A stretch of 64,000 nt of DNA from a bacterium (GCA_030430495.1 JAUIKM010000018.1:1-64000), one strand, 5' to 3'; positions 1-64,000 are shown, counted from the stretch's first letter. Numbers and translations are program-made. The notes: generated from the letters alone by a model not told the origin.

Positions 1-117
1 TCACGAAAATGACCGATCGTGATGTGTCTAAACTAATTTTCTATCTTTATATAACTACCGCTCATTGACAGAATACTATCGGTCACCTTCAGTGGGATTA
101 GCCGGTCATTTTCGTGA
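1..117. repeat. 15-bp perfect inverted repeat around an 87-bp spacer
   Basis: Positions 1-15 (TCACGAAAATGACCG) are the exact reverse complement of 103-117. The right arm includes the last codons and stop of the truncated methyltransferase gene that follows. The spacer is AT-rich and has no gene. The spacing is too long for an ordinary terminator, so this is more likely a duplicated and inverted end of the gene or a recombination scar. The left arm touches the window edge and may be longer. Confidence 0.7.
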
Positions 118-738
118 GATGGGGCAACTATAGGTGGTGGATTCCGTGTTTTCGAAATCGACATCAAAGAGGTCAGCACAAATTACCACGCCTCGGAGTT
201 CCTGCATGGCGAGGTTTACGGCACACATATTTGCCATGCGTAAGTCAATATCTACTCCGATCAAAAAGCAGGCAGGATGTGAACGACCGGCAGAGAGAAG
301 GAACCGACCTGATCCGCAACATGGATCGAGAATGGTGGACTTTGTCTCTCGGGACTCAGGTAATGTTAAACCGTTTGAGAGGTCTACTAATCTATAGCCC
401 GTGAGATTTTGCCCCTTTGACTTTTCGCCCATCCGAACGGTTTCGAAATAGTCACCCAGAATGTCGCTCTGCTCCCGTTCCATTCCTCGGTCGAGCATGA
501 CAATAGCTTTTAGGAATAGGCTTTGCAGTGAGTCTTCAAATAGTTCTCCTGACCGTAGCGGCCATTTCTGGATTACTTGATTGACCAATAATGGATTTGG
601 CGACGGTGACAATCCGTATACTGTGAGCTGTACAAAATCATCAAACACTGTATCGAGAGAATGCCCCTCTAAAACAAATTTTTGGAACACCGCATGTAAT
701 TCTCGTGCCGTTTCAGTCTTGAATTGTGGTTGTTGCAT
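106..738 (-). CDS. N6-adenine DNA methyltransferase-like protein, C-terminally truncated
   Basis: A 210-residue protein with an AdoMet-binding motif I (DPCCGSGRFLL) followed by GVDID, the acidic strand that binds the AdoMet ribose, as in HsdM-type N6 DNA methylases. In this family the next landmark is the catalytic NPPY/F motif about 20-30 residues on. Here the protein stops (ending CPISRK) before any such motif, so it can hardly be an active methyltransferase on its own. The stop lies inside an inverted repeat (103-117), which suggests rearrangement. I chose the ATG at 738, because the longer open frame (start 855) would overlap the upstream gene. It is the last gene of a leftward run with the two small paralogs upstream. 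Function as a methylase remnant is inferred from motif I only. Confidence 0.7.
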   Translation of the reverse strand: MQQPQFKTETARELHAVFQKFVLEGHSLDTVFDDFVQLTVYGLSPSPNPLLVNQVIQKWPLRSGELFEDSLQSLFLKAIVMLDRGMEREQSDILGDYFETVRMGEKSKGQNLTGYRLVDLSNGLTLPESRETKSTILDPCCGSGRFLLSAGRSHPACFLIGVDIDLRMANMCAVNLAMQELRGVVICADLFDVDFENTESTTYSCPISRK

Positions 739-775
739 TGCACTTTTTGTAAACGAAATCAAAGGCTGGGGTTGC

Positions 776-1171
776 TTACTTATTGGCAGACTGAAATGGA
801 TGATTCGCAAACCCCTCCAGTACTTGAACCATATACGGCAAGTTTCCACAGGCATAGATGATTTGAATTCGGTTGCCAGGCGAAAGCCGATCGTCGGCGA
901 ACGTTTTTGCTAACTCTAGAATCATGATGTCATTAAATACATCGTAGTCGTCAAGCTTGCCGTAGCGAGACACATATTCGAACCACTTTTCCAAGTGTTC
1001 CAAAATGATCAAACAATCTTGTGGCAACCGGTTTTCATAGTAGGAACGACAGTCTATTCTTAAAAAGTTAAAAAGAACGGTTGCATAGGCCGGTAACACT
1101 TCCATCGGCTTTAGTTCTTGGCCGAATCGTTTTTGGACCATGCTCCGAAGTTGTGGATTCAAGAGTTCCAT
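776..1171 (-). CDS. Small helical protein of unknown function, paralog of the next gene
   Basis: A 131-residue protein I do not recognise. It shares a beginning (NPQLR near residue 5) and an end (ACGNL followed by a hydrophobic helix and FAN) with the gene at 1238-1654, with similar length and spacing between these blocks, so the two are tandem paralogs. It has no signal peptide, no membrane span and no obvious catalytic motif, and looks mainly alpha-helical. It lies 37 bp upstream of the truncated methyltransferase and 66 bp downstream of its paralog, all on the minus strand, consistent with one transcript. A role in the methylase locus is only a guess from position. Confidence 0.65.
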   Translation of the reverse strand: MELLNPQLRSMVQKRFGQELKPMEVLPAYATVLFNFLRIDCRSYYENRLPQDCLIILEHLEKWFEYVSRYGKLDDYDVFNDIMILELAKTFADDRLSPGNRIQIIYACGNLPYMVQVLEGFANHPFQSANK

Positions 1172-1237
1172 ATCAGGCTCACAGTAAATTTAATAATGAG
1201 TGACACCAACATTCTTACAAGTAGTCTAAACTCTGCA

Positions 1238-1654
1238 TTACCGCTCTGGAGAGTTGTTCACATGTTCTCTATGCAATTGGTTGGCTATGTCAATGAGTAT
1301 TCGATTCATCTCAAAGAGGTTGCCACAAGCAATGAATAATCTGGCTTTCTGCGGTCTGTTTAAGTCTTCTGCATCTAGGATGGTCGCCATGTGTAAAACT
1401 AATCCATCTAAGTACGTAGAAGACTTTGCATCGTATTCTGTTCCGGAGTAATCAAAAAATGATTCTATGTGGACAAGAAAGGGTCGTAGACTCTGATCGC
1501 ATGTCCTTCGTTCGTCTAAGTGATCGCTAATGTAGTTGAAGATTTCATACGCCGTTTCATACTGATGTTCATGAATTAGACGCACGTGACCGGTCTTACT
1601 CACCAGTGCTTGGCGGAGCTGTGGGTCTATAATCTCAAATTTTGACATTCCCAT
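1238..1654 (-). CDS. Small helical protein of unknown function, tandem paralog
   Basis: A 138-residue protein, tandem paralog of the gene at 776-1171. Shared blocks are DPQLR near the N terminus (NPQLR in the sister) and ACGNL near residue 110, followed by a similar amphipathic helix ending in IAN/FAN. The middle has diverged strongly. The start may be the ATG at 1648 (MSKFEI) rather than 1654. A GGAAGGGAAATGG-like purine stretch (minus strand) precedes it and could serve as ribosome binding site. Cytosolic by sequence; no known domain recognised. Confidence 0.65.
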   Translation of the reverse strand: MGMSKFEIIDPQLRQALVSKTGHVRLIHEHQYETAYEIFNYISDHLDERRTCDQSLRPFLVHIESFFDYSGTEYDAKSSTYLDGLVLHMATILDAEDLNRPQKARLFIACGNLFEMNRILIDIANQLHREHVNNSPER

Positions 1655-1840
1655 TTCCTTCCCGATTGATCAAATTTGATTGCTCTTGTTGTGAAGCAAT
1701 CAATTACTATAGACAAGCCACTCTCATTCCGCCAGTGCAATGTATTTGCAATGCAGATGAAACTTTCGAATTTGGAACCGTGAAATTGACTAATATGATC
1801 CGGTGAAAGCGAGACCTATTTCACTTTTATTTTCCTTAAC

Positions 1841-3442
1841 TCAGGCATCGATTAAAAGTGTTTTGCTACCATCTCCGCTTGAATACTCATTCACAATAAT
1901 CCCTTGAGCGTGAACAAGTTCAAGCTCTGTCAAAACTCTGTCCCATATACAATCATAGGGAACAAACTCTTCGATTTGGGCTGTGGGATTCATTTCTGGA
2001 TTGCTGTAAGTTTTCAACAGTTTAAGTTTCGTGTTGGTGTGTCGCCGTATCTTCGAGATATCATAGTGATATGTTTTCATCGAAGAAAACATTTGAAAAA
2101 GTAACTGCGTCCGCTTGAAACGTCCACTCGTGTCTTTTTTCAGGAATTTTGCTCTGTAGTTCCGCATGGCATCAATACGACCGTCTAACAGCTCAAACTG
2201 TCTTTGTTGCAAATAAGTAAGTCCCTGAAAAATCATGACTGCCACATTCATCCCAGCCTTATCAATCCGGCTAAACTCAATTTCTTGTAGCAAGTGATGG
2301 AGGTTGAAGACTTTTCCATGAACAGTTTTGTCTTCTGGTATTAAACTGTTTTGATCACAGAAGAAACGCAAGTAGCCTTCGATGACACTCCATAACTCTA
2401 CCCGAATATTTTCTTTGTGAAAGTTTGGCTGCTGGATAACCCAAATGAACGTCTCCGCTGCAAGTTCCCATTTCTGGTCATGCATATAGGTGATGCAATG
2501 AATTAACTTATGCCGATACCAATTGAATGTCCCAAATTCAAGGTACTGTTCTGAGTGTTGAATTACTTCTTGGGCTTGCAAATAATTTCGGGAAGTCAAA
2601 TGACAACGAAGTAAGTAAAAGCAAATTTGAGCCTGTCGTTTTGCTGATCCAAGATGTTTATTAACATCGAGAAAATGGGCGAACGCTTCATATACTTCGA
2701 GGGCTTTCTTCGTTTTCCCCATTTGCCGAAATACGAGACCTGCCGTGTCACTGTACACCTGCCAAAGCTGTCGGCTCTGATGTTTATCAACAAAGGTCTT
2801 CAACTCTTTGCACTTGGTTGCATACATTTCTGAGTTTTCCATGTCCAAGGCCAGCTTGGAGGTCAATTCAGATTTGATCACGGCATGGATATTGGAAGCC
2901 TCTAATTCGGCTTGATAGACTTTTCCCGCCGCCGCCGCTTCTTCAGCATATGCCAAACAGTCTTTCGCAGGCCCTCGCAAGGTGTGATAGTTCCTGAGGA
3001 TTTCGGCACTTCGGATATGCTCATAGGTTAGGTGATAGTGTCGAGCCTTCACCAAGACTCTACGAGCAAGGAGCTTCATAGCCTCATGACACTGGAACCA
3101 CTGGCATACCTCGGCTACGAGAAGTTCTTTCTTTGCCGCATAGGCGTTTACCTTGTATTCCGGGTGCGTTTCTGATCGGATCACGAGGAACATATGTAGA
3201 TTGATTAGCCGGCGAATCAAGTCGTACTTGGTCTTTCGAAACGACTGTGACCGTTTCTTCTCGTTTTTGACTTGTCCAAACATGTCTTGTGTAGCAGATT
3301 CATCGTCATGATAGCGACCATCCTCGATTCCTCGTAAGAGCTTGGTACTCGAATACTCCGGATCAAGGAAGTGTTCAATGGCTACGTGTCCACGGCTTGT
3401 CAGTCGTTTTACCAAGTCATACATTTCACGTATTGCTATCAT
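1841..3442 (-). CDS. TPR-like all-helical protein
   Basis: A 533-residue protein that appears entirely helical, with regularly spaced hydrophobic and aromatic positions and segments such as VYSDTAGLVFRQMGKTKKALEVY that fit the tetratricopeptide pattern (repeats roughly between residues 130 and 400). There is no signal peptide, membrane segment or DNA-binding domain. TPR proteins usually act as protein- or peptide-binding scaffolds. The gene runs leftward, is preceded by a divergent small ORF with a hydrophobic N terminus (3614-3826), and a second TPR protein with a LuxR-type HTH lies 1 kb away. This pairing recalls peptide-sensing TPR regulators, but no family member is recognised with certainty. 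Confidence 0.75.
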   Translation of the reverse strand: MIAIREMYDLVKRLTSRGHVAIEHFLDPEYSSTKLLRGIEDGRYHDDESATQDMFGQVKNEKKRSQSFRKTKYDLIRRLINLHMFLVIRSETHPEYKVNAYAAKKELLVAEVCQWFQCHEAMKLLARRVLVKARHYHLTYEHIRSAEILRNYHTLRGPAKDCLAYAEEAAAAGKVYQAELEASNIHAVIKSELTSKLALDMENSEMYATKCKELKTFVDKHQSRQLWQVYSDTAGLVFRQMGKTKKALEVYEAFAHFLDVNKHLGSAKRQAQICFYLLRCHLTSRNYLQAQEVIQHSEQYLEFGTFNWYRHKLIHCITYMHDQKWELAAETFIWVIQQPNFHKENIRVELWSVIEGYLRFFCDQNSLIPEDKTVHGKVFNLHHLLQEIEFSRIDKAGMNVAVMIFQGLTYLQQRQFELLDGRIDAMRNYRAKFLKKDTSGRFKRTQLLFQMFSSMKTYHYDISKIRRHTNTKLKLLKTYSNPEMNPTAQIEEFVPYDCIWDRVLTELELVHAQGIIVNEYSSGDGSKTLLIDA

Positions 3443-3613
3443 GATTCATCCCCAAATAGCCGATATTGAGTGAAAAACGAAGGGTAGGTAATCGCAATGC
3501 CAATTTTAGGCGGGTCACAAACTGCCCTTATTTGAATTCGCCCTGTGCTGCAAAAAACTTTATTCTCGTATCCTCGGTTTAGATTCGCTCTATATACAAA
3601 GGAACGTGGTACA

Positions 3614-3826
3614 ATGGTATTTGAAACCCTACTCTGCATACTTTTGTATCTGGGAGCTATTGTTAGTCCTGGATCATATAGCTACCAAGAGATCGACGTA
3701 TTGACGGTAGCCAATCAGCCTTCAATCAACCAGATTCACAGCAATCCAACTCAAGAACAGGCTATTGTCCAAGAATTTAGCCCCCAGCTGGAATTCCTGG
3801 ACATATATGACATCTATGATGAGTGA
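3614..3826 (+). CDS. Small protein with N-terminal signal or membrane segment
   Basis: A 70-residue frame starting at ATG 3614. An earlier in-frame start at 3545 would put charged residues before the hydrophobic stretch, so the internal start is preferred. Residues 3-20 (FETLLCILLYLGAIVSPG) are hydrophobic and could be a signal peptide or a single membrane anchor. The rest is polar, Gln/Glu-rich and ends in an acidic Tyr/Asp tail. It is divergent from the TPR-like gene at 1841-3442. No homolog is recognised, so the frame could be spurious. If real, it is a candidate exported peptide precursor. Confidence 0.4.
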   Translation: MVFETLLCILLYLGAIVSPGSYSYQEIDVLTVANQPSINQIHSNPTQEQAIVQEFSPQLEFLDIYDIYDE

Positions 3827-4476
3827 TACACACTCAGGTCATCAGAATCCGGTCTGGTCAACGCTTGGCAGTGATGAGCGTTGATAACCATAGAATGACT
3901 CCACCTTAAGGTATGGAACGAATCACTCTCAGGTGATGACCATAGAAGAGACCTGTCAATTGTCTGCATGGTTTCGTTTTCAAATTGGCCTTGGTGATTG
4001 ACGTTTGCCAATAACGGTGGCCGTTGTTTGTTGGTTGAATCTAATAGGAATCATAATTTTAGACAACTCTCTTTTCATAGTCGGGTTCTTTTTCAAGTCA
4101 CAAAAAAACGTATCACATACGACTCGATGGGTTGATTTTTTTCGTTTCTTGCTTGGTTTTGCGTCGATTTTACGTTCTTGAAGCCTCATTCTATGACACC
4201 CGGAATGCGAACTCCCAAAAAATACCGGGTCACGGAATTGTACGGAATTTCGCCTCAGTTCACTAGATCACGATTGAAAAGAAAAGCATCCTGATGCGTG
4301 CTTTAGGAGAATATAATTATATATTTGTGTGGCGAAAGCGTTTCTCCATGCCTCTCCACGTACACCTCTTGGCATGTAGACGATTTGTGCTTTACCATGA
4401 TGATTTTACCAATCATCATACGGCAAAAGCCTGTCTCAACTTCGATGGCAAAGAATAACACAAATTGGGTAAAATT
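3827..4476. other. 650-bp gene-poor region between the small ORF and the TPR-LuxR gene
   Basis: AT-rich. Short frames here have no convincing start or family resemblance. Short words such as ACCATAGAA and CTCAGGT recur near 3830-3960 without clear periodicity. A strong palindrome lies at 4397-4419 just before the regulator gene (separate entry). Otherwise I see nothing. Confidence 0.5.
4397..4419. promoter_or_regulatory. Operator-like palindrome upstream of TPR-LuxR gene
   Basis: ATGATGATT (4397-4405), a 5-bp centre, then AATCATCAT (4411-4419): perfect 9-bp arms. It lies 58 bp before the ATG at 4477, a usual place for an autoregulatory operator of a LuxR-type HTH protein. Binding by the neighbouring regulator is inference. 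Confidence 0.5.
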
Positions 4477-5853
4477 ATGCCTACTGCACAAGAGCTGAAA
4501 CTTCGTCTTGAGAAAAAAATCGAGCGACTGAGGACCCCGGAAGAAAAAGCAAAAATCATGTTGAAGTATTGCTTCGACTTCATATCCAGAGATACCAATT
4601 TGGTCTGGGAGCTAGTTAACCGAGCACTACAGATATCAGAAAAGCATAAATACTTGTTCGGGATTAAACATAGCTACAAGGTCTTGGGGCAGTACTACAA
4701 AGCGACGTCAAACTTTGATAAAGCGATAGCTTCACTCAATAAGGGACTTGAGCTAAATCATGGAGTCAGCGACTCTAGTTTTAACGCGGTTTGCCTGATG
4801 TATCTAGCCGATGTGTATGGTGCTACGGGAAAAAGTGAACAGTCAGTTGAAGCATACGAAAACAGCTTAACTATTTTTCAGTCGTTGGACAATATGAATG
4901 GAAAACAAGGAGCCATTTGTTGCTTAATAAATCTAGGTGACACTTTTGTTGTCAAAAAACAGTACACAAAAGCACTATCATACTTTCAAAGATCAGAAGA
5001 CTTAGCTCACAACATTGACGCTAAAGCTCTCATATATGAGTCTCGGACTCGAATAGGAACTGTCCTACGGATACACCAGAGATATGATGAAGCTATCGAG
5101 CTGCTCGAAACATGCCGTCAGTATTTTGAAGATAGTGGACACAAAAGAGATTTGTCAACGGTATATAATGAACTGGGAGGCTGTTTATTCGAAATTGGAC
5201 GCTACAAAGAAGCTTTTGAGTACTTAAAAAGGAGCTTAGAAATTGACCATCAGTTTGGACTGAAAGAAAATGAGGTGGTCGTAAATTTAAATATTGCTCG
5301 GTGCTATATACGAGTCGGCAACATCCCAGACGCAATGAAGTATCTGGCTCAAGGCAACGAGATAGGACTTGACATTGGATTTGACAAAACCAAGACAATG
5401 ATTTCAAACGCCTTCTCGCTCTTAGCGGAATCACTGAGTGAAATAGTTGCTCAAAGTCACGAAGATCGCCAGATGTTACGTACCATGAGTAAAGAACTAG
5501 AAAAATTAACAAAAGCTGATTCGCAGGAAAACAGATCAAACACCACAAAGTTAAAGAATATCAAATCGAATATTGATGAACAACTAACTGCTAAAATTCG
5601 GGACAGAGACACGATACACTTGCAAGTTTCAGATACCTGGCGAAAACGATTTTCCACTTCTTTTCCTCGTCTTACGGAAGCGGAGCTAACCGTTTGTACA
5701 CTCCTGAAGCTATTTCCTACCATTAAGAACAAAGAAATTGCCGAAAAGATGAATGTAGGAACTGGTTCTGTACAAACGTACAGACGAAGAGTGATAAAAA
5801 AGATAGGATTACGCTCCGGTGAACGACTTCACACTTTCATTGCAAATTTCTAA
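4477..5853 (+). CDS. TPR protein with C-terminal LuxR-type DNA-binding domain
   Basis: A 458-residue cytosolic regulator. Residues about 60-320 form a run of TPR units (for example AVCLMYLADVYGATGKSEQS and YNELGGCLFEIGRYKEAFEY). A charged coiled stretch follows (about 330-385). The last 65 residues are a GerE/LuxR-type helix-turn-helix: LTEAELTVCTLLKL, then NKEIAEKMNV and VQTYRRRVIKKIGL. Such TPR-HTH proteins are frequent transcription regulators in Bacteroidota. I chose ATG 4477; the upstream in-frame TTG at 4465 is less likely. A perfect palindrome at 4397-4419 precedes the gene and could be its operator. What it senses is unknown; the TPR part would bind a protein or peptide. Confidence 0.85.
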   Translation: MPTAQELKLRLEKKIERLRTPEEKAKIMLKYCFDFISRDTNLVWELVNRALQISEKHKYLFGIKHSYKVLGQYYKATSNFDKAIASLNKGLELNHGVSDSSFNAVCLMYLADVYGATGKSEQSVEAYENSLTIFQSLDNMNGKQGAICCLINLGDTFVVKKQYTKALSYFQRSEDLAHNIDAKALIYESRTRIGTVLRIHQRYDEAIELLETCRQYFEDSGHKRDLSTVYNELGGCLFEIGRYKEAFEYLKRSLEIDHQFGLKENEVVVNLNIARCYIRVGNIPDAMKYLAQGNEIGLDIGFDKTKTMISNAFSLLAESLSEIVAQSHEDRQMLRTMSKELEKLTKADSQENRSNTTKLKNIKSNIDEQLTAKIRDRDTIHLQVSDTWRKRFSTSFPRLTEAELTVCTLLKLFPTIKNKEIAEKMNVGTGSVQTYRRRVIKKIGLRSGERLHTFIANF

Positions 5854-6394
5854 TCTCAGGTGAAACCGGCGTACAATTTTCACGCTTGTATACACTTTTG
5901 CTCTACTTTTCAATTTGAATAGAAACACCTGATTCTGTTATTTGGTCCATGCAAAGAGTGGGCCACTTGTTTGGTTGCCCAATTCGCACGATGTTAAAAA
6001 AACAGCCCGGACGAATAAACGTACCGGGCTACGCAATCTCGGCCAACGGTGGGAACCAAAACCTTCCCAAGCGTAGGTGGATGAGATAGTTCTTGAACCA
6101 ACTACTCCTCCGAGCTTCCGAAACTGCTGTGTATACATTATTGAGCCTCCACCGAGAGTCAAGTGCAAACTTGTCTCGACCAGTGCCGAATTTATACCAG
6201 TTTTCTTCGCAACGTATCGCCTACGCAAAGAACCTCAAAGCTTCTACCGAAGAGAGACAAATTACCACCCGTGGCCCTGTAGTTTAGTGTCCAATTGTTT
6301 GGACAAATCCAAACCAGAACTTTTAGCAGCCAAACTTCAAAATTGGTTTTGCGGAAGAGCTTTGTCCGTACAATCGTAAAGTAGAGCGTTTACT
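5854..6394. other. 540-bp region without a convincing gene
   Basis: Between the TPR-LuxR gene and the small membrane protein gene. It holds one hairpin with an adjacent A-run (5995-6030, separate entry). Several overlapping frames of 60-100 codons exist on both strands, but none has a family resemblance, and they compete with each other. Confidence 0.5.
5995..6030 (-). terminator. Hairpin with T-run on the minus strand
   Basis: AGCCCGG (6004-6010) pairs with CCGGGCT (6024-6030), extended by ACG/CGT. A run of seven A (5996-6002) on the plus strand gives a U-run after the hairpin on the minus strand. No minus-strand protein gene lies to its right, so it may end an unseen minus-strand RNA from the 6.03-6.39 kb interval or act as a transcription insulator. 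Confidence 0.5.
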
Positions 6395-6796
6395 ATGGGC
6401 GATTTTATTGCTATCACTTTGTTAATACTCTTCATCCTGCTTGTACTAACCGTTATTTTTTTTGGAGTAAAGTACATTGCGATCGGAATTTTCCTGGCTG
6501 TGAAATACAGTACAATTGGACTCTGGAAAGCGGTCGTATGGCTCTTCGAAGTCAGCTCAGAAGCCATTTCAGATAGGCGTCTCAATCGAGATAGAACTCC
6601 AACCCAAGCATACAGGGTGCCACAAGAACCGTACGAGATTCCGAATACCCCAATTCAACGTCAAGGTGCCGTTCAGGGTGAAGGTCCCAGAAGAATCATT
6701 GCACGAAGACCAATTCACGAGCGGAAGGACAATGAAGGAAAAACCGTCTTGAACTGGGATGGTTTGCACAATGAACCCGCCCGAAGAGCCGAATAG
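6395..6796 (+). CDS. Small membrane protein with conserved C-terminal EGK-W-GL-NEPA motif
   Basis: A 133-residue protein. Residues 4-50 are strongly hydrophobic (about two membrane spans), and the rest is a charged, proline-rich cytosolic or periplasmic tail. Its last 22 residues (DNEGKTVLNWDGL then NEPARR) closely match the C terminus of the next gene (DDEGKRLIDWTGL then NEPAKR). It starts the rightward run that leads to the E2-like and JAB-E1 genes. The shared tail on two otherwise different proteins suggests a common recognition or processing signal, perhaps for the conjugation enzymes downstream. That is inference. No beta-grasp (ubiquitin) fold or terminal GG is visible. Confidence 0.7.
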   Translation: MGDFIAITLLILFILLVLTVIFFGVKYIAIGIFLAVKYSTIGLWKAVVWLFEVSSEAISDRRLNRDRTPTQAYRVPQEPYEIPNTPIQRQGAVQGEGPRRIIARRPIHERKDNEGKTVLNWDGLHNEPARRAE

Positions 6797-6889
6797 CATT
6801 TTAGGCACACTAAGATTAACATCGTTGCTAATCAAATTGACAAAATATTGGTTGTGTGATATTATGTGGTTGTTTTTAACCAACACCAC

Positions 6890-7123
6890 ATGGCACGACA
6901 GAAAATTCAACAAGATGGTTCCAATTTCGAAAAGGAAGATGGGCTCAGAAACATTGTTGACAGAGCCAGGACACAAAGTACTGAAGTCCCTGCAGATAGA
7001 CTACCTACAACTTCACATGAAGTTAAGCAAGTCATTGAACACGATGATGAAGGTAAACGTTTGATCGATTGGACAGGACTTATCAATGAACCAGCGAAAC
7101 GTCGAACTGATATTGATCAGTGA
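6890..7123 (+). CDS. Small soluble protein sharing the EGK-W-GL-NEPA tail
   Basis: A 77-residue polar protein starting at ATG 6890 (a GTG at 6866 is an alternative; neither has a strong ribosome binding site). Residues about 48-72 contain DDEGKRLIDWTGL and NEPAKRR, nearly the same as the C terminus of the membrane protein just upstream. The N-terminal part is Gln/Arg-rich and probably disordered. It lies 53 bp before the E2-like gene, where related loci usually carry the ubiquitin-like modifier, so it is a positional candidate for modifier or target. However, it lacks an obvious beta-grasp pattern and the terminal glycine that E1 enzymes adenylate. Confidence 0.6.
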   Translation: MARQKIQQDGSNFEKEDGLRNIVDRARTQSTEVPADRLPTTSHEVKQVIEHDDEGKRLIDWTGLINEPAKRRTDIDQ

Positions 7124-7176
7124 TTGAGTCACTTTGATGACTTTCTTTCCTTAAACTCTTTGCACAGGAGGGCCGA

Positions 7177-7905
7177 ATGGCACAACAGTCAATAAAGAAT
7201 ATGCGGGTAAACTTGTTGCCGCAAAGTGTAGATTCATCTACAAAGGTATCAACATTAACGAGAGGTAAACCGGCACAGGTACAAAGAGAGTCTGACGGTC
7301 AATGGACAATATTGTCAGCGGAGCAGGTGAAATCAGAAAACGCCGTTAAGTACGATCAAATTCAGACGTACCAACGCCCCGTCTCACTCGCTGCCTCTAA
7401 AGCAAGATTCTTGGAACAAGAGATTTACCTCATTGATGGATTTTACGAAACCTTCGGTTCGAGTCATGTCACTCGGGAGTTTCTTCTTGGAGGTGAACAT
7501 CAAGGAGAGTGGATTCAACTGATAAACTTTCCCTTGCCGGACTACTGTTTGTTACCGACAGGTGAAAAAGTCTACTTTAACCCAGACTATGAAAACATTA
7601 CCGTAGTCATTGCAGATTATCCAAACTACGGCCCCAATGGTATACACATAATGGAAAATTCCGCCAATTTTCAAAAAATTCAGTACGCTCTGGGACATAT
7701 TTATGACAAGGCTCTATATGATCGGAAATTTAGCACACAACACCTTGTGAATACTGGCTGGAAATGGTTGTGCTTTCGCTACGACGAGCATGTTCACAAA
7801 AAATGGAATTTTAACCCTCACGATATTACACAAGGCGACTGTCTGGCTGGGTACTTTGAACATCTTTTCAGAGCCTTATCACAACCAGCCCTCTATCAAC
7901 ACTAA
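7177..7905 (+). CDS. E2-like (UBC-fold) protein of a bacterial ubiquitin-like system
   Basis: A 242-residue protein with a good ribosome binding site (AGGAGG, 7169-7175 area). After a polar N-terminal region (1-85), the C-terminal part fits the prokaryotic E2 family E layout: a strand pair around EWIQLINFPLP, then ITVVIADYPNYGP (near 147), and a terminal block WKWLCFRYDEHVHKKWNF then PHDI, with helix GYFEHLFRAL. Cys199 (in WLCF) and Cys near 223 are candidate transfer residues. E2-like proteins accept an activated ubiquitin-like protein from an E1 and pass it to a target. The next gene encodes a JAB-E1 fusion, which strongly supports the call. No separate ubiquitin-like gene is recognised next to it. 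Confidence 0.7.
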   Translation: MAQQSIKNMRVNLLPQSVDSSTKVSTLTRGKPAQVQRESDGQWTILSAEQVKSENAVKYDQIQTYQRPVSLAASKARFLEQEIYLIDGFYETFGSSHVTREFLLGGEHQGEWIQLINFPLPDYCLLPTGEKVYFNPDYENITVVIADYPNYGPNGIHIMENSANFQKIQYALGHIYDKALYDRKFSTQHLVNTGWKWLCFRYDEHVHKKWNFNPHDITQGDCLAGYFEHLFRALSQPALYQH

Positions 7906-7940
7906 ACATCTTTTTCAACGGGACTTCTGGGGACGCAAAC

Positions 7941-9512
7941 ATGAATGGATCCGCAATTCATCATCTGAAAATCAAACTCACTGCTGAACTCTATAACTCC
8001 ATTCGAGAACACTTGCTCAAAGACCAAACGGAGCAAATCTGTTACCTTTTTGGGCATACGGTGCGGTACAAGAACACGTGCATTCTATTGCCGCACAAGG
8101 CTCTGTCTATGCAGGATGAGAAAGGCAAGCTCGAACGAAGCAAGGGGCATGTTCACCTTGCCAAAGAGTTAGTTCAACAAGTACACAAGAGATTTATAGA
8201 TAGTGAATATACTGCAATCATCAAATGTCACAGTCATCCGTTCGAAAAAGGCAATGTCTGGTTCTCTTCGGTTGACTTAAACGATGACAGACATGAGCAT
8301 ACGTACTTACAAACCGAGGCTCCAAAAGAACGAGTCTCAAAGAATCGGGACGCAACCGTTATAGCGGCATCAATGGTTTTTGGACAGGAAACTATTGCAG
8401 CTCATAGATATGATTGCAAAGCCAAGTCTTTTCAGGCGGTGGAGCAAATATCTATTATTGGAGAACCGGTTCAAAACATTACCCCAACGAATAGAGACTG
8501 TAAACCGCCAGAGGATGATAATGGACGAGGTGAACTTTTTACTCGGCATGTTTTAGCCTTTGGTGAACTCGGGCAGAGAGTGTTATCAAACACTCACGTA
8601 TGTCTCGTCGGTGTGGGTGGTGTTGGTTCAATCGTCGCTGAAGGCTTAGTGCGGCTTGGCGTTCGTTCGCTTACCCTGATTGATCCTGACGTAATCGAAG
8701 AACACAACCTCAATCGGTGGCAAGGTGGCCGAAAGCGTGACATCGGAAAGCCAAAAGTGAAAGTATGCAAGCAGCGTCTAAACTCCACCTTGCCTTCTCT
8801 CACCATCCATGCTTTACAAGCCTCACTCTTCTCGAAAGAGGCTGTGAATGCACTGAAACAATGTGATGTCATTATCGGAGGCACTGACACCCATGAGAGT
8901 CGTTATTTCCTCAACCGCTTGTCGCTTCAATACCTCATTCCGTACTTTGACGCCGGCACACTAATTGACGGCTCGGAGGGAAATGTCAACGCCTTGAACA
9001 TTCGAATGGCGACCATATTACCTGGTGTGACGAGATGTATGGATTGTAGCCACATTGACTACTACGACCGGCAACAGGTACATCATGCGTTTCTCGACCA
9101 AGAGGCTCTGAAGAACTTCAAAGCACGAGGATATATAAAAGGTGACGAGGAAAGCCCGGCTCCTTCGGTTTACCCACTGAATATGAGTATTGCCAGCTTT
9201 GTGCTTCTTGAAGTGTTGAACCTATTCACCGGATACAAACCGTTCAGCTGGAACGTGTTTGTCGATCTTCTGCAAATGAACGATGATTCAGATGAGAAGT
9301 CCAAATCACCAAAGCGAGTTTTGACGACCAAGGAACCAGAAGCCAAATCAGATTTATGCCTCAACTGTAACATTTACCGTGGCTCCGGAGACAGTGAGAA
9401 TCTTGATTGGTTTACTGATCGCAATCGGCGAGTCAGCTTGCCAGTGATCAAGGAGTCCCAAGTAGCTTGTGTCAACACAGAAACAAACACATTAACACTC
9501 GCCACGGATTGA
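7941..9512 (+). CDS. JAB metalloprotease-E1 (ThiF) fusion protein
   Basis: A 523-residue two-domain enzyme. The N-terminal JAB/MPN domain (about 20-165) has the zinc motif HSHP (His97, His99) followed by SSVD. Such JAMM proteases trim or remove ubiquitin-like proteins. The second domain (about 200-440) is an E1/ThiF adenylation domain: GVGGVGS near 223, LIDPDVIEEHNLNR, and a DAGT segment. A CMDC pair (near 368) and CLNC pair (near 474) probably bind structural zinc. Together the domains would process and adenylate a ubiquitin-like protein for the E2-like partner encoded 35 bp upstream. Fused E1-JAB enzymes beside an E2 are known from bacterial ubiquitin-like loci; related CBASS Cap2/Cap3 and Bil systems act in phage defence. 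The following membrane-protein gene starts 10 bp after the stop. Confidence 0.85.
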   Translation: MNGSAIHHLKIKLTAELYNSIREHLLKDQTEQICYLFGHTVRYKNTCILLPHKALSMQDEKGKLERSKGHVHLAKELVQQVHKRFIDSEYTAIIKCHSHPFEKGNVWFSSVDLNDDRHEHTYLQTEAPKERVSKNRDATVIAASMVFGQETIAAHRYDCKAKSFQAVEQISIIGEPVQNITPTNRDCKPPEDDNGRGELFTRHVLAFGELGQRVLSNTHVCLVGVGGVGSIVAEGLVRLGVRSLTLIDPDVIEEHNLNRWQGGRKRDIGKPKVKVCKQRLNSTLPSLTIHALQASLFSKEAVNALKQCDVIIGGTDTHESRYFLNRLSLQYLIPYFDAGTLIDGSEGNVNALNIRMATILPGVTRCMDCSHIDYYDRQQVHHAFLDQEALKNFKARGYIKGDEESPAPSVYPLNMSIASFVLLEVLNLFTGYKPFSWNVFVDLLQMNDDSDEKSKSPKRVLTTKEPEAKSDLCLNCNIYRGSGDSENLDWFTDRNRRVSLPVIKESQVACVNTETNTLTLATD

Positions 9513-9522
9513 GGATTATAAA

Positions 9523-10131
9523 ATGATTGTGTTTGCTGTCGTTCCAATTTTTTTACTCGTATTTGCCCTGCCTTCCTTTCTCGAACACCGGAAGAACAGA
9601 GCGATATTAAGTTTGGATACAATTCAAGAGACGGTTCGAAACGACAGAGAGTATGTATTAACAAAACGCCTCTACGCCAGTTGTTTTGTCACGATCGGTT
9701 TGAGTTTTCTCATCTCACTGTCTGACCTTAACTCTCTGCCGGGAAATGCGAGTTCTCAAATTCTTACGAGTCTCATCCTGCCATGTATTCAAGTGATAGC
9801 GATATGGAGTCTCATTTATTCACTTGATCGAGCATTGATTACGGCTGTCCGTTTCAATTACTTTTCTCTTACTATTGGCGGTGTTGTGTTTCTCGTAATA
9901 GGTATCGCACTTGTAAAATCAGTTTTACCCTTCACAAGTTCCTTGGAATACTTAGCTCTAAGCATTGGCTTCACTCAATACCTGATTTTTCTCTTCGGTA
10001 CAATTGCACACGTAAAGACCGTTAAACGAGCCAGAGGTGAATTGAGAGAACTTCTTTTGAATCTGCAGAGAGAGGAATTATCTACAGCTGAAAGAGCAAA
10101 TGATACATTAAACAGGTCTGAATATACATGA
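9523..10131 (+). CDS. Membrane protein in the ubiquitin-like conjugation operon
   Basis: A 202-residue integral membrane protein with about four to five hydrophobic spans (roughly 1-17, 50-68, 82-105, 112-133, 142-163) and a basic, coiled C-terminal tail (165-202). I recognise no family. It starts 10 bp after the JAB-E1 gene, so the two are almost certainly co-transcribed. This could give the conjugation system a membrane target or effector, or it could belong to the transfer genes further right. Confidence 0.75.
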   Translation: MIVFAVVPIFLLVFALPSFLEHRKNRAILSLDTIQETVRNDREYVLTKRLYASCFVTIGLSFLISLSDLNSLPGNASSQILTSLILPCIQVIAIWSLIYSLDRALITAVRFNYFSLTIGGVVFLVIGIALVKSVLPFTSSLEYLALSIGFTQYLIFLFGTIAHVKTVKRARGELRELLLNLQREELSTAERANDTLNRSEYT

Positions 10132-10164
10132 CCAATCAATTTCCACCTGAAAAAGGAAACATGC

Positions 10165-10356
10165 ATGGCAGAACCATCAGAATCTCCGAAAAGTCCTGAA
10201 AAGGAAGTGGATGACTTAACACAACTCAGATACGCCGTTGGTAACGGCTATCAAAGCCTGAAAAAGGCGTACGCCATTATCAAGAAAATTGAACGCGAGC
10301 AAGGTTTGGAGCAAACAAAACTCATTTCCGAACCAGAACAGGAAAAGGAACGCTAA
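10165..10356 (+). CDS. Small acidic-basic helical protein
   Basis: A 63-residue charged protein predicted as one helical hairpin (residues 16-50), with a Pro/Ser/Glu-rich start. A purine-rich ribosome binding site (GAAAAAGGAAAC) lies just upstream. Its middle (VDDLTQLRYAVG ... EREQGLEQTK) weakly resembles the small protein at 10814-11017 (DVDLKTLQDAVG ... REIRRQQLEQSK), so the two may be diverged paralogs. Function unknown; the position is between the conjugation module and the coupling protein. Confidence 0.6.
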   Translation: MAEPSESPKSPEKEVDDLTQLRYAVGNGYQSLKKAYAIIKKIEREQGLEQTKLISEPEQEKER

Positions 10357-10420
10357 AGAGTCCCCCCATTCTAATCGTGAAAGGCCGTGTACGTGGTGCT
10401 TTTCACTGTTTAGTAATGGA

Positions 10421-10488
10421 TCGTTGGCACTCCGGCTGCCTTGACGGTAAATTTTCGAAGGCTCCGAATGGGTAGCCGAGTCCAACGA
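10421..10488 (+). ncRNA. Long imperfect hairpin upstream of zinc-ribbon gene
   Basis: 10421-10437 pairs with 10474-10488 (TCGTTGG ... CCAACGA, continuing AGT/ACT and AGCC/GGCT with two one-base bulges). The internal part is about 36 nt. It sits in the 190-bp gap before the zinc-ribbon gene. It could be a leader RNA structure or a processing site. No T-run follows, so a terminator is unlikely. Confidence 0.35.
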
Positions 10489-10549
10489 ATTTGTTCGCTG
10501 AATGTATCCATAGCCCACAGATCTATTAACACAAAACTTGGAGTCAAAC

Positions 10550-10759
10550 ATGAAACTCTTCAAAGAACCTCAACTCCGTGAGGGTGGTAAATGTCCTTAT
10601 TGCATTAAACGGAAACCAAAAACTGGGATCGTCGGCCACATGCACTTCGTTAAAAACACCGTGATTGCAGGCTACAACTATCCTGTTCTTTTATGTACTC
10701 AGTGTGGTTTTAAGGCCAGACAAGAACACCCTGACGGTAAAGCTAAGGTTGGTAAATGA
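10550..10759 (+). CDS. Small zinc-ribbon protein
   Basis: A 69-residue protein starting at ATG 10550 with a GGAG-like site just before. CPYC (near 14) and CTQC (near 47) are spaced for one zinc ribbon, with a hydrophobic strand (YNYPVLLC) leading into the second pair. It resembles small treble-clef or rubredoxin-like proteins found near bacterial transfer genes, but no family is named with confidence. The position between the ubiquitin-like module and the coupling protein may be meaningful because zinc ribbons occur as RING-like partners in such loci. That is speculation. Confidence 0.65.
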   Translation: MKLFKEPQLREGGKCPYCIKRKPKTGIVGHMHFVKNTVIAGYNYPVLLCTQCGFKARQEHPDGKAKVGK

Positions 10760-10813
10760 TTCAATTGATATTGTTTCTCAATGCCTCAATTTATTAACAC
10801 AAGAATTTGCACT

Positions 10814-11017
10814 ATGAATGATCCCAACCAAGACGTTGATCTCAAAACCCTTCAGGATGCCGTTGGCATTCTTAAGAAACAACAAGAATCGTATCGCGGT
10901 TTTGCGGCGGCAATGGGCTATTTGATCGAGATCGGAGAGCGTGAAATCCGGCGACAACAATTGGAACAATCCAAAGCTCCAAAAGATCAGGAAATTGGCC
11001 GTACGTTGTCATGGTGA
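10814..11017 (+). CDS. Small helical protein translationally coupled to the coupling protein
   Basis: A 67-residue protein from ATG 10814. It is helical and Gln/Lys/Arg-rich, with a central AAMGYLIEIGER stretch. Its stop overlaps the start of the VirD4-like gene by 7 bp, so the two are translationally coupled and it probably acts in transfer. It has weak similarity to the protein at 10165-10356. No family recognised. Confidence 0.65.
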   Translation: MNDPNQDVDLKTLQDAVGILKKQQESYRGFAAAMGYLIEIGEREIRRQQLEQSKAPKDQEIGRTLSW

Positions 11018-12606
11018 TGCCAGAACCATACATCGCCATAGCACCCTTGCTACTTGATCCGATAGCGTCGCTCTTGGGACTTATCGTTTCTTGCTGGATT
11101 CTCTATAGTCTGGTCAAATGGATATTGTTTTCCAAGACTCCTACCGTTCCAATCGATTTTGAGACTGCCTTTCGGTTGGTCTTCAAATGCATTGGTTGGC
11201 TTTTTCGCTCAATCCGTAAGGTGTTCGGCTGGCTCTTTCAAAAAGCCGGAAAGCTCCTTTCGTTCAAGTCCAGTACGATTTACGGTTCGGCAAACTGGCT
11301 TCTAGGCAAAGAAAAACGAAAGCTTCTATCCAAAAGCAATGATGGTTTGTTTATCAATGGCATTGAACGCATTTCCGAACAAAGCAGCTTCAATCATCTG
11401 TTGATCGTTGGCCCAAGCGGTAAAGGAAAATCAAGTACTTTTTTCATGGTGAATGCCGGTAATATGTCGGGGCAATCGTTTGTCTGCACCGATCCCAAAG
11501 GTGAAATCGCTGACTTGGTCATTCCTCAGCTTACGTCTCTTGGTTATACCATTCGATGGTTTAATCTGAGCGATCCACGTCACTCACATGTGTTTAATCC
11601 ACTGGACTATGTCACCTCGTATTCCGAAGTGCGTCAATTGGCAAACATTTTGGTCGAAGCGAAATATTCGAAAGCAACGGGCGACCAAATCTACTGGAAT
11701 AGTGGTGCGGAACGATTGATCGGAGTCCTCCTGTGGCTGGTAAAACATTTGGAACCGGAACATCAGCACTTGGGGAGGGTGGCTCAGTTTCTCGCCATGC
11801 TCCGGACGGACGAACAAGAGAAAGTGGAACAACTGATTATTCGGCACCTTGATGATGATCGCTTTCGGATCTACAAGTCTTGGACGGGTGAACCAGAAAA
11901 GAGCCGTGACGGAATGTTAAGTACGGCTCGCATCGTCCTTGACGCGTTCTTTGATGACAATCTCTTGGCGGTCACTTCTGGTCGTGATTCATTAAACATT
12001 CATAGTATGCGGTCGCATTCGATCGCTCTATTTTTAACGATACCAACGTTTCGTTTGGATTACTACGGCTTCATTCTCACGTTGCTCTACAAGTTCTTGT
12101 TTGACTTCTGCTGTGGTCATCAGCCTCGGAAAGAAGATAAACCTATCTATTTTTTGCTTGATGAGTTTGCAAACATTCCGAAGGTGCCGGGCTTTCAGAA
12201 TATCATTTCCTACGCTCGGTCGTTTCATGTGAGTCTGTCTCTTGGAGTGCAGTCACTAAAACAGCTGTCTTCTCTGTATGGGACGGCAGACGCAGAAACC
12301 GTACTGGAAAATTGTGCGAGTAAAATCTATTTGCCAGGCATCCAGAACTACGAGACCACTCAGCAAATTTCTCTTACGCTTGGTAATAGGACACTTCATC
12401 ACCGGGAAACTGGCTTTCAACTCGATACAGCCAGAGAAACTGAAAAGCAACGGCCTTTGATGACTCCGGACGAAGTCCGCAGAATGGCAGACGATCAAAT
12501 GCTTTTCCTCTATAGCAACCACAAACCGCTCTTGCTCAAGGCGACTCGCTACTATGAAAATAAAGCGTTCCTCAAGCGAATGCGTACCGCACGAAAGGAA
12601 CGATGA
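11011..12606 (+). CDS. Type IV coupling protein (VirD4/TraG family)
   Basis: A 531-residue membrane ATPase that links the relaxase-DNA complex to a type IV secretion channel. The N terminus has a hydrophobic span (about 12-38). The nucleotide-binding domain shows Walker A GPSGKGKSS (near 135), TDPKGE, and Walker B FLLDEFANI (near 378), followed by the RSFHVSLSLGVQSLKQL helix typical of TraG/VirD4. The length is close to that of shorter family members. The start overlaps the preceding small gene. Its presence with relaxase, MobC and integrase shows a transferable element. VirB4-like and other channel genes are not in the window, so it may use another element's channel or have one to the left. 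Confidence 0.93.
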   Translation: MVMPEPYIAIAPLLLDPIASLLGLIVSCWILYSLVKWILFSKTPTVPIDFETAFRLVFKCIGWLFRSIRKVFGWLFQKAGKLLSFKSSTIYGSANWLLGKEKRKLLSKSNDGLFINGIERISEQSSFNHLLIVGPSGKGKSSTFFMVNAGNMSGQSFVCTDPKGEIADLVIPQLTSLGYTIRWFNLSDPRHSHVFNPLDYVTSYSEVRQLANILVEAKYSKATGDQIYWNSGAERLIGVLLWLVKHLEPEHQHLGRVAQFLAMLRTDEQEKVEQLIIRHLDDDRFRIYKSWTGEPEKSRDGMLSTARIVLDAFFDDNLLAVTSGRDSLNIHSMRSHSIALFLTIPTFRLDYYGFILTLLYKFLFDFCCGHQPRKEDKPIYFLLDEFANIPKVPGFQNIISYARSFHVSLSLGVQSLKQLSSLYGTADAETVLENCASKIYLPGIQNYETTQQISLTLGNRTLHHRETGFQLDTARETEKQRPLMTPDEVRRMADDQMLFLYSNHKPLLLKATRYYENKAFLKRMRTARKER

Positions 12607-12609
12607 ACG

Positions 12610-12894
12610 ATGGATGAAATCGTGCTGATACCTATTCCATTGGAAGAGTTCAAAGAATTCGTGTCGAATACGGTTCATGAAGCTCTGTCACAATTGAATG
12701 AGGCAAAATCAGCTCCACTTCCAGAAGATGAATTCATTACGATAGATGAAGTCTGTCAGCTCTTAAAACGGAGTCGTCCGACGATTCACAAGTGGAAACG
12801 GAAGGGCATTCTTCCTTTCTACCGGCTTGAAGGAAATGTGTATTTCAAAAAAAGCGAGGTGATGGATATTCCGAAGAAAGTGAGTATCCGATGA
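12610..12894 (+). CDS. Helix-turn-helix (MerR/excisionase-like) DNA-binding protein
   Basis: A 94-residue protein. After an acidic N-terminal helix, residues 43-94 form an HTH_17-type winged helix: FITIDEVCQLLKRSRPTIHK then WKRKGILPFYRLEGNVYFKKSEV. Such proteins serve as excisionases or small regulators on Bacteroidota mobile elements. It starts 4 bp after the coupling protein stop, so it is in the same operon. Either excision control or transfer gene regulation is plausible. Confidence 0.85.
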   Translation: MDEIVLIPIPLEEFKEFVSNTVHEALSQLNEAKSAPLPEDEFITIDEVCQLLKRSRPTIHKWKRKGILPFYRLEGNVYFKKSEVMDIPKKVSIR

Positions 12895-13003
12895 GATGAA
12901 TGCTCCAAAGCTTAATCATCGAAAAATAACAATGTGCCAAGCATTTCAGACGAAGTTACCACGAATGAGTTCAACAGCATCCTTGGGAATTGAGATCCAT
13001 ATC

Positions 13004-13387
13004 TCATGAATGCAAAGACACGTACTCACGTCGCAGAGCTTTAGGCTTCCACTGCTGATACAAGGCATGTACCGCCGAATCGGAAAACCAGATTCGACTA
13101 TCACAATAATTCGTATAGACCTGATACTCAATTTCAGACATGTGGTAGATGTCGGTCATTTGCCGAATGGTATCATCGTTTGCTGAGAGAAATGACTCGG
13201 CAATGTACCGATAGGCTTCATGGATGATGTGATTGATGTTGATGACAACCACATGTCTATGTGACTGTAGAACATCGGCAATCGAGAAGTCAATTTGGTA
13301 GCGGTCTACGAGTTTATCCAAGTAATGAAGATCTTGTGGTTTACAATGGAGAAGTTCGCACAGATACTGTTGAGTGGTAGTCGTCAT
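13004..13387 (-). CDS. Hypothetical protein
   Basis: A 127-residue frame from ATG 13387 (MTTTTQQYL); the longer open frame to 13471 is not needed. Predicted mixed helical, His/Tyr-rich, with no signal peptide or known motif. Its 3' end faces the HTH gene on the opposite strand with about 110 bp between. I do not recognise it. Confidence 0.55.
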   Translation of the reverse strand: MTTTTQQYLCELLHCKPQDLHYLDKLVDRYQIDFSIADVLQSHRHVVVININHIIHEAYRYIAESFLSANDDTIRQMTDIYHMSEIEYQVYTNYCDSRIWFSDSAVHALYQQWKPKALRREYVSLHS

Positions 13388-13720
13388 GATGTCATGAGAT
13401 ATAAAAAATAATGTGTCTCGGAAGTACCAGACGCCAAAATCAAAAAGTCTATGTGGAGACTTGTAGCACATCGACTTTTTGATGCGTGTGGTAATGTCTT
13501 TGCATTATTTCATTCTTGTTCTCATGACATGGAATGTAGAACGAAACAGTTTTGAGTGCGTTCTTGTAATTGTCTCGGATTAGGGACGAGAATTACTACA
13601 AAATTGACCTTGTGATGATTCATGAAAAAGCCTTGTTCAACAATGGAACAAGGCTTAAGACTTTGGACGGCGACATTCGTATAACTTCTGAATGAGCATC
13701 GAATGCAAGCACAGGACTCT
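13388..13720. other. 330-bp gap with a terminator
   Basis: AT-rich stretch between two minus-strand genes. It holds the strong terminator at 13623-13656. An 86-codon frame spanning 13522-13782 was rejected because the terminator lies inside it. Confidence 0.5.
13623..13656 (-). terminator. Rho-independent terminator
   Basis: AAGCCTTGTTC (13628-13638) and GAACAAGGCTT (13646-13656) form a perfect 11-bp stem with a 7-nt loop. On the minus strand a U-run follows (A-run 13625-13629 on plus). It ends the DnaJ-like and hypothetical gene pair transcribed leftward from 14641. Confidence 0.85.
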
Positions 13721-14158
13721 TCAACTTCTTTGACCGTGCCAATTCCAAACAGGAACTGCGGTTTTGTACCGATCATTTTCATGTGGGTTTAATATACCTT
13801 GCCACCACCAAGACGGAACAGGACACGATACACCGGTAAAGAAAAGCTCGGAGGTAGAGATGTTTGAAACGGTCAAGGCACCAGAGACCCTCACTTTTTT
13901 GATATCTCCAAAACAACTGAGTTTGTCCCACCAAGTAGCAATCATTCGAAAGGTAACCCGGTATTGTTTTTGGGGTACACCAATCGTCCCATTGAGAACT
14001 CCAATATCAGAGTAGCAAAATGGCTTTGGCGACGTTTCATCTATGAAGCGAATAGCGTCGCCGGGCATCGGAGTCGTTGGAAGTTCACAAATAATCATAT
14101 CTAATTGTTCCTCAAGAATTTCATCTATAAAACAGAAGTGATTAACAAAAACAGTCAC
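13721..14158 (-). CDS. Hypothetical protein downstream of the J-domain gene
   Basis: A 145-residue protein, probably beta-rich, with a conspicuous VPSWWWQGIL stretch near the C terminus. No signal peptide and no recognised family. Its start is 3 bp after the stop of the J-domain gene, so the pair is co-transcribed and ends at the terminator 13623-13656. It may work with the J protein, but nothing in the sequence says how. Confidence 0.65.
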   Translation of the reverse strand: MTVFVNHFCFIDEILEEQLDMIICELPTTPMPGDAIRFIDETSPKPFCYSDIGVLNGTIGVPQKQYRVTFRMIATWWDKLSCFGDIKKVRVSGALTVSNISTSELFFTGVSCPVPSWWWQGILNPHENDRYKTAVPVWNWHGQRS

Positions 14159-14161
14159 CGT

Positions 14162-14641
14162 TCACCGTTTTAGAGTTTTTCGTTCCTCGCCCTTTTGAAA
14201 TTCCACCGATCCGTACTTCTCTCGAATCCAGTTGAGAGGCTTGGGAGTTCGGTTGTGGGACTTCTCATTTTTCGATCGCCAGTACCAGCACTTCTTTTTA
14301 GGTGCAAAAAAGTATCCTGATTCTTTGAGCTGTTTTCGATGAGCAAATGTGTTTCCAGTAATCCATATCCATCGTCCGGCGATTTCAATGGTAATGCCAA
14401 CAATCGCTACAATCTTTCCGATTTGATCGATAATTTCTTGCTCGATTTCCATTTCATCAACCACCTCGTCTTCGACCATTCCCGACTTGCGTTTCAGTTT
14501 TTCGAGAACTTCTCGATACTGAGCATTAATCGTCTGCATCGTTTTGGTTTCACCGCCAACGTCAGGATGGTGTTGAAGGCAGAGTTCTCGATACAGCCGT
14601 TTCGCCTCGTCTTCCGAGTTTACATTCTGGAAGAAATTCAT
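14162..14641 (-). CDS. J-domain (DnaJ-like) protein
   Basis: A 159-residue protein from ATG 14641. Residues 1-50 form a J domain with the HPD tripeptide (LCLQHHPDVGGE) needed to stimulate Hsp70/DnaK. The middle is acidic, with a hydrophobic helix (IVAIVGITIEIAGRWIWITG). The C-terminal part ends in a motif seen in phage and plasmid J-like proteins: LKESGYFFAPKKKCWYWR. Such proteins are common on conjugative elements and may recruit host chaperones. It forms an operon with the next gene downstream. Confidence 0.8.
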   Translation of the reverse strand: MNFFQNVNSEDEAKRLYRELCLQHHPDVGGETKTMQTINAQYREVLEKLKRKSGMVEDEVVDEMEIEQEIIDQIGKIVAIVGITIEIAGRWIWITGNTFAHRKQLKESGYFFAPKKKCWYWRSKNEKSHNRTPKPLNWIREKYGSVEFQKGEERKTLKR

Positions 14642-14878
14642 GTACAAGCCCTCGGTCTTTTTTTCACCGTGTCGTTCCGTAGATACATGAAATAAAAATG
14701 AAGTTTGGTACAACGGTACATCTTCTCACTCCAAAATTTGGTGTGTTAAATAGTTAAAGAGCGACTCAAGCTTAGTGAATGCAGGCAGGAGGGAACATTG
14801 AAAAGTTTCAACCAATTCAGAAGGCTTCTCAAAGAGTCCGATGTTTCAGATTCGACTCGTAGAAGTGGGTGGAATTTG

Positions 14879-14907
14879 TTGACATTCTAAATCGGTTGAA
14901 GTACACT
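14879..14907 (+). promoter_or_regulatory. Sigma70-like promoter for a small RNA
   Basis: TTGACA (14879-14884), a 17-bp spacer, then TACACT (14902-14907). It points right toward a short transcript that ends at the hairpin 14957-14983 and toward the tRNA-like gene. The fit to the sigma70 consensus is close. Activity is inferred. Confidence 0.55.
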
Positions 14908-14913
14908 ATAAGT

Positions 14914-14984
14914 ACAACCGGCGTGTAGTTTAACTACATATCGTGGGTGACGACAATAAGCCTTGCGGAAGCGAGGCTTTTTGA
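14914..14984 (+). ncRNA. Candidate small RNA with antisense match to the tRNA-like gene
   Basis: About 70 nt from the predicted start to a terminator hairpin: AAGCCTTGC, GGAA tetraloop, GCGAGGCTT, then TTTT. Inside are GTGTAGTTTAAC (14923-14934), also present in the D arm of the tRNA-like gene, and TCGTGGGTGACGA (14941-14953), which is the exact reverse complement of 15048-15060 in that gene's anticodon region. The RNA could therefore pair with the tRNA-like transcript. Alternatively it is a rearranged partial duplicate of the tRNA gene. Confidence 0.45.
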
Positions 14985-15015
14985 TACAGTAAACACGCCT
15001 CTGGTGGAGATCGGA

Positions 15016-15091
15016 GGGGGTGTAGTTTAACGGCAAAACACGTCGGCTCGTCACCCACGAGATGCGAGTTCGACTCTCGTCGCCTCCACCA
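15016..15091 (+). tRNA. tRNA-like gene with an irregular anticodon arm
   Basis: The acceptor stem GGGGGTG (15016-15022) pairs fully with CGCCTCC (15081-15087) with two wobbles, followed by A and an encoded CCA. The D stem GTTT/AAAC has a GG in its loop. The T arm GCGAG-TTCGACT-CTCGT is canonical. The anticodon stem (15042-15046 with 15054-15058) has one C-C mismatch and a 7-nt loop CTCGTCA with T33, giving anticodon CGT (Thr). An alternative reading with an enlarged loop gives GTC (Asp). There is one extra base before the anticodon stem. It may be a functional unusual tRNA or a decaying one carried by the element. Confidence 0.65.
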
Positions 15092-15104
15092 TCGGAGGCA
15101 CTAG

Positions 15105-15136
15105 AAAAAAGCCCACTTCACTGGTGAAGTAGGCTT
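15105..15136 (-). terminator. Rho-independent terminator of the DUF932 gene
   Basis: AGCC(C)ACTTCA / TGAAGT(A)GGCT with a CTGG loop (15110-15135). Six A at 15105-15110 make the U-run on the minus strand. It lies 8 bp past the stop of the leftward gene at 15143-16300. Confidence 0.8.
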
Positions 15137-15142
15137 CGGCGT

Positions 15143-16300
15143 TCAGACAGTTCCTCGACGGGTTGGTTTGGACTTCACATCGTACTTTTTCATGGTGTCT
15201 AACAACTCTAAGGCACGGAATTCAACGTTGTAGTGTAGATTGCTATTATCAACTCTTTGAGCGTAGTACGTCAGAGCTTGCACAACACCCCAATATGTCA
15301 GGTCGTTTCCTTCCTCAAATATTGTTTGTAACTCACCGGCGTCGTCTTGGGTGAAGCCAATTTCTTGGGCAACTCTTTGTACTACGTTTTCTGGGTATTT
15401 AGCGGGAATCAGTCCTTTAGTTTCAATGTGCTGGATAGTTTTGCTCAGTACGTTTGACCTGGATAACTCCAAGAGATTCGAATGGATCTGATACCCCATT
15501 TTCACCAATTCCATTTGCGACACTCTATTGATGGTATGGCGTCCAGCCAGAGTTCTTTTACCGGAATGTCTTTTGCGAAATCCGGGTGCAAGCTTGGTGA
15601 CTATCATTCCATTTGTGCAGACTTTGACACGTACTTGTGGGAGTACTTGCCAGTACCCTTGACCAACTTCTGAATTCACAAATACAAAGCCAACACCAAT
15701 TTCAGTCCCCATGCCACCCTCCGGTGTCCGGTAACTTCTGAGTATCGAGTCTGCCTTCTGGACGAGTCCCGGAAAATCAAAGCGTATGAACAAATTTCGA
15801 TCGGACAAATCAGCCATCATGATGTCAACATCAAATGTTTTCTTGAGATTCTCTATGATTTTGAGCGTCATCTTGAGACATGGTTGATGGTCGTAGAGTT
15901 TGAATGATGGTGACCGAAGACATCGGGCGACACCTAACCCTTGATCATCTATTGCTTGGAATGTCCGCAACATATATGGGCGGTCTTTTCTCCGGAGTAA
16001 TTCCGTGACAACGTAGTCCAGAATGTCTGGTTGTTCCAGCTCAAGTGTTCGGTAAAATCGCTTGTTTATCTGAAGTTTCTCGCACAAATCATCCTTAAAG
16101 ACTTCTGTTACCTTGTAGCTTCGGTCATGTCCGTTTCTGTAGTGCAGTTTCCCTTCGATCATCGACATGTTGCGACTATTGGCTATCAAATCGTCTTTCA
16201 GTGATTCTTGAATGCTCAGTCGTTGCATAAGGTAGTTTATGTCTACTTGACGACAATCATCCATTGTATGAGATGTTGCTAATTCCGCTTTGGAAATCAT
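15143..16300 (-). CDS. DUF932 family protein
   Basis: A 385-residue cytosolic protein resembling the DUF932 (phage/plasmid-like) family, recognised from a central region rich in aromatic and basic positions: RTFQAIDDQGLGVARCLRS, CTNGMI, and the RHSGKRTLAGRH segment. DUF932 proteins are widespread on plasmids and phages and have no settled biochemical role. The family length (about 300-400) fits. The gene is alone on the minus strand, ends at a strong terminator (15105-15136), and is divergent from the small HTH gene at 16435. Confidence 0.8.
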   Translation of the reverse strand: MISKAELATSHTMDDCRQVDINYLMQRLSIQESLKDDLIANSRNMSMIEGKLHYRNGHDRSYKVTEVFKDDLCEKLQINKRFYRTLELEQPDILDYVVTELLRRKDRPYMLRTFQAIDDQGLGVARCLRSPSFKLYDHQPCLKMTLKIIENLKKTFDVDIMMADLSDRNLFIRFDFPGLVQKADSILRSYRTPEGGMGTEIGVGFVFVNSEVGQGYWQVLPQVRVKVCTNGMIVTKLAPGFRKRHSGKRTLAGRHTINRVSQMELVKMGYQIHSNLLELSRSNVLSKTIQHIETKGLIPAKYPENVVQRVAQEIGFTQDDAGELQTIFEEGNDLTYWGVVQALTYYAQRVDNSNLHYNVEFRALELLDTMKKYDVKSKPTRRGTV

Positions 16301-16434
16301 TTCGCTCTCTCCAAATCTTGTTGAATAGTAGTGTAAAAGAACGCCGTTGAAGTGATACTAGGGAGGCGATTCACTCTAAAAACTGAAATGTTTCAACTAT
16401 GCGGTGAACACAGCTTGTTTTACAATTTGGATGC

Positions 16435-16671
16435 ATGAATGGTCAGCGATCAAACGAATACTCAAAATCTCTCTACTCTAGTGGTGAAGCATGCCGATAT
16501 CTGGGAGTCTCTTATCAATATTTGGAATCATTAACACGCAGACCGGTCACTAAGGGTGGTTTGCAATTCTTTGCGACTGAGAGTGGACGGATTTTCTTGG
16601 TGCGGGATGTGGAGCGGTTGCAGGATGAACGGAGAAAAAAGGCTCCGTTTGATCGGAGGATTCGATTGTAG
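16435..16671 (+). CDS. Small HTH/excisionase-like protein
   Basis: A 78-residue basic protein: YSSGEACRYLGVSYQYLESL then a beta-hairpin (GLQFFATESGRIFLVRDVERL) and a basic tail. This is the winged-helix layout of MerR-like excisionases (HTH_17). It is divergent from the DUF932 gene and convergent, only 4 bp apart, with the coiled-coil gene at 16676. It probably binds element DNA for excision or regulation. Confidence 0.75.
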   Translation: MNGQRSNEYSKSLYSSGEACRYLGVSYQYLESLTRRPVTKGGLQFFATESGRIFLVRDVERLQDERRKKAPFDRRIRL

Positions 16672-16675
16672 ACTA

Positions 16676-17440
16676 TTATAAAACGTCTGAGTTTATCTGC
16701 TCTTTGAGTTCATCTTGAAGTTCTTTTAACAAATCAGTGAGACTTCCCAGCCGGTTCGCAATAAATTCGGGGTCAAGTTTTCCGGGTTCGCTTTGTTGGA
16801 CTACTGCAAGTATTACATTCACAGGATTCAAGTAATTGCCTATTTTCTGACGTACTCGATCTGATAGAAAGGGTCCCCCTTCAATTGCAACATAAACCAT
16901 TATTATCAAAATCAGCGATTCAATTTCACCTACGATTAGCAACATGATCTTGTGCTGCTTCTCACTAAAAGAGATATTCTCTTCAAATTCTAGGTGTGCA
17001 ACTGCACCCGACCAAACAGTGTCTATTAACTCTGAGAACCCACTAATTTTTCTGTAGTGGCTATCTGGGTTGTTGCTAATCTCGATTAACATGTCAATCA
17101 TTTCGGAATCTGAATTACTAATGACTGACAATCTAGCAACTGATCTATGAACTTGCTTTATTAGTGACCGAATTTTACCAATCACTTCAACTTCCTCCAA
17201 GACAAGTGCTTTCATTCTCTCAGACGTGACCAGCAAGTTTCGTTTGTGGGTCTCCAATTGCTCATCTTGCTTTCGCTTGTATTCAGCTAGTTGTTCATCT
17301 TGCTTTCGTTTAAACTCGGCAAGTTTTTTCGAAAACTGATTCTTCACAGCATTTGGGATCCAGACTCTCCAGATAATTACGGCAATTGACGAAATCAACA
17401 CCACAAGAATACCGGCAGTATTTTCAACACTTATGTCCAT
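16676..17440 (-). CDS. Membrane-anchored coiled-coil protein
   Basis: A 254-residue protein. One N-terminal membrane span (about 9-30, TAGILVVLISSIAVIIWRVW) is followed by a charged coiled coil with two near-identical 11-residue units (FKRKQDEQLAE, YKRKQDEQLET). Two more hydrophobic stretches occur near 160-180. The architecture (anchor, coil, helical body) is seen in several phage-defence and plasmid-maintenance proteins, but I cannot name a family. It lies upstream-adjacent to an Abi-alpha-like gene on the same strand. Confidence 0.7.
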   Translation of the reverse strand: MDISVENTAGILVVLISSIAVIIWRVWIPNAVKNQFSKKLAEFKRKQDEQLAEYKRKQDEQLETHKRNLLVTSERMKALVLEEVEVIGKIRSLIKQVHRSVARLSVISNSDSEMIDMLIEISNNPDSHYRKISGFSELIDTVWSGAVAHLEFEENISFSEKQHKIMLLIVGEIESLILIIMVYVAIEGGPFLSDRVRQKIGNYLNPVNVILAVVQQSEPGKLDPEFIANRLGSLTDLLKELQDELKEQINSDVL

Positions 17441-17606
17441 AGTTCATCAGGAAAGAGTAGTGATACGGCTACTACCAAATTAGTCGGAGAGTGTAGCTGA
17501 TGACACTTCCTTCACTAAATACATAGCCGTCCAAAAAAGAGCTTCTAATCACTCAAGCTTCGGTGATACCAAAGATTGAATGTGGAAATTCCTTGCTTAG
17601 TATAGT

Positions 17607-18338
17607 CTAATGCAGCTCGAAACTTCCGGGTAGGGATACTGAGCTAAGCATCTCAAACTCAATTTTCTGAAAAGTCCGCCACATTCGTAACTTATTGTGT
17701 GCCGCACAAAAAAGCATGACTCCAAATTTGGTTGCCGTAAGAGCAAATGCTTGGCGGTTTCCTTTTTCAGGTCCCAAATCAACATTCAATTTGAAGTCAA
17801 GTAGTTTCATTTGATGCAGAATCAAGAGATCCGTCTCCAGCTCAATCGAAAACTTGAATGCTGGTTCTTTAATGTCAACCGTAAATAGTTTTTTTTCTAA
17901 TTGGTTGATAAAATCACGATCGTCATTCACGCCAACAAAAGATGCCGATTCTTTTCTAATTTTTGCATATAATGCGTAGTGCAATTTCAATTGGTTTGAG
18001 GACAGCGATTTTATCAATTGGAGAAATTGTATGGCACTATCATCCGTACCATCGGTGCTTCTTGTCGACGCTAAAATTCCACCAAAATATTCAACACAGA
18101 TTTCACTATCTGAAAACGAGCCACTCCAAAGCACCTCTTTTGCTACTCGTAAATTGGCTACTTTTCCATCCTCTAAGTCATCTACTTTTCTGGCTGCGGC
18201 ATTTAGGATGCGGTCTCTTCCTACGGAATATAATTTTCCAAGGTCTTTTCCAATTTCGTCAATCATAGGTCCCAAAAGCTTCTGAACTGCCCATTCACCG
18301 GGAAGGGAAAGAGAGTATTTCTTTTCTTCATCTGCCAT
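17607..18338 (-). CDS. Abi-alpha (DUF4393)-like protein
   Basis: A 243-residue protein that fits the abortive-infection alpha/DUF4393 pattern: an N-terminal LLGPMIDEIGKDLGKL, a helical middle, and a segment ICVEYFGGILASTRS with D-A-IQFLQLIKSLSSNQL that resembles the conserved core of that family. Abi-alpha proteins have been linked to phage-triggered abortive infection, but the mechanism is poorly known. A GGAGACTG stretch (minus strand) precedes the start. It neighbours a membrane coiled-coil protein and a small unknown protein, and together they may be a defence cargo patch. Confidence 0.6.
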   Translation of the reverse strand: MADEEKKYSLSLPGEWAVQKLLGPMIDEIGKDLGKLYSVGRDRILNAAARKVDDLEDGKVANLRVAKEVLWSGSFSDSEICVEYFGGILASTRSTDGTDDSAIQFLQLIKSLSSNQLKLHYALYAKIRKESASFVGVNDDRDFINQLEKKLFTVDIKEPAFKFSIELETDLLILHQMKLLDFKLNVDLGPEKGNRQAFALTATKFGVMLFCAAHNKLRMWRTFQKIEFEMLSSVSLPGSFELH

Positions 18339-18400
18339 ACAACAGTCTCCTTTTTATCAACCTCAGCAGCTTCCTGACACTTTTTGCTCAATTTTCAAAT

Positions 18401-18688
18401 CTACTCGTCAAAATCTTCCATTGGCTCTCCATGACCAATCACACCGAAGAATTCAAACTGCCTGATAGTAGCCTCTGCCGCTGCTTCAATGATTTCGGCA
18501 ACATCACCTCCTTTCGTCACGGATGGAGCAAATTTAAACGAACAGACCTGGGCTTTTGAGTCGTAGAATACGGACTCAACCAAATGATGTACATTTTCCT
18601 TCGCCAATTTCTCAGCAAAGTTAAGCATCTCACAAAGCTCACACGCCCAGCCGTATCGAGAGTAGAGTTCAATTCCAAAAGCCATCAA
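18401..18688 (-). CDS. Hypothetical protein beside the Abi-like gene
   Basis: A 95-residue acidic protein (start at 18688 or 18685) with a small Cys pair (CELC near 16) and a C terminus ending in GHGEPMEDFDE. No recognised domain. It lies 62 bp upstream of the Abi-alpha-like gene on the same strand and may belong to the same unit. Confidence 0.55.
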   Translation of the reverse strand: MMAFGIELYSRYGWACELCEMLNFAEKLAKENVHHLVESVFYDSKAQVCSFKFAPSVTKGGDVAEIIEAAAEATIRQFEFFGVIGHGEPMEDFDE

Positions 18689-18853
18689 TGTCCTTGGCTC
18701 GACTTGAGTTGATTTTTCTCCAAAGTATTCATTAATGTTTTTTCACAATATTTGTGCTGAAAACTATGCATTGATAGCCAAAATAGTCAAATTCAGAAAT
18801 ATCACATTGATAATTCTAGTATCAATATTAAGACGAGAGATCCATTGTCACTT

Positions 18854-19714
18854 CTATCGCTTTCGTTCGACATTTCTGTCGCGTTGGCTACGATTTAGAG
18901 CCATCTTCTCGATTTCTTGCCTCCGTAACTCGCACCTTTCCAATCCGTTCACGGTTTTCGAATACTCAGCTTCCAGTCCTAGTTTCTTCAACCGATACCG
19001 CACACCTTTCACATTGACCGAAACCGACTTACCTCGCTTGTACAACTCAATGCCTTCAACTTTAAGCCTATCCATCATGTCCTCCATCGAGTAGGATTCC
19101 CGAAAAATCAGCGATAATTTCTCAGTCAGCACCTGCTTTTTGGACGGTTGTTTTGTCCGTTTAATGAGCTGATACTCTTGCTCAGCCATTGCCTTTGATT
19201 TTACACGTTGTTTGTGCTGATAGAGGCTTGGTTCGTTGAGTTCCGGGAACCGTTCTTGTACCATCTTTTCGGTCTTGATTTGAGCTTGTCGGAACTGAGC
19301 TTTCGAAAGTACATGACGTTTGGTCTCCATAATCCTATTGCTGGAAATCATGATGTGGAGGTGGACGTTGTCTGTCTCAAAATGAACGCCCGCAAATGCC
19401 AACAAATCATCGCCTCGATGCTGCAGATAGAACTCACCAATTTCATGGAGCATTTCCCGCTGCCGGTCTCGGTCAATCTCTGAATGGTTCGATAGTGAAA
19501 TGATCTCGTGATACAAAGCATTGCCCTGCGATTTCTTTCGCAGAACATCATAGTTCTGATCAAATCTGTTCGTGACGTGCGTCACATCTGTTAGATCACT
19601 CACATTCAGATTTCGACCAAAGAAGTCTTCCTCAATGCCCCGACTTCCTTCTCGAATATAGGCATGAAGCTGCTCGAATGTCGGGAGCTTTCTGGACATT
19701 GATTTAATAATCAT
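18854..19714 (-). CDS. Relaxase/mobilization nuclease
   Basis: A 286-residue protein of the VirD2/MobA (PF03432-like) relaxase group. The metal-binding histidine triad is clear: His111, His118 and His120 in VHFETDNVHLHIMIS. A conserved YHEIISLS segment lies near 68. Tyrosines in the N-terminal part (for example Tyr19 or Tyr55) are candidates for the nicking residue. The C-terminal part is basic and would hold DNA. It nicks oriT and pilots the strand into a recipient cell. The gene overlaps the upstream mobC-like gene by 4 bp (ATGA), so translation is coupled. An internal start at 19699 is possible. It is shorter than many relaxases and has no helicase or primase extension. Confidence 0.9.
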   Translation of the reverse strand: MIIKSMSRKLPTFEQLHAYIREGSRGIEEDFFGRNLNVSDLTDVTHVTNRFDQNYDVLRKKSQGNALYHEIISLSNHSEIDRDRQREMLHEIGEFYLQHRGDDLLAFAGVHFETDNVHLHIMISSNRIMETKRHVLSKAQFRQAQIKTEKMVQERFPELNEPSLYQHKQRVKSKAMAEQEYQLIKRTKQPSKKQVLTEKLSLIFRESYSMEDMMDRLKVEGIELYKRGKSVSVNVKGVRYRLKKLGLEAEYSKTVNGLERCELRRQEIEKMALNRSQRDRNVERKR

Positions 19715-20136
19715 TTGTTGAAAATATTGAGCGATTCACGAACGGTGTTTTCGATCCGGTTTAACTCGTCGATCGTCTTACGTAACAACTCGGGTGCATA
19801 ACGTAGGTGCTTGCGAAAGAAGAGTCCACTCTCCGCATGGACTCTCTTGGTCAGCTGGTTCACGTTGTTTCCGATCCGGCGTAATTCTCGAACAGTATTA
19901 TTGACCGTTTCCACAAGCTCCCTCGGAGCTGGTCGGGTTTTCGAAATTTCAGCCAGTGCCAATACCTTTATTTGCTCAGGTAAACTTCTATGCTCAGTCT
20001 TTGCCAGTCGATCGAATACCCCAAATTCTTCAATCGTCAGGGTGACGGTCACTCGTTTCCGTTTATGCTTGTTTCGGTTTCGATACTCTCTGTAGTATTC
20101 GCGTCGGTCGGATTTGGATACAGGTGTTTGAGTCAT
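19711..20136 (-). CDS. MobC-like relaxosome accessory protein
   Basis: A 141-residue basic protein with a ribbon-helix-helix-like N-terminal part (RKRVTVTLTIEEFGVFDRLA) and the typical MobC C-terminal helix with RELRRIGNNVNQLTKRVH. MobC proteins bind oriT and help the relaxase open DNA. It overlaps the relaxase start by 4 bp. The hairpin-rich stretch just upstream (20220-20280) is the likely oriT. Confidence 0.88.
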   Translation of the reverse strand: MTQTPVSKSDRREYYREYRNRNKHKRKRVTVTLTIEEFGVFDRLAKTEHRSLPEQIKVLALAEISKTRPAPRELVETVNNTVRELRRIGNNVNQLTKRVHAESGLFFRKHLRYAPELLRKTIDELNRIENTVRESLNIFNK

Positions 20137-20219
20137 AGGAGTTCCACGCCTTGTAATCGATTTGGTTTAATCGGGGGATTCTTAAGGGGGAACGGTGGTG
20201 CATCGCCACGTCCCTCTTG

Positions 20220-20280
20220 AGCAAGTTGGGGTGTGAAATGCCAGGACGAAGTCCTGTGCATGCGCACATCCAAACTTGCT
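20220..20280. other. Probable origin of transfer (oriT)
   Basis: A 16-bp inverted repeat with 14 matches (20220-20235 against 20265-20280: AGCAAGTTGGGGTGTG and its near complement). Inside it are a second hairpin AGGAC-GAA-GTCCT (20243-20255) and the near-palindrome TGTGCATGCGCACA. It lies 84 bp upstream of mobC and relaxase, the standard place for an oriT. The nick site cannot be pinpointed by eye. Confidence 0.65.
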
Positions 20281-20417
20281 TAACATGTTCTACAAGGTAC
20301 GTGGTCGATTGTATGAGACGATGGCTGGTAGAAATAGTTGCAGTGATTAAACTTACCAAAGCTTGATGTGTTTATCGCTCATTTTGCCACACGTGGAGAA
20401 CAATAGTGCATGAAAGC

Positions 20418-20447
20418 AAAAAAGGCCTCTCAAAAGAGAGACCTTTT
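20418..20447 (-). terminator. Rho-independent terminator of the 35-codon gene
   Basis: AAGGCCTCTC-AAAA-GAGAGACCTT (20422-20445) with one mismatch. The A-run at 20418-20423 gives a U-run on the minus strand. It lies 21 bp beyond the stop of the 35-residue basic protein. Confidence 0.8.
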
Positions 20448-20467
20448 AACCAATCGACGATAATCGA

Positions 20468-20575
20468 TCATTTCTTACTCGGTCTCGGCTTGCTGCGTTT
20501 GTGTGGCTTCACTGGTACCGTTTTTGGTCCCGGCTTCTTGCCACCACTTTTCTTACCACAGCCAGATTTAGCCAT
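20468..20575 (-). CDS. 35-residue basic Lys/Gly/Pro-rich microprotein
   Basis: A complete 35-codon frame read leftward: it begins MAKSGCGKKSGGKKPGPK and ends KPRPSKK. About a third of the residues are Lys or Arg, and there is one Cys. A good ribosome binding site (AAAGGTG) lies 7 bases before the ATG, an inverted repeat GGGCAA-AA-TTGCCC sits 31 bp further upstream, and a clear terminator follows. These signals make it a convincing gene despite its size. The composition suggests nucleic-acid binding. Function unknown. Confidence 0.65.
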   Translation of the reverse strand: MAKSGCGKKSGGKKPGPKTVPVKPHKRSKPRPSKK

Positions 20576-20605
20576 AATATTCACCTTTGGATGATAGTAT
20601 TGATT

Positions 20606-20619
20606 GGGCAAAATTGCCC
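20606..20619. promoter_or_regulatory. Operator-like inverted repeat before the microprotein gene
   Basis: GGGCAA-AA-TTGCCC, 31-44 bp upstream of the microprotein start. Size and place suit a repressor site. Binding protein unknown; the element's XRE repressor is one candidate. Confidence 0.35.
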
Positions 20620-20635
20620 GGAATGCATACCGTTA

Positions 20636-20926
20636 TCAATATGAAAGTGCTCTAGACTTGATATGTTTGTTCATCCAAGTCCAAATTTCCTTCGGTAACC
20701 ACCCAGCGTAGTTGGCTGCGACTTCAATGACCAATATTGAATCATTGTCATCAAGGTGCCTCCGCAATCGAGTGGAGACATTCGATGCAGATTCATCCGA
20801 ACAAATCAACCATGTAGATTCAAGGGGCTTCGCATAACCAGAAGAGTTTTTCAACTCCGCGATGAGGTCAGCATAGTTCTGCCCCTTTTTATGTAGATCA
20901 TATGAAACCAAGTAAACTTTGGACAT
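20636..20926 (-). CDS. Orphan Cas2-fold (SinR-like) protein
   Basis: A 96-residue protein from ATG 20926 with a GGAGGG ribosome binding site. The beginning MSKVYLVSYDLHKKGQNY, the central LESTWLICSDESASNVS and the hydrophobic strand DSILVIEV reproduce the Cas2-like ferredoxin fold of the family often annotated SinR or Cas2-like. There is no CRISPR array or other cas gene in the window, so it is not part of an adaptive system here. Related VapD-like proteins are RNases, but the activity is uncertain. It is divergent from the XRE repressor gene with a perfect palindrome in between (21001-21018). Confidence 0.75.
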   Translation of the reverse strand: MSKVYLVSYDLHKKGQNYADLIAELKNSSGYAKPLESTWLICSDESASNVSTRLRRHLDDNDSILVIEVAANYAGWLPKEIWTWMNKHIKSRALSY

Positions 20927-21000
20927 TCGCCCTCCGTGCAAAATGAATGAAACTGATAGACGCAATTTGCACTTTCCGAAATTGAAATCCAAGAGAAACA

Positions 21001-21018
21001 TGTAAAGTATATTTTACA
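21001..21018. promoter_or_regulatory. Operator-like palindrome between divergent genes
   Basis: TGTAAA-GTATAT-TTTACA, perfect 6-bp arms. It lies between the Cas2-like gene (start 20926) and the XRE repressor gene (start 21079), so one bound protein could control both. It is the best candidate operator for the XRE repressor. Confidence 0.55.
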
Positions 21019-21078
21019 CAGGCGTTGCATGGGTTTTCCCGGTGTTGTATTTTGCGGTTGTTAAAACGGAGGGACACT

Positions 21079-21456
21079 ATGAAAAGCGAATTTGATGCAG
21101 CAAAATTTGCTACGATGATACGGTCAAAACGAGGCGGTAAAAGCCTCAGAGCCGTTGCCAAGGAGATTGGAAATATAAGTGCTCCGACTCTCACGAGAGT
21201 CGAACAGGGTAAGCTACCAGACTTTGACACATTCTTGAATTTGTGCAATTGGCTTCAAGTCTCAACTGAGACGTTCATGATTCAGAAAGAGGCTAACACG
21301 ACTGAGGAGGTGGAGAACATCGAGGCTTCGATGGTAGACAGCATAGAAGTTCAGTTACGTGCGGAAAAAGTAATTGACAAAGACACTATTAATGCTATTA
21401 AAACGATGGTAGAATTAGCTATACAAGCAGCTCGAAACGGAATGCTCAAGAAATAG
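21079..21456 (+). CDS. XRE-family repressor (ImmR-like)
   Basis: A 125-residue protein from ATG 21079 with a GGAGGG ribosome binding site. Residues about 8-60 form an XRE helix-turn-helix: RSKRGGKSLRAVAKEIG, then SAPTLTRVEQGKLPDFDTFL. The C-terminal half is helical and probably dimerises. The next gene is an ImmA/IrrE metalloprotease 17 bp downstream. In ICEBs1 the ImmR repressor and ImmA protease form the switch controlling excision and transfer, and the same layout suggests the same role here. The palindrome at 21001-21018 may be its operator. Confidence 0.88.
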   Translation: MKSEFDAAKFATMIRSKRGGKSLRAVAKEIGNISAPTLTRVEQGKLPDFDTFLNLCNWLQVSTETFMIQKEANTTEEVENIEASMVDSIEVQLRAEKVIDKDTINAIKTMVELAIQAARNGMLKK

Positions 21457-21473
21457 AAAAATATGTGCAGAGT

Positions 21474-22067
21474 ATGAAACGAGGGTTCAAGTCTCAGGCA
21501 AATAAAAAAGCAGTACTACTCCGCCAAGAACTAGGACTTCGCCCGGTTGATCCATTGAGTGCCAAACGGCTTGCAGAACATCTGGACATTGGGATAGTGA
21601 CTCCATCCGATATACCTGGCATGAGTGACAAAAACTTGGAGATTCTTGCAGGAAGTGGGCAGAGTCAATGGTCGGCACTGACCTTCCCGATTCGAAGCGA
21701 AGAATTTGGTCGAAAAAACCTCATAATACACAATGAAACTCACCCGCAAGTTAGACGTGAGAGCGATATAATGCATGAAATCGCCCACATCATTTGCGAG
21801 CATACCCCTTCGCAATTGCGTCCAGTTGGCGGCACGTGGTTCAGAGAACACGATACAGAAATGGAAGAAGAGGCTACATTTCTCGGAGGCTGCCTTCAGA
21901 TTCCAAATGAAGCAATTATTTGGGCTATTATGAATAGGCAAATGACCGATCAGCAAATTGCTGATTATTATGTGGCGAGTTTGCAACTTGTAAGAATGCG
22001 AAAGAACTTCTCTGGAGTCATATCTATTCAGAAAAATATGCGGAAACGCTATGGGTATCGGCCTTGA
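21474..22067 (+). CDS. ImmA/IrrE-family metallopeptidase
   Basis: A 197-residue protein (start at ATG 21474; GTG 21465 possible). The zinc motif HEIAH is clear in DIMHEIAHIICEH, with a downstream acidic residue in EMEEEATFLGGCLQIP that is the usual third ligand region. ImmA-type proteases cleave the neighbouring XRE repressor to induce mobile elements after DNA damage or a cell-density signal. It follows the repressor gene closely and precedes the convergent integrase gene. Confidence 0.9.
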   Translation: MKRGFKSQANKKAVLLRQELGLRPVDPLSAKRLAEHLDIGIVTPSDIPGMSDKNLEILAGSGQSQWSALTFPIRSEEFGRKNLIIHNETHPQVRRESDIMHEIAHIICEHTPSQLRPVGGTWFREHDTEMEEEATFLGGCLQIPNEAIIWAIMNRQMTDQQIADYYVASLQLVRMRKNFSGVISIQKNMRKRYGYRP

Positions 22068-22082
22068 CAACAAACTAGAATT

Positions 22083-23531
22083 TCAATTTGCGTCAAAATT
22101 CTCCCGACTCCACACCTGATTCATCTCTTGATGTTTGACCTTCGAAACGATTTTCACATATGGTGCCAACGATCGATAGTCTTTGTGTCCGGTGATTTCC
22201 ATCAGCGTCTCAACACGCATGCCCTTTTCGAGCGACAAAATAATGAACGTCCTTCTTGCGGTATGCGTACCAACAAACTCATATTTTGGCCCGGATTCTT
22301 CTATCCGCTTGGAACCTTTGTAGCGTATCCTTGTGAATGCCTCGTCAATACCAGCCATCTTCCAAATCTCTTTCAAGTACTTGTTTGTTTTTTGGGCTGA
22401 GATCACTGGAATCGGCCGATCATCTTCGACATATTTATCAAGTATTTCCAAGGCAAATGGGTTGAACGGCACTTGGAGCGGATCACGGGTTTTCTTCGTC
22501 CGCAAGAACCACGTATCACCTCGAATGTCAGATCGTTGGAGATTCGAAAGGTCAGAAAAGCGTTGACCGCAGAAGCAAGTGAAGCAAAATGCATCCCTGA
22601 CCGCCTCATACGTTTTTAGCTTCCCGGCTTTTCGTTCGACAATTTTTTCTATGACTGCTCGCTTTTCGTCTGCACTGGAAATCTTTTGCTTCGAAAATTT
22701 CGTGTGCAAGCGGACATCCTCTTCATCAACTTTCCAGTCTACCGATTTGAAGTCGAAGGAATACAGGGCAAACAATTCTTCTTCTGTCAGGTACACAAAA
22801 TCCGTCTTATCCTTGGAGCATTTGAATTCCAAGAAGTCATCATTTTGATGATACTTTCTCCGCATAGACCATCGTAAAAACGCTTTGAGAAGTCCGGTGT
22901 ACTTGAAGACGGTGTTGTTGATATGCCCCTTCTCGGTAAGCAGGTACTTTTTGAACCTGTCATAAGTCAAAAGGTCAAATTGATCGATCCTCAATGGAGA
23001 TCGTTTTGACACCCTAGTAAGCTTTGACCCTCTGGACTGGGAGGGCTTCCGCTGCGTACTGTCAAATGCTTGCACTAAGTTCCTGAGAGCCTTGTACTTT
23101 TTCACGGTTGCTTCACCAAGGTCATCGGCGTTGAGATTGAGATAGATTTCAAAAACTTCATAGAATGATTTGGGAGAATCCAATTCCGCTTTCTTGTTAG
23201 TTTTTGTATCCGTTGTAGGAATCGCATTCGCTCCATCGATACAGTCAGAGACAATACTCTTGATATCTTCAAAGTTTATGACACTTTTCTCAGCGGCCAA
23301 CAGTCTGTGGCGAGACTTGATGTTTTCTCGAAGAGAATTCAACAAAGTATTCAACTCAGGGCTACCAATGTAGGATCGTTTTGCCACCTGCTTTTTTTTA
23401 TCCCAAGACTTCGAATCTATACGCTGCCCAGTACGCATCTTGATCAGTCGTCCAGAAACACGCACGAAGACCAAAATACTTAGATCATTGACATGCTTCT
23501 TATTACGGTCGAGATAGAAATTTATAGTCAC
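22083..23531 (-). CDS. Tyrosine site-specific recombinase (integrase)
   Basis: A 482-residue integrase of Bacteroidota type. An N-terminal arm-binding domain (NFYLDRNKKH, ILVFVRVSGRLIKMRTGQRI) is followed by a SAM-like core-binding domain (about 120-225) and the catalytic domain. Active-site residues are visible: Arg near 323 in CFCGQRFSDLSNL, HTARRTF near 422-428, and Tyr near 457 in SLAPYVK. It catalyses integration and excision at a short att sequence. The gene lies 190 bp from a tmRNA-like 3' fragment, which marks the element end. The length is normal and the gene is intact. Confidence 0.93.
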   Translation of the reverse strand: MTINFYLDRNKKHVNDLSILVFVRVSGRLIKMRTGQRIDSKSWDKKKQVAKRSYIGSPELNTLLNSLRENIKSRHRLLAAEKSVINFEDIKSIVSDCIDGANAIPTTDTKTNKKAELDSPKSFYEVFEIYLNLNADDLGEATVKKYKALRNLVQAFDSTQRKPSQSRGSKLTRVSKRSPLRIDQFDLLTYDRFKKYLLTEKGHINNTVFKYTGLLKAFLRWSMRRKYHQNDDFLEFKCSKDKTDFVYLTEEELFALYSFDFKSVDWKVDEEDVRLHTKFSKQKISSADEKRAVIEKIVERKAGKLKTYEAVRDAFCFTCFCGQRFSDLSNLQRSDIRGDTWFLRTKKTRDPLQVPFNPFALEILDKYVEDDRPIPVISAQKTNKYLKEIWKMAGIDEAFTRIRYKGSKRIEESGPKYEFVGTHTARRTFIILSLEKGMRVETLMEITGHKDYRSLAPYVKIVSKVKHQEMNQVWSRENFDAN

Positions 23532-23589
23532 TTACTGATACCACAAATATGTTCCGCAGTCTTTTGGCTTTCATTGTACAAGATACTAT

Positions 23590-23612
23590 TTCCGTACATT
23601 ATCCGTACGGAA
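23590..23612. promoter_or_regulatory. Inverted repeat upstream of the integrase
   Basis: TTCCGTAC, a 7-bp centre, GTACGGAA: perfect 8-bp arms, 59 bp upstream of the integrase start and about 105 bp from the att site. It may be an integrase or excisionase arm site or an operator of the integrase gene. Confidence 0.45.
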
Positions 23613-23717
23613 TAAATTTCTCATTCTTTACTGATCTTTCCAATTTTCATTCAAGACTGGACGTAAATGCCTGCTGAGTAATAATTTAAGGACGCAAAAC
23701 TGGAAACGCAGGTTTAA

Positions 23718-23750
23718 TCTCGGACGCGGGTTCGATTCCCGCCATCTCCA
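23718..23750 (+). ncRNA. 3' fragment of a tmRNA-like gene, probable attachment site
   Basis: The sequence TCTCGGACGCGGGTTCG... matches the conserved 3' end of tmRNA: stem GCGGG (23726-23730), loop TTCGATT, CCCGC (23738-23742), acceptor strand CATCTCC and discriminator A. No encoded CCA follows. The 5' partner of the acceptor (GGAGATG) and the tag-coding part are not found to the left, where integrase DNA begins, so this is the fragment left at one end of an element inserted in ssrA. A strong terminator follows at 23764-23803. A tRNA gene of similar 3' end is the alternative. Confidence 0.65.
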
Positions 23751-23763
23751 CAGCTTGAGTGTT

Positions 23764-23803
23764 AAAAAACCCCCATGGAAGTAAATTCCGTGGGGGTTTT
23801 TGT
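23764..23803 (+). terminator. Rho-independent terminator after the tmRNA-like fragment
   Basis: AAAACCCCCATGGAA pairs with TTCCGTGGGGGTTTT over about 15 bp with a 5-nt loop, followed by TGTGTTTTTG. It is 14 bp past the tmRNA-like 3' end, as expected for the original gene's terminator, which supports the RNA gene call. Confidence 0.85.
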
Positions 23804-23999
23804 GTTTTTGGGGATTTTGGGTGGAATGTTGTCGAACCACATGTGGCTGGAGTCTGGTATTTTTTTGGCAGTCGCGGTTCGCGTTGTTTGGCTTCTAGAA
23901 TTTTTATTATGCCGCTGTTGAAGTCTCAGGTGCGACGTGTTAGTGAGAGTTTGCTGCAATGACATTTTGATATCGACCTTACTGCTATGCTGTTTGACC

Positions 24000-24066
24000 A
24001 GCCTGCGCCCTGCGGGCTGTGCCGCCTCCGCCGCGCCTGCTTTCCGCCTGAAGGCGGGTGCAGGCT
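24000..24066. repeat. GC-rich three-way-junction-like structure
   Basis: AGCCTGC (24000-24006) pairs with GCAGGCT (24060-24066). Inside are two hairpins, GCCC-TGC-GGGC (24007-24017) and CCGCC-TGAA-GGCGG (24044-24057). It stands out as a GC island in AT-rich DNA. It resembles REP-type palindromic units or a small structured RNA. I found no second exact copy in the window. Confidence 0.4.
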
Positions 24067-24407
24067 TGCTGCGGGAACCTGAGGACAATACAGCAGAGTA
24101 TTTAACTCACAACTATGTTATCGCTCAGATATTTGCATCCATTTTAGATAGTCGAGAATTGCATGTAGAATTGTTGAGAAGTGTTTTATGCAAATACACT
24201 GGGACTATCCGAAGGTTCAGCAGCCTTTTTTTAGTCTGCACTTGATTATATTGTTTTACGATGGTAATATCAAGAAGAGTTTGGCGATGCAATCGACATC
24301 AATCAGAGTGAGAAAATATTCAGTTTGCATCGAGGAAATTTAGCAACGTAAAACCACATTGCTATTTTCACTTGCAGACATGATAGAACTGTCGCACAGG
24401 AAACCCT

Positions 24408-25646
24408 ATGACTACATCGAATGCTTCGGCCAAGAAGCGCAGTAACGGGAACTGGAAGCTAATCTTAACGACAATCCTATTAGCAATATTATTTGGCGCG
24501 CTAGGAGTTGGGATTCCTCTATTGTTTTCAGACAACCTTGAAGCGTCAGCTGTTCTCGGAATTTTGATTACGTATATTACCACAGCTATAGGTGTTATTA
24601 CCTCTTGGCAATTCTCCAAACAGAGCCACGATAAGACATTGAAGAGTTATGGCTTACAAGCCTGGAGAAATATCAACTCATTAGAATCTAAAGTCCGGAA
24701 TGCAATAAGCAGAGACAGTGTTACTACAGACAATCTTGAAGATTGGATGTACGATATTAACGTGGCCAAGTGGGGATGGCGCGACCTAATTAGTGAAGAA
24801 TTGGCAGAACAGAAACGTTTCGAGAGGGAGGCTTTTGAAATATATGAGAAATATGAACAAGAACTAAATCTAGCTACCACTCCCGAAGAACGTGATAAAA
24901 TAGAACGCGATCGAAATGATGCTCTTGAAGAAAAGACGGCAAAAGCCCCACTTCCAGTGAGAATGTCATTCCCAGTTAAAACTAACTGCCCGAAGTGCGA
25001 TAAAAGGGTGCATGCAAACCTTGGAAGTGAAGCAGGCGATACGTCCTGGATAACATGTGACCGCTGCAACACAAGGTTTGCAATCCATCGAAATGGCGAT
25101 GGCAGCTTTAAAATTGGTGAAGCCTTCAAAAGAGCATACTCTGGATATTCAAAGTTCTATTGTCCATCCTGCAAGCATGTGAATGACATTGAGTCTTGGA
25201 AGGATAACAGCATTGAACAGTGCTCATATTGTGCGACACACATGCTGTATACTGTTCACAACAACATTGTAAACGTAAGCGATCTTGGAGTCACCAACAA
25301 CTCGATTGACTGTCCACAGTGCACTCATACTCAAGATATCTGGGTTAATCCTACCAGAGCCGAGGTTAAATTCAAAACTCCATGTGACAACTGTCAACAT
25401 CTGATACAAATAACTGGTAAAAATGGAAATGCAGTAGTCGAACCAAGTTTTACCCACAAAAAAGAAGCTGTTAAGATAAACAGTGTTCCATTAGGCATAC
25501 ATGAGGTGCACTGTCCAACATGCACAACAGCTCATACAATTGATTCTGGACATCCCGATGCTTCGATACGCTGTTCCGGATGCTCCACTACTTTCAGAAT
25601 CACAGAAACGGGTCAGATTCAAATCATTGATCTGCAACGTGGTTAA
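24408..25646 (+). CDS. Membrane protein with four zinc ribbons
   Basis: A 412-residue protein. Two N-terminal membrane spans (about 17-37 and 45-65) are followed by a charged coiled coil (120-170) and then eight CxxC pairs forming four zinc ribbons: CPKC/CDRC, CPSC/CSYC, CPQC/CDNC and CPTC/CSGC. Ribbons of this kind bind nucleic acid or protein. The repeated layout suggests a cytosolic or periplasmic scaffold anchored in the membrane. The gene is low in GC compared with the DNA to its right, so it is probably foreign, although it lies outside the att fragment. It could be part of a second, older insertion. No family name is certain. Confidence 0.7.
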   Translation: MTTSNASAKKRSNGNWKLILTTILLAILFGALGVGIPLLFSDNLEASAVLGILITYITTAIGVITSWQFSKQSHDKTLKSYGLQAWRNINSLESKVRNAISRDSVTTDNLEDWMYDINVAKWGWRDLISEELAEQKRFEREAFEIYEKYEQELNLATTPEERDKIERDRNDALEEKTAKAPLPVRMSFPVKTNCPKCDKRVHANLGSEAGDTSWITCDRCNTRFAIHRNGDGSFKIGEAFKRAYSGYSKFYCPSCKHVNDIESWKDNSIEQCSYCATHMLYTVHNNIVNVSDLGVTNNSIDCPQCTHTQDIWVNPTRAEVKFKTPCDNCQHLIQITGKNGNAVVEPSFTHKKEAVKINSVPLGIHEVHCPTCTTAHTIDSGHPDASIRCSGCSTTFRITETGQIQIIDLQRG

Positions 25647-25769
25647 CTCTCTTATTGCTGTAATTGTCCAGGGAATGGCTTTTTGATGGAATGCTGTTTT
25701 ATTAACCTGGCCACCAACTGCAAACCATGGTTTTTCAGCTCAATCTGCTTCTCGCCCCCCCATCCCCAC

Positions 25770-25803
25770 AAAGGCCATATCCCCCCAGTGAGATACGGCC
25801 TTT
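25770..25803. terminator. Hairpin between convergent genes
   Basis: AAAGGCC (25770-25776) pairs with GGCCTTT (25797-25803), with TAT/ATA continuing inside. It lies between the plus-strand zinc-ribbon gene and the minus-strand protease gene and can serve both. The U-run is short. Confidence 0.55.
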
Positions 25804-25833
25804 GCTTTCATAAACCAGAGTCTGAACTCCGCT

Positions 25834-28308
25834 CTACAGCTTCACTACCTTCGTCGTCACAGTCGCCGCGCCGTCGCTGATGCGCAGGTAGTACATGCCG
25901 CTCGACTGACCCGACAGATCCAGCTCCACACGCCTGTCCTTCGTGTGTATCTGCATGATTGACCGCCCCAGCCTGTCCACGAGTTCAACAACAACTTCGC
26001 CGTCGAACTCCGAGACGTCGACTTCAACACGACCACCTGTGGGATTCGGATAAATGCTCACACCGGGATTCCAGCCCGGCCCCGGACTTTCCTCTCTGTC
26101 GCTCACGCCGAATTTGTGCAGGCCGCACAAGGTGCCGTCCTCAATCCGGTAGTGGCCGGCCTGCAGCGAACTCGTCTCCAGGATGCTGATCTTCTGGCCC
26201 GCAACCACGTCGATCGGCTGGGTTACCGTCGCGTCGGACAAGGTGATGAAATCTTCAGCATAAAGGTCCCCGCTGATCACGCCGCTGCGGTTAACATTCT
26301 GCGGTGCGTAGCGGAAAAACCGCGTGTCCTCCCTCCAGCCGCCGTAGTCCGTCGCAAACTTGATTTTGTAAAAGCGGCCGGGCTGCAAGGTCACGCCGAT
26401 CTGCGACAAAATACCCGGAGTAATTCGCATGCGGTACAAATAGATGTATGGAAATACGCCCTGCGCAAAAAAGTAGTAATCCTTGTTCGGTCCCCAATCG
26501 GCGGAATGAGCCTCGACCTGCAGATTTAACCACGCGTTGTGCACCGAGCCGATCACATTCTTGCTCTGATCCACCTCCGCGACCTCCAGGAAATACTTGA
26601 AGTAGTAACACCTGCATTGCCAGAATGCAACAGTCCGTTTCTTGCACAGGCCGGAATTCAGGTTTCCGGGAATATTGCCGCAGTTGTACTTACTTTCCGT
26701 TGCCCCCGGAGCCCAGTAGGTCTGGCAGTCGCCGTCTTTGTACGGACTTAACACAATGTCGTCGCCGACGCAGGGAAACGAATCAAAATCCGTATCACCG
26801 TTGATTTTCATGCCGTTGCCCTGCCAGACTTTGCACGGCGCCGGCCCGCCGCCCGTCGGCGGTGGATTGTTGTCAATCGGATCCGGCGGACAATAAGTGT
26901 CGATCGCCGTCTGACCGGTGTTGTACGGATCCAGCCACCAGTCCAGTCCACCGTCGGTCCACGATTTGTTGAACTTCCCGTATCCGGCAATCAGATTGGG
27001 AAAACAATATGTGAAAGCGTAGTCGCGATTAAACGTCCCCTGACCAATGATGCGTTGCTTGTTGTCGAACAACGGCCCTCCGGATGAGCCGGGCTCCGTC
27101 GTCTGGTTGTCTGAGTCCCAGTCGAGCTCCCAGTGAGAATTTCCCGGGAACGTGCGCGAGCCGCTCTTGGTGTTCAGTGTAATGCTGCCTGAGCGCGTTG
27201 CAATATTGCTTGCCTCCGAGATTTTTTTGAGGTCTCCACGCGGGTGGTGGAAACTGGTATAAGTTCCATCGGGGTTTTCATCGAGCGTCCAGCCGGCATA
27301 ACAGACTTCCTGCTGCGCCAGCTCGGCCGCAGTAGTTGTTAACTCCAGCAACAAATAGTCCGACATCTCGGAGCCGTCGTCGTAGTCGGCCACCAACTTC
27401 TTCGAACCGTAGACCGACTCATCGCGCAGCGCGTTGTACGTCCCGTTGCAGTCGTCCAGTTCGTGGTGAAACAGAAACTGCCAGGTTGAATAGTCGTACT
27501 TGCTGCCCACCCCGTCTATACAGTGATTGGCCGTTAAAAAAAGCGGCCGCCCGTCTTCATCGGTATTGTTAATCAATGCGCCGGAACAGCGATTTACCAT
27601 GTTGGCGGAGTCGTCATATGCCAGGATGAGTGCAACCGAGGCAATCTCTTCCTCCCAGCCAAACGAGCAAAATGCGTCGGTGTGACAATCGGACGCCGTC
27701 CCGTGAGGACCGCCGGCCGTAAAGACGTTCTGGAAAATGTGTACGACATTCGTCAGATTGATCTGCCCGCCAAAGTTTACATCGGCCGGCTCGTAGTACT
27801 CGAGAATTATCTCCTTTCCCTCGATATAGCGGATCCCGAATTGAATCTCCAGACTCTGGTCGGCATTGTTGTTCGCCGATGTATACGCGCCCAGAAAAGT
27901 CTCTGTTTCCGGACTGTACACAAACAATCTCGCACCCTCAGGCAGCCGAAATTCATCGAAGTAGAATTGCATGCCGTAGGCCGTCTGCGACGTCAGTTTC
28001 AGCAGCCACAACTTGCTGCCGTCCTCAAATTGCATTTGAGTCGAGTTCTGTTTAAGATCGATGTCGACATCGATGCCGCTGCCGTAGTATGAATAATTGC
28101 AAAGTTCACAAGCGTATTGCTGCGCGCGCTCCTGCTCCACGTCGTTGTCGAGCGTCGGCAATTCGTACGCTTCAATCCCGACCTCCAGTTGTGCGGCCAC
28201 TTCGCCCTCCAGGATGCACAGGGGAGCCCCGCCGACGTCGCTTTGGGCCGGCAGCAGAGCGGGTCCGGCCGCAAACAAGGCGGTTAACAACCATATCAGT
28301 CTTTTCAT
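25834..28308 (-). CDS. Secreted lysyl-endopeptidase-like serine protease with T9SS sorting domain
   Basis: An 824-residue protein. Residues 1-21 are a signal peptide. The trypsin-fold domain (about 195-465) carries the catalytic triad: His in LTANHCID, Asp in MSDYLLLEL, and Ser in PGSSGGPLF. The Cys-rich, SFGWEEEIASVALILAY start is that of lysyl endopeptidase/Achromobacter protease I relatives. A middle region (about 490-740) looks beta-rich and is of unknown role. The last 75 residues are a T9SS type A sorting domain (SIYPNPTGGRVEVDV ... LDLSGQSSGMYYLRI). It would be exported by Sec, moved across the outer membrane by T9SS and attached or released. It is first in a leftward run; the next secreted gene starts upstream at 29596. 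Confidence 0.9.
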   Translation of the reverse strand: MKRLIWLLTALFAAGPALLPAQSDVGGAPLCILEGEVAAQLEVGIEAYELPTLDNDVEQERAQQYACELCNYSYYGSGIDVDIDLKQNSTQMQFEDGSKLWLLKLTSQTAYGMQFYFDEFRLPEGARLFVYSPETETFLGAYTSANNNADQSLEIQFGIRYIEGKEIILEYYEPADVNFGGQINLTNVVHIFQNVFTAGGPHGTASDCHTDAFCSFGWEEEIASVALILAYDDSANMVNRCSGALINNTDEDGRPLFLTANHCIDGVGSKYDYSTWQFLFHHELDDCNGTYNALRDESVYGSKKLVADYDDGSEMSDYLLLELTTTAAELAQQEVCYAGWTLDENPDGTYTSFHHPRGDLKKISEASNIATRSGSITLNTKSGSRTFPGNSHWELDWDSDNQTTEPGSSGGPLFDNKQRIIGQGTFNRDYAFTYCFPNLIAGYGKFNKSWTDGGLDWWLDPYNTGQTAIDTYCPPDPIDNNPPPTGGGPAPCKVWQGNGMKINGDTDFDSFPCVGDDIVLSPYKDGDCQTYWAPGATESKYNCGNIPGNLNSGLCKKRTVAFWQCRCYYFKYFLEVAEVDQSKNVIGSVHNAWLNLQVEAHSADWGPNKDYYFFAQGVFPYIYLYRMRITPGILSQIGVTLQPGRFYKIKFATDYGGWREDTRFFRYAPQNVNRSGVISGDLYAEDFITLSDATVTQPIDVVAGQKISILETSSLQAGHYRIEDGTLCGLHKFGVSDREESPGPGWNPGVSIYPNPTGGRVEVDVSEFDGEVVVELVDRLGRSIMQIHTKDRRVELDLSGQSSGMYYLRISDGAATVTTKVVKL

Positions 28309-28363
28309 TGATCTGTCTCTGTTTCAGTGTTTAACATCTGTACTATTTGTGTTTGTGTGGCGA

Positions 28364-29596
28364 TCATTTCTGCAGCGCTTCCAGTCTGGCGTTCACAGCG
28401 GCGTTTTCGCGCTGAAGAGTTTCAACGCTCTTTTGCAGTTCGATTACGTACAGTGTTAACTCTTCGATCTTTTTCATGTGAATTGCGCTCATCTCACCCA
28501 GACGCAATCCATTGTTGACGATCTCCTCTTCGTTGGGTACGCCCGGCAGGTGTTTGTTTGTTTTAATAAACGTTTCAACTTCTCCCAGCTCCGCCAGTTC
28601 GTAGTTTTCGTCAAAGACGTAGTCGCACCAGCCGGCCCGCGTCACTTCCACTTCGCGCGTCACTGTCTTGCCGTCATCCGTCACGTAAAACGGGTACTTG
28701 CCGCAGGCGCCGTCAACATCCGCCGTCTCTCCTGGTGCGTTTTTACTGCGGATAAAATACCAGCCCGAATTGGTCATGCCGATGCCCATGTAGTCGCCGT
28801 TGTCGTTCGGCGTGGCGCTCACCCAGGCGGAAGCGGCGGGCGACTTGAGCCTGATATTCCAGTGCGAGTCGGTCCAGGCTTCAGACCAACTTTTAAACTC
28901 CAGCACGCCCTTATTTGTAAAGTTAAACTGCGGGTCGTACACAATGTCCTGCACCTCCGTGGAGACGCCCTTGTTAAACGTCTGGATTTCGACGTTGCCG
29001 GTGTAATCCGTCACCAGCACCGAACCGCCCAGGTTGCCTTCCATCTTTGTGACGGTGGCCGCCGCTTCATCCGGCTGGCCCAGGTAGGCGTTGAATCCCA
29101 TGTAAGCGCCAAAAATACCGTCGTTGTTGCCGCCCGTCGAACTGAAGGTGATCGGCCTGTACTCGCCTATCTGGAAGTTCGTGCGCGACTGTGAAGTCCA
29201 CAAACCCGCGCGTTGCGCCGCGCCCTGTTCGTGGCTGCTGCCGTTCCACAGTCGCAGTCCTGTTAAACCATTTTCGCCCTCATCGGAAATCATGAAACCG
29301 TGACTTTGCTGCGCGTACACATCCCAGATATTATTGCTCGACAGCAGGCCTTCAACTTCAAAGCGAATCCCCGGCGTGGCATCCGTCGTTGGCGCACCTT
29401 CGCCCACATTGGCCGGATCGCGGTAAATGTGAATATCGCGGACGGCAAAATCACTGTTGCCGCCTATCGATACCTTGTCCCAGGTCCAGGTGTTGATTCC
29501 GGTTGTGCCCCACTCGTTGGCCTGGCCAAAAGCGTTAACGGCAATTATTAATTGAAACAGTACAAATGCGGTCAGGGTCGTGCGTATGAAGCGCAT
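28364..29596 (-). CDS. Secreted protein with Bacteroidota tail-fiber-like C-terminal domain
   Basis: About 410 residues from ATG 29596 (an earlier ATG at 29611 is possible). A signal peptide (FVLFQLIIAVNAFGQ) is followed by a beta-rich body. The C terminus has the well-known Bacteroidota pattern: WCDYVFDENYELAELGEVE, then NKHLPGVPNEEEI, LRLGEMSAIHMKKIEELTLY and a short coiled coil. That module ends many cell-surface and tail-fiber-like proteins and probably assists trimer assembly. Function is structural or adhesive by inference. It precedes the protease gene by 55 bp on the same strand and may be co-transcribed with it. Confidence 0.8.
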   Translation of the reverse strand: MRFIRTTLTAFVLFQLIIAVNAFGQANEWGTTGINTWTWDKVSIGGNSDFAVRDIHIYRDPANVGEGAPTTDATPGIRFEVEGLLSSNNIWDVYAQQSHGFMISDEGENGLTGLRLWNGSSHEQGAAQRAGLWTSQSRTNFQIGEYRPITFSSTGGNNDGIFGAYMGFNAYLGQPDEAAATVTKMEGNLGGSVLVTDYTGNVEIQTFNKGVSTEVQDIVYDPQFNFTNKGVLEFKSWSEAWTDSHWNIRLKSPAASAWVSATPNDNGDYMGIGMTNSGWYFIRSKNAPGETADVDGACGKYPFYVTDDGKTVTREVEVTRAGWCDYVFDENYELAELGEVETFIKTNKHLPGVPNEEEIVNNGLRLGEMSAIHMKKIEELTLYVIELQKSVETLQRENAAVNARLEALQK

Positions 29597-30292
29597 AGAT
29601 CTCGTGTCCATGGTAGAGTGTTAAACATGTTAAGTCGTTTTTTCCGGCAGCGAACCTGACTGTGGGGACAGGCTGATTGTCCTGACAATCGCGCGGATCA
29701 CGTGAATCAGATCACCCGTCGTTTCTCGCCTGGAGCAGGTACAGTATGATCGGCTGCCCCACTTGTGATTCAAACGCCATGCCAAAAAGTGGTTTAACCT
29801 CTGACCAGGTGTTTCGCCCGGCGCAGACATTGGTGAAAATCGCCATAACTCTATGCAAATCAGGCTGTTGGCGCAACATACAGGTTCTGCGCCCTTGTTA
29901 ATCTCCCGATGCTCTCTCTCCACGTTCAATTTCAATCGACCTGCTGCGCGACGAATTCTCGACGCGCCCAATTCACACCTCAGGACCCACTTTTGCGCCG
30001 CGCATGTCCGGCATTTGTTCCGTACACATTGAATGCCCGCCCGCCGCTGATGACGATAATTCGTCATCCCGACGAATTTTCACCATCAACCGCTTGTCTC
30101 CTCAACTCCGGCTACGCGGTCTTGTGTTCGACCTCGCAGAGTTGCTCCAGATGGCTTCCCGCCTGATTGCAGCGCCCTTGTCGGGCTCGCTTCCTGATGA
30201 TCCTGTTTGTCGCCGCGTCTGGAACATTCCGGCTGTACGCCGGCCACAAGTGATGTGCACCGCAGTGTTCGGTCGCGTGAGAATTCCCTCAT
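29597..30292. other. 700-bp region without a convincing gene
   Basis: Frames here on both strands overlap each other and lack signal peptides, ribosome binding sites or family motifs. I see no clear hairpin or repeat. It probably holds the promoter of the leftward pair 29596 to 25834. Confidence 0.5.
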
Positions 30293-31372
30293 TCACTCCC
30301 ACGGCCCTTCACGCGTCACGCTGACAAACTTGTCGACAATAAGTCTGAACAATCCACCCCAGCCGCCGAACCACATGCGGCCTGTATTGTCTTCCATGAT
30401 GCACAGTATGCCGTTGGTCGGCAGATCGTGATCTTTGTAGTACTGTTTGAAGTGATCGCCGTCGCAACAGTAGACGCCGTGGTTTTCCACCGCAAACCAG
30501 ACGCGGCCTCTGCTGTCTTCGTACAGGCCGCCGACTTCCACCCCGTCGATCAGCCCTTCTTCCGTGAAGTTGGTGAACGTCTCGCCGTCGTAGCGACACA
30601 AACCGCCGAACATCGTTCCGATCCAGATGTCGCCGCGCGAATCTTCCATTAAATCGCAAACGTTGTTGTCCGGCAGACCGCTTTCAGTTGTTAAAAAAGT
30701 AAAGGATTCGCCGTCCCACTTTGTGATGCCGAATCCATCAAAGGCAAACCACACGTTCCCCCTGCTGTCTTCCAGGATGGCCGGCACGCGATCAGGCGCC
30801 AGGATAATCGTCGGGTCTTCAACCGCCGCTTTGGGAACATCAAACGAGGTAAATGTCCGGCCGTCAAATCGGCTGACGCCCTGCATCGTGCCGATCCGGA
30901 ATGTTCCGTCGCGGCTGCGCGTTAAACTCCAGATTTCGTTGTTGTTAACTTTGTCGTCAACCGCCAGGGTCGTAAAGTTCTGGCCATCGAACATTGTCAA
31001 GCCGCTGTAGGTGCCGAACCAGACCTTGCCCTCCTCATCCTCCAGTATTCCGGTGACGCGCCCTTTGCCCACGCCGTCGGCGGCGGGGAAATACCGCAGG
31101 CTGTCGCCGTTGTAACACATGATGTCGTAGTTGTTCGTGCCGAACCAGAGATTCCCGCTGCGATCCTGCAGCATCCTGCGCAGGTGCCGGCAGAGCTGCC
31201 CATCGATAAAAAAGAGCGGGTCTACCGCGGGAATCTCAATCGGTTTTCTGGAAGTCTGGATATCGCCTTCTTCAACAAACGCCCATGATTCCTGACCGTC
31301 GGCTTCCAGCGCCGGGACCGGATCAACGACGCCGACAATCAACAGCACGACAACCAGCGCGAATCTGAACAT
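30293..31372 (-). CDS. Secreted beta-propeller (Reg_prop repeat) protein
   Basis: About 359 residues from ATG 31372, which places a signal peptide (FALVVVLLIVGVVDPVPA) at the N terminus. Eight or so repeats of roughly 40 residues follow the two-component-regulator propeller pattern: LEDSRGNVWFAF, MEDSRGDIWIGT and YEDSRGRVWFAV, each followed by G-x-x-x-xDGxxFT. In hybrid two-component sensors these propellers sense polysaccharides. Here the protein stops after the propeller with no membrane span or kinase, so it is a free periplasmic or secreted propeller. It lies 61 bp downstream of the binding-protein gene. Confidence 0.85.
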   Translation of the reverse strand: MFRFALVVVLLIVGVVDPVPALEADGQESWAFVEEGDIQTSRKPIEIPAVDPLFFIDGQLCRHLRRMLQDRSGNLWFGTNNYDIMCYNGDSLRYFPAADGVGKGRVTGILEDEEGKVWFGTYSGLTMFDGQNFTTLAVDDKVNNNEIWSLTRSRDGTFRIGTMQGVSRFDGRTFTSFDVPKAAVEDPTIILAPDRVPAILEDSRGNVWFAFDGFGITKWDGESFTFLTTESGLPDNNVCDLMEDSRGDIWIGTMFGGLCRYDGETFTNFTEEGLIDGVEVGGLYEDSRGRVWFAVENHGVYCCDGDHFKQYYKDHDLPTNGILCIMEDNTGRMWFGGWGGLFRLIVDKFVSVTREGPWE

Positions 31373-31433
31373 TTGAGTCTGCGTGACTAACAAGAAGGTC
31401 TTTTCCGGGATTTTAAAGCAGGTCCGAATCGGG

Positions 31434-32654
31434 TCAGCGGCTGAGTTCGCCGTTGAGTGCGTTGTACTCCGCCACGCGCACCCATGTCGCCTCGCCGTCA
31501 ACATCCTGAATGGCCCAGAAGTCGAGGCTTTTCGGCTGGCGATCGCCGGCGGCGTTTAACACCACCGGTCCCGTCACGCCGTCGTAGGCGGCCGCGACGT
31601 TAACAAGTGCGGACTTAAACTCGGCTGCGTCGTTGTTGCCGGTTTCATCAAATGTCTCGGCAATCACCTGCACGATGTCGTAGGCGTTAAGTGCGTAAAT
31701 ATCGGCGTCGCGTTGTGTCTGCGCTTTGAGGCGGGCGCGGAAGGGCTCCCAATTGGTTTTGGCGTCGGCGTCGAGACCATAGACCGGACAGGGATAACCG
31801 GTGCTTTCGGCAAAACCGACGGCCGTGCTGTTGTCCAGCAGGCTGAAACTCTGCGCCACGGCCGAAGCGCCGTACCAGTTAACATCGGCCAGAGCTGAAT
31901 TTGCCGCGGCCTGCTCCAGAATTGTTGCGCCCTCGCCGAAGGTCAGCAGGTACACGCCGATTTTGTCGCTGCCGACGGTGTTAACAAGCTGCTCCACAGC
32001 CGTCGCCACCTGACCGAGCGTCGATGAAAAATCCGTCGCAGCGGGATCGTATTTGAGGCTTGCGAAAAGCTCGCCGCCCAGGGGCTCGATTTTGGTCTCA
32101 AACAGGTCGAGCAGGTCGTTGCCCCAAACGTCGCGGCGCGAAACGGTAATGATCTTGTTCCTGCCGTCCTCGGTCATCAGTTTGGCCATGGCTTCGGCCT
32201 GGAAACTGTCGTCCGGCGCAAAGCGAAAAACGTTGTCGTCGGCAATGCTCAAAGTGCGCGAAACGCTGGAAGGGCTGATCACGATCATGTCGTTGGCGTC
32301 GGCGTAGGTGCGGACGGCCTCGACCTCGGCGCTGCTCTGCGGCCCGATAACAACGCGAATGCCCTGGTCGTGCATGCGTTTGATGATGGCCAGCGCGGAA
32401 TCCGGATTGGTGCGCGAGTCCTCGATCCGGATGGATTTGAAGCGCACATCCAGATCGCTGCGCTGGTTCACATCGGCCAAGGCCAGTTCGATGGCCGCCT
32501 CTCCGCTCGTGCCAAAGTCGGACAAAGAGCCGGAGAGAGAGAGGATCGCACCTACAGTAATCTCGCGTCTGGAGTCGGATGTGTCGTCATCGTCGTCGCA
32601 AGCCCAGAAACCAAAAGACATACAAACAAGCAGGAGAGCAGTCAGAACACGCAT
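31434..32654 (-). CDS. Lipoprotein, LivJ-like periplasmic binding protein
   Basis: A 406-residue protein from ATG 32654 with a lipoprotein signal (LLLVCMSFGFWAC, Cys19 lipid site) and an Asp-rich spacer. The body follows the branched-chain amino-acid binding protein family (type 1 periplasmic fold): VGAILSLSGSLSDFGTSGEAAIELA, GIRVVIGPQSSAEVEAV, and VFRFAPDDSFQAEAMAKLM. No permease or ATPase genes lie nearby, so it may be a receptor or orphan binding protein. The ligand cannot be told from sequence. Confidence 0.88.
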   Translation of the reverse strand: MRVLTALLLVCMSFGFWACDDDDDTSDSRREITVGAILSLSGSLSDFGTSGEAAIELALADVNQRSDLDVRFKSIRIEDSRTNPDSALAIIKRMHDQGIRVVIGPQSSAEVEAVRTYADANDMIVISPSSVSRTLSIADDNVFRFAPDDSFQAEAMAKLMTEDGRNKIITVSRRDVWGNDLLDLFETKIEPLGGELFASLKYDPAATDFSSTLGQVATAVEQLVNTVGSDKIGVYLLTFGEGATILEQAAANSALADVNWYGASAVAQSFSLLDNSTAVGFAESTGYPCPVYGLDADAKTNWEPFRARLKAQTQRDADIYALNAYDIVQVIAETFDETGNNDAAEFKSALVNVAAAYDGVTGPVVLNAAGDRQPKSLDFWAIQDVDGEATWVRVAEYNALNGELSR

Positions 32655-32809
32655 GAAAAATCTCTGGATAAGTTGAGAAGTACAGTCATTCGGCGGTTTG
32701 TCCGGCACACAAAACCAATCCGGAAAACTACGAAGTCCGCACAAGTCGGCAAAACACAAGTGAACAGTTGCGGAAATGAACGTGCGTATGTGGGGCGCGT
32801 AGATGTGTT

Positions 32810-33145
32810 TCAGTCTATTGGCGCACTCGCGTCGACGGGCCGTTTTCCGCCGCAGAAGGCGCAGATTCGCGCTTTGGGCGTGCGGTAGGGTTTGCCGCAG
32901 GATTCGCAGGGCGGGCCGTAAAGATGGATAAAGTGATGCATCACGGCATTGGCGATCATTTCGCCTTTATACCCGGTGACCTCCCGGTAATAGTCGACAA
33001 CAGCCTGTAAGGCCTGCTCCCTTGTTGCGCCCGATTTGCGCCGAAAACGGAACACATTCCCATAGAGTTCGGAAGCGCGCGCCGCTTCTTCTCTGTCGAG
33101 CATGGGCATATCCATCTTGCAGCGCCAGCACCAGAGGGTTTTCAT
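32810..33145 (-). CDS. Small protein with zinc ribbons at both ends
   Basis: A 111-residue protein from ATG 33145 (AAAGGT ribosome binding site). The start WCWRCK and the end CESCGKPYRTPKARICAFCG give two Cys pairs at the C terminus that fit one zinc ribbon and one pair at the N terminus. The middle is helical with a His-rich HHFIHLYGPP stretch. I do not recognise a family; similar short Bacteroidota proteins exist. It lies 45 bp upstream of the stop of the rhomboid-like gene and is read in the same direction. Confidence 0.65.
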   Translation of the reverse strand: MKTLWCWRCKMDMPMLDREEAARASELYGNVFRFRRKSGATREQALQAVVDYYREVTGYKGEMIANAVMHHFIHLYGPPCESCGKPYRTPKARICAFCGGKRPVDASAPID

Positions 33146-33189
33146 GGCAGATATACCTTTCACTTTGGCTGGTGGCCAATGTTAACTCG

Positions 33190-34761
33190 CTACAAAATAC
33201 GCGCAGCTCGACGTGTCAGGACTTGCCTGTCCGCAAGGGCAAACACAGATGCGACCAGCGCTCCGCCCAGCAAACCGCAAAGCAGCGTGAAGAAATCAAT
33301 CGCGTCAATGCCAGGGCAGAACGCGAAACCTGTAAACCCGAAAAGCGCGCTTGCCACCAACGCAAATTCTGCAACCTGTTCCCTCAGAATCCGCCAGGCC
33401 GCCAGTACCAACGCCGCTCCGATCAGAGCGAACATCGCGCCGGGCGCACCGACAGTTGCCGTGCTTTCCACCGTATAAAAAGCCGCCACGCCGGCAGCCA
33501 GACCGCCCAAAAGATAAATAATTAACACACGGCCGGCGCCCAGTATGCGCTCCAGAAATCCTCCGATTACTATCAGTGTGCTCAGATTTAAACAGAAATG
33601 CAGCAGTCCGCCGTGCACAAACAAGGAGGTCGCAAGTCGCCAGAATTGACCGTAAACAATGGCCGGTTTGAAGTTTCCTCCAAGCGCCGACAAATCGGCC
33701 TGCGTCGGCAGTGCCGGACTCATCCCGGCTGTCGACAATCCAACGAATACAACAATATGCAACAAGGCGAGAACCGCCGTGGCGCGCAGCTGCTTGTGGA
33801 GAAAGACAAAACTCAGCGCAAGTTTCAGGTGTTCCAGTAAGTCGTGCCGTATGAACGACGGCGCAATCGTTTCAGAGTCGCGCAGCTTCGGAATTGCACA
33901 TAACATCCACACGCCTATTGCGCCGGCTATCCAGGAAAACCACATATGCAGATTCGAGTCGCCCAGCCGCGCCTCAAATGCGCTGCGATGCGGCAGCAGA
34001 AATATCTGATTTTCCAATTGGATCGATGGCTGTCCCCTGCGGACGGTATTAAACAAATCCTCCCTGATTTCAGAGTTAAACAAGCGCTCAAAATAGCGGA
34101 TGTCCGCAGCCTGTATGGTGTCAAATTCCCGTTGGGCCTTCTCCACCAGCTGATTGCGGATGTTGGCTTTGAAATCTGCGTCTGCGCCGTACCTGGTTGA
34201 TCGTTTGTACTGCAGACCGAACCAGATCGAATCTGCGCGTGAAAACGGTGACACGATGCGGTATTCTACGACCCATTCGCGATACCGTCTGCCACTGACG
34301 TACGTGGTCAATAACTTGCGATTGGCTTGTTTATCAAACTGATATTCATCGATTGCAAAGTACTTTTCATTGGGATGCAGCCGAACGTCTGCGGCATCGC
34401 CGACGTGAACGAGACCGTATGCCGCTTTGCTGAACCAAAATTGACAGAGTATGAAAGGAATTCCCATTGCAAAGCACATGGCGAAAAAATAGAAGTTCCG
34501 CCAGTTGTTGCGTATCAGCCACGGCTCGCGCACACTGAGTTCCAGCAGGGACAGCCGCGGAAACACAAACAGATACATGCCGGCCACCACCAGCAGCACA
34601 GGCAGCATGAAGTCGAGAACTTTGTCCCGTAGCGGCAACAGCCCCAACTGCACCTCAAACACCCAACGAAACAGGCTGTAGCCAACCATCAATCCCGCCG
34701 AAAGCAGCAGAAAAGGCAGAAAGATGTGTCGAAACTTGATCGCAAATTCTTGTGCGCGCAT
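33190..34761 (-). CDS. Rhomboid-family membrane protein lacking catalytic residues
   Basis: A 523-residue polytopic membrane protein. The C-terminal third has a clear rhomboid core: GQFWRLATSLFVHGGLLHFCLNL (TM1-2 loop and TM2) and LLGGLAAGVAAFYTVES. The active-site GxSG motif reads GAPG (VGAPGAMFALIGA), so the catalytic Ser is Pro. The last core helix reads GIDAIDFFTLLCGLLGG, where active rhomboids have a His before GG, and no His is present. It is therefore probably a pseudoprotease, like eukaryotic iRhoms, which act by binding membrane proteins. The N-terminal half holds about four spans and a 150-residue extramembrane domain not usual in bacterial rhomboids. Confidence 0.85.
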   Translation of the reverse strand: MRAQEFAIKFRHIFLPFLLLSAGLMVGYSLFRWVFEVQLGLLPLRDKVLDFMLPVLLVVAGMYLFVFPRLSLLELSVREPWLIRNNWRNFYFFAMCFAMGIPFILCQFWFSKAAYGLVHVGDAADVRLHPNEKYFAIDEYQFDKQANRKLLTTYVSGRRYREWVVEYRIVSPFSRADSIWFGLQYKRSTRYGADADFKANIRNQLVEKAQREFDTIQAADIRYFERLFNSEIREDLFNTVRRGQPSIQLENQIFLLPHRSAFEARLGDSNLHMWFSWIAGAIGVWMLCAIPKLRDSETIAPSFIRHDLLEHLKLALSFVFLHKQLRATAVLALLHIVVFVGLSTAGMSPALPTQADLSALGGNFKPAIVYGQFWRLATSLFVHGGLLHFCLNLSTLIVIGGFLERILGAGRVLIIYLLGGLAAGVAAFYTVESTATVGAPGAMFALIGAALVLAAWRILREQVAEFALVASALFGFTGFAFCPGIDAIDFFTLLCGLLGGALVASVFALADRQVLTRRAARIL

Positions 34762-34953
34762 GTGTTTGACCGCAACCAGAGTTTTTACCGATACTGGTGA
34801 TCTGCACCGCCATTTGAGCCGGCCCCACCGGAGCCGAAGCTCACAAAGCAACAATCTATCAAAATTCGTCCGCCCGAGACAGAATATTTTCGTAGATTCC
34901 AGATCTTCTGGCCTGATTTTATCTCACAGTCTCGTATTTGGAGCACTTTTTTC

Positions 34954-36018
34954 ATGCCAAGATCAATTTCGGCAGTGCTTGCAGTCCTGCTGCTTTGTTT
35001 GTTTGCAGGCTGCGTCGAGTCGACCGTCAGCTACGTTGTTCCCGACTCAGCCCCATTGATGTATACCATCGAAGACGCCGGCAACCGCGCGCAGTTCAGT
35101 CCGGATGGGACCATGCTGCTCACGACCGGCGACAATGGCCAGAAGCTCAAATCACCCGGCGTCAGCTTACCGCGATTGTGGAGTGCGTCAAACGGCGCGC
35201 ACCTGCGCGATCTGCGTCTCGAAGACCTGGATCCCGACGTCAACGAACACCACCTGCGCGCGCGATTTCATCGCGACGGCAGCGTCATAGCGCGCGGATG
35301 GTATCAGCGGGGTTCCAACGACGCGGTTCACATTCTGACCAGGTGGGATGCGCAGGACGGCGCACAACTGCAGCGGACTGTTGTTGGGCGGACGGGCCGC
35401 CTCGTCAGTCTGGCCGTCAGCCCCGACGGGCGGTACGTCGCAATTGCCGCTCCGAACAGGGACATCAAGATCTACCACACTTCCGACTTCGAACTTCATT
35501 CCGAATTTGAGCCGGACTTCAATGACAACCCGATCGGCTCCGATATTGACTGGTCGCCGAACTCGACCTTGTTAATGGCCAACGAGAGTTTTGTCGTTAA
35601 CATTTTCCGGCCGAGTCCTTTTGCGCGCAATCTGCCGCAGGAATTCAGCAGTTCCGCGTTCGTTGGCGATGACCAACTTCTCTTTGCGGACGCCGTCGGC
35701 ATCCTGCACCTGACAGACTACTCGTCGTTTGCGGACAACGGTACTTTTGTCAGTCCGAGCGACGACCTTGTTAAAACAATCGCTGTGGCCCCGGACGGCA
35801 GTCTGTTCGCCGTCGCCGGCGATGGCAGTGAAAACGACGGTAAAAACGACTACATCACGGTCCGCGTGCATCGGGTGTTTAACGGCGAGGTCATAGCGGA
35901 AATCAGGCTGCCGCGCGTTCCGGTAACGGAAATGAATTTCGACGACGAGGCCGACAGGTTGGCAATCGCCAATGCGGACAACGATGTCATGGTGTTCAAC
36001 ATTTCTCCCAATAAATAA
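34954..36018 (+). CDS. Lipoprotein with WD40-like beta-propeller
   Basis: A 354-residue protein. The lipoprotein signal (VLLLCLFAGC, Cys20) is followed by a repeat body with WD40/PQQ-like strands: AQFSPDGTMLLTTGD, LAVSPDGRYVAIAA, IAVAPDGSLFAVAGD, each a blade signature. It is probably a periplasm- or surface-facing propeller, role unknown. It is co-directional with the following outer-membrane-like protein, 35 bp apart, so the two may act together. Confidence 0.8.
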   Translation: MPRSISAVLAVLLLCLFAGCVESTVSYVVPDSAPLMYTIEDAGNRAQFSPDGTMLLTTGDNGQKLKSPGVSLPRLWSASNGAHLRDLRLEDLDPDVNEHHLRARFHRDGSVIARGWYQRGSNDAVHILTRWDAQDGAQLQRTVVGRTGRLVSLAVSPDGRYVAIAAPNRDIKIYHTSDFELHSEFEPDFNDNPIGSDIDWSPNSTLLMANESFVVNIFRPSPFARNLPQEFSSSAFVGDDQLLFADAVGILHLTDYSSFADNGTFVSPSDDLVKTIAVAPDGSLFAVAGDGSENDGKNDYITVRVHRVFNGEVIAEIRLPRVPVTEMNFDDEADRLAIANADNDVMVFNISPNK

Positions 36019-36053
36019 ATCTCACCGGCCATCAGATTCATCGGGACTTAAAC

Positions 36054-36743
36054 ATGAAGTGTTTCAGACTTTGCCTCTTTGTCTTCCTGGCACTGGCCGC
36101 CTCCCGGCAGTCAGTCAGCGCATTGGATTTTTTCCCCGGCTGGGGCGTCGTCAACTCTCACATGGGTTATGAAGAGTATCGCGTCCTCGAATTGAATACT
36201 TTCAACGGACAAACGACGCCGGGAATCGAATACCGCCATCTGGCCAAAACGTTAAACAGCTCGACAGACCTGAACCTGCCTGTAATCCGGGCGCTGGACT
36301 ACTTCACGCTTGGACTCAGGTTCGGGTTTAACCTCGTCGGCGGCGGCGACAGAATTCCGACGGCGCTGGAATATGCCGCGGATCCGGAGGGCAGTGTAAG
36401 GCCGGAACCGGTCGGCCCGCAGAGTCCCGACGAAGCCGGCGCGTTAGCTCTGCCGCTGTTTGTCACGTTTAACTACGGAGCCACGACAAACGGCGAATTC
36501 GAGCACCCCTTTGGTTTGACGCTGGGCTTTGGAAAAACATTCACGTACCCTTCGCAGTACGAAGAGTGGCTTGAATTCCCGACGGCATATTTTGAACTCA
36601 ACTGGAGCCCCCTGCGCGACGACATCGATGCCTGGTTTGTCTCGCTGCGTTATGTCACATCACTTGGCAGCTACGAATTTAACGAGCGGCTGTCGGTAAC
36701 CACCCGGCAGCTGTCAATCGGCGTCGGCTACACATCGTATTGA
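36054..36743 (+). CDS. Probable outer-membrane beta-barrel protein
   Basis: A 229-residue protein with a signal peptide (CLFVFLALAASRQSVSA). The mature part has alternating polar/hydrophobic strands (FTLGLRFGFNLVGGG, PLFVTFNYG, GLTLGFGKTF, AWFVSLRYV, QLSIGVGYTSY) and ends in an aromatic residue, as outer-membrane barrels do. It follows the propeller lipoprotein by 35 bp. No named family. Confidence 0.7.
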   Translation: MKCFRLCLFVFLALAASRQSVSALDFFPGWGVVNSHMGYEEYRVLELNTFNGQTTPGIEYRHLAKTLNSSTDLNLPVIRALDYFTLGLRFGFNLVGGGDRIPTALEYAADPEGSVRPEPVGPQSPDEAGALALPLFVTFNYGATTNGEFEHPFGLTLGFGKTFTYPSQYEEWLEFPTAYFELNWSPLRDDIDAWFVSLRYVTSLGSYEFNERLSVTTRQLSIGVGYTSY

Positions 36744-36773
36744 GGCCGACTTAACACGTGCTCTCCGCCTCAT

Positions 36774-36841
36774 GAACTTCGCCCTCGCTCCGCTCCGGGC
36801 TTGTTTTATGACTTTTTTGTTAATCTTCGAGTTTGAAGTTC
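36774..36841. repeat. Dispersed repeat, copy 1
   Basis: A 68-bp unit starting GAACTTCGCCCTCG and ending in GAAGTTC, so its ends are inverted (GAACTTC/GAAGTTC). A central TTATGACTTTTTTGTTAA is shared by all copies. It lies 53 bp beyond the 3' end of the minus-strand gene at 36894. Copies 2 and 3 are at 40221 and 43990, in the same orientation and the same position relative to minus-strand genes. Confidence 0.9.
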
Positions 36842-36893
36842 AGGGGTTTGAGGTTGGTTGAGGTTTAATAGTTCCGGGAGACGTCACAACTGT

Positions 36894-37571
36894 TCATTTT
36901 CCCGTTCGAATTTCTCCACTGCTGCCAGTCGCTGCGACAGGTTTGGGAATGGGATATGCGTCAAATATGCTGCGCGCATCTGCAAACACCGATTGCACAT
37001 TGGCTATAGCCTCACGAACTCTTGCACGATGCTCAGTCATTGTGTTTATTCTTGTTTCCATGAAATCCCAATTCCAATAATCAAGCTCGTCCGCGTACAC
37101 CCGTGAAACAATCGTGTCGAACTCCATAAAGTATTTTCGATGCAGGTCAATTTCTTCGGTCAGAGTATATATCTGTCTGACCTTATGCACCTGCTCCAGT
37201 CTGAAGTCCATATACGTTTTATCGTCCAGGTCACCCAGTTTCAGCTTCGATATGTGCGTGGCAATATTGTGCAACATTGGTGAAACAGCATCCATTTTTA
37301 CAATTCTAGATCTGAACTCAATCAAAATAGTATGACGCAGTGCAAGACGTGCACTATCAACTCTTTCCCAGTCGTAAAACATCTGATGCGGAACGTCAAG
37401 GCGCAAATCTTGCAGCAGACTGTCGGCCGCTTCGATGCCATTTTTTATTTCCCATACCGATTGTAACTGAGCAGGCGTCATGTCTTCAAATGGATTGTCA
37501 TCGCAGGAACACAGTCCAAATGCGGCGACAATTACACACAATCCGGTCGCTGAGTAACGCAGTAGTTTCAT
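36894..37571 (-). CDS. Lipoprotein of unknown function
   Basis: A 225-residue protein with a lipoprotein signal (VIVAAFGLCSC, Cys near 22-23) and a helical, charged body (about 30-205). No family recognised. Its start is 12 bp after the stop of the large membrane protein gene, so they form an operon. Base composition is AT-richer than the flanking genes, and the pair is bracketed by two copies of the dispersed repeat. Confidence 0.75.
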   Translation of the reverse strand: MKLLRYSATGLCVIVAAFGLCSCDDNPFEDMTPAQLQSVWEIKNGIEAADSLLQDLRLDVPHQMFYDWERVDSARLALRHTILIEFRSRIVKMDAVSPMLHNIATHISKLKLGDLDDKTYMDFRLEQVHKVRQIYTLTEEIDLHRKYFMEFDTIVSRVYADELDYWNWDFMETRINTMTEHRARVREAIANVQSVFADARSIFDAYPIPKPVAATGSSGEIRTGK

Positions 37572-37583
37572 ACTACCCTCCGC

Positions 37584-39932
37584 TTAAGGAATTCTGAAAT
37601 ATTGTTTAACGTCATCAATTGCACCGCCGAATGTTGTATTGATGTTCGTCATGTCGCTGGATACCCTGCTTATGTCCCTTGCCGCACTTGCATTGTGACT
37701 TTCATTCAGTTGGTTTATAGCACCCAATGAGCTCAACAACTCAATGACAGTTCCGCCCTTGCCTACTTCTCCCAGTTGTTCGTCTGAGATCAACTCAACG
37801 CGTTTTACCAAAGCATCCAACTTGTGATTCATGCTGGAAAGCGCAATGTCAACAGCATCAACTGAGTGAATGCCGCCATAAGACTCCTGTTTAGCATCCA
37901 GTTGCTTTTCATCGACAAGGGACGCCCCATACTTCGGCAAATACCAGTTAGGGGCATCCAATGCCCAGTAGGGATCTTTGACTTGTACACCGTCTCTGTC
38001 AATTGGCGCTACCAGGGGAACAAACAACAACAAAACGACAACGCCCCAGGTGTCGATCCAGATAAACTTGTTCTTGACGTTTTGAGTTTGTTTTAAAACC
38101 AATCGCCTTGCCACACAATACCCAAACAGAGTCAACAGAAACAGGAGCATCCCATACTTTTGCATGTTTTTCAGAATTTTAGCCATTTTATCTTTGCCCA
38201 TGTCAGTTGCCTGATTACTGAGTTTTTCCCAATAAAAACGGTAATCGGTGGCGGCCTTGTATTGTTGGCGCACTCCGGCGAGCAGACGCCCCTTGCGAGC
38301 CATTAACTCAAGGCGGGTGTATGCTTCGTTGGAAATGTTACTCAACACACCAGTAAGAGCTACAGAGGATACTTTTAAAGCCAGGCGCCTGGCACTTTCT
38401 ATTCTACTTTCCAGATACGCCTTCTCCAGATCTTCCGAACTTCCATGAACATAGTGTCGTGAATTTTCAGCTTCCGGACTATTTTGAATGTGTTCATAAC
38501 TTAAGATGGCTTGTTGGACTTGCGTTCTTACCTCACGGTTGCCGATGCTTGCAATCAATCCTTCCAATTCCAGTTCAGACTTGAAAATTTCTTTCTGGAT
38601 TTCGATCAAATCGCAAAGATCCGCTGCTTGACTGCCTCCTCGCTCCTGCAATTTTTCTCTTGCAACATTTAATGAATTCGAGTCTGAAATTGAGAGCATT
38701 CTTGCAATCAGATACTGCCCGGCACAACACCTCTCGTAGCGAATCGCATCAGCCAGTTTCAGATTGGCGCTATCTGTCTCGGACATAACATTCGCTGCCG
38801 CGTGATATGCCGTGTCGCTTGCAAACGACTCCATTAACAGTCCTTTCAGTTTCTTAACAATGTCGGCGGTGTCAATCACGCTGGATTCGCGACTTCCGGT
38901 GGGTTCCGGCGGGATGCACAGAAAGCGCTCCTGAGTCTCAACTATACTGAGCAAATCCATGCTTGAAATGGTCGGGGGCGCACCCGACTCTTTAACATTC
39001 GTAATCTGTTCGGTTGTTTGGGAGCAAAAAATAATTACTCCCAGTAACATGACACAGGTTGAAAGGACGGAAAAAGTGCGGAACCACGCCCCGAACAACA
39101 AGCCTGAATCAGGTGTCCCAGCCTTTCTATTGTGATTTGTAGAAGAGCCGTTCGCCGCGGTACTTCCCGCATTCTTTTCAACAAGTCTGTAGTCAAAATA
39201 GTATGCCAGTACAATGACGGAAAAATATATAAGGCTGGCCACTTTGACCCAATCGTTCATTCCCGGCTTCGCCTCCCATGGAGCTAAAAGGAAGTAACCT
39301 CCTATCAAGGAAAGGGCAACAAACGGAGTGGAAATCGCCAAATTAAACTGTTGGAAATACCGTTTGTCTTTACCGGCTATCTTTGGACTGCGGCTGCAAA
39401 CAATCAGAACAATCGAATGTAGCAAAGCCAGTCCCAAAAAAATCACGGGGCTTGCATTCTCGCCCAACACAATTATCGCAATCAAAGCAGCAATAGGATA
39501 AACTATCACAAATAGTATGCTGGCAAATAAACTCGAAGATGTTCCTCGGAAAGCTATCAACAACGCGGGCAAAGTGAAGTAGACAAGGCAGAAAACTCTG
39601 AACACCAGGGATGCGCTCAATGGCCCCAGCAATTCACCAAACCCCGAAACCACTCTGGAGAGTATAATGCCAAACGCCGGCAGTGCTATCAGTATTCCGG
39701 GCAGCAGCTCTTTTACTTTTTCCAGGGTCAAAGGATCATCGTTCACACGTGAGTCGGCATGCACATCTTCAGGCCCATCCTGTAAAGAAGCTGCCGGGCT
39801 TTCTCCCTGAGCGGGCTCGGATGATTGACCGCCGACACCTGTCGGTTCGTCGCTCCGCCCACCGGATGAAGCTGCCTCTCCTGCCTGGTCCGACTGCTCC
39901 GTATCTCCAACAGGAGGATCATTTTCCGCCAT
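37584..39932 (-). CDS. Large membrane protein with long helical domain
   Basis: A 782-residue protein. A disordered, acidic Ser/Gly/Glu-rich start (1-65) is followed by six or seven membrane spans between about 75 and 235, one more near 290-310, a long helical extramembrane region (330-590), two further spans near 600-655, and a helical tail. There is no enzyme motif I can name. It is AT-richer than its surroundings. The promoter region contains the palindrome AATACGTA-N5-TACGTATT (40105-40125). It forms an operon with the downstream lipoprotein gene. The architecture suggests a signalling or envelope-spanning scaffold, but that is inference. Confidence 0.75.
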   Translation of the reverse strand: MAENDPPVGDTEQSDQAGEAASSGGRSDEPTGVGGQSSEPAQGESPAASLQDGPEDVHADSRVNDDPLTLEKVKELLPGILIALPAFGIILSRVVSGFGELLGPLSASLVFRVFCLVYFTLPALLIAFRGTSSSLFASILFVIVYPIAALIAIIVLGENASPVIFLGLALLHSIVLIVCSRSPKIAGKDKRYFQQFNLAISTPFVALSLIGGYFLLAPWEAKPGMNDWVKVASLIYFSVIVLAYYFDYRLVEKNAGSTAANGSSTNHNRKAGTPDSGLLFGAWFRTFSVLSTCVMLLGVIIFCSQTTEQITNVKESGAPPTISSMDLLSIVETQERFLCIPPEPTGSRESSVIDTADIVKKLKGLLMESFASDTAYHAAANVMSETDSANLKLADAIRYERCCAGQYLIARMLSISDSNSLNVAREKLQERGGSQAADLCDLIEIQKEIFKSELELEGLIASIGNREVRTQVQQAILSYEHIQNSPEAENSRHYVHGSSEDLEKAYLESRIESARRLALKVSSVALTGVLSNISNEAYTRLELMARKGRLLAGVRQQYKAATDYRFYWEKLSNQATDMGKDKMAKILKNMQKYGMLLFLLTLFGYCVARRLVLKQTQNVKNKFIWIDTWGVVVLLLFVPLVAPIDRDGVQVKDPYWALDAPNWYLPKYGASLVDEKQLDAKQESYGGIHSVDAVDIALSSMNHKLDALVKRVELISDEQLGEVGKGGTVIELLSSLGAINQLNESHNASAARDISRVSSDMTNINTTFGGAIDDVKQYFRIP

Positions 39933-40075
39933 GGTCTGTCCTTTGCATTTGTTGAATTCAAATTGTTACTACAGGCAGGCAGTAGTCTTGCCGAGCTAAC
40001 TTGAAATCAGCAGTACACAGTGCTTTACAGATCGCCATGGCATTTCCCGCACACGGCGCTTCCCTTGATCAATCA

Positions 40076-40125
40076 TCAGACTAACATATTTAATTGACAC
40101 TGTCAATACGTACAGCCTACGTATT
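40076..40125 (-). promoter_or_regulatory. Promoter with AATACGTA palindrome, copy 1
   Basis: Perfect palindrome AATACGTA-CAGCC-TACGTATT at 40105-40125. On the minus strand its right arm runs into TATTG (-33 position) and a weak -7 (TAGTCTGA) follows after 20 bp. A second palindrome TTGACACTGTCAA (40094-40106) overlaps it. It precedes the gene starting at 39932 by about 170 bp. The same palindrome recurs before two other units. Confidence 0.65.
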
Positions 40126-40220
40126 AACGGTTTGCACATGTTATTTTTTGAACAGATTTTAACGGCGGCAAAACGGCAACCGTTCATACAAGGCCTACAA
40201 TCGTGTGTTAGATACCGCAT

Positions 40221-40287
40221 GAACTTCGCCCTCGCTCCGCTCCGGCTTGTTTTATGACTTTTTTGTTAACCTTCGAGCTTGAAGTTC
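40221..40287. repeat. Dispersed repeat, copy 2
   Basis: A 67-bp copy nearly identical to copy 1, with the same GAACTTC/GAAGTTC ends. Similarity to copy 3 continues beyond the unit through a hairpin (40326-40346) to about 40380. It lies downstream of the VWA-protein gene on the minus strand. Confidence 0.9.
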
Positions 40288-40325
40288 AAGGGTTTCAAGC
40301 CCGCTGAAAGTCTTTAAACTCATAA

Positions 40326-40346
40326 ACTCCGAACGCTGTTCGGAGT
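40326..40346 (-). terminator. Terminator-like hairpin after the VWA gene
   Basis: ACTCCGAA-CGCTG-TTCGGAGT, perfect 8-bp stem, 83 bp beyond the stop of the minus-strand gene at 40429. A hairpin of the same sequence family sits at the matching place beyond the gene at 44193. The U-run on the minus strand is weak. Confidence 0.55.
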
Positions 40347-40428
40347 CTCGGTGTTTCTCTCTGCGTGACAAACAAGATGGCTGTTGCTGGAATCGGCTGG
40401 TGTGGAAGGCGCCTCTTAAACATCCTGC

Positions 40429-43400
40429 CTATGGCGCAAGTCTGGTGACGATCAGGTGGCTGTGGCAAAACTCCTCGCGGTGGAGCCCCTGCAGGACATT
40501 CCGGATAAAGCCGTATGCGTCGGAGGCGCGGTAAAAACCACCGTAACAGGGCGCCCCGTCGTCATAAAATTGTCTGCCGGCATACGTTGATTCCAGATTC
40601 TTGAATGAATCAAAACGAAGCCGCATGCCGCGTTCATCGCACTCGTACCGGGGATTGAGCAGTTTGATCGTATACCTGAACTTCCCTTTGGGACGGTCGA
40701 TCTGCGGATAGGCGTCCGGGTCGTAACGGTCATCAATCACTCCGACGCGCACGCAACAATTCATGCGCCGCGACCAGTCTTTTACGAGGTCGCGTCTGCT
40801 CTGGCCGGCATAGGGGTTTAAGTCCTCCACGTATTTGTGTTCGCCGAAGCCGGTGGCAACGTATATCTGCGAGGGTTGACAAAAACCCTTGAGGTACTGC
40901 TCAACCGTAGTTAAACGCTCCCAGGACAGGTTGAAATTGTACTCGGCCGAATTAACATCGCTGGTGTAGCCCTCCAGGCCGATGCACATATCCGGATTTT
41001 CGCGCAGAGTACAGGCGATATCCCGCATGTCCTGCGGATTCAGCACGTCTCTCAGACCGGATTTTCCAACGGCAAAGTAAATGTTCGAGAACGACGTTGA
41101 ACATGACTTTGAGCACGGAGTAGTGCAGTTCTGCGAACACGGCTTTGCGTAGCGCTGCGAATGCGGCTCGGAGCAAGGCTTTGCGTAGCGCTGCGAATGC
41201 GGCTCGGAGCAAGGCTTCGCGTAGCGCCGCGAATGCGGCTCCGGGCAGGGATCCGCGTAGCGCTGCGAATGCGGCTCCGGACAGGGCTCCGTGTAGCGCT
41301 GCGAATGCGGCTCCGGACAGGGGTCGTAGCTCGGCTTCGAATACGGTTTAAGAAACGGCTTTGAATGCGATTTCGGGCAAGAACCGGAATGCGGCCGCGG
41401 GCAGGGACAGGGATCGTAGCGCGGTCCCGGACAGGGATCGGAGTACGATTTCGGGCAGGGATGCTCACAGGGATGCGAATATCGCTTCCAGCAAGGTGTT
41501 GGGTACGTTTTTGAGCACGGCATTCTGCGATTGCAATACCACCTGTCTTGTGCCAATATCCCCGAGTAAGGACTGCATATTCTCAGTAAAAGATCGGTCG
41601 GCGAATAGGAGTGACAATCGCGATGCCGACGATAACACAGCCGATACAGGTTCTGTGTCATGTAGCCGTGAAGTTGGCTGAAGATCTCGCGCAAATCCAC
41701 GCGCTCGCCACGGGATGGAATCGGAAAGAAATAACCGCCCGTTCTTTCTGTTAAAGCGGTATATGAAGAAGAAGACGACGATGATTCCGTATACGTAAAC
41801 GCGCTGAACTCGATTCCCCGGCCCTCCAGACAGGAGTCAAAAATCGCCCTGTAGTTAAGAACCGTCGTACTGCTGCTGAATTGACTGGATGGACCGACGA
41901 CGCTGACGGTCACATTTTCCAATCTCAACAGATCGACCATGCTCTCCGCCGTGAATCGCGTCCACCCTCTCGAAGGCCCGGCGTCCCGCGCGTCGTGAAA
42001 TCCGGCATCCGTTAAGACCACAAAGTTTTTATACGCATTGGGCCTCAACGGCAAATCGAGGCCCGCGGCCATCGCCTCAAGTGCATTTTCGTTCGGATCC
42101 CCGCCGCCGTGCGCATAGACCGCTGAAACCCACTCCGAAAAAAGGAACACATCGGACGTCATTCCCAGGCAATTGCGCACTTCGTCGCCGTATACCACCA
42201 GCCCGAGGCGATAATCAACTCCGGAGTACGACAAATGTCTGGCAAAAAAGTGAATATCATTCTTCAGAGCGTTTATATAGGGCTGCATGCTTTGAGTACC
42301 GTCGATGATAAACACAAAGTCGACGGGAGTATTTACTCGGCTGCAAATATTATCCACGGAAATTATTTCAACCGGCCGCCCATTTTCCAGGAGTTCCAAC
42401 TGATGCATATATGTCGGCCGCAAGAAACGACCTGTGCGCGAATCCCGCATGTCAAAATACAGCTCTCCGACCCGGCCCTCCGCGCAGTCCGCACCGCGCA
42501 GATTTAACATAATATCGCCCTTCCGGATTTCGCCGTTCCACCTGTCATGCGGGCCGGGGTAGTTGTACAACCCGCCTCCGCCAGGGCCGGGCGAAGCGCG
42601 ATAGTCGCCGTATCCCGGATGACCAAGTGAACCGTCGTATCCGCCATGACCATCATAGCCGCCATAACCGCCTGAGCCGCCATAACCGTCTGAGCCGCCA
42701 TAACCGCCATAACCATCATGGCCGCCATAACCGCCTGAGCCGCCATAACCGCCCGAACTACCATAACCATCATGGCCGCCATAACCGCCCGAACTGCCAT
42801 AACCGCCCGAACTGCCATAACCGCCCGAACTGCCATAACCGCCCGAGTCGCCATAACCGCCCGAGCCGCTTTCCACGTCAAATCTCCCCTCGCCCAGCAT
42901 GCGTCTTGCATCTTCGGCAAAGGGGTTGTCGAAATATTTTTCGGCAAATTCTCTGAACGCTTCCGCGCCGGCATTCCGGGCGGTCAGAAACTCAATCTTC
43001 CACATTTTGCAGCGCGCCACATCCGCGGCTTTGCTGGATTGGTGGCCGTGAATGAAGTCGAGAATTTCGTGCACACTGTTTAAGGTGCGGAGCATATCCA
43101 GCAGGCGTTTTTCCTCTTCCGCACTGTAGACGGTCGGCGGCATGACCTTAACATCCACCTTCATTGGCTCCAGCCATTCCGACAGCTCGGGATCGAGTGC
43201 ATCGACCAGCTCGGCAACGATCGTGGTGTCCTGCATCGGCGCGAACTTGATTTTGCCTTCCAGCAGCTCGACGCGTTCACCCAGCTTGACGGCAAGCTGA
43301 TCGTATTCTGCGTACTCGCCGGCAGTCCAGGAGATGGTGGTCGAATCATAGCGCTTGATCACCGGCGGATCCGCCGTTAACTCAATCGTGGTCATGTTTG

Positions 43401-43518
43401 CACAGGCGGTGAACGCCAGCGCCGCCGCCGCGGCAAGCAGCAGGCCCAACATCCTCTCAAGGCGAGGCCTGATTTCGTGGTTAAGTCGAATGCGATGGTT
43501 CACGGTACTCTGTCCCAT
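40429..43518 (-). CDS. VWA/OmpA-like lipoprotein with two repeat regions
   Basis: A 1029-residue protein. A lipoprotein-like signal (LAAAAALAFTAC, Cys near 39) comes first. Residues about 215-307 are a Gly/Tyr repeat (GGYGSSGGYGGHDGYG type). A von Willebrand A domain follows (about 395-570) with the MIDAS start FVFIIDGTQSM and VVLTDAGFHDA. Residues about 640-806 are Cys/Pro-rich and include five 12-residue units of the form EPHSQRYAKPCS. Next is an OmpA-like peptidoglycan-binding-type domain (IYFAVGKSGL ... LEGYTSDVNSAEYNFNLSWERL, about 812-900) and a 130-residue tail. The whole suggests a surface or periplasmic adhesive scaffold. It has the shared palindromic promoter upstream and the dispersed repeat downstream. 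Both repeat regions are minisatellite-like and may vary in length. Confidence 0.85.
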   Translation of the reverse strand: MGQSTVNHRIRLNHEIRPRLERMLGLLLAAAAALAFTACANMTTIELTADPPVIKRYDSTTISWTAGEYAEYDQLAVKLGERVELLEGKIKFAPMQDTTIVAELVDALDPELSEWLEPMKVDVKVMPPTVYSAEEEKRLLDMLRTLNSVHEILDFIHGHQSSKAADVARCKMWKIEFLTARNAGAEAFREFAEKYFDNPFAEDARRMLGEGRFDVESGSGGYGDSGGYGSSGGYGSSGGYGSSGGYGGHDGYGSSGGYGGSGGYGGHDGYGGYGGSDGYGGSGGYGGYDGHGGYDGSLGHPGYGDYRASPGPGGGGLYNYPGPHDRWNGEIRKGDIMLNLRGADCAEGRVGELYFDMRDSRTGRFLRPTYMHQLELLENGRPVEIISVDNICSRVNTPVDFVFIIDGTQSMQPYINALKNDIHFFARHLSYSGVDYRLGLVVYGDEVRNCLGMTSDVFLFSEWVSAVYAHGGGDPNENALEAMAAGLDLPLRPNAYKNFVVLTDAGFHDARDAGPSRGWTRFTAESMVDLLRLENVTVSVVGPSSQFSSSTTVLNYRAIFDSCLEGRGIEFSAFTYTESSSSSSSYTALTERTGGYFFPIPSRGERVDLREIFSQLHGYMTQNLYRLCYRRHRDCHSYSPTDLLLRICSPYSGILAQDRWYCNRRMPCSKTYPTPCWKRYSHPCEHPCPKSYSDPCPGPRYDPCPCPRPHSGSCPKSHSKPFLKPYSKPSYDPCPEPHSQRYTEPCPEPHSQRYADPCPEPHSRRYAKPCSEPHSQRYAKPCSEPHSQRYAKPCSQNCTTPCSKSCSTSFSNIYFAVGKSGLRDVLNPQDMRDIACTLRENPDMCIGLEGYTSDVNSAEYNFNLSWERLTTVEQYLKGFCQPSQIYVATGFGEHKYVEDLNPYAGQSRRDLVKDWSRRMNCCVRVGVIDDRYDPDAYPQIDRPKGKFRYTIKLLNPRYECDERGMRLRFDSFKNLESTYAGRQFYDDGAPCYGGFYRASDAYGFIRNVLQGLHREEFCHSHLIVTRLAP
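41149..41329. repeat. 36-bp tandem repeat inside the VWA gene
   Basis: Five imperfect copies of a 36-bp unit (core GCTGCGAATGCGGCTC) coding for the 12-residue (P/S)EPHSQRYAxPC repeat. Copies differ at a few positions, so some time has passed since amplification, but length changes by slippage or unequal exchange are likely. Confidence 0.9.
42630..42875. repeat. GGYG-coding minisatellite inside the VWA gene
   Basis: About 245 bp of short tandem units built from CCGCCATAACCG blocks, coding for Gly-Gly-Tyr-Gly/Ser repeats. Units of 15-18 bp recur with small changes. It is coding sequence in frame throughout, not a CRISPR array: units are contiguous without unique spacers. Confidence 0.9.
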
Positions 43519-43686
43519 AATTTTGTTAAATGATTGTCAAACCACGAATCCTGTCTGTTCTTTTGTCTGCCGGGCATAACGGCACGAGTACCGTCGACCT
43601 GCCACGTGGGCGGTGCACGCCACAGGCAGCTTGTCACAGATACCGCATCCCATGCCCACTGGTCAGATGTGGGTATAAGATGACGA

Positions 43687-43736
43687 CAAAGGTAGATATT
43701 GCTCGGATTTTTACAAATACGTAGTGTATACGTATT
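43687..43736 (-). promoter_or_regulatory. Bacteroidota-type promoter with AATACGTA palindrome, copy 2
   Basis: On the minus strand: TTTG (43714-43717), 19 bp, TACCTTTG (43687-43694), the Bacteroidota -33/-7 consensus with ideal spacing. The perfect palindrome AATACGTA-GTGTA-TACGTATT (43716-43736) overlaps the -33 element. It drives the VWA gene starting at 43518. A protein bound here would block or contact RNA polymerase. Confidence 0.8.
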
Positions 43737-43989
43737 CCTGCATTTTCGCTGGAAAATTCAGACCCCGGACCTGCACTCGCGATGACTCAATGACGGCGGA
43801 TCGACGGCGGCGCACTTCAGAACCTGGCGGGAACGCCGGTCGGATCGGTATATTTGTCAGGGTCGCACGTCCCGGGTCAACATTGCAGCTCGAGTTTTTC
43901 ACCTGACCGGCAGTGCAACATCACGATTGCCATGCCCGAAACACCTGGATTTTGTGATCAAAATATTATGGGCGCTTTTGAACCCGCTT

Positions 43990-44056
43990 GAACTTCGCCC
44001 TCGCTTTGCTCCGGCTTGTTTCATGACTTTTTTGTTAATCTTCGGGTTGGAAGCCT
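43990..44056. repeat. Dispersed repeat, copy 3
   Basis: The most diverged copy: same GAACTTCGCCCTCG start and central CTTTTTTGTTAATC, but the right end reads GAAGCCTG. Similarity to copy 2 continues through a following hairpin and a CTGCrYGACrAACAA-like block. It lies beyond the minus-strand T9SS gene at 44193. Confidence 0.85.
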
Positions 44057-44090
44057 GAAGACTTGCAGCCGGCTGAACATCTTCAAACGC

Positions 44091-44120
44091 AAAGACTCCG
44101 AACCACAGCTCGGAGTCTTT
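44091..44120 (-). terminator. Terminator hairpin after the T9SS pseudogene
   Basis: AAAGACTCCGA (44091-44101) and TCGGAGTCTTT (44110-44120) form a perfect 11-bp stem with an 8-nt loop. It is the counterpart of the hairpin at 40326-40346. Confidence 0.7.
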
Positions 44121-44192
44121 GCGTTGAAATCTGCACGACGAACAAAAGGGCCTTTGCAGGAATGCAGCAGGTGTCCACGGTCGTCGTGAAGC

Positions 44193-45515
44193 CTATTGGA
44201 CCACAGTTAACGCCATGCGGCTCAGCGCTTCGCCGGTCGAGGGTTCTTCCAGCACCAGAGAATACACACCGGCCGCTATCTGCACCGCGCCCAATTCAAG
44301 CTCCAGGCGGTGTTTGCCGGGCGCCAGCGTCCCGCTCCAAACAATACCTGCTCTCGCGCCGCTCGTGGTATAAACGGCCAGTTGAAGTCGCATTTCTTCA
44401 AAACCAACGAGTGAGATGTTAAGGGGCTCGGCCGGACTGACCGGGTTGGGCGTGACCGAACGAATGCTGAAAACGGGAACATAAAAATCAGCTTGTTCGT
44501 TTGTCACACCGGCGGAGGGTTTGACCGAGACCGGATACTTAACAGCTTTCCAGACAGTTGTCCCATCAACTACTTCCTGTTCGTAGTAGCGCGACCGGAA
44601 CATTTCGTGTTGTTCCGGTGAGAAGAACCAGAGTTTTGTGTCTTCCGGCAGCCAGCCGGTCGCCGCGCGGACTTCATTGCAGTAATTCAGAACAGCCTGA
44701 AACCATTGATCGTTTAACGCCGCCACATATGCATCGTCGCGCCGGTTGCCCTTTTCATCCATGATCGCCGATTCATTAAAATAGCAACCTGGCTCTTTCA
44801 TCAGCGTCACGCCGTAAGGCGTCGATCCCCAGCGACGAGTGACGACCTGAATGTAGGCTGTTTTGCCGGCATGCTCCTGCGATACTGAAACCTAGTGATT
44901 GGCCAATCTCGGGTTGTCGCCATAAAAAGGATTTGAATACGGATCGTCATGCGCGTCAATTCCGGCCGTGTTTAACACCTGCAGAATCTCGTGCGTTGTC
45001 GCATCCCGCAGTTGAATCTCCCATTCGGTTTTGTCCATGACGTCCCAGGGAGTGTTGCCGGTCCCGCCGCCCGGCGGATCGTCGGCATCTGGCGGAAACG
45101 CGCTCGACGGAGCCCACATTCCGGTGCGGCGATAAAAGTGGATGTCGGCCGCGTCCTGCGGAAGCTGAAAATCCTCGGATCTGCTGTTCGGCTCCAGATC
45201 CAGCTGCTCGACCTGGCCGCTGTTGTCCTGTATGGTCAGATCCGCAACGTTCCAATCTACGATGTTCACGCGCTTCGACTCCGTCGGACTGACGACCCGA
45301 ATCTCGCCAAAACGCATTTCAACGCCCGAATACGAAAAAGTATTGCGATAGTCGAGATACTGCAGGAAATTCCAGTCGTCGCGCGTTATGTTGAAAATTG
45401 TTTCCGGCGGTTGGGCTGACGAAGGACAAGGTAGGAAAAGACACAGGATCAGGCATAGTGCCGCGTTCCGGAGCCAGGATTGTTTGGACGTATATTTTAA
45501 CATGTTGGTCTGCAT
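44193..45515 (-). pseudogene. Secreted T9SS-domain protein interrupted by an in-frame amber codon
   Basis: One reading frame of about 440 codons broken once. The first part (start 45515 or 45503) has a signal peptide (AALCLILCLFLPCPSSAQ) and about 165 mature residues ending NPRLANH. Then TAG at 44892-44894 interrupts. The same frame continues at once (VSVSQEHAGKTAYIQ) without any frameshift to a C-terminal T9SS sorting domain (VTPNPVSPAEPLNISL ... IAAGVYSLVLEE). A CAG to TAG change would explain it. It may be a young pseudogene, a sequence error or read-through. The upstream half alone would be secreted without its sorting signal. It follows the Cys-rich gene (45538) by 22 bp and is probably in the same unit. 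Confidence 0.75.
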
Positions 45516-45537
45516 TGGTGAAAAAAAAGCGTTGATA

Positions 45538-46017
45538 TTAGTCGGGCGGCAAAAAGCCATTACAAATGAGATAACAATCATCAATTCGTGAAAATTCATT
45601 GCAATCAAACAATTGACAAGCATCAACACAGTCGCAACCATGCGCTCTTGCTACAGTTTTGCAGTCCGAGTTTACGAATGTATAAACATCAGCTCGGTCT
45701 TGATGCATGGCATCCGGATAACATTGAGGGCCCTGGGCTGAAGCTCTCAGACATAAAACCACTTCACTGGATACTTCGCCACAAATGTCGTCCAATCCAC
45801 AGGAGCACTCAATAACACAGCGGTTTGAACATGGAACTGTGGAGAGAAAGCACAGCCACCTTTCCAAATATTGCATTCCCGTCTGATTGTCAACCCAGGA
45901 TTTTTCACAACAGTCGTTGTGCGTTTCTTGATTGTCTTGAAGTACATTTTCTGAGACAAGTGGTCCAGCAGATATGATCAGAAGAATGGCAGTTGTTATG
46001 ATAGTACGCATTTTCAT
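45538..46017 (-). CDS. Cysteine-rich secreted protein
   Basis: A 159-residue protein with a signal peptide (TIITTAILLIISAGPLVS). The mature part holds 17 Cys residues, several in close groups (NDCCEK, VPCSNRC, IECSCG, GCDCVDAC), so it is probably disulfide-bonded after export. AT-rich relative to its neighbours. The palindromic promoter element lies 57 bp upstream. No family recognised; the Cys-rich character matches the Cys/Pro region of the VWA protein under the same promoter type. Confidence 0.75.
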   Translation of the reverse strand: MKMRTIITTAILLIISAGPLVSENVLQDNQETHNDCCEKSWVDNQTGMQYLERWLCFLSTVPCSNRCVIECSCGLDDICGEVSSEVVLCLRASAQGPQCYPDAMHQDRADVYTFVNSDCKTVARAHGCDCVDACQLFDCNEFSRIDDCYLICNGFLPPD

Positions 46018-46044
46018 TTTAATATCCTTTAATAAATATGCTCT

Positions 46045-46094
46045 TCAATATATGGTCCTTGAACTGATTGCGCAATACATAACGCATACGTATT
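46045..46094 (-). promoter_or_regulatory. Promoter with AATACGTA palindrome, copy 3
   Basis: AATACATA-ACGCA-TACGTATT (46074-46094), one mismatch from the other two copies. On the minus strand its end merges with ATTG (-33, 46073-46076). A -7 element TATATTGA (46045-46052) follows after 20 bp. It precedes the Cys-rich gene start at 46017. The position relative to -33 is the same as in copy 2. Confidence 0.75.
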
Positions 46095-46534
46095 GCCACA
46101 ATCCTCCGGAAGCAACTCCATTAAATGCTATTTTTGCACAAATTGATCGATTTGCCCGCCTGAGCACTCGCCTGACATTGAACATTCGGCACTTTAACGC
46201 TTGCGTCAAACGACCTTGGACAAGCGAATACCCGATCTCCCGTTTGCAATTTCGTACCCAGGCATTACCGGGAGATCGGGTTTGTTTTCTTCACCAAAGG
46301 CCTGAGCGCTTCGCCGCTTCACTGCTGTTCCGCCGCTTGCTTTTTCCTCTTGTTCATCATCGAGTTGCAGTTGAGAAGTCATTGTATTGTTAAACCCGCA
46401 GACGCCTCACAGCCTGCGAGTGCGCGGACTTCAAACCCGGCGACAAACAATACAGTCAGGAGAGCCTGAGTGCCGAACGGAGTGAAGGCGCTCAAAGCGA
46501 TCAGTCAGTTGTCAATCCGCAAACACTAAAACGA
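46095..46534. other. Intergenic region with a long hairpin
   Basis: It contains the hairpin at 46230-46281. Near 46300-46345 (GCGCTTCGCCGCTTC ... CGCTTGCTTTTTC) is a faint relative of the dispersed repeat. No gene is seen. Confidence 0.45.
46230..46281 (+). terminator. Terminator-like hairpin with long loop
   Basis: ACCCGATCTCCCG and CGGGAGATCGGGT form a perfect 13-bp stem with a 26-nt loop, followed by TTGTTTTCTTC. No plus-strand gene ends here, so it may end an unseen transcript or insulate the divergent units. Confidence 0.55.
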
Positions 46535-47017
46535 TCAATCTGATGTCAGATCGGCGATGATGATCTTTGTCATCTGCATCATCCTGGCCATGGCGCCTTC
46601 GCCGCCGGCGTTGTTTAACATGTCATCCATGCCGCGCGGACAGACCTGCCAGGAAAGGCCGTATTTGTCTTTCAGCCAGCCGCAGGGGCCGTGGCTGCCG
46701 CCGTCCGCCCCGAGTGCGTCCCAGTAGTAGTCGATTTCGGCCTGGTCGTTGCACAGGACAATAAACGACACCGCCTCGTTAAAGGTAAAATGCGGACCGC
46801 CGTTGAGTGCGGTTAAACGCATGCCGTTCACCTCAAAGTCGATGGTCATGACAAGGCCTTCGGGCTGACCGTGCTGCTCAAATCCGGCTTTGCCGAATCG
46901 CGTGGTCGCGTGAATTTTTGAGTCCTTGAAAACGGAGGTGTAAAAAGCCACCGCTTCTTCCGCCTGTTTGTCGAACCACAGGCAGGGCGTAATAGTGGTC
47001 TGAGAAATTTCAGCCAT
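46535..47017 (-). CDS. VOC-family (PhnB-like) protein
   Basis: A 160-residue protein from ATG 47017. It follows the PhnB/3-demethylubiquinone methyltransferase-like VOC pattern: ITPCLWFDKQAEEAVAFYTSVF, FEVNGMRLTALNGGPHFTFNEAVSF, and GWLKDKYGLSWQVCP. Metal or small-molecule binding is usual, but the substrate is unknown. It is the last gene of a leftward operon after the SRPBCC and HhH genes, a common trio. Confidence 0.88.
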   Translation of the reverse strand: MAEISQTTITPCLWFDKQAEEAVAFYTSVFKDSKIHATTRFGKAGFEQHGQPEGLVMTIDFEVNGMRLTALNGGPHFTFNEAVSFIVLCNDQAEIDYYWDALGADGGSHGPCGWLKDKYGLSWQVCPRGMDDMLNNAGGEGAMARMMQMTKIIIADLTSD

Positions 47018-47045
47018 GTTCAAGTGAGTTCCGTTAAGTTGACAT

Positions 47046-47348
47046 TCACTGTTTAAAAGTAAGTCCGGCGTCAGTGAGCGCCGCTTCCAGTCGATGGAGA
47101 CCGGCGGGCCCCACGCCGTGCAGCCCGGCGATTTCACCGCGCGTGTATTGCGCCAATGCGTCCGGACTGTCGATTCCCAAACCTTGCAGAGCGCGCCGCG
47201 CCGGAGCGGCCAATGTGGATGTTAAACCGCTGTGAGCTTTGCGGCCGCGTTCACATTCGGGAGAGTCCGGGCTGTTGCCGCCATTGTCGTATTGATGCCC
47301 GGCGGCGCAGATGCGGAGATTGCAGGCTGTATAAATCGCCTGTATCAT
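47046..47348 (-). CDS. Helix-hairpin-helix protein
   Basis: About 100 residues (start 47348; 47363 possible). The C-terminal 60 residues (LAAPARRALQGLGI, LHGVGPAGLHRLEAAL) form a helix-hairpin-helix unit like that of RNA polymerase alpha CTD and similar DNA-binding modules. Genes of this type often sit beside VOC and SRPBCC genes, as here. The N-terminal part is poorly conserved in pattern, so the start is uncertain. Confidence 0.7.
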   Translation of the reverse strand: MIQAIYTACNLRICAAGHQYDNGGNSPDSPECERGRKAHSGLTSTLAAPARRALQGLGIDSPDALAQYTRGEIAGLHGVGPAGLHRLEAALTDAGLTFKQ

Positions 47349-47377
47349 GAAGGGAAAAAACACGGCGGCGTCTTGCC

Positions 47378-47797
47378 TCAGGATTGCGATTCAACGTGTT
47401 TGCGGAAATTGTCGAGAATAGCCTGCCAGCCCTGCTGTTGCAGTTCCAGCGAATTCGTGTTTTCCGCTTCGAACGTTTCAACAACTTCCGTGCCGTCGCC
47501 GCTGTCCTTAAACAGCACTTCCACCGTGCGCTCGTCGTCCAGCTTGAAATGCAGTGCGTCCTGCGGTACAATTTTTGTGAACTCGCCGCCGAAGTCAAAC
47601 GAAACGCTGCCGTCGCGCGCCGCCATGGTATAGGTAAAACGCCCGCCTTCGCGCAGCTCGTTTTCGGCTTTGGGCGTGTGCCAGTCGTCCGAAGCATTGT
47701 TCCACTGCACGACGTGTGCCGGGTCGGTCCACAGACGCCAGACCAGATCACGCGCCGCGGCAATTGTAGTCCTGACGGTAATTCGGGGTTTGGGCAT
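47378..47797 (-). CDS. SRPBCC (AHSA1-like) protein
   Basis: A 139-residue protein from ATG 47797. The helix-grip fold signature is clear: TIAAARDLVWRLWTDPAHV at the N terminus, EGGRFTYTM in the middle, and WQAILDNFRKHVE at the C-terminal helix. Such proteins bind small hydrophobic ligands or act as Hsp90 co-chaperone relatives. First gene of a leftward operon (SRPBCC, HhH, VOC) with a Bacteroidota-type promoter at 47846-47877. Divergent from the GlxA-type regulator. Confidence 0.88.
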   Translation of the reverse strand: MPKPRITVRTTIAAARDLVWRLWTDPAHVVQWNNASDDWHTPKAENELREGGRFTYTMAARDGSVSFDFGGEFTKIVPQDALHFKLDDERTVEVLFKDSGDGTEVVETFEAENTNSLELQQQGWQAILDNFRKHVESQS

Positions 47798-47845
47798 GTT
47801 TTTCCCACCGTAGTTGTTGAACAGAATTTGTTTGTTGTAATGCGA

Positions 47846-47877
47846 CAAATATACGGCCCGCGGGCGGCGGCGGCAAC
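47846..47877 (-). promoter_or_regulatory. Bacteroidota-type promoter
   Basis: On the minus strand GTTG, about 20 bp, TATATTTG (47846-47853): a perfect -7 element TAnnTTTG with a near -33. It lies 49 bp before the start of the SRPBCC gene. Confidence 0.65.
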
Positions 47878-47936
47878 ATGCAAATACGACATTGTCGGGT
47901 GGCAATTGCGACAGGATTTTTTACTACATTTACGCC

Positions 47937-48917
47937 ATGAAACAGATATGCATCCTCGTGCCGGAAACGGCGGTGCCGGCGGCGATTGTCGATCCGCGCT
48001 ACATGTTCAGCGCCGTGAATCAGTTTTTTCGCGAAGCGGGCCACGACCCATTTTTCGACATTAAACTGGTGGGATTGCGGCCGACGGTTGAACTGGAACA
48101 GGGTCTGATCAGCGTGCATCCGGATTTGTTGATCGATGAGGTTAAACAGACCGATCTGATCGTCGTTCCGGCAATCAGCGGCGACGTCCGCCGCGCACTG
48201 GAATTAAACAAAGACTTTTTGCCGTGGATGCGCGAGCTGCACAGCCGCGGCGCGGAGGTTGCCGGTTTGTGCATCGGTTCATTTCTGCTCGGCGCGGCGG
48301 GACTGCTCGACGGCAAAACAAGTTCAACGCATTGGTTGTTTGCCGCGCAGTTCAGGGAGATGTTCCCCAGGGTACACCTGGCGCACGATAAAGTCGTGAC
48401 GGACCAGGACGGCGTTTACACCAGCGGCGGCGCGCAGTCCTACTGGAATTTGCTGCTCTACCTGGTCGAGAAGTTCACCAGTCGGGAAATGGCGCTGATA
48501 GCCTCCAAGTTTTTTGAGCTGGATACCGCGCGCTACAGCCAGTCGCCCTTTGTCATGTTTAAAGGTCAGAAGGAACACGGCGATCGGGAGGTATTGCAGG
48601 CGCAGGAATTTATCGAGGCGCATTTCCGCGGCCGGATTCACGTCGGTGAGCTGGCTTCGCGCTTCGGCATTGGACGCCGCACCTTTGAACGCCGCTTCAA
48701 AAAACACACCTCAAACACGGTGGTGGAATACATTCAACGCGTGCGCATCGAGGCGGCCAAACAACAACTGGAATCCGGGCACAAATCGGTGCACGAAGTA
48801 ATGCAGGACGTCGGCTACAGCGATCCGCGCGCCTTCCGCGATCTCTTCCGCAAGGAAGCCGGCCTCTCCCCGACGGAGTACAGAAACAAATTCAGCATGA
48901 TCGGCGTGCCCGACTGA
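47937..48917 (+). CDS. GlxA-type AraC-family transcription regulator
   Basis: A 326-residue protein from ATG 47937. The N-terminal DJ-1/PfpI-like domain (1-195) has the nucleophile-elbow region VAGLCIGSFLLGAAGLLDG with Cys near 109. The C-terminal AraC domain (about 215-315) has two HTH motifs: HVGELASRFGIGRRTFERRF and VHEVMQDVGYSDPRAFRDLF. GlxA-like regulators control small metabolic or detoxification genes. It is divergent from the SRPBCC operon, which is the most likely target. Confidence 0.92.
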   Translation: MKQICILVPETAVPAAIVDPRYMFSAVNQFFREAGHDPFFDIKLVGLRPTVELEQGLISVHPDLLIDEVKQTDLIVVPAISGDVRRALELNKDFLPWMRELHSRGAEVAGLCIGSFLLGAAGLLDGKTSSTHWLFAAQFREMFPRVHLAHDKVVTDQDGVYTSGGAQSYWNLLLYLVEKFTSREMALIASKFFELDTARYSQSPFVMFKGQKEHGDREVLQAQEFIEAHFRGRIHVGELASRFGIGRRTFERRFKKHTSNTVVEYIQRVRIEAAKQQLESGHKSVHEVMQDVGYSDPRAFRDLFRKEAGLSPTEYRNKFSMIGVPD

Positions 48918-48943
48918 ACTCCCCCGCCGACAATAAAACAAAC

Positions 48944-48982
48944 GGCCGCCGCACGTAAATGCGACGGCCGTTGCGACTGCAA
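48944..48982. terminator. Bidirectional terminator
   Basis: ACGGCCGCCGCA pairs with TGCGACGGCCGT across a CGTAAA loop, one mismatch. A T-rich run (TTTGTTTTA on the minus strand) serves the T9SS gene ending at 49028, and the AraC gene ends on the other side. A sister hairpin lies at 51101-51132. Confidence 0.8.
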
Positions 48983-49027
48983 AGCGGATGCAGCTCAAAA
49001 CAGCGTCTGGAACGCGTTTATATGGTA

Positions 49028-50785
49028 TTAACGCACCATGAATTTCAGTGTGCGTACCGCGGCGTCCGTGCGGACCTGAACCAGGTAGACGCCCGCTTCC
49101 AGATCGGCAGTTGAAATGTTTAAGCCCTGTTCGCCGGCTTTCAATTGAATGTTCTGTTCGTAGCGTACGCGGCCGCTGAGATCGCTGATGCGCAGCAGCG
49201 CGTCGACGTCGCCCGACTCGTTTACAAGTTGCAGGTCGAGGGCCTGCCCCTGTTCCACCGGCACAGGGCCTGCCTGAAGTTTGTCGGCCTGCGCTTCCGG
49301 CAAGGCCGGGCCGCCGTCCTTGGAAGTCGCGAAAATCGGACAAATGGTCGTCGACATCAGAAGTGCCCCGTGGGCCATCTCGATCGGGTCGATGGGCGAA
49401 TAATTGGCGACGTCGCATTCGAGCTCGTCGTAGCCTTCGATATTGTACATGTTGTAGGTTTGCGCTGACGTGCATCCTGTCTGCCCCGTTCCGGACGTAC
49501 GCAGCATATACCAGTCGCGCGAACCAAAACCGCTTGGATGATCACTTGTACCGCAGACCCAGTAACCACGCTCATTGGTGGCCGAGATAAATCGCTCAAC
49601 CGCGTACCCGTGGTCGATCGTCCCGGGCTGTAGTCCCGGCGATGTCGTCACCCAGGTCGGCATCATTGTAAAGCGATCAAATTCCATCATTAACAAATCC
49701 TGCTCGCCGGCGGCTGTTGTCTGGGCAAAACCCGTTACCACCAGATGATCGGGCGTATGGCCCCAGCAAATGTGAAAACCGCCGTGATGTCCATCTGTGA
49801 TCCCTGCGTAGTTGTAGTAGTAGAGCGGGCCGGGAGTGTGGTCGTTCAGGCCGCGCCACACCGGCGTGATAATCAGTTCGGAGGTGCCATTGGGACAGTC
49901 CAGCCCGCAGGCATACATCGTCGTGGTTCCTCCCAGCTCGAGTTCGTGGAAAAGACCGTCGGCATTCGGTTTACCCTGACGCGTCGCGTGAATGAAATTG
50001 CCGGTTGCGCGATCGATAGTCATCAGCATTGGATCGGTGTATCCGGTGCCTCCCGCCTCTTCAGCAAAGCCGCATATTGTCAGGCCGTAGTCCAGTCCGT
50101 ACTCGTCCACATCCCACGCTTCCTCACGGCCATCCGTGCCATACACCTTGGCCCAGTTGGTTCCCCCCGTCATAATATCCATGTTGACAGCAAAAACATC
50201 ACTCTGAGAGTTTGCACTGAGTTGGTCCCAAACCGTTCCAGTAATTATGACCTGGCCAAGATTCGTCTGGAAAATACCACGCGCAAATTCGTCTTTGCCG
50301 GGCGTCGCGATCGTCCAGAAGCTCGGCGTCACGGTAGAACCGGCACCGTCCAGCACTCCTATCAGTATGTCCCAATCTGCGTTCGGCTGATCCAGCCTGC
50401 GGTAATTGGCCACAAAAGCAATGTTGTAGTTCTGCAATTCAACGACGTCAAAGAAGTCGGGATGAATCTCGTATTCGTCATTGGAAAATGGGTAGGTGTT
50501 TTCCCAGGCCATCGTACCTGCTGCGTCGAGACGCGTGACTGTTAACTTCCAGCGATCCGGCGCAGAACTGTATTGAGTCGAGCCGACGACTATCACATCG
50601 CCATTTTGTCGTTTCAGATTCGCCAGAGCAATGCCGTTGTCGAGTCCGCTGTTGCCGAAGAGTTTTTCCCATGTGTTGACCTGGGCATGCGCCTCCGCAT
50701 GCAAAAACACACAGACCAGGAGCGCGAGCAACCACGGAATTTTCCGCCCAGGGAAAACAGTCGAAGCAGATTGAAAAGAGTGCAT
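49028..50785 (-). CDS. Long secreted T9SS protein, paralog A
   Basis: A 585-residue protein. The signal peptide (IPWLLALLVCVFLHAEAHAQ) is followed by a body of about 450 residues in beta-rich repeats (DVIVVGSTQYSSAPDRWKLTVTRLD; HLVVTGFAQTTAAGEQDLLMMEFDR), a type seen in long Bacteroidota surface proteins. It ends with a T9SS sorting domain (DLQLVNESGDVDALLRI, LEAGVYLVQVRTDAAVRTLKF). It is highly similar along its whole length to the protein at 51190-52962. Cell-surface function unknown. Confidence 0.85.
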   Translation of the reverse strand: MHSFQSASTVFPGRKIPWLLALLVCVFLHAEAHAQVNTWEKLFGNSGLDNGIALANLKRQNGDVIVVGSTQYSSAPDRWKLTVTRLDAAGTMAWENTYPFSNDEYEIHPDFFDVVELQNYNIAFVANYRRLDQPNADWDILIGVLDGAGSTVTPSFWTIATPGKDEFARGIFQTNLGQVIITGTVWDQLSANSQSDVFAVNMDIMTGGTNWAKVYGTDGREEAWDVDEYGLDYGLTICGFAEEAGGTGYTDPMLMTIDRATGNFIHATRQGKPNADGLFHELELGGTTTMYACGLDCPNGTSELIITPVWRGLNDHTPGPLYYYNYAGITDGHHGGFHICWGHTPDHLVVTGFAQTTAAGEQDLLMMEFDRFTMMPTWVTTSPGLQPGTIDHGYAVERFISATNERGYWVCGTSDHPSGFGSRDWYMLRTSGTGQTGCTSAQTYNMYNIEGYDELECDVANYSPIDPIEMAHGALLMSTTICPIFATSKDGGPALPEAQADKLQAGPVPVEQGQALDLQLVNESGDVDALLRISDLSGRVRYEQNIQLKAGEQGLNISTADLEAGVYLVQVRTDAAVRTLKFMVR

Positions 50786-51189
50786 AGTGCCATTCCCATA
50801 AAAAGTTAAAAAACTCTGACAAAGCGGGGGCTCAGGCTTGCGAGGTCAGGCGCACGAAGATTCACATCATCGTCCGGCAGCCGGGGCGATTGCTGTTGCG
50901 ATCTCTCGCCGCTCGTCTGTCCATGCGCTGCGCCTCACAGCCTGAATATATGGCGGGATTGCAATTCAGCTACGGGGTATTTAGTGAGTACGACGCACGT
51001 AATCTGTTGATAGCCAACACGTTACGACGACACGAATCAGAGGCGGTTCGATCTCATGGCACGAACTTGTACGCCGCCCTTCGTTCACGGAGCAGTATAA
51101 AAAACGGCCGCCGCGCTTGCGCGCGACGGCCGTTCAGCTTCCGAACCGGGATCGACTTAAACAAAAACTGCCGCTTGTTCAAGGCGAGT
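50786..51189. other. Spacer between paralogs
   Basis: It holds the terminator of paralog B (51101-51132) and the presumed promoter of paralog A. No gene is seen. Confidence 0.5.
51101..51132 (-). terminator. Terminator of paralog B
   Basis: ACGGCCGCCGCGC and GCGCGACGGCCGT form a stem with one mismatch, followed on the minus strand by TTTTTTATAC. Its stem ends match the terminator after paralog A, so the duplication included the 3' end. Confidence 0.8.
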
Positions 51190-52962
51190 TTAACGCACCA
51201 TGAATTTTAAGGTGCGTACTGCGGCGTCCGTTCGTACCTGTACAAGGTAAACGCCCGCTTCCAGGTTGGCAGTCGGAAGTTTAAAAGTCTGTTCGCCTGC
51301 CAGGAGGCGAATGTTTTGCTCGTAGCGCGTCCGGCCCGTGATGTCGATGATGCGCAGCACGCCGTCGACGTCGCCGAAGTTGTTCTCGAGCCGCAGGTCG
51401 AAACTCTGCCCCGGCTCAACCGGAATCGGACCGGCCCGCAGGCCGGCAATGGCGGACTCACCAGGCCGAGCTTCGTCGCTGTTTTTGAACGTCGAGAAAA
51501 TGGGACAGATGGTCGTTGTCAGGAGCAGGGAGCCGTGGTTCATTTCAATCGGACTGACGGGAGTAAAGTCCACTTCGTCGTAAAAGACCTGGTCGAAACC
51601 GTCGATGCTGTACATGCCGTGCGACGGCGTAAACGTGCAGCCGGTCTGCCCGGAACCCGAAGTCCGCAGCACGTACCAGTCACGCGAACCAAAACCCGCC
51701 GAGTGCACGCTTGTGCCCGAAACCCAGTAGCCCTGTTCACCCGTGCTGGTTTTCGTAAACGGCGCAATGGCGTGTCCGTGGTCGATCGTATTTGTCGGCG
51801 CGCGCGGGGACGTGCGCACCCAGGTCGGAATCATAGTCCAGCGATCAAATTCCATTAACATCAGATCCTGCTCGCCGGCGGTATTTGTCTGGGCAAAACC
51901 GGTAACGACAAGATGGTCCGGCGTATGGCTGTGGTCGATGTGGAATCCGCCGTGGTGCCCATTCGTAACGCCGGCGTAGTTGTAGTAAAACGTCGGCCCC
52001 GGCGTGTGATTCGCAAAACCGATAACCGCCGAAGAAATGATCACTTCGGATGTGCCGTTGGGACAATCCAGCCCGCAGACAAACATGCGGTCGGGATCCG
52101 TCAGTACCAGCTCGTGGAACAGCCCGTCACTGTTTGCCTTGCCCTGAAGCGTCGCAAATCGGAATACGCCCGTCCAGCGGCTCACCGTCATCAGCAGAGG
52201 ATCGGTAAAAGTGCTCGATGCGGCTTCGTCAGCAAATCCGGCGATCATCAAACGGCTGTCCGCACCGTATTCCTTGACGTCCCAGGCTTCTTCACGCCCT
52301 TCCGTTCCGTAGTAGTACGACCAGCTCGTAATCCCCGTCATGATGTTGAGTTTCGTTGCAAAGATATCGCTCTGGGAAGTCGAACTGAGTTGGTTCCAGA
52401 CCGTGCCGACAACGACGATTTCGCCGTCATTTGCTTCAGTGATACCGCGGGCGACTTCATCCTTGCCGCCCGTCGCCACTGTCCAGAAAGTCGGCGACAC
52501 AAGCATGCCGTTTGCGTTTAACACGCCGATCAACACATCCCAGTCCGCATTGGGTTGATTCAGTTTGCGGTAGTTGGCCACAAAGGCGATGTTCCCGGTG
52601 CTCATCTCGATGATGTCAAAAGCATCCGGATGGATCTCGTATTCGTTGTCGAAAAAGGGATAGGTGTTTTCCCAGACGATCGCGCCGTTCTGGTCCAGCC
52701 GCGTAATCGTCAACTTCCAGCGGTCCGGTGCAGTGCTGTACTGCACCGACCCGATGACGACCACATCGCCGTCCTGCTGACTCAGCGTCGCCAGTGCGAC
52801 GCCGTTGTCCAGCCCGCCGCCGCCGTAGAGATTCTCCCAGGTGTTGACCTGCGCATTAAGCGCAGCGTGAGTAAATAACAGACAAAAAGCCATGAAAAAC
52901 AGAGATAAACCCGCCCGTGTTTTCACGGGGCGCAATAGTTGAACTCCTGGCATAGTAACCAT
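51190..52962 (-). CDS. Long secreted T9SS protein, paralog B
   Basis: A 590-residue paralog of the protein at 49028-50785, collinear over its whole length: VNTWENLYGGGGLDNGVALA, HTPGPTFYYNYAG and the identical tail RTDAAVRTLKFMVR. A signal peptide (LFFMAFCLLFTHAALNAQ) and T9SS sorting domain are present. Divergence is spread evenly except for the nearly fixed C-terminal sorting region. This points to an older tandem duplication with conservation or conversion at the secretion signal. Confidence 0.85.
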   Translation of the reverse strand: MVTMPGVQLLRPVKTRAGLSLFFMAFCLLFTHAALNAQVNTWENLYGGGGLDNGVALATLSQQDGDVVVIGSVQYSTAPDRWKLTITRLDQNGAIVWENTYPFFDNEYEIHPDAFDIIEMSTGNIAFVANYRKLNQPNADWDVLIGVLNANGMLVSPTFWTVATGGKDEVARGITEANDGEIVVVGTVWNQLSSTSQSDIFATKLNIMTGITSWSYYYGTEGREEAWDVKEYGADSRLMIAGFADEAASSTFTDPLLMTVSRWTGVFRFATLQGKANSDGLFHELVLTDPDRMFVCGLDCPNGTSEVIISSAVIGFANHTPGPTFYYNYAGVTNGHHGGFHIDHSHTPDHLVVTGFAQTNTAGEQDLMLMEFDRWTMIPTWVRTSPRAPTNTIDHGHAIAPFTKTSTGEQGYWVSGTSVHSAGFGSRDWYVLRTSGSGQTGCTFTPSHGMYSIDGFDQVFYDEVDFTPVSPIEMNHGSLLLTTTICPIFSTFKNSDEARPGESAIAGLRAGPIPVEPGQSFDLRLENNFGDVDGVLRIIDITGRTRYEQNIRLLAGEQTFKLPTANLEAGVYLVQVRTDAAVRTLKFMVR

Positions 52963-53565
52963 CCAAAGAATAGTTGAAGAAAGAAAACAGGTGGCTCCGG
53001 CGCCGCCGGATGCGGCATCGCTATGGCTCGCAAGATCGTCCGATCCACTGGTTCATCAGCGTACCGATGTTCGGCGCTTACCGGTTCGGATAGATCGGCG
53101 ATCAGGTGCTTGCCTTGATCTCGGCAGTGATGCAACCTCGCTTAATTGCAGTATGAGAACGAATGCAGGGGCTGTGTGGCCGACCGCCTGGCTGATTTGC
53201 GATCTCGAAGGGTCGGCAGGCCCGATGCAGCGCCGGATTGAGAGAACATATGCAGCCGCCGCAAACCTTTCGCTACGGAATAATTGCGCAGGCACCTCGT
53301 AAGCCTTTGATAATCAAAGAGTTATCAATGTCGAAAATTCCAGATGTCCGCAGTGGAATGCAGATTCACGTTGCAGGCGCAACGCTGCGGCACTGTTTTT
53401 GTTGTTTGTGCCGGCCTTCCCGGCTGCGCTGAATTCGCGTGGTGCGGCAGAAAGTAGCGGCAGGCTGTTCGACGCATTTTTGCTAAATTCTCGGACCTCG
53501 GCGTGCACCCGTTTGAGAGGTCTCAACCAAATTTCACAACCCCAAGTTTTTCGGAGTCATTGTTC
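52963..53565. other. 600-bp intergenic region
   Basis: It lies between the divergent paralog B gene and the GH64-like gene. Short frames are present on both strands, but none has a recognisable motif. Promoters for both directions must lie here; none is clear by eye. Confidence 0.5.
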
Positions 53566-54939
53566 ATGTCAAGTATTTATCTCTCGGTCGATGCAAGATC
53601 ATCCGGCCTTGCCGAAGGCACGCCCGTGTACATGTATGTGGTCGGACTTGTCAGTGTTGCCGCAACGCCAACTACGCCCGCCGTGGATACGTTCTACCGC
53701 CTGGATTCGACCGGCATGCCGCACGTCATGCAGGCGAGCGACAACTCCGAGCCTGCGTTTACCTTTCCGGGGTCCGGCTCCCTGTCCACAAAAGCCGTCG
53801 ATGCGTTGAAAGCCAACTACCCGCTCGCGTGGGCCGACTACAGCATCCCGGTGTCGCTGACGGAAGTGACTAAAATCGATCTGGCCAAAATCAACTCGAC
53901 CAATTGCCCCGGTCTGGGCACGGGTACGGCTGCTTTCAGCGGCCGCATCTACTTTTCCGTCGGCGTTCCCAAACTGCCGATCTCGCCGATCGGTTCTCCG
54001 GCCACCGGCTACACGGCCCCCGTATTTGTCAATCCGCCGGGCAACCAGACACTGTTCGACTGGATCGAGTTTTCCTTTGATTCCAACCAGGCGTTTAACG
54101 GCAATACCACCCAGGTCGATCAGTTTGGATTCCCGCTGACCTTAAACGGAACGCCCGGCGGCAGCATCCAGGGAAGGCTGAATAAAACGCGCTCCGAAGT
54201 CACCGCCGCCTTCGGGTCCGGTCTAAGCGGGCCCATCGGCGACGGTCTGCTGCAAGTCCCAATCAACGAGGACGCGCGCGAAGCCTATCCGGAATTTGTT
54301 AACTACCTGCGTCTGATTTCACCCAAAACACTCACAGGTGAAAACGACTACACCGGCGGTCTCAACAGCTTCTACGACAGCGTGATCAACAGCTCCTACA
54401 CGACCTGGCAAACAACGCCGCTCGTCACTAACGACCAGTCGACCGGCTACTATACCGGTTATGTTCCGACGGCGGACAAAGGCGACGGAACGGACAAAGA
54501 CTCCAACTCCAGGTACGCCGGCGAGTTGATTTTCTTCCAGGGTCAATACAGCAGCGTGGCGGACATGAAAAACAAGGCGCCCGACTTTGTACTCGGACGC
54601 ATCGACAGCTACGAGGTCTGGCAGTGTGAAGGCAAGCTGGCCGCAGGCGGCGACGCCCAGAAAAACGTCGGTAAAATGATTGCCGCCGCACTCAACCGCG
54701 GCGTGATCGCCAACAGCCTGGACGACTCCACCTGTTCCGGCGATGCGTCCTCGTTTTATCCAAGCGGCGGCACGTCCAACGAATGGTCGCAGAAGTTCCA
54801 CGAGTTCAGCGAGAACGCGCTGGCCTACGGCTTCCCCTACGACGACGTCTGTGATCAGAATCCGTCCATCGGCATCTCCGGCACAACCGCGATTGACATC
54901 ACAATCGACGGTTTCTGGATTCGCAAATTCCAGCCCTGA
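53566..54939 (+). CDS. GH64-like beta-1,3-glucanase
   Basis: A 457-residue protein from ATG 53566. It follows the glycoside hydrolase 64/thaumatin-like pattern: FDWIEFSFDSNQAFNGN then TQVDQFGFPLTLN in the middle, a second domain ending in NEWSQKFHEFSENALAYGFPYDDVC, and IGISGTTAIDITIDGF. GH64 enzymes cut laminarin (beta-1,3-glucan) to pentamers. No signal peptide or T9SS domain is visible, which is odd for a glucanase among secreted proteins. It may be cytosolic, released by lysis or exported otherwise. A terminator follows at 54974-55010. Confidence 0.75.
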   Translation: MSSIYLSVDARSSGLAEGTPVYMYVVGLVSVAATPTTPAVDTFYRLDSTGMPHVMQASDNSEPAFTFPGSGSLSTKAVDALKANYPLAWADYSIPVSLTEVTKIDLAKINSTNCPGLGTGTAAFSGRIYFSVGVPKLPISPIGSPATGYTAPVFVNPPGNQTLFDWIEFSFDSNQAFNGNTTQVDQFGFPLTLNGTPGGSIQGRLNKTRSEVTAAFGSGLSGPIGDGLLQVPINEDAREAYPEFVNYLRLISPKTLTGENDYTGGLNSFYDSVINSSYTTWQTTPLVTNDQSTGYYTGYVPTADKGDGTDKDSNSRYAGELIFFQGQYSSVADMKNKAPDFVLGRIDSYEVWQCEGKLAAGGDAQKNVGKMIAAALNRGVIANSLDDSTCSGDASSFYPSGGTSNEWSQKFHEFSENALAYGFPYDDVCDQNPSIGISGTTAIDITIDGFWIRKFQP

Positions 54940-54973
54940 CGACCGTTTTCAGACGCCGTTTGTATTAAACAGC

Positions 54974-55010
54974 AATGCCCTGCCGACCGAAATCGTCAGG
55001 GCATTTTTTT
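54974..55010 (+). terminator. Rho-independent terminator of the GH64-like gene
   Basis: AATGCCCTG (54974-54982) pairs with CAGGGCATT (54997-55005), followed by seven T. It lies 35 bp past the stop. Confidence 0.9.
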
Positions 55011-55054
55011 GATCTTGACTGCGGAGGCAATTTTGCTGCCGCAAACGACGGTTG

Positions 55055-55489
55055 TTATTGTCGCGGATATTCGTAGTTAAACATCCAGTTGATGCCGAAC
55101 TTATCCGTCACCATACCGAAGTACGCGCCCCAGAACTGGTCCTGCATCGGCATCGTCACCGTTCCGCCCGCGCCCAGCGCCGCGAACAGTCGATCGGCCT
55201 CTTCCTTGCTCGACGGAGAAACAGATACGGAGAAGTTATTGCCCACCGTTATCGGCGGGCTCATGCCCGGCATGGTGTCGCTTCCCATCAGAATCGTTTC
55301 TTTGCTGATCGGCAGGCTGACGTGCATGATGCGGTTTTTAAGTTCGTCGGGCAGCGGTTGATCGCCCTGCGGCGGCATCTCGCCAAATGTTGATCTGTAA
55401 GAAAACTCGCCGCCGAACGCGCTTTTGTAAAAATCAAAGGCGTCGCCGCACTGGCCTTCATAGGTCAGGTACACATTGACAGTGGTCAT
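55055..55489 (-). CDS. VOC-family (PhnB-like) protein
   Basis: A 144-residue protein from ATG 55489. It has the PhnB-like signature: VNVYLTYEGQCGDAFDFYKSAFGG at the start, a central IMHVSLPISKETILMGSD, and WGAYFGMVTDKFGINWMFNY at the end. It is related to the VOC protein at 46535 but belongs to the shorter PhnB type. The ligand is unknown. It is a single gene; a terminator at 55684-55730 separates it from the ArsR operon upstream. Confidence 0.88.
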   Translation of the reverse strand: MTTVNVYLTYEGQCGDAFDFYKSAFGGEFSYRSTFGEMPPQGDQPLPDELKNRIMHVSLPISKETILMGSDTMPGMSPPITVGNNFSVSVSPSSKEEADRLFAALGAGGTVTMPMQDQFWGAYFGMVTDKFGINWMFNYEYPRQ

Positions 55490-55683
55490 GTTCCAATAAT
55501 CCCGTGCTGTTGATGAAAAGATCAGATACTGAATGAGCAGAGTGTCATGCGCCGCTTCCAAGTTAGCACATTTGTGTATCCATGTCAAAACCGCCCGCGG
55601 CAGCGCTTTAAATTCGCTGCATGTTTGTTGTTTCCGGCTCCCGCCAACGCCCGTTCTGTCGTTTAAGTTGTACATAAAACACC

Positions 55684-55730
55684 AAACGCAAAGGACCGAC
55701 AAGCTGTCTGCATCGCCTTCCTTTGCGTTT
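55684..55730 (-). terminator. Terminator of the ArsR-SRPBCC operon
   Basis: AAACGCAAAGGA (55684-55695) and TCCTTTGCGTTT (55719-55730) form a perfect 12-bp stem with a 23-nt loop. It lies 33 bp beyond the SRPBCC stop on the minus strand. Confidence 0.75.
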
Positions 55731-55763
55731 AAGTATTTTACTCCGCCCGTACGTTTGCCGTAC

Positions 55764-56186
55764 TTAACTCATGTGTCCCGCCAGACTGTCGAGAATGGCC
55801 GTCCACCCGCCTGCGTGGTTGTCGCGTGACGTTTCATCGGAAAACTTGACATGTTTCAATTCCACCAGCGTGCCTTCTTCCGTGGAGCTGAAGTTAAGCG
55901 TTACGGTGGAGTCTTCCACGGAAAAGGGCGACTGCCAGGTAAACTCGATCTGCCTGTGCGGATTAAGTGTTTTATATACGCCCCAATGCGGAATTTCCTG
56001 TTCGCCCGCTGCCATGACAATTGAAAATTTCCCGCCGACGCGCGGATCGGTTTCGGCTTTCGGCACGGTCATACCCTGCCCGGGAATCACAAACTGCGCC
56101 AGCATTTCGGGGTCCAGCCAGGCGTTGTACACGGCTTCAATCGGCGCTTTGATGGTGCGCGAAACGTTTAATGTGAGGTCAGCCAT
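55764..56186 (-). CDS. SRPBCC (AHSA1-like) protein
   Basis: A 140-residue helix-grip protein: VSRTIKAPIEAVYNAWLDPEMLAQF at the N terminus, DPRVGGKFSIVM, and GGWTAILDSLAGHM at the C-terminal helix. Its start overlaps the end of the ArsR-type regulator gene by 8 bp, so they are translationally coupled. ArsR plus SRPBCC pairs are common, and the regulator probably controls this operon. The ligand is unknown. Confidence 0.9.
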   Translation of the reverse strand: MADLTLNVSRTIKAPIEAVYNAWLDPEMLAQFVIPGQGMTVPKAETDPRVGGKFSIVMAAGEQEIPHWGVYKTLNPHRQIEFTWQSPFSVEDSTVTLNFSSTEEGTLVELKHVKFSDETSRDNHAGGWTAILDSLAGHMS

Positions 56187-56556
56187 CGGAATCCTCCCTG
56201 GGTTGATCTTTTGGATCGTTTTGTTGAAGTGTTAACAAATGTTCGAGTTTTTCCAGTCGCAAATCCCACACGGAGCGCAAGGATTGCAACCAGGCAACAA
56301 TTGCGGCTATCGGTTCCAGTCTGGCTTCAATCAAATGCTCGCGTCCAACGGTACGGCGCTCCGCCAGCCCCGCTTTTTCGAGCACTTTGATGTGTTTGGA
56401 GACCGCGTTCAGGCTCATGTCGTACGCCGCCGCCAGGTCCGTCACCCGGCTGGCGCCCTCCTGCACAAGCGTCGTCAGCAGCGACCTGCGCGTCGGGTCG
56501 CTCACCGCCTTCAGAACTGCCGAAAGCTGCTGTTGCTGTTCGTTCGAATGTTCAAC
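56179..56556 (-). CDS. ArsR-family transcription regulator
   Basis: A 125-residue protein from ATG 56556. The winged-helix core is clear: LKAVSDPTRRSLLTTL, RVTDLAAAYDMSLNAVSKHI, and LEKAGLAERRTVGREHLIEA. It lacks the CxC metal site of metal-sensing ArsR proteins, as do most members paired with SRPBCC genes. The frame stays open upstream to 56799 because of a repeat-rich GC sequence, but that extension is basic, low-complexity and has no motif, so it is not counted as coding. Confidence 0.9.
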   Translation of the reverse strand, partial: VEHSNEQQQQLSAVLKAVSDPTRRSLLTTLVQEGASRVTDLAAAYDMSLNAVSKHIKVLEKAGLAERRTVGREHLIEARLEPIAAIVAWLQSLRSVWDLRLEKLEHLLTLQQNDPKDQPREDSDG

Positions 56557-56711
56557 CATTTGGTTCAATATAACACTTACATTCCGATTGTCAACCCTTT
56601 GGTTGAATGATTTTCCGACCTGGCCGGTGCGGGGCACGGGCCGCAGCTTGTGGACTGCTTTTGCGCCCGTGGATTGTGCGCCTTGTCTCGGCAGCTTGTG
56701 AACGGACCTGG

Positions 56712-56795
56712 GCTTCGCCGCTCCGCTTGCAGCTCGCCGGCTTGCCTTTTGAGCGCTTCGCCGCTTCGCTTGCAGCTCATCGGCTTGCTTTTTAC
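56712..56795. repeat. Tandem pair of CTTCGCCGCT repeats
   Basis: Two adjacent ~40-bp copies: CTTCGCCGCTCCGCTTGCAG ... CGGCTTGCCTTTT and CTTCGCCGCTTCGCTTGCAG ... CGGCTTGCTTTTT. The word order (CTTCGCC, CGCT, CGGCTTG, TTTT) resembles the left half of the dispersed repeat at 36774/40221/43990, so they may be distant relatives. It lies upstream of the ArsR gene. Confidence 0.65.
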
Positions 56796-56992
56796 TCATG
56801 TTTGTCAGCGGGATTGGAGCTGCGGGACTTCAAATTGGCTTTTGATTCAGTAAGACTTCTTTGTCCAGATTGTGAACTATTCTCGGAGGACAAATACTTC
56901 AGGAACGTGACGAACTGTATTTTTCAGGATAAAAGAAGAATTCAATACTACTTTTGACATAATAAGCAGAGTAACATACTGAACATTCTACT

Positions 56993-57023
56993 TTGATTTT
57001 GTAGAAAGCAGCGGTAATTTTAT
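56993..57023 (+). promoter_or_regulatory. Bacteroidota-type promoter
   Basis: TTTG, about 19 bp, TAATTTTA, in AT-rich DNA just before the membrane protein gene starting at 57059. TTCTAC ... GTAGAA overlaps the -33 region and may be an operator. Confidence 0.5.
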
Positions 57024-57058
57024 TGCGTCCATTCGCATATACTTATCGGGAACTGCTG

Positions 57059-57838
57059 ATGTCCGAGATTACTCCTCCTCAATCCGACTCCACGCCTCCG
57101 CAAATCAGGAAGAAATTTACGTTCGGGATGTTTGTCCTCTGGCTTGTAGGAATCATGTTCTTTATCTCTTCCTTCAATTCACTTGGAGAGCAGCCTTTCC
57201 TGGCGACGGCCGCGATTTTTGTCATAGGACTAATCGCTCTACCGCCCGTTCACGGTGTGTTGAGACGATTTATCAAAGACAAGTGGGTCAGGGGCCTGGT
57301 GTCTGTGCTGGCGATGTTTGCATTCGCCGCGTTGGCAACTTATAGTCAAAACAAAGAGAAAGAATTGCAAGCCGAACTGCGCGCCATTAAACAGGCCGCC
57401 GAGGAAAAAGAACGCCTTTATCTGGACTCGGCCGCCCAGGCAATTGCGGATCAATACTACTTCGTTAAACACTATCAGGCGCGAGCCTGGTTGCAAAACT
57501 CCGGAGACAGTCTTGAGAATCCACAGCACACGTTCTCGACGTTTCTGGACACTGCGTTGGTAGTTCATCAGCGAGATTCAATTCAGCACTTTCAAGACTC
57601 AGTCGCTGACCATCTAGCCATGGTTCAGGCGCGCAAAGACTCGATTAAACATGTGCAGGACTCTGTTCGAGCTTACAAACAGCGCCTCGCCGAACAAGAG
57701 CGTCTGCGACGGGAAGCGAACCGACCGATAAATCCAGAAGGGATTTCGATGCGTTGTCGGGCTTTTACTCAGAAAGGACCACAGTGCAAACGCATGACAA
57801 AAAACACGTCGGGTTACTGCTGGCAGCACGAGCGATGA
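57059..57838 (+). CDS. Membrane protein with C-terminal CRAxTQKG zinc-binding motif
   Basis: A 259-residue protein from ATG 57059. Two or three membrane spans (about 18-80) are followed by a long coiled coil (85-225) and a C-terminal motif CRAFTQKGPQCKRMTKN then GYCWQH, a small Cys/His zinc-binding module widespread in Bacteroidota (DUF5763-like). Lower GC than its neighbours. Function unknown. The zinc module also occurs on proteins with nuclease domains, but no nuclease is seen here. Confidence 0.7.
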   Translation: MSEITPPQSDSTPPQIRKKFTFGMFVLWLVGIMFFISSFNSLGEQPFLATAAIFVIGLIALPPVHGVLRRFIKDKWVRGLVSVLAMFAFAALATYSQNKEKELQAELRAIKQAAEEKERLYLDSAAQAIADQYYFVKHYQARAWLQNSGDSLENPQHTFSTFLDTALVVHQRDSIQHFQDSVADHLAMVQARKDSIKHVQDSVRAYKQRLAEQERLRREANRPINPEGISMRCRAFTQKGPQCKRMTKNTSGYCWQHER

Positions 57839-57958
57839 GTTTTTACGCCGTTTAATCGCATTCAAACTGCATGACAAACAAAAAGGAAAAACAAGCCGGA
57901 AGCATGACGGCGAAGTGATCAGTCAAAAGAGCGTGTGCCGGCGCAACACGCGGCGATC

Positions 57959-59680
57959 TCACCGCAAAACCATCGCTTTAAAATCCACCAGATCGCAATC
58001 AGTTTTTAAGCGCAATATGACAAGCCCGGCGGGAATATCCAGGTCGCCGACCGTCACAGCGTACGATCCACGCGCGCGGACTCCCTCGGCGACAGTCGCA
58101 ATTGCACGTCCTGAGAAATCGTAGATACCAAGGCGGACAGCGCTTTCTCTGTCGAGGGTAAAATGAATGGTAAACTCCTGACCGGACTGTATCGGACTCG
58201 GAAGCACGTGCAATCCGGTCGACTGACGATTGACGTTGAGGGAGCGTTCATCGATCCTGACGTCGTTGATAATATCGCAGGACGACATTAAAACAACATC
58301 GCGGCCGTTGCGGTCTTTAACAGGCGAAAAGTTAACCGGCGGATCGCCGACTATTTCGGGGCTGTACAGGCGGCGCAATCGATCGGCGTCGCACTGTGTA
58401 AACCTGACGTGCACCTCGTTGAGTCTGCTGCCCCAACCGTTCATCAGGTCGTCGGGATGCATTGAATGTCCCAATCCCAGATAGTGGCCCAGTTCGTGGT
58501 GTATGACCGAGCGAACGTCCATGCATTGCCGGCCGCCGCAGTCAAATGGCCCGTCGCCATGCGGTGCGCCGGTCGTCCATCGCAGGTCGGGAAATTGCCG
58601 ATAGTAATCATCGGAATTGTTAAACACAATCCGACTACTTTGCCCCTTTTCATCTTCACCTCCACAGACCGTGGAATCTTTGATGCGCACCAGGGCCTCG
58701 CCTGCAGGTGAATCGGCACTCGCCAGATGTGTCTCAGCCGCCAGCATGCGCGCTGATAGTTCGCCGCCGAACTCAAATCGTTCTTTGGCAAAATATATCC
58801 TGCCGCCCGTGGTCGTACCCGCCCAGTTAAACCTGGATTCGGTCTGAGCCTGCCAGGCACATCGACAGTCGTCGCCGATGCCCTCCAGTGCCGCCGCATC
58901 AAAATCGTAGGTGCGGCCCGGTCCATCCGGCGTATTGTCGTTGTCAAAGTCGTACTGGTAACGCACCAGCGCGTAGCCGTTCGATCCCTGTTCGGGAAAC
59001 CAGTGCGCAACACTGTTAAACAGGGGAACAGATGTGAAGGTTTCGGTGAAGTCGCGGCACGAGGAAAACTTGTAGAATGCATTGTTACAACCCGCAACCT
59101 TCTGCGAGGCGTTGGCGTCGCTCAATCCCCAGCCGCTTTCGTCCTGCGTGTTAAATCGGAGCATGTCCTGCCCATTGAATATCACGGTCTGACCGGTTTC
59201 CGTGTCCATGGTTACGTCGTCCTCCTGCGTGACGCGCAGTTCAAATTCTTCCACGTCCGCACCTTTCACAGACAACACAATCCGTGCCAGCCAGTGCAAC
59301 TGTCCCGCGCCGATGCGTGAGAGCGGGCCGGTGAATTTTAGCACATTAAAGCGGAACCAGGTTGGATTTTGCAAGGGCTGCGGCGTAATGGTCACATCAT
59401 AGGAACTGTTGAAAATGGCCTCATTGACCTGCCACAGACGGGCATCCTCCAGAATCGCTTCGTTGTAGTCCACGCCTATGTTAAAAGAACTGACATCCCA
59501 GTTGTGGTCGCCGGTCGCGACCCAGATTGTCAAGATGTAATCCACGTAGGTTTTGAAATCGCTTTGAGCAAGCCGGTCTATCTGAAAGTTAACGCGATTG
59601 TCAGCATGCAGCCGGCTGAAGTTAAACACGACGTTCGTGGCAGTAACAAACACAAGCGTCCATACATGAAGTGTTTTCAC
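57959..59680 (-). CDS. Secreted matrixin-like metalloprotease with T9SS sorting domain
   Basis: A 573-residue protein. After a signal peptide (LVFVTATNVVFNFSRLHA) comes a beta-rich region (30-200). The metalloprotease domain (about 230-450) has the zinc motif HHELGHYLGLGHS and a Met-turn (DDLMNGW), as in the matrixin/metzincin clan. The C-terminal 75 residues are a T9SS sorting domain (LHVLPSPIQSGQEFTIHF ... LDIPAGLVILRLKTDC). It is exported and would degrade proteins at or outside the cell surface. The following gene on the minus strand (59740) lies just upstream. Confidence 0.9.
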   Translation of the reverse strand: MKTLHVWTLVFVTATNVVFNFSRLHADNRVNFQIDRLAQSDFKTYVDYILTIWVATGDHNWDVSSFNIGVDYNEAILEDARLWQVNEAIFNSSYDVTITPQPLQNPTWFRFNVLKFTGPLSRIGAGQLHWLARIVLSVKGADVEEFELRVTQEDDVTMDTETGQTVIFNGQDMLRFNTQDESGWGLSDANASQKVAGCNNAFYKFSSCRDFTETFTSVPLFNSVAHWFPEQGSNGYALVRYQYDFDNDNTPDGPGRTYDFDAAALEGIGDDCRCAWQAQTESRFNWAGTTTGGRIYFAKERFEFGGELSARMLAAETHLASADSPAGEALVRIKDSTVCGGEDEKGQSSRIVFNNSDDYYRQFPDLRWTTGAPHGDGPFDCGGRQCMDVRSVIHHELGHYLGLGHSMHPDDLMNGWGSRLNEVHVRFTQCDADRLRRLYSPEIVGDPPVNFSPVKDRNGRDVVLMSSCDIINDVRIDERSLNVNRQSTGLHVLPSPIQSGQEFTIHFTLDRESAVRLGIYDFSGRAIATVAEGVRARGSYAVTVGDLDIPAGLVILRLKTDCDLVDFKAMVLR

Positions 59681-59739
59681 GATGACCTTCCTGAATTTTC
59701 AATGTGATGTTAAGTAATTTGCTGGGCAGTGTGATTAGA

Positions 59740-60726
59740 TTACGGCTGTATCCACCAGCTCTTGATTTCGGCTATTTTTTGATCGAGAAGGGCGCGGAAG
59801 TCGGCTTCCTCGGGCGTGACGCCGAGCCCCCAGAAGTTGCCTGTGTCCAGTACTTCGCCTTCTTCAATCACAAAGATGCCACCGTTTACATCGTATTCGT
59901 TTAGCGGGCTGATTGACAGGTAGTCGAATTCGTGTCCAACAAGTAAAAAAAGATAGACCTGATCGCCAATTTCAGGAATCACAATTTCACCCTGCATCGC
60001 ACCCGGGCTGTTGTTTAATCCTCCGGTGGCAAGCCGTTGACTATGACCGTAAACAATGCAATGTCTGGATTCCCAGGGAGCCACGTCCTGGGTTTTCCGG
60101 CCTGATCCTGGGGTGGAGTGTTCGCTGTTGCACATGTTGGGAAGCCTGGAACCTTTAATGGTATCCAGCACCTGACATGCCACGTTGACCCATTCTCGTT
60201 GATTGTAAGATGTATCCATCCCTTTGCGAACATCGATCACCTTTGCCTTGACTATGAAGTGCGATTGCAGCAGCATGGTAAACGCCGCCCCCAACGTGCG
60301 CACACCCAGAACGGATTGTACAAATCCCGTGTGAAGGTGCACGGGGTACGTTTTGAACGTGTGTAGAGAGTCATTGATCTTTTCATACGAATGCGATATG
60401 TACCTTTTTATCAGCATCGGATCGTAGTCGTACAGCGCATAGAAAAAGCGCGCCAGGACCTTGAGCGTGTCCAGCGACGTCTTCTGTGGAAAGTTGCGAA
60501 TGTAGGCGCCGTCTTCAAGCGTGCGCGCCACGGAATCCAACACAATGTAGGCCACCATGCAATCCAGCGGCATGTCCGTGTGGTACTCGGGTAAACTGAC
60601 GAGCGGTTCGTATGGCACGCTCGCCTCCCAACGCTGAGTGCCGTCGCCCTTCCACTGCGCGCTGCACGGCGCGGAAAGTGTACAACACAGCGCCGCGGCG
60701 AGTAAAACGATAAGGTGAGACGCCAT
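59740..60726 (-). CDS. Secreted protein of unknown function
   Basis: A 328-residue protein from ATG 60726 with a signal peptide (LIVLLAAALCCTLSAPCSAQ). The mature part looks mixed alpha/beta with a strand-rich C-terminal half (GEIVIPEIGDQVYLFLLVGHEF). No family recognised and no T9SS domain visible. It lies 59 bp upstream of the matrixin protease gene and may be co-transcribed. Confidence 0.7.
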   Translation of the reverse strand: MASHLIVLLAAALCCTLSAPCSAQWKGDGTQRWEASVPYEPLVSLPEYHTDMPLDCMVAYIVLDSVARTLEDGAYIRNFPQKTSLDTLKVLARFFYALYDYDPMLIKRYISHSYEKINDSLHTFKTYPVHLHTGFVQSVLGVRTLGAAFTMLLQSHFIVKAKVIDVRKGMDTSYNQREWVNVACQVLDTIKGSRLPNMCNSEHSTPGSGRKTQDVAPWESRHCIVYGHSQRLATGGLNNSPGAMQGEIVIPEIGDQVYLFLLVGHEFDYLSISPLNEYDVNGGIFVIEEGEVLDTGNFWGLGVTPEEADFRALLDQKIAEIKSWWIQP

Positions 60727-61565
60727 GGCTGTTTCCCGTAAAGCGGTGTAAAATTTTTGCGGCGGTGAAAATTTATACCGCCGGATTGTTTTTTCCAAAC
60801 CAGCGGCCCGAGTATTCCGCAAGGAGTCTGTGCCGGGCGCCCATCCGCGTCGGCGCCAGGGGCATTCCCCATTCCGCAACAAAACGAGCCCTTGAAGTTT
60901 TTTCGCCTGCACCACTTGACAATGGAACATCATTGTTGTACATTCAACGGCGAATGCAAACAGTGACCTGCTGCCGCAAATGCGTTATCACTGCAATTTC
61001 ATTGTTTGCACTTACTACTGCCGAATTCTAATTCAAACCTTTTTCAGACAACGCGTGTTTGTTGCTCGGAGCATGCGCCCCATTGGCCCGACCATTTAAC
61101 AAACCGCATTTCCCGCCGATGTAAATCGGTGCAGCCAGGTCTATACCCGGCTCCGGCTGAGCACTGCCCGTTACCCGATACATATTAATGGTTTAAATAA
61201 ACAGGGAGTTGTCGACGCTCTTCGCAGCTTCTGCCTGCCCTGTTGTACCTTCGAACGCAAGCGGCGCATATCGGTCGACAGCACTGGAATTCGCTCAGTT
61301 CACAGTCTGTTGCACCGCGCTTGTGCTCCGCCGCAAGTCCTGCCGACGGCAAAGTACCCGGTTGAAAACCGTACGTGCCTGCGGTATGTGACGGCGCTGA
61401 AATCGAGGCTGCGCCCGCGTGTTTAAGTCGAACGTACAGCATTTGCAGATCAAGGCCGGTGTACAATTCCGGTCGGCAGAAATCGGAGGGAATCGCCGCC
61501 CCACACAGGCGCCGTGCATTGCGCGTCGCCGGAATTCAACACATTTCATGCATGGAGTTTGTATT
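60727..61565. other. 840-bp region upstream of the tandem secreted family
   Basis: No convincing gene. CTGGAATTCGCTCAGTT occurs at about 61284, 282 bp before the first family member, and again about 63519, 272 bp before the third, so it may be a shared regulatory word. The bases just before the start (AACACA...ATGGAGTTT) recur before the second gene. Confidence 0.5.
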
Positions 61566-62285
61566 ATGAAGCGCTTTCACGTTTCGATTTTAACCGCCGG
61601 TTTTGCCGTGCTGGCCGCTCTGGGTCTGTCGTTTAATATCAACGCCCAGGATCCCGTTCCCGTCGAAGAGTGCGCGATGACTGTTGACCAGCAGGAAGAA
61701 ATGAATACCGTCATCCAGGAAGCTTTTGACCAACTTGAGCGCGACGAAAACGGCAACATCATCCCGCCGGACGACTGGGATGTTAACTGCGGCGGCATTT
61801 GCGAAGGCGGCGTTATTGAAATCAACGGCGTTAAATACTACGCCACCTGGAAAAAATCCATCTGCGTCACGGCGCTGCAGGAACAAGGCGTTGAGAACCC
61901 GAGCTGTTTTGCACTGCTCTGCGGCAGCGACGGCTCGTCCGACATGGGCTCGATCCACATGGACCAGAGCGAAGACGCCATCCCCTCGCGCGTGGTTCTG
62001 ACGAGCGCCGACGGACAGGCGCCGTTTTCCTTCCCCGCCAAAGTGCGCATTGAATTCTTTGCGAACATGGACCTGCACGGCCTGCCGCAACTGAGCAATG
62101 CCGAACCGATGATCCTCGAATCCACGCGTACCATCAACGCATGGCCGCCGAAAAACGAAGTCGACTACGCCCTGATTAACTCGGTCGATTTTGTTTCCGC
62201 CGACGGCAAAGACGTGGCCACCTTCTCGCGTGCCGTTGTGACGATGAAAAACAAATCGGTCGGTCCTTTGGCCGCCACCAAATAA
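61566..62285 (+). CDS. Secreted tandem-family protein 1
   Basis: A 239-residue protein from ATG 61566. The signal peptide (VSILTAGFAVLAALGLSFNINAQ) is followed by a mature domain with conserved Cys residues (DVNCGGICEG, CVTALQEQG, CFALLCGSDG). The core DQSEDAIPSRVVLTS and FFANMDLHGLPQLSNA is nearly identical in the next gene. No known domain recognised. It is the first of three tandem paralogs and is followed by a terminator. Confidence 0.8.
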   Translation: MKRFHVSILTAGFAVLAALGLSFNINAQDPVPVEECAMTVDQQEEMNTVIQEAFDQLERDENGNIIPPDDWDVNCGGICEGGVIEINGVKYYATWKKSICVTALQEQGVENPSCFALLCGSDGSSDMGSIHMDQSEDAIPSRVVLTSADGQAPFSFPAKVRIEFFANMDLHGLPQLSNAEPMILESTRTINAWPPKNEVDYALINSVDFVSADGKDVATFSRAVVTMKNKSVGPLAATK

Positions 62286-62287
62286 TC

Positions 62288-62331
62288 AGGCCCAAATAGT
62301 CGCGCCTAAATAGTCGCGCCTAAATAGCCAC
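62288..62331. repeat. Three tandem 15-bp units
   Basis: AAATAGTCGCGCCT-type units in a row (CCCAAATAGTCGCG, CCTAAATAGTCGCG, CCTAAATAGCCACG). They lie directly after the stop of family gene 1 and before its terminator. Origin by slippage is likely. No role is evident. Confidence 0.85.
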
Positions 62332-62355
62332 GCATTGAATCGAACAAAACCACGG

Positions 62356-62396
62356 AAAAACCCGCACATCGGCCCCGCCGGTGTCCGGGTTTTTCG
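62356..62396 (+). terminator. Terminator of family gene 1
   Basis: AAAACCCG pairs with CGGGTTTT, with GCAC/GTGT-like and CGGC/GCCG pairing inside, followed by TTTCGG. A hairpin of the same design follows family gene 2. Confidence 0.75.
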
Positions 62397-62586
62397 GAAC
62401 TCACTTTAACAGTCGAATCACATCCAGGGTTTGTCGTGCATGCAGAACGCATAACCCGAACGATTGCCGGCGCTCGCGCTGCCGAAGCAATTCAGTTCAC
62501 TCTGCCAGGCGACGCCCTGCCGGCTCTGGTCGGCGGACCAACAATAACCGCCGACATTCAACACACTTAAACAATGGAGTTTCGTG

Positions 62587-63327
62587 ATGAGACATTTAAA
62601 ACTCTCGTTCTTTGTACTTGGCTGCGCCCTGCTGGCCGCTTTTGGCCTGTCCTTAAACACTGCGGCGCAGGACAATACCATACCGGACGACATCCCCACC
62701 TACGAAGGTGAATGCAACCTGACTGAAGCCCAGCAGGCGCGGCTGAACGAAGCCGTTCAGGCCGCATTCGATCAGCTCGAACGCGACGACAACGGCGAAA
62801 TCATTCCGCCGCAAGATTGGGACATCAATTGCGGCGGCATCTGCAAAAACGGCTATATCAGAATCAACGGCGTGGTCTACCAGGCCACATGGCAAAAATT
62901 CATCTGCGTCTCCGCGCTGCAGGATCAGGACCTCGGTGATCCGGTCTGCTTCGCGCTGCTGTGCGACAGCGACGGCTTTTCCGACCTGGGCGAAATCCAC
63001 ATGGATCAGAGCGAAGATGCCATCCCCTCGCGCGTTGTACTGACGAGCGCCAACGGCCAGGCCCCGTTTAACTTCCCGGCCAATGTGCGCATCGAGTTCT
63101 TTGCGAACATGGACCTGCACGGCCTGCCGCAGCTCAGCAATGCCGACCCCATGATTCTCGAGTCAACCGAACCGGTGAACTCGTGGCCGCCGCAGCACAA
63201 AGTTGACTACAAACTCGTTAATGCAGTCGATTTTGTGTCCGCCGACGGCGTGCACACGGCCAACTTTGCCAAAGCAACCGTGACAATGGAAAACAAATCG
63301 GCCGGGCCGCTGGTCTCCGCCCGATAA
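62587..63327 (+). CDS. Secreted tandem-family protein 2
   Basis: A 246-residue protein from ATG 62587 (GTG 62584 possible). The signal peptide (FFVLGCALLAAFGLSLNTAAQ) and mature domain are collinear with family protein 1. The Cys pattern is the same (DINCGGICKN, CVSALQDQD, CFALLCDSDG). The core block around DQSEDAIPSRVVLTS is almost unchanged while the N-terminal and C-terminal parts differ more. No function recognised. Confidence 0.8.
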   Translation: MRHLKLSFFVLGCALLAAFGLSLNTAAQDNTIPDDIPTYEGECNLTEAQQARLNEAVQAAFDQLERDDNGEIIPPQDWDINCGGICKNGYIRINGVVYQATWQKFICVSALQDQDLGDPVCFALLCDSDGFSDLGEIHMDQSEDAIPSRVVLTSANGQAPFNFPANVRIEFFANMDLHGLPQLSNADPMILESTEPVNSWPPQHKVDYKLVNAVDFVSADGVHTANFAKATVTMENKSAGPLVSAR

Positions 63328-63790
63328 GATCAATTTCTCATAGTGAGATTTCCAGAAAACCCGCTCGCCGGCCCGCCCGGTCTGCGGGTTTTTCGGAGCC
63401 GCACTGTTAACTCAACATCAATCATAACCGTTAACAAGGAGTGTCGAAGCGATGAACTGTCAACGCCCTTAAAAACCTGCGATCGGACAAATCGTGTAGT
63501 AATTCCGTTGTATCCGCTGGAATTCGCTCAGTTTCATGCGCGACGGAGAACGGATTGTTCAATGGACCTGCAAGCTCCCGCACGGAACACACTCTGCGGG
63601 AGATGCAGCGGGATGCAGCGGGAATGAAGCGTATGGCCCTCGCTTTTCCGCCGCACCGTTTCCACGGCAGCACACGACCGGTCCCGGCTTTTTTCAGGCG
63701 CACAAACAGCACATCGACTCGCCACGCCGCCGCGACGGCGCAGAACCGCGCCGTCGCATTCTATCACTCAATTTCAACGGAGAATCCGTC
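63328..63790. other. 460-bp spacer before family gene 3
   Basis: It holds the terminator of gene 2 (63356-63396) and the upstream word CTGGAATTCGCTCAGTT (about 63519). No gene is seen. Confidence 0.5.
63356..63396 (+). terminator. Terminator of family gene 2
   Basis: AAACCCGC pairs with GCGGGTTT across a GC-rich loop, followed by TTCGG. Same design as the hairpin at 62356-62396. Confidence 0.8.
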
Positions 63791-64000
63791 ATGAAACGTT
63801 TTCAACTTTTTGGTCTGATCACTGGCTGCGCCGTGTTGACCGTATTTGGACTGGCTTTCACGCTTAATGCACAAAACCCCACGCCCACCGAGCCGGCATG
63901 CGCGGTCACGACCACCCAGCGCGCTCAGCTGGAAACGGCGATTCAGGACGCCTTTGACGCGCTGCCGCGCGACGCCAACGGTGAAATCATCCGCCCGGAG
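63791..64000 (+). CDS. Secreted tandem-family protein 3, cut by window end
   Basis: The first 70 residues of a third family member, from ATG 63791. The signal peptide (LITGCAVLTVFGLAFTLNAQ) is followed by the family start: ACAVTTTQRAQLETAIQDAF, then ALPRDANGEIIRPE, aligned with ECAMTVDQQEEMNTVIQEAF in protein 1. The reading frame is open to the window edge. Confidence 0.8.
   Translation, partial: MKRFQLFGLITGCAVLTVFGLAFTLNAQNPTPTEPACAVTTTQRAQLETAIQDAFDALPRDANGEIIRPE

Follow-up and report, generated by a model that had tools for sequence, protein, structure and literature searches.

A putative LuxR-type operator before dispersed surface-protein operons in an uncultured bacterial order

Three adjacent units on one strand of a bacterial genome each begin at the same palindrome and are each followed by the same repeat; do they form a module of their own, or do they belong to something wider? 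The units lie in a stretch of 64,000 nucleotides, hereafter the window, and the first-pass annotation had taken them for a co-regulated cassette. The co-regulation gains support from an operator of fixed geometry and from targets among envelope proteins, but the cassette does not, the two signals being separate genome-wide: the three units look like members of a dispersed, genome-wide co-regulated surface-protein set rather than a self-contained cassette.

Contents and boundaries of the three units

Genes were called by a simple longest-ORF rule (Table 1). The contents of the units are broadly as first described, that is, a membrane protein with a lipoprotein, a VWA/OmpA lipoprotein, and a Cys-rich secreted protein with a protein of the type IX secretion system (T9SS) kind, except that the T9SS-like gene of unit 3 is split by an in-frame TAG, for which a pseudogene, a recent mutation and a sequencing error are the alternatives. 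Its paralogue on another contig (C24) is uninterrupted and 420 aa long; the Cys-rich protein has a paralogue there as well, also with an operator. The C terminus of the unit 3 protein resembles a T9SS tail yet is not reported by Pfam, and the unit 1 membrane protein has no Pfam or NCBIfam match. The unit 2 lipoprotein matches the Pfam models VWA (1.8e-7) and OmpA (8.3e-6); it contains about 25 Gly-Tyr repeat units of nearly 9 bp as well as 36-bp repeats of Cys-Pro-Glu-Pro-His type, a low-complexity architecture of surface-protein kind for which there is no family name.

Table 1. Genes, putative operators and promoter elements, and 3' features of the three units (window coordinates)
Feature	Position	Strand	Description
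3' repeat, copy 1	36768..36850		between convergent genes
Unit 1, gene 2	36894..37571	-	225-aa lipoprotein; lipobox-like N-terminus
Unit 1, gene 1	37584..39932	-	782-aa multi-pass membrane protein
Unit 1, putative -7 box	40081..40088	-	TATGTTAG, 16 nt after operator; weakest of the three
Unit 1, putative operator	40105..40125	-	AATACGTAGGCTGTACGTATT read toward genes; exact consensus palindrome
3' repeat, copy 2	40215..40295		homology with copy 3 extends to 40393
Terminator-like hairpin after unit 2	40325..40348		strong; separate from the repeat
Unit 2, gene	40429..43518	-	1029-aa lipoprotein; Gly-Tyr repeats, VWA, Cys-Pro repeats, OmpA-like domain
Unit 2, -7 box	43687..43694	-	TACCTTTG, exactly 21 nt after operator; perfect TAnnTTTG
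Unit 2, putative operator	43716..43736	-	exact palindrome match
3' repeat, copy 3	43984..44064		after unit 3
Strong terminator-like hairpin after unit 3	44085..44126		region -62.5 kcal/mol, z -5.1
Unit 3, gene 2	44193..45641	-	T9SS-like secreted protein, in-frame TAG at 44892-44894
Unit 3, gene 1	45538..46017	-	159-aa Cys-rich secreted protein
Unit 3, -7 box	46045..46052	-	TATATTGA, 21 nt after operator; 4/6
Unit 3, putative operator	46074..46094	-	palindrome, one mismatch

Both signals were confirmed at all three units. The palindrome, AATACGTA-N5-TACGTATT, is exact before units 1 and 2 and carries a single mismatch before unit 3, and the window holds no further match at up to three mismatches; shuffled windows contain 0.11 matches on average, and none of 100 reaches three. 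Its general form is A[AC]TACGTA-N5-TACGTA[GT]T, a sequence unrelated to the repeat.

The three copies of the 3' repeat are 79-97% identical by segment; between copies 2 and 3 the homology runs further, over 127 nt at 79% and another 54 nt at 72%, and takes in a terminator-like hairpin. The repeat stands after all three units, but copy 1 also follows a rightward gene ending at 36743. At full length it occurs in the genome only as the three window copies; its 15-nt core, TGACTTTTTTGTTWR, has about 150 genome matches at up to one mismatch, against five for the control, and most of the 36 distinct copies sampled lie between genes, convergent pairs being the most frequent neighbours and divergent pairs the least. 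In the window, the core TGACTTTTTTGTT(TG/AA), mostly found 3' of genes, lies at 36809, 40255 and 44024. It is nearly absent from two same-family genomes, while another genome of the order (G013) has about 70 core matches, most of them TGACATTTTTGTTAA. An ordinary intrinsic terminator was rejected as the identity of the repeat: directly before the T-run, the folding of 38 copies does not clearly surpass that of shuffled sequence (mean z -0.54), although units 2 and 3 are each followed by a strong hairpin of their own. A coding role was rejected too, the one-mismatch variants lacking codon bias as judged by eye. The repeat is best seen as an independent, genome-wide extragenic element that has multiplied locally.

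Operator sites and promoter geometry across the genome

The palindrome recurs at about 16 sites in the 5.6-Mb assembly (G000), against none for a reversed control at up to two mismatches, and a variant search adds one more (C24:49365). Most of the 16 lie, by inspection, upstream of envelope or secreted-protein operons, whose first genes encode mostly lipoproteins, outer-membrane-like proteins, VWA lipoproteins, Cys-rich secreted proteins and T9SS-tail proteins. A signal-peptide heuristic accepts 9 of 16 targets and 53 of 194 background genes (27%; p = 0.02), and more targets qualify by eye; the target at C58, a gene for a 61-aa Zn-finger-like protein, is not secreted.

The sites have a fixed place in the promoter. 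Exactly 21 nt past the operator, reading toward the genes, stands TAnnTTTG; primary-sigma promoters of Bacteroidota have this sequence as their -7 box and TTTG as their -33 element (PMC7366714). Such promoters, like the T9SS tails, suggest that the genome belongs to the Bacteroidota. Sites for this test were picked by consensus matching and without the -7 box, a site at C35 being left out since it had been found through that box, and the reading direction of each was fixed by the neighbouring genes. The -7 box score averages 3.87 of 6 at 21 nt, whereas the remaining offsets average 1.56 (z = 8.3; 0 of 2000 shuffles). The same-family genome G002, whose operator has diverged to AATACGCAGTGTATACGTAKT and whose sites were likewise chosen without the box, also has it at 21 nt (z = 7.1), in one direction only; nothing of the coupling is seen in opposite reading directions. 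The joint pattern, operator-N21-TAnnTTTG, has 12 matches in 5.6 Mb and none for the control; it yielded the new site C35:13299, at which a TPR-LuxR gene precedes the operator-promoter of T9SS-like genes. Many operators pass straight into TTG at the -33 position, and the TTTG itself is largely replaced by operator sequence.

The fit is not uniform. At unit 1 the segment 21 nt away, TAGTCTGA, matches at three of six positions only, and the C24:49365 site and an array on C29 fit the spacing poorly too; those at C30 and C61, where no -7 box stands at 21 nt, are perhaps not promoters at all. Scans for generic sigma-70 promoters and for terminators gave no excess over shuffles. The C29 array (L064, 1052-1094) consists of four TACGTA boxes spaced at 11 bp, with a giant T9SS gene on one side and a divergent gene for a secreted protein on the other. 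A tie between the operator and a contractile-injection (phage-sheath-like) operon at C61 was considered and rejected, the site lying 505 bp upstream of the sheath gene with no -7 box at 21 nt, and no such operator site was found at 17 related sheath loci. The sheath-like gene (L071 6899-8605; Pfam PF17482) has relatives in Syntrophus, Mycolicibacterium and Zoogloea records, and its locus is a probable contractile injection system.

Overall, these data support the palindrome as a promoter operator with fixed geometry before many envelope-protein operons. Given the 21-nt spacing, it would lie near -43 and overlap the -33 element; with TAnnTTTG taken to cover -11 to -4, it would span about -53 to -33, with its centre at about -43. 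This position matches that of the lux box, a 20-bp palindrome centred at -42.5 (PMC4471428, PMC3376562). The simplest reading would be a LuxR-type activator contacting the polymerase.

LuxR-type genes and candidate regulators

Operators of three other families of the order adjoin LuxR-type (GerE) genes, several of them TPR-LuxR genes divergent from T9SS-secreted targets. In a search of 123 genomes from the order, an exact ACTACGTA-N5-TACGTAGT was present at only four sites, two in G000 and one each in G014 and G004, and both sites outside G000 directly adjoin TPR-LuxR or GerE genes. G014 has two TPR-LuxR loci divergent from T9SS-type targets, the promoters of which combine the operator with a -7 box matching at six or five of six positions; in G004, operators stand before a small gene of GerE type and before a gene for a lipoprotein; those in G048 and G074 lie near LuxR-type genes, and the G074 neighbours include a response regulator and a kinase-like gene. 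The GerE domains beside operators were recognized by Pfam in G014, G004, G074 and at C35 of G000, and by our own HMM in G048. Closer to the window, G002 has an operator (L111/L174) upstream of a membrane-protein gene in a layout similar to that of unit 1, the two membrane proteins giving no BLASTP match at 1e-3, and another site near homologues (25-27% identity) of the two genes flanking unit 1, which encode a WD40 lipoprotein and a 229-aa protein. The G002 locus L167 was rejected as an operator-bearing orthologue of unit 3: its spacing is 18 nt, and next to the site the N-terminal part is not open. G000, G002, G014 and G048 have an expanded set of TPR proteins with LuxR-HTH outputs, at 47 to 125 TPR-LuxR-like matches per genome, and nearby TPR proteins at L166 and L173 have histidine-kinase-like and cyclase-like ends.

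We consider it likely that the three units belong to a dispersed regulon of surface proteins, turned on by a LuxR-type regulator that is probably of the TPR-LuxR kind. The palindrome would be the operator of a trans-acting transcription activator with a GerE helix-turn-helix, which would bind the two TACGTA boxes, 11 bp apart and centred at about -43, over the -33 region of primary-sigma promoters and recruit RNA polymerase in the manner of LuxR at its lux box. The protein would probably come from the expanded TPR-LuxR family, with a TPR sensor region and a C-terminal GerE domain, and its regulon would comprise about a dozen or more dispersed operons, mostly for proteins of the envelope or secreted ones. 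The sequences themselves show that the operators form a family, that they keep one promoter geometry, which genes they precede and that in relatives they are linked to LuxR-type genes; from this we infer binding, activation as the direction of control and the kind of regulator. The three window units have no linked regulator. G000 has 38 GerE matches over the cut-off, NarL-type response regulators included, and thus more than one candidate regulator; the HTH domains alone did not single one out among the paralogues. One of the 38, a TPR protein whose C-terminal GerE domain is weak, is encoded in the window itself (4465-5853), some 31 kb away from the three units.

The proposed system resembles the lux operon of Vibrio fischeri and its homologues in its inverted repeat of about 20 bp near -42/-43, lying over the upstream promoter element, in the LuxR/GerE helix-turn-helix regulator and in its dispersed regulon members. 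It differs in the TACGTA-N5-TACGTA boxes 11 bp apart, in the Bacteroidota -33/-7 promoter, in a probable TPR sensor in place of the AHL-binding domain and in having no luxI linkage in the loci read. With MalT and other TPR-containing LuxR regulators it shares a TPR region and a C-terminal LuxR HTH: TPR_12 and GerE both exceed their Pfam cut-offs in the C35, G014 and G004 regulators, and TPR_MalT matches in the latter two. However, the MalT-type nucleotide-binding (STAND ATPase) domain has no Pfam match in five TPR-LuxR proteins, which are therefore MalT-like in layout but not MalT orthologues, and the targets are envelope proteins, not maltose genes. MalT boxes, too, differ from the present operator in sequence and promoter position. 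The NCBIfam TPR-LuxR family BT3442 matches at 44 bits, far under its 940-bit cut-off. In Bacteroidota, PorXY-SigP also has T9SS-related genes under its control (PMC4800418, PMC8265659). It acts on secretion-machinery genes by way of PorX and an ECF sigma factor, whereas here the targets encode cargo and further surface proteins and the promoters have the primary-sigma -7 box TAnnTTTG, which would tend to argue against a SigP-type promoter.

Other readings and the wider meaning

The cassette idea, in its strict form a mobile or duplicating surface-protein module bounded by palindrome and repeat, draws on the three adjacent same-strand units that bear both signals, on the homology of repeat copies 2 and 3 over about 180 nt and on the operator-bearing paralogue of the unit 3 gene pair at C24. 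Nevertheless, the three units encode mutually unrelated proteins, no recombinase was recognized among the genes within the units, and a search of the genome does not find the two signals always bracketing units: they occur together only at the three window units, operators scattered over about ten other contigs stand without the repeat, and some 150 cores stand without an operator. The first-pass annotation had named many genome-wide copies of both signals as evidence against itself; the repeat does have them, but operator copies are few and mostly precede one class of gene, which favours a regulon. We regard such a cassette as very improbable.

Within a regulon, the same geometry might serve the opposite sign of control, a repressor on the operator blocking polymerase at -33 so that surface proteins are derepressed together, and the overlap with the -33 element would suit a repressor equally well. 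Repressor sites, however, usually tolerate variable placement, and here one exact -7 spacing is kept in two genera; the -33 TTTG is mostly displaced by the operator, as at class-II activator promoters, and the linked regulators have GerE domains. Regulators with such domains are mostly activators, and we find repression quite unlikely. Activation might also come from a two-component response regulator of the NarL/FixJ type with a LuxR HTH, given several GerE proteins of response-regulator size in G000 and the response regulator and kinase-like gene near the G074 operator. This, too, seems unlikely to us: the adjacent regulators are TPR-LuxR proteins in G014, G004 and G048 and at C35 of G000, and in G001, of the same family, there are no operator sites and the three TPR matches all lack a detectable GerE domain, whereas operator sites and TPR-GerE proteins occur together in G000 and G002.

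For the preferred reading, activation by a TPR-LuxR protein, a generalization suggests itself that we hold only tentatively, as possible rather than probable: expanded TPR-LuxR one-component regulators in this uncultured order, some genomes of which have dozens of TPR-LuxR-like matches, might control batteries of T9SS-secreted and other surface proteins via co-diversifying TACGTA operators at a fixed, lux-box-like position within Bacteroidota promoters. The regulation of T9SS cargo appears little described outside studies of PorXY-SigP; among the papers listed by full-text searches of the open literature, none describes such an operator for T9SS cargo, and these searches found no paper that unites LuxR, palindrome and TACGTA. 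If true, the proposal would add a cargo-level control layer to the type IX secretion system, distinct from PorXY-SigP. The 21-nt-phased operator and TAnnTTTG would amount to a readable code, making TPR-LuxR regulons predictable across the lineage from sequence alone, and the co-evolution of regulator and operator would be traceable between genera.
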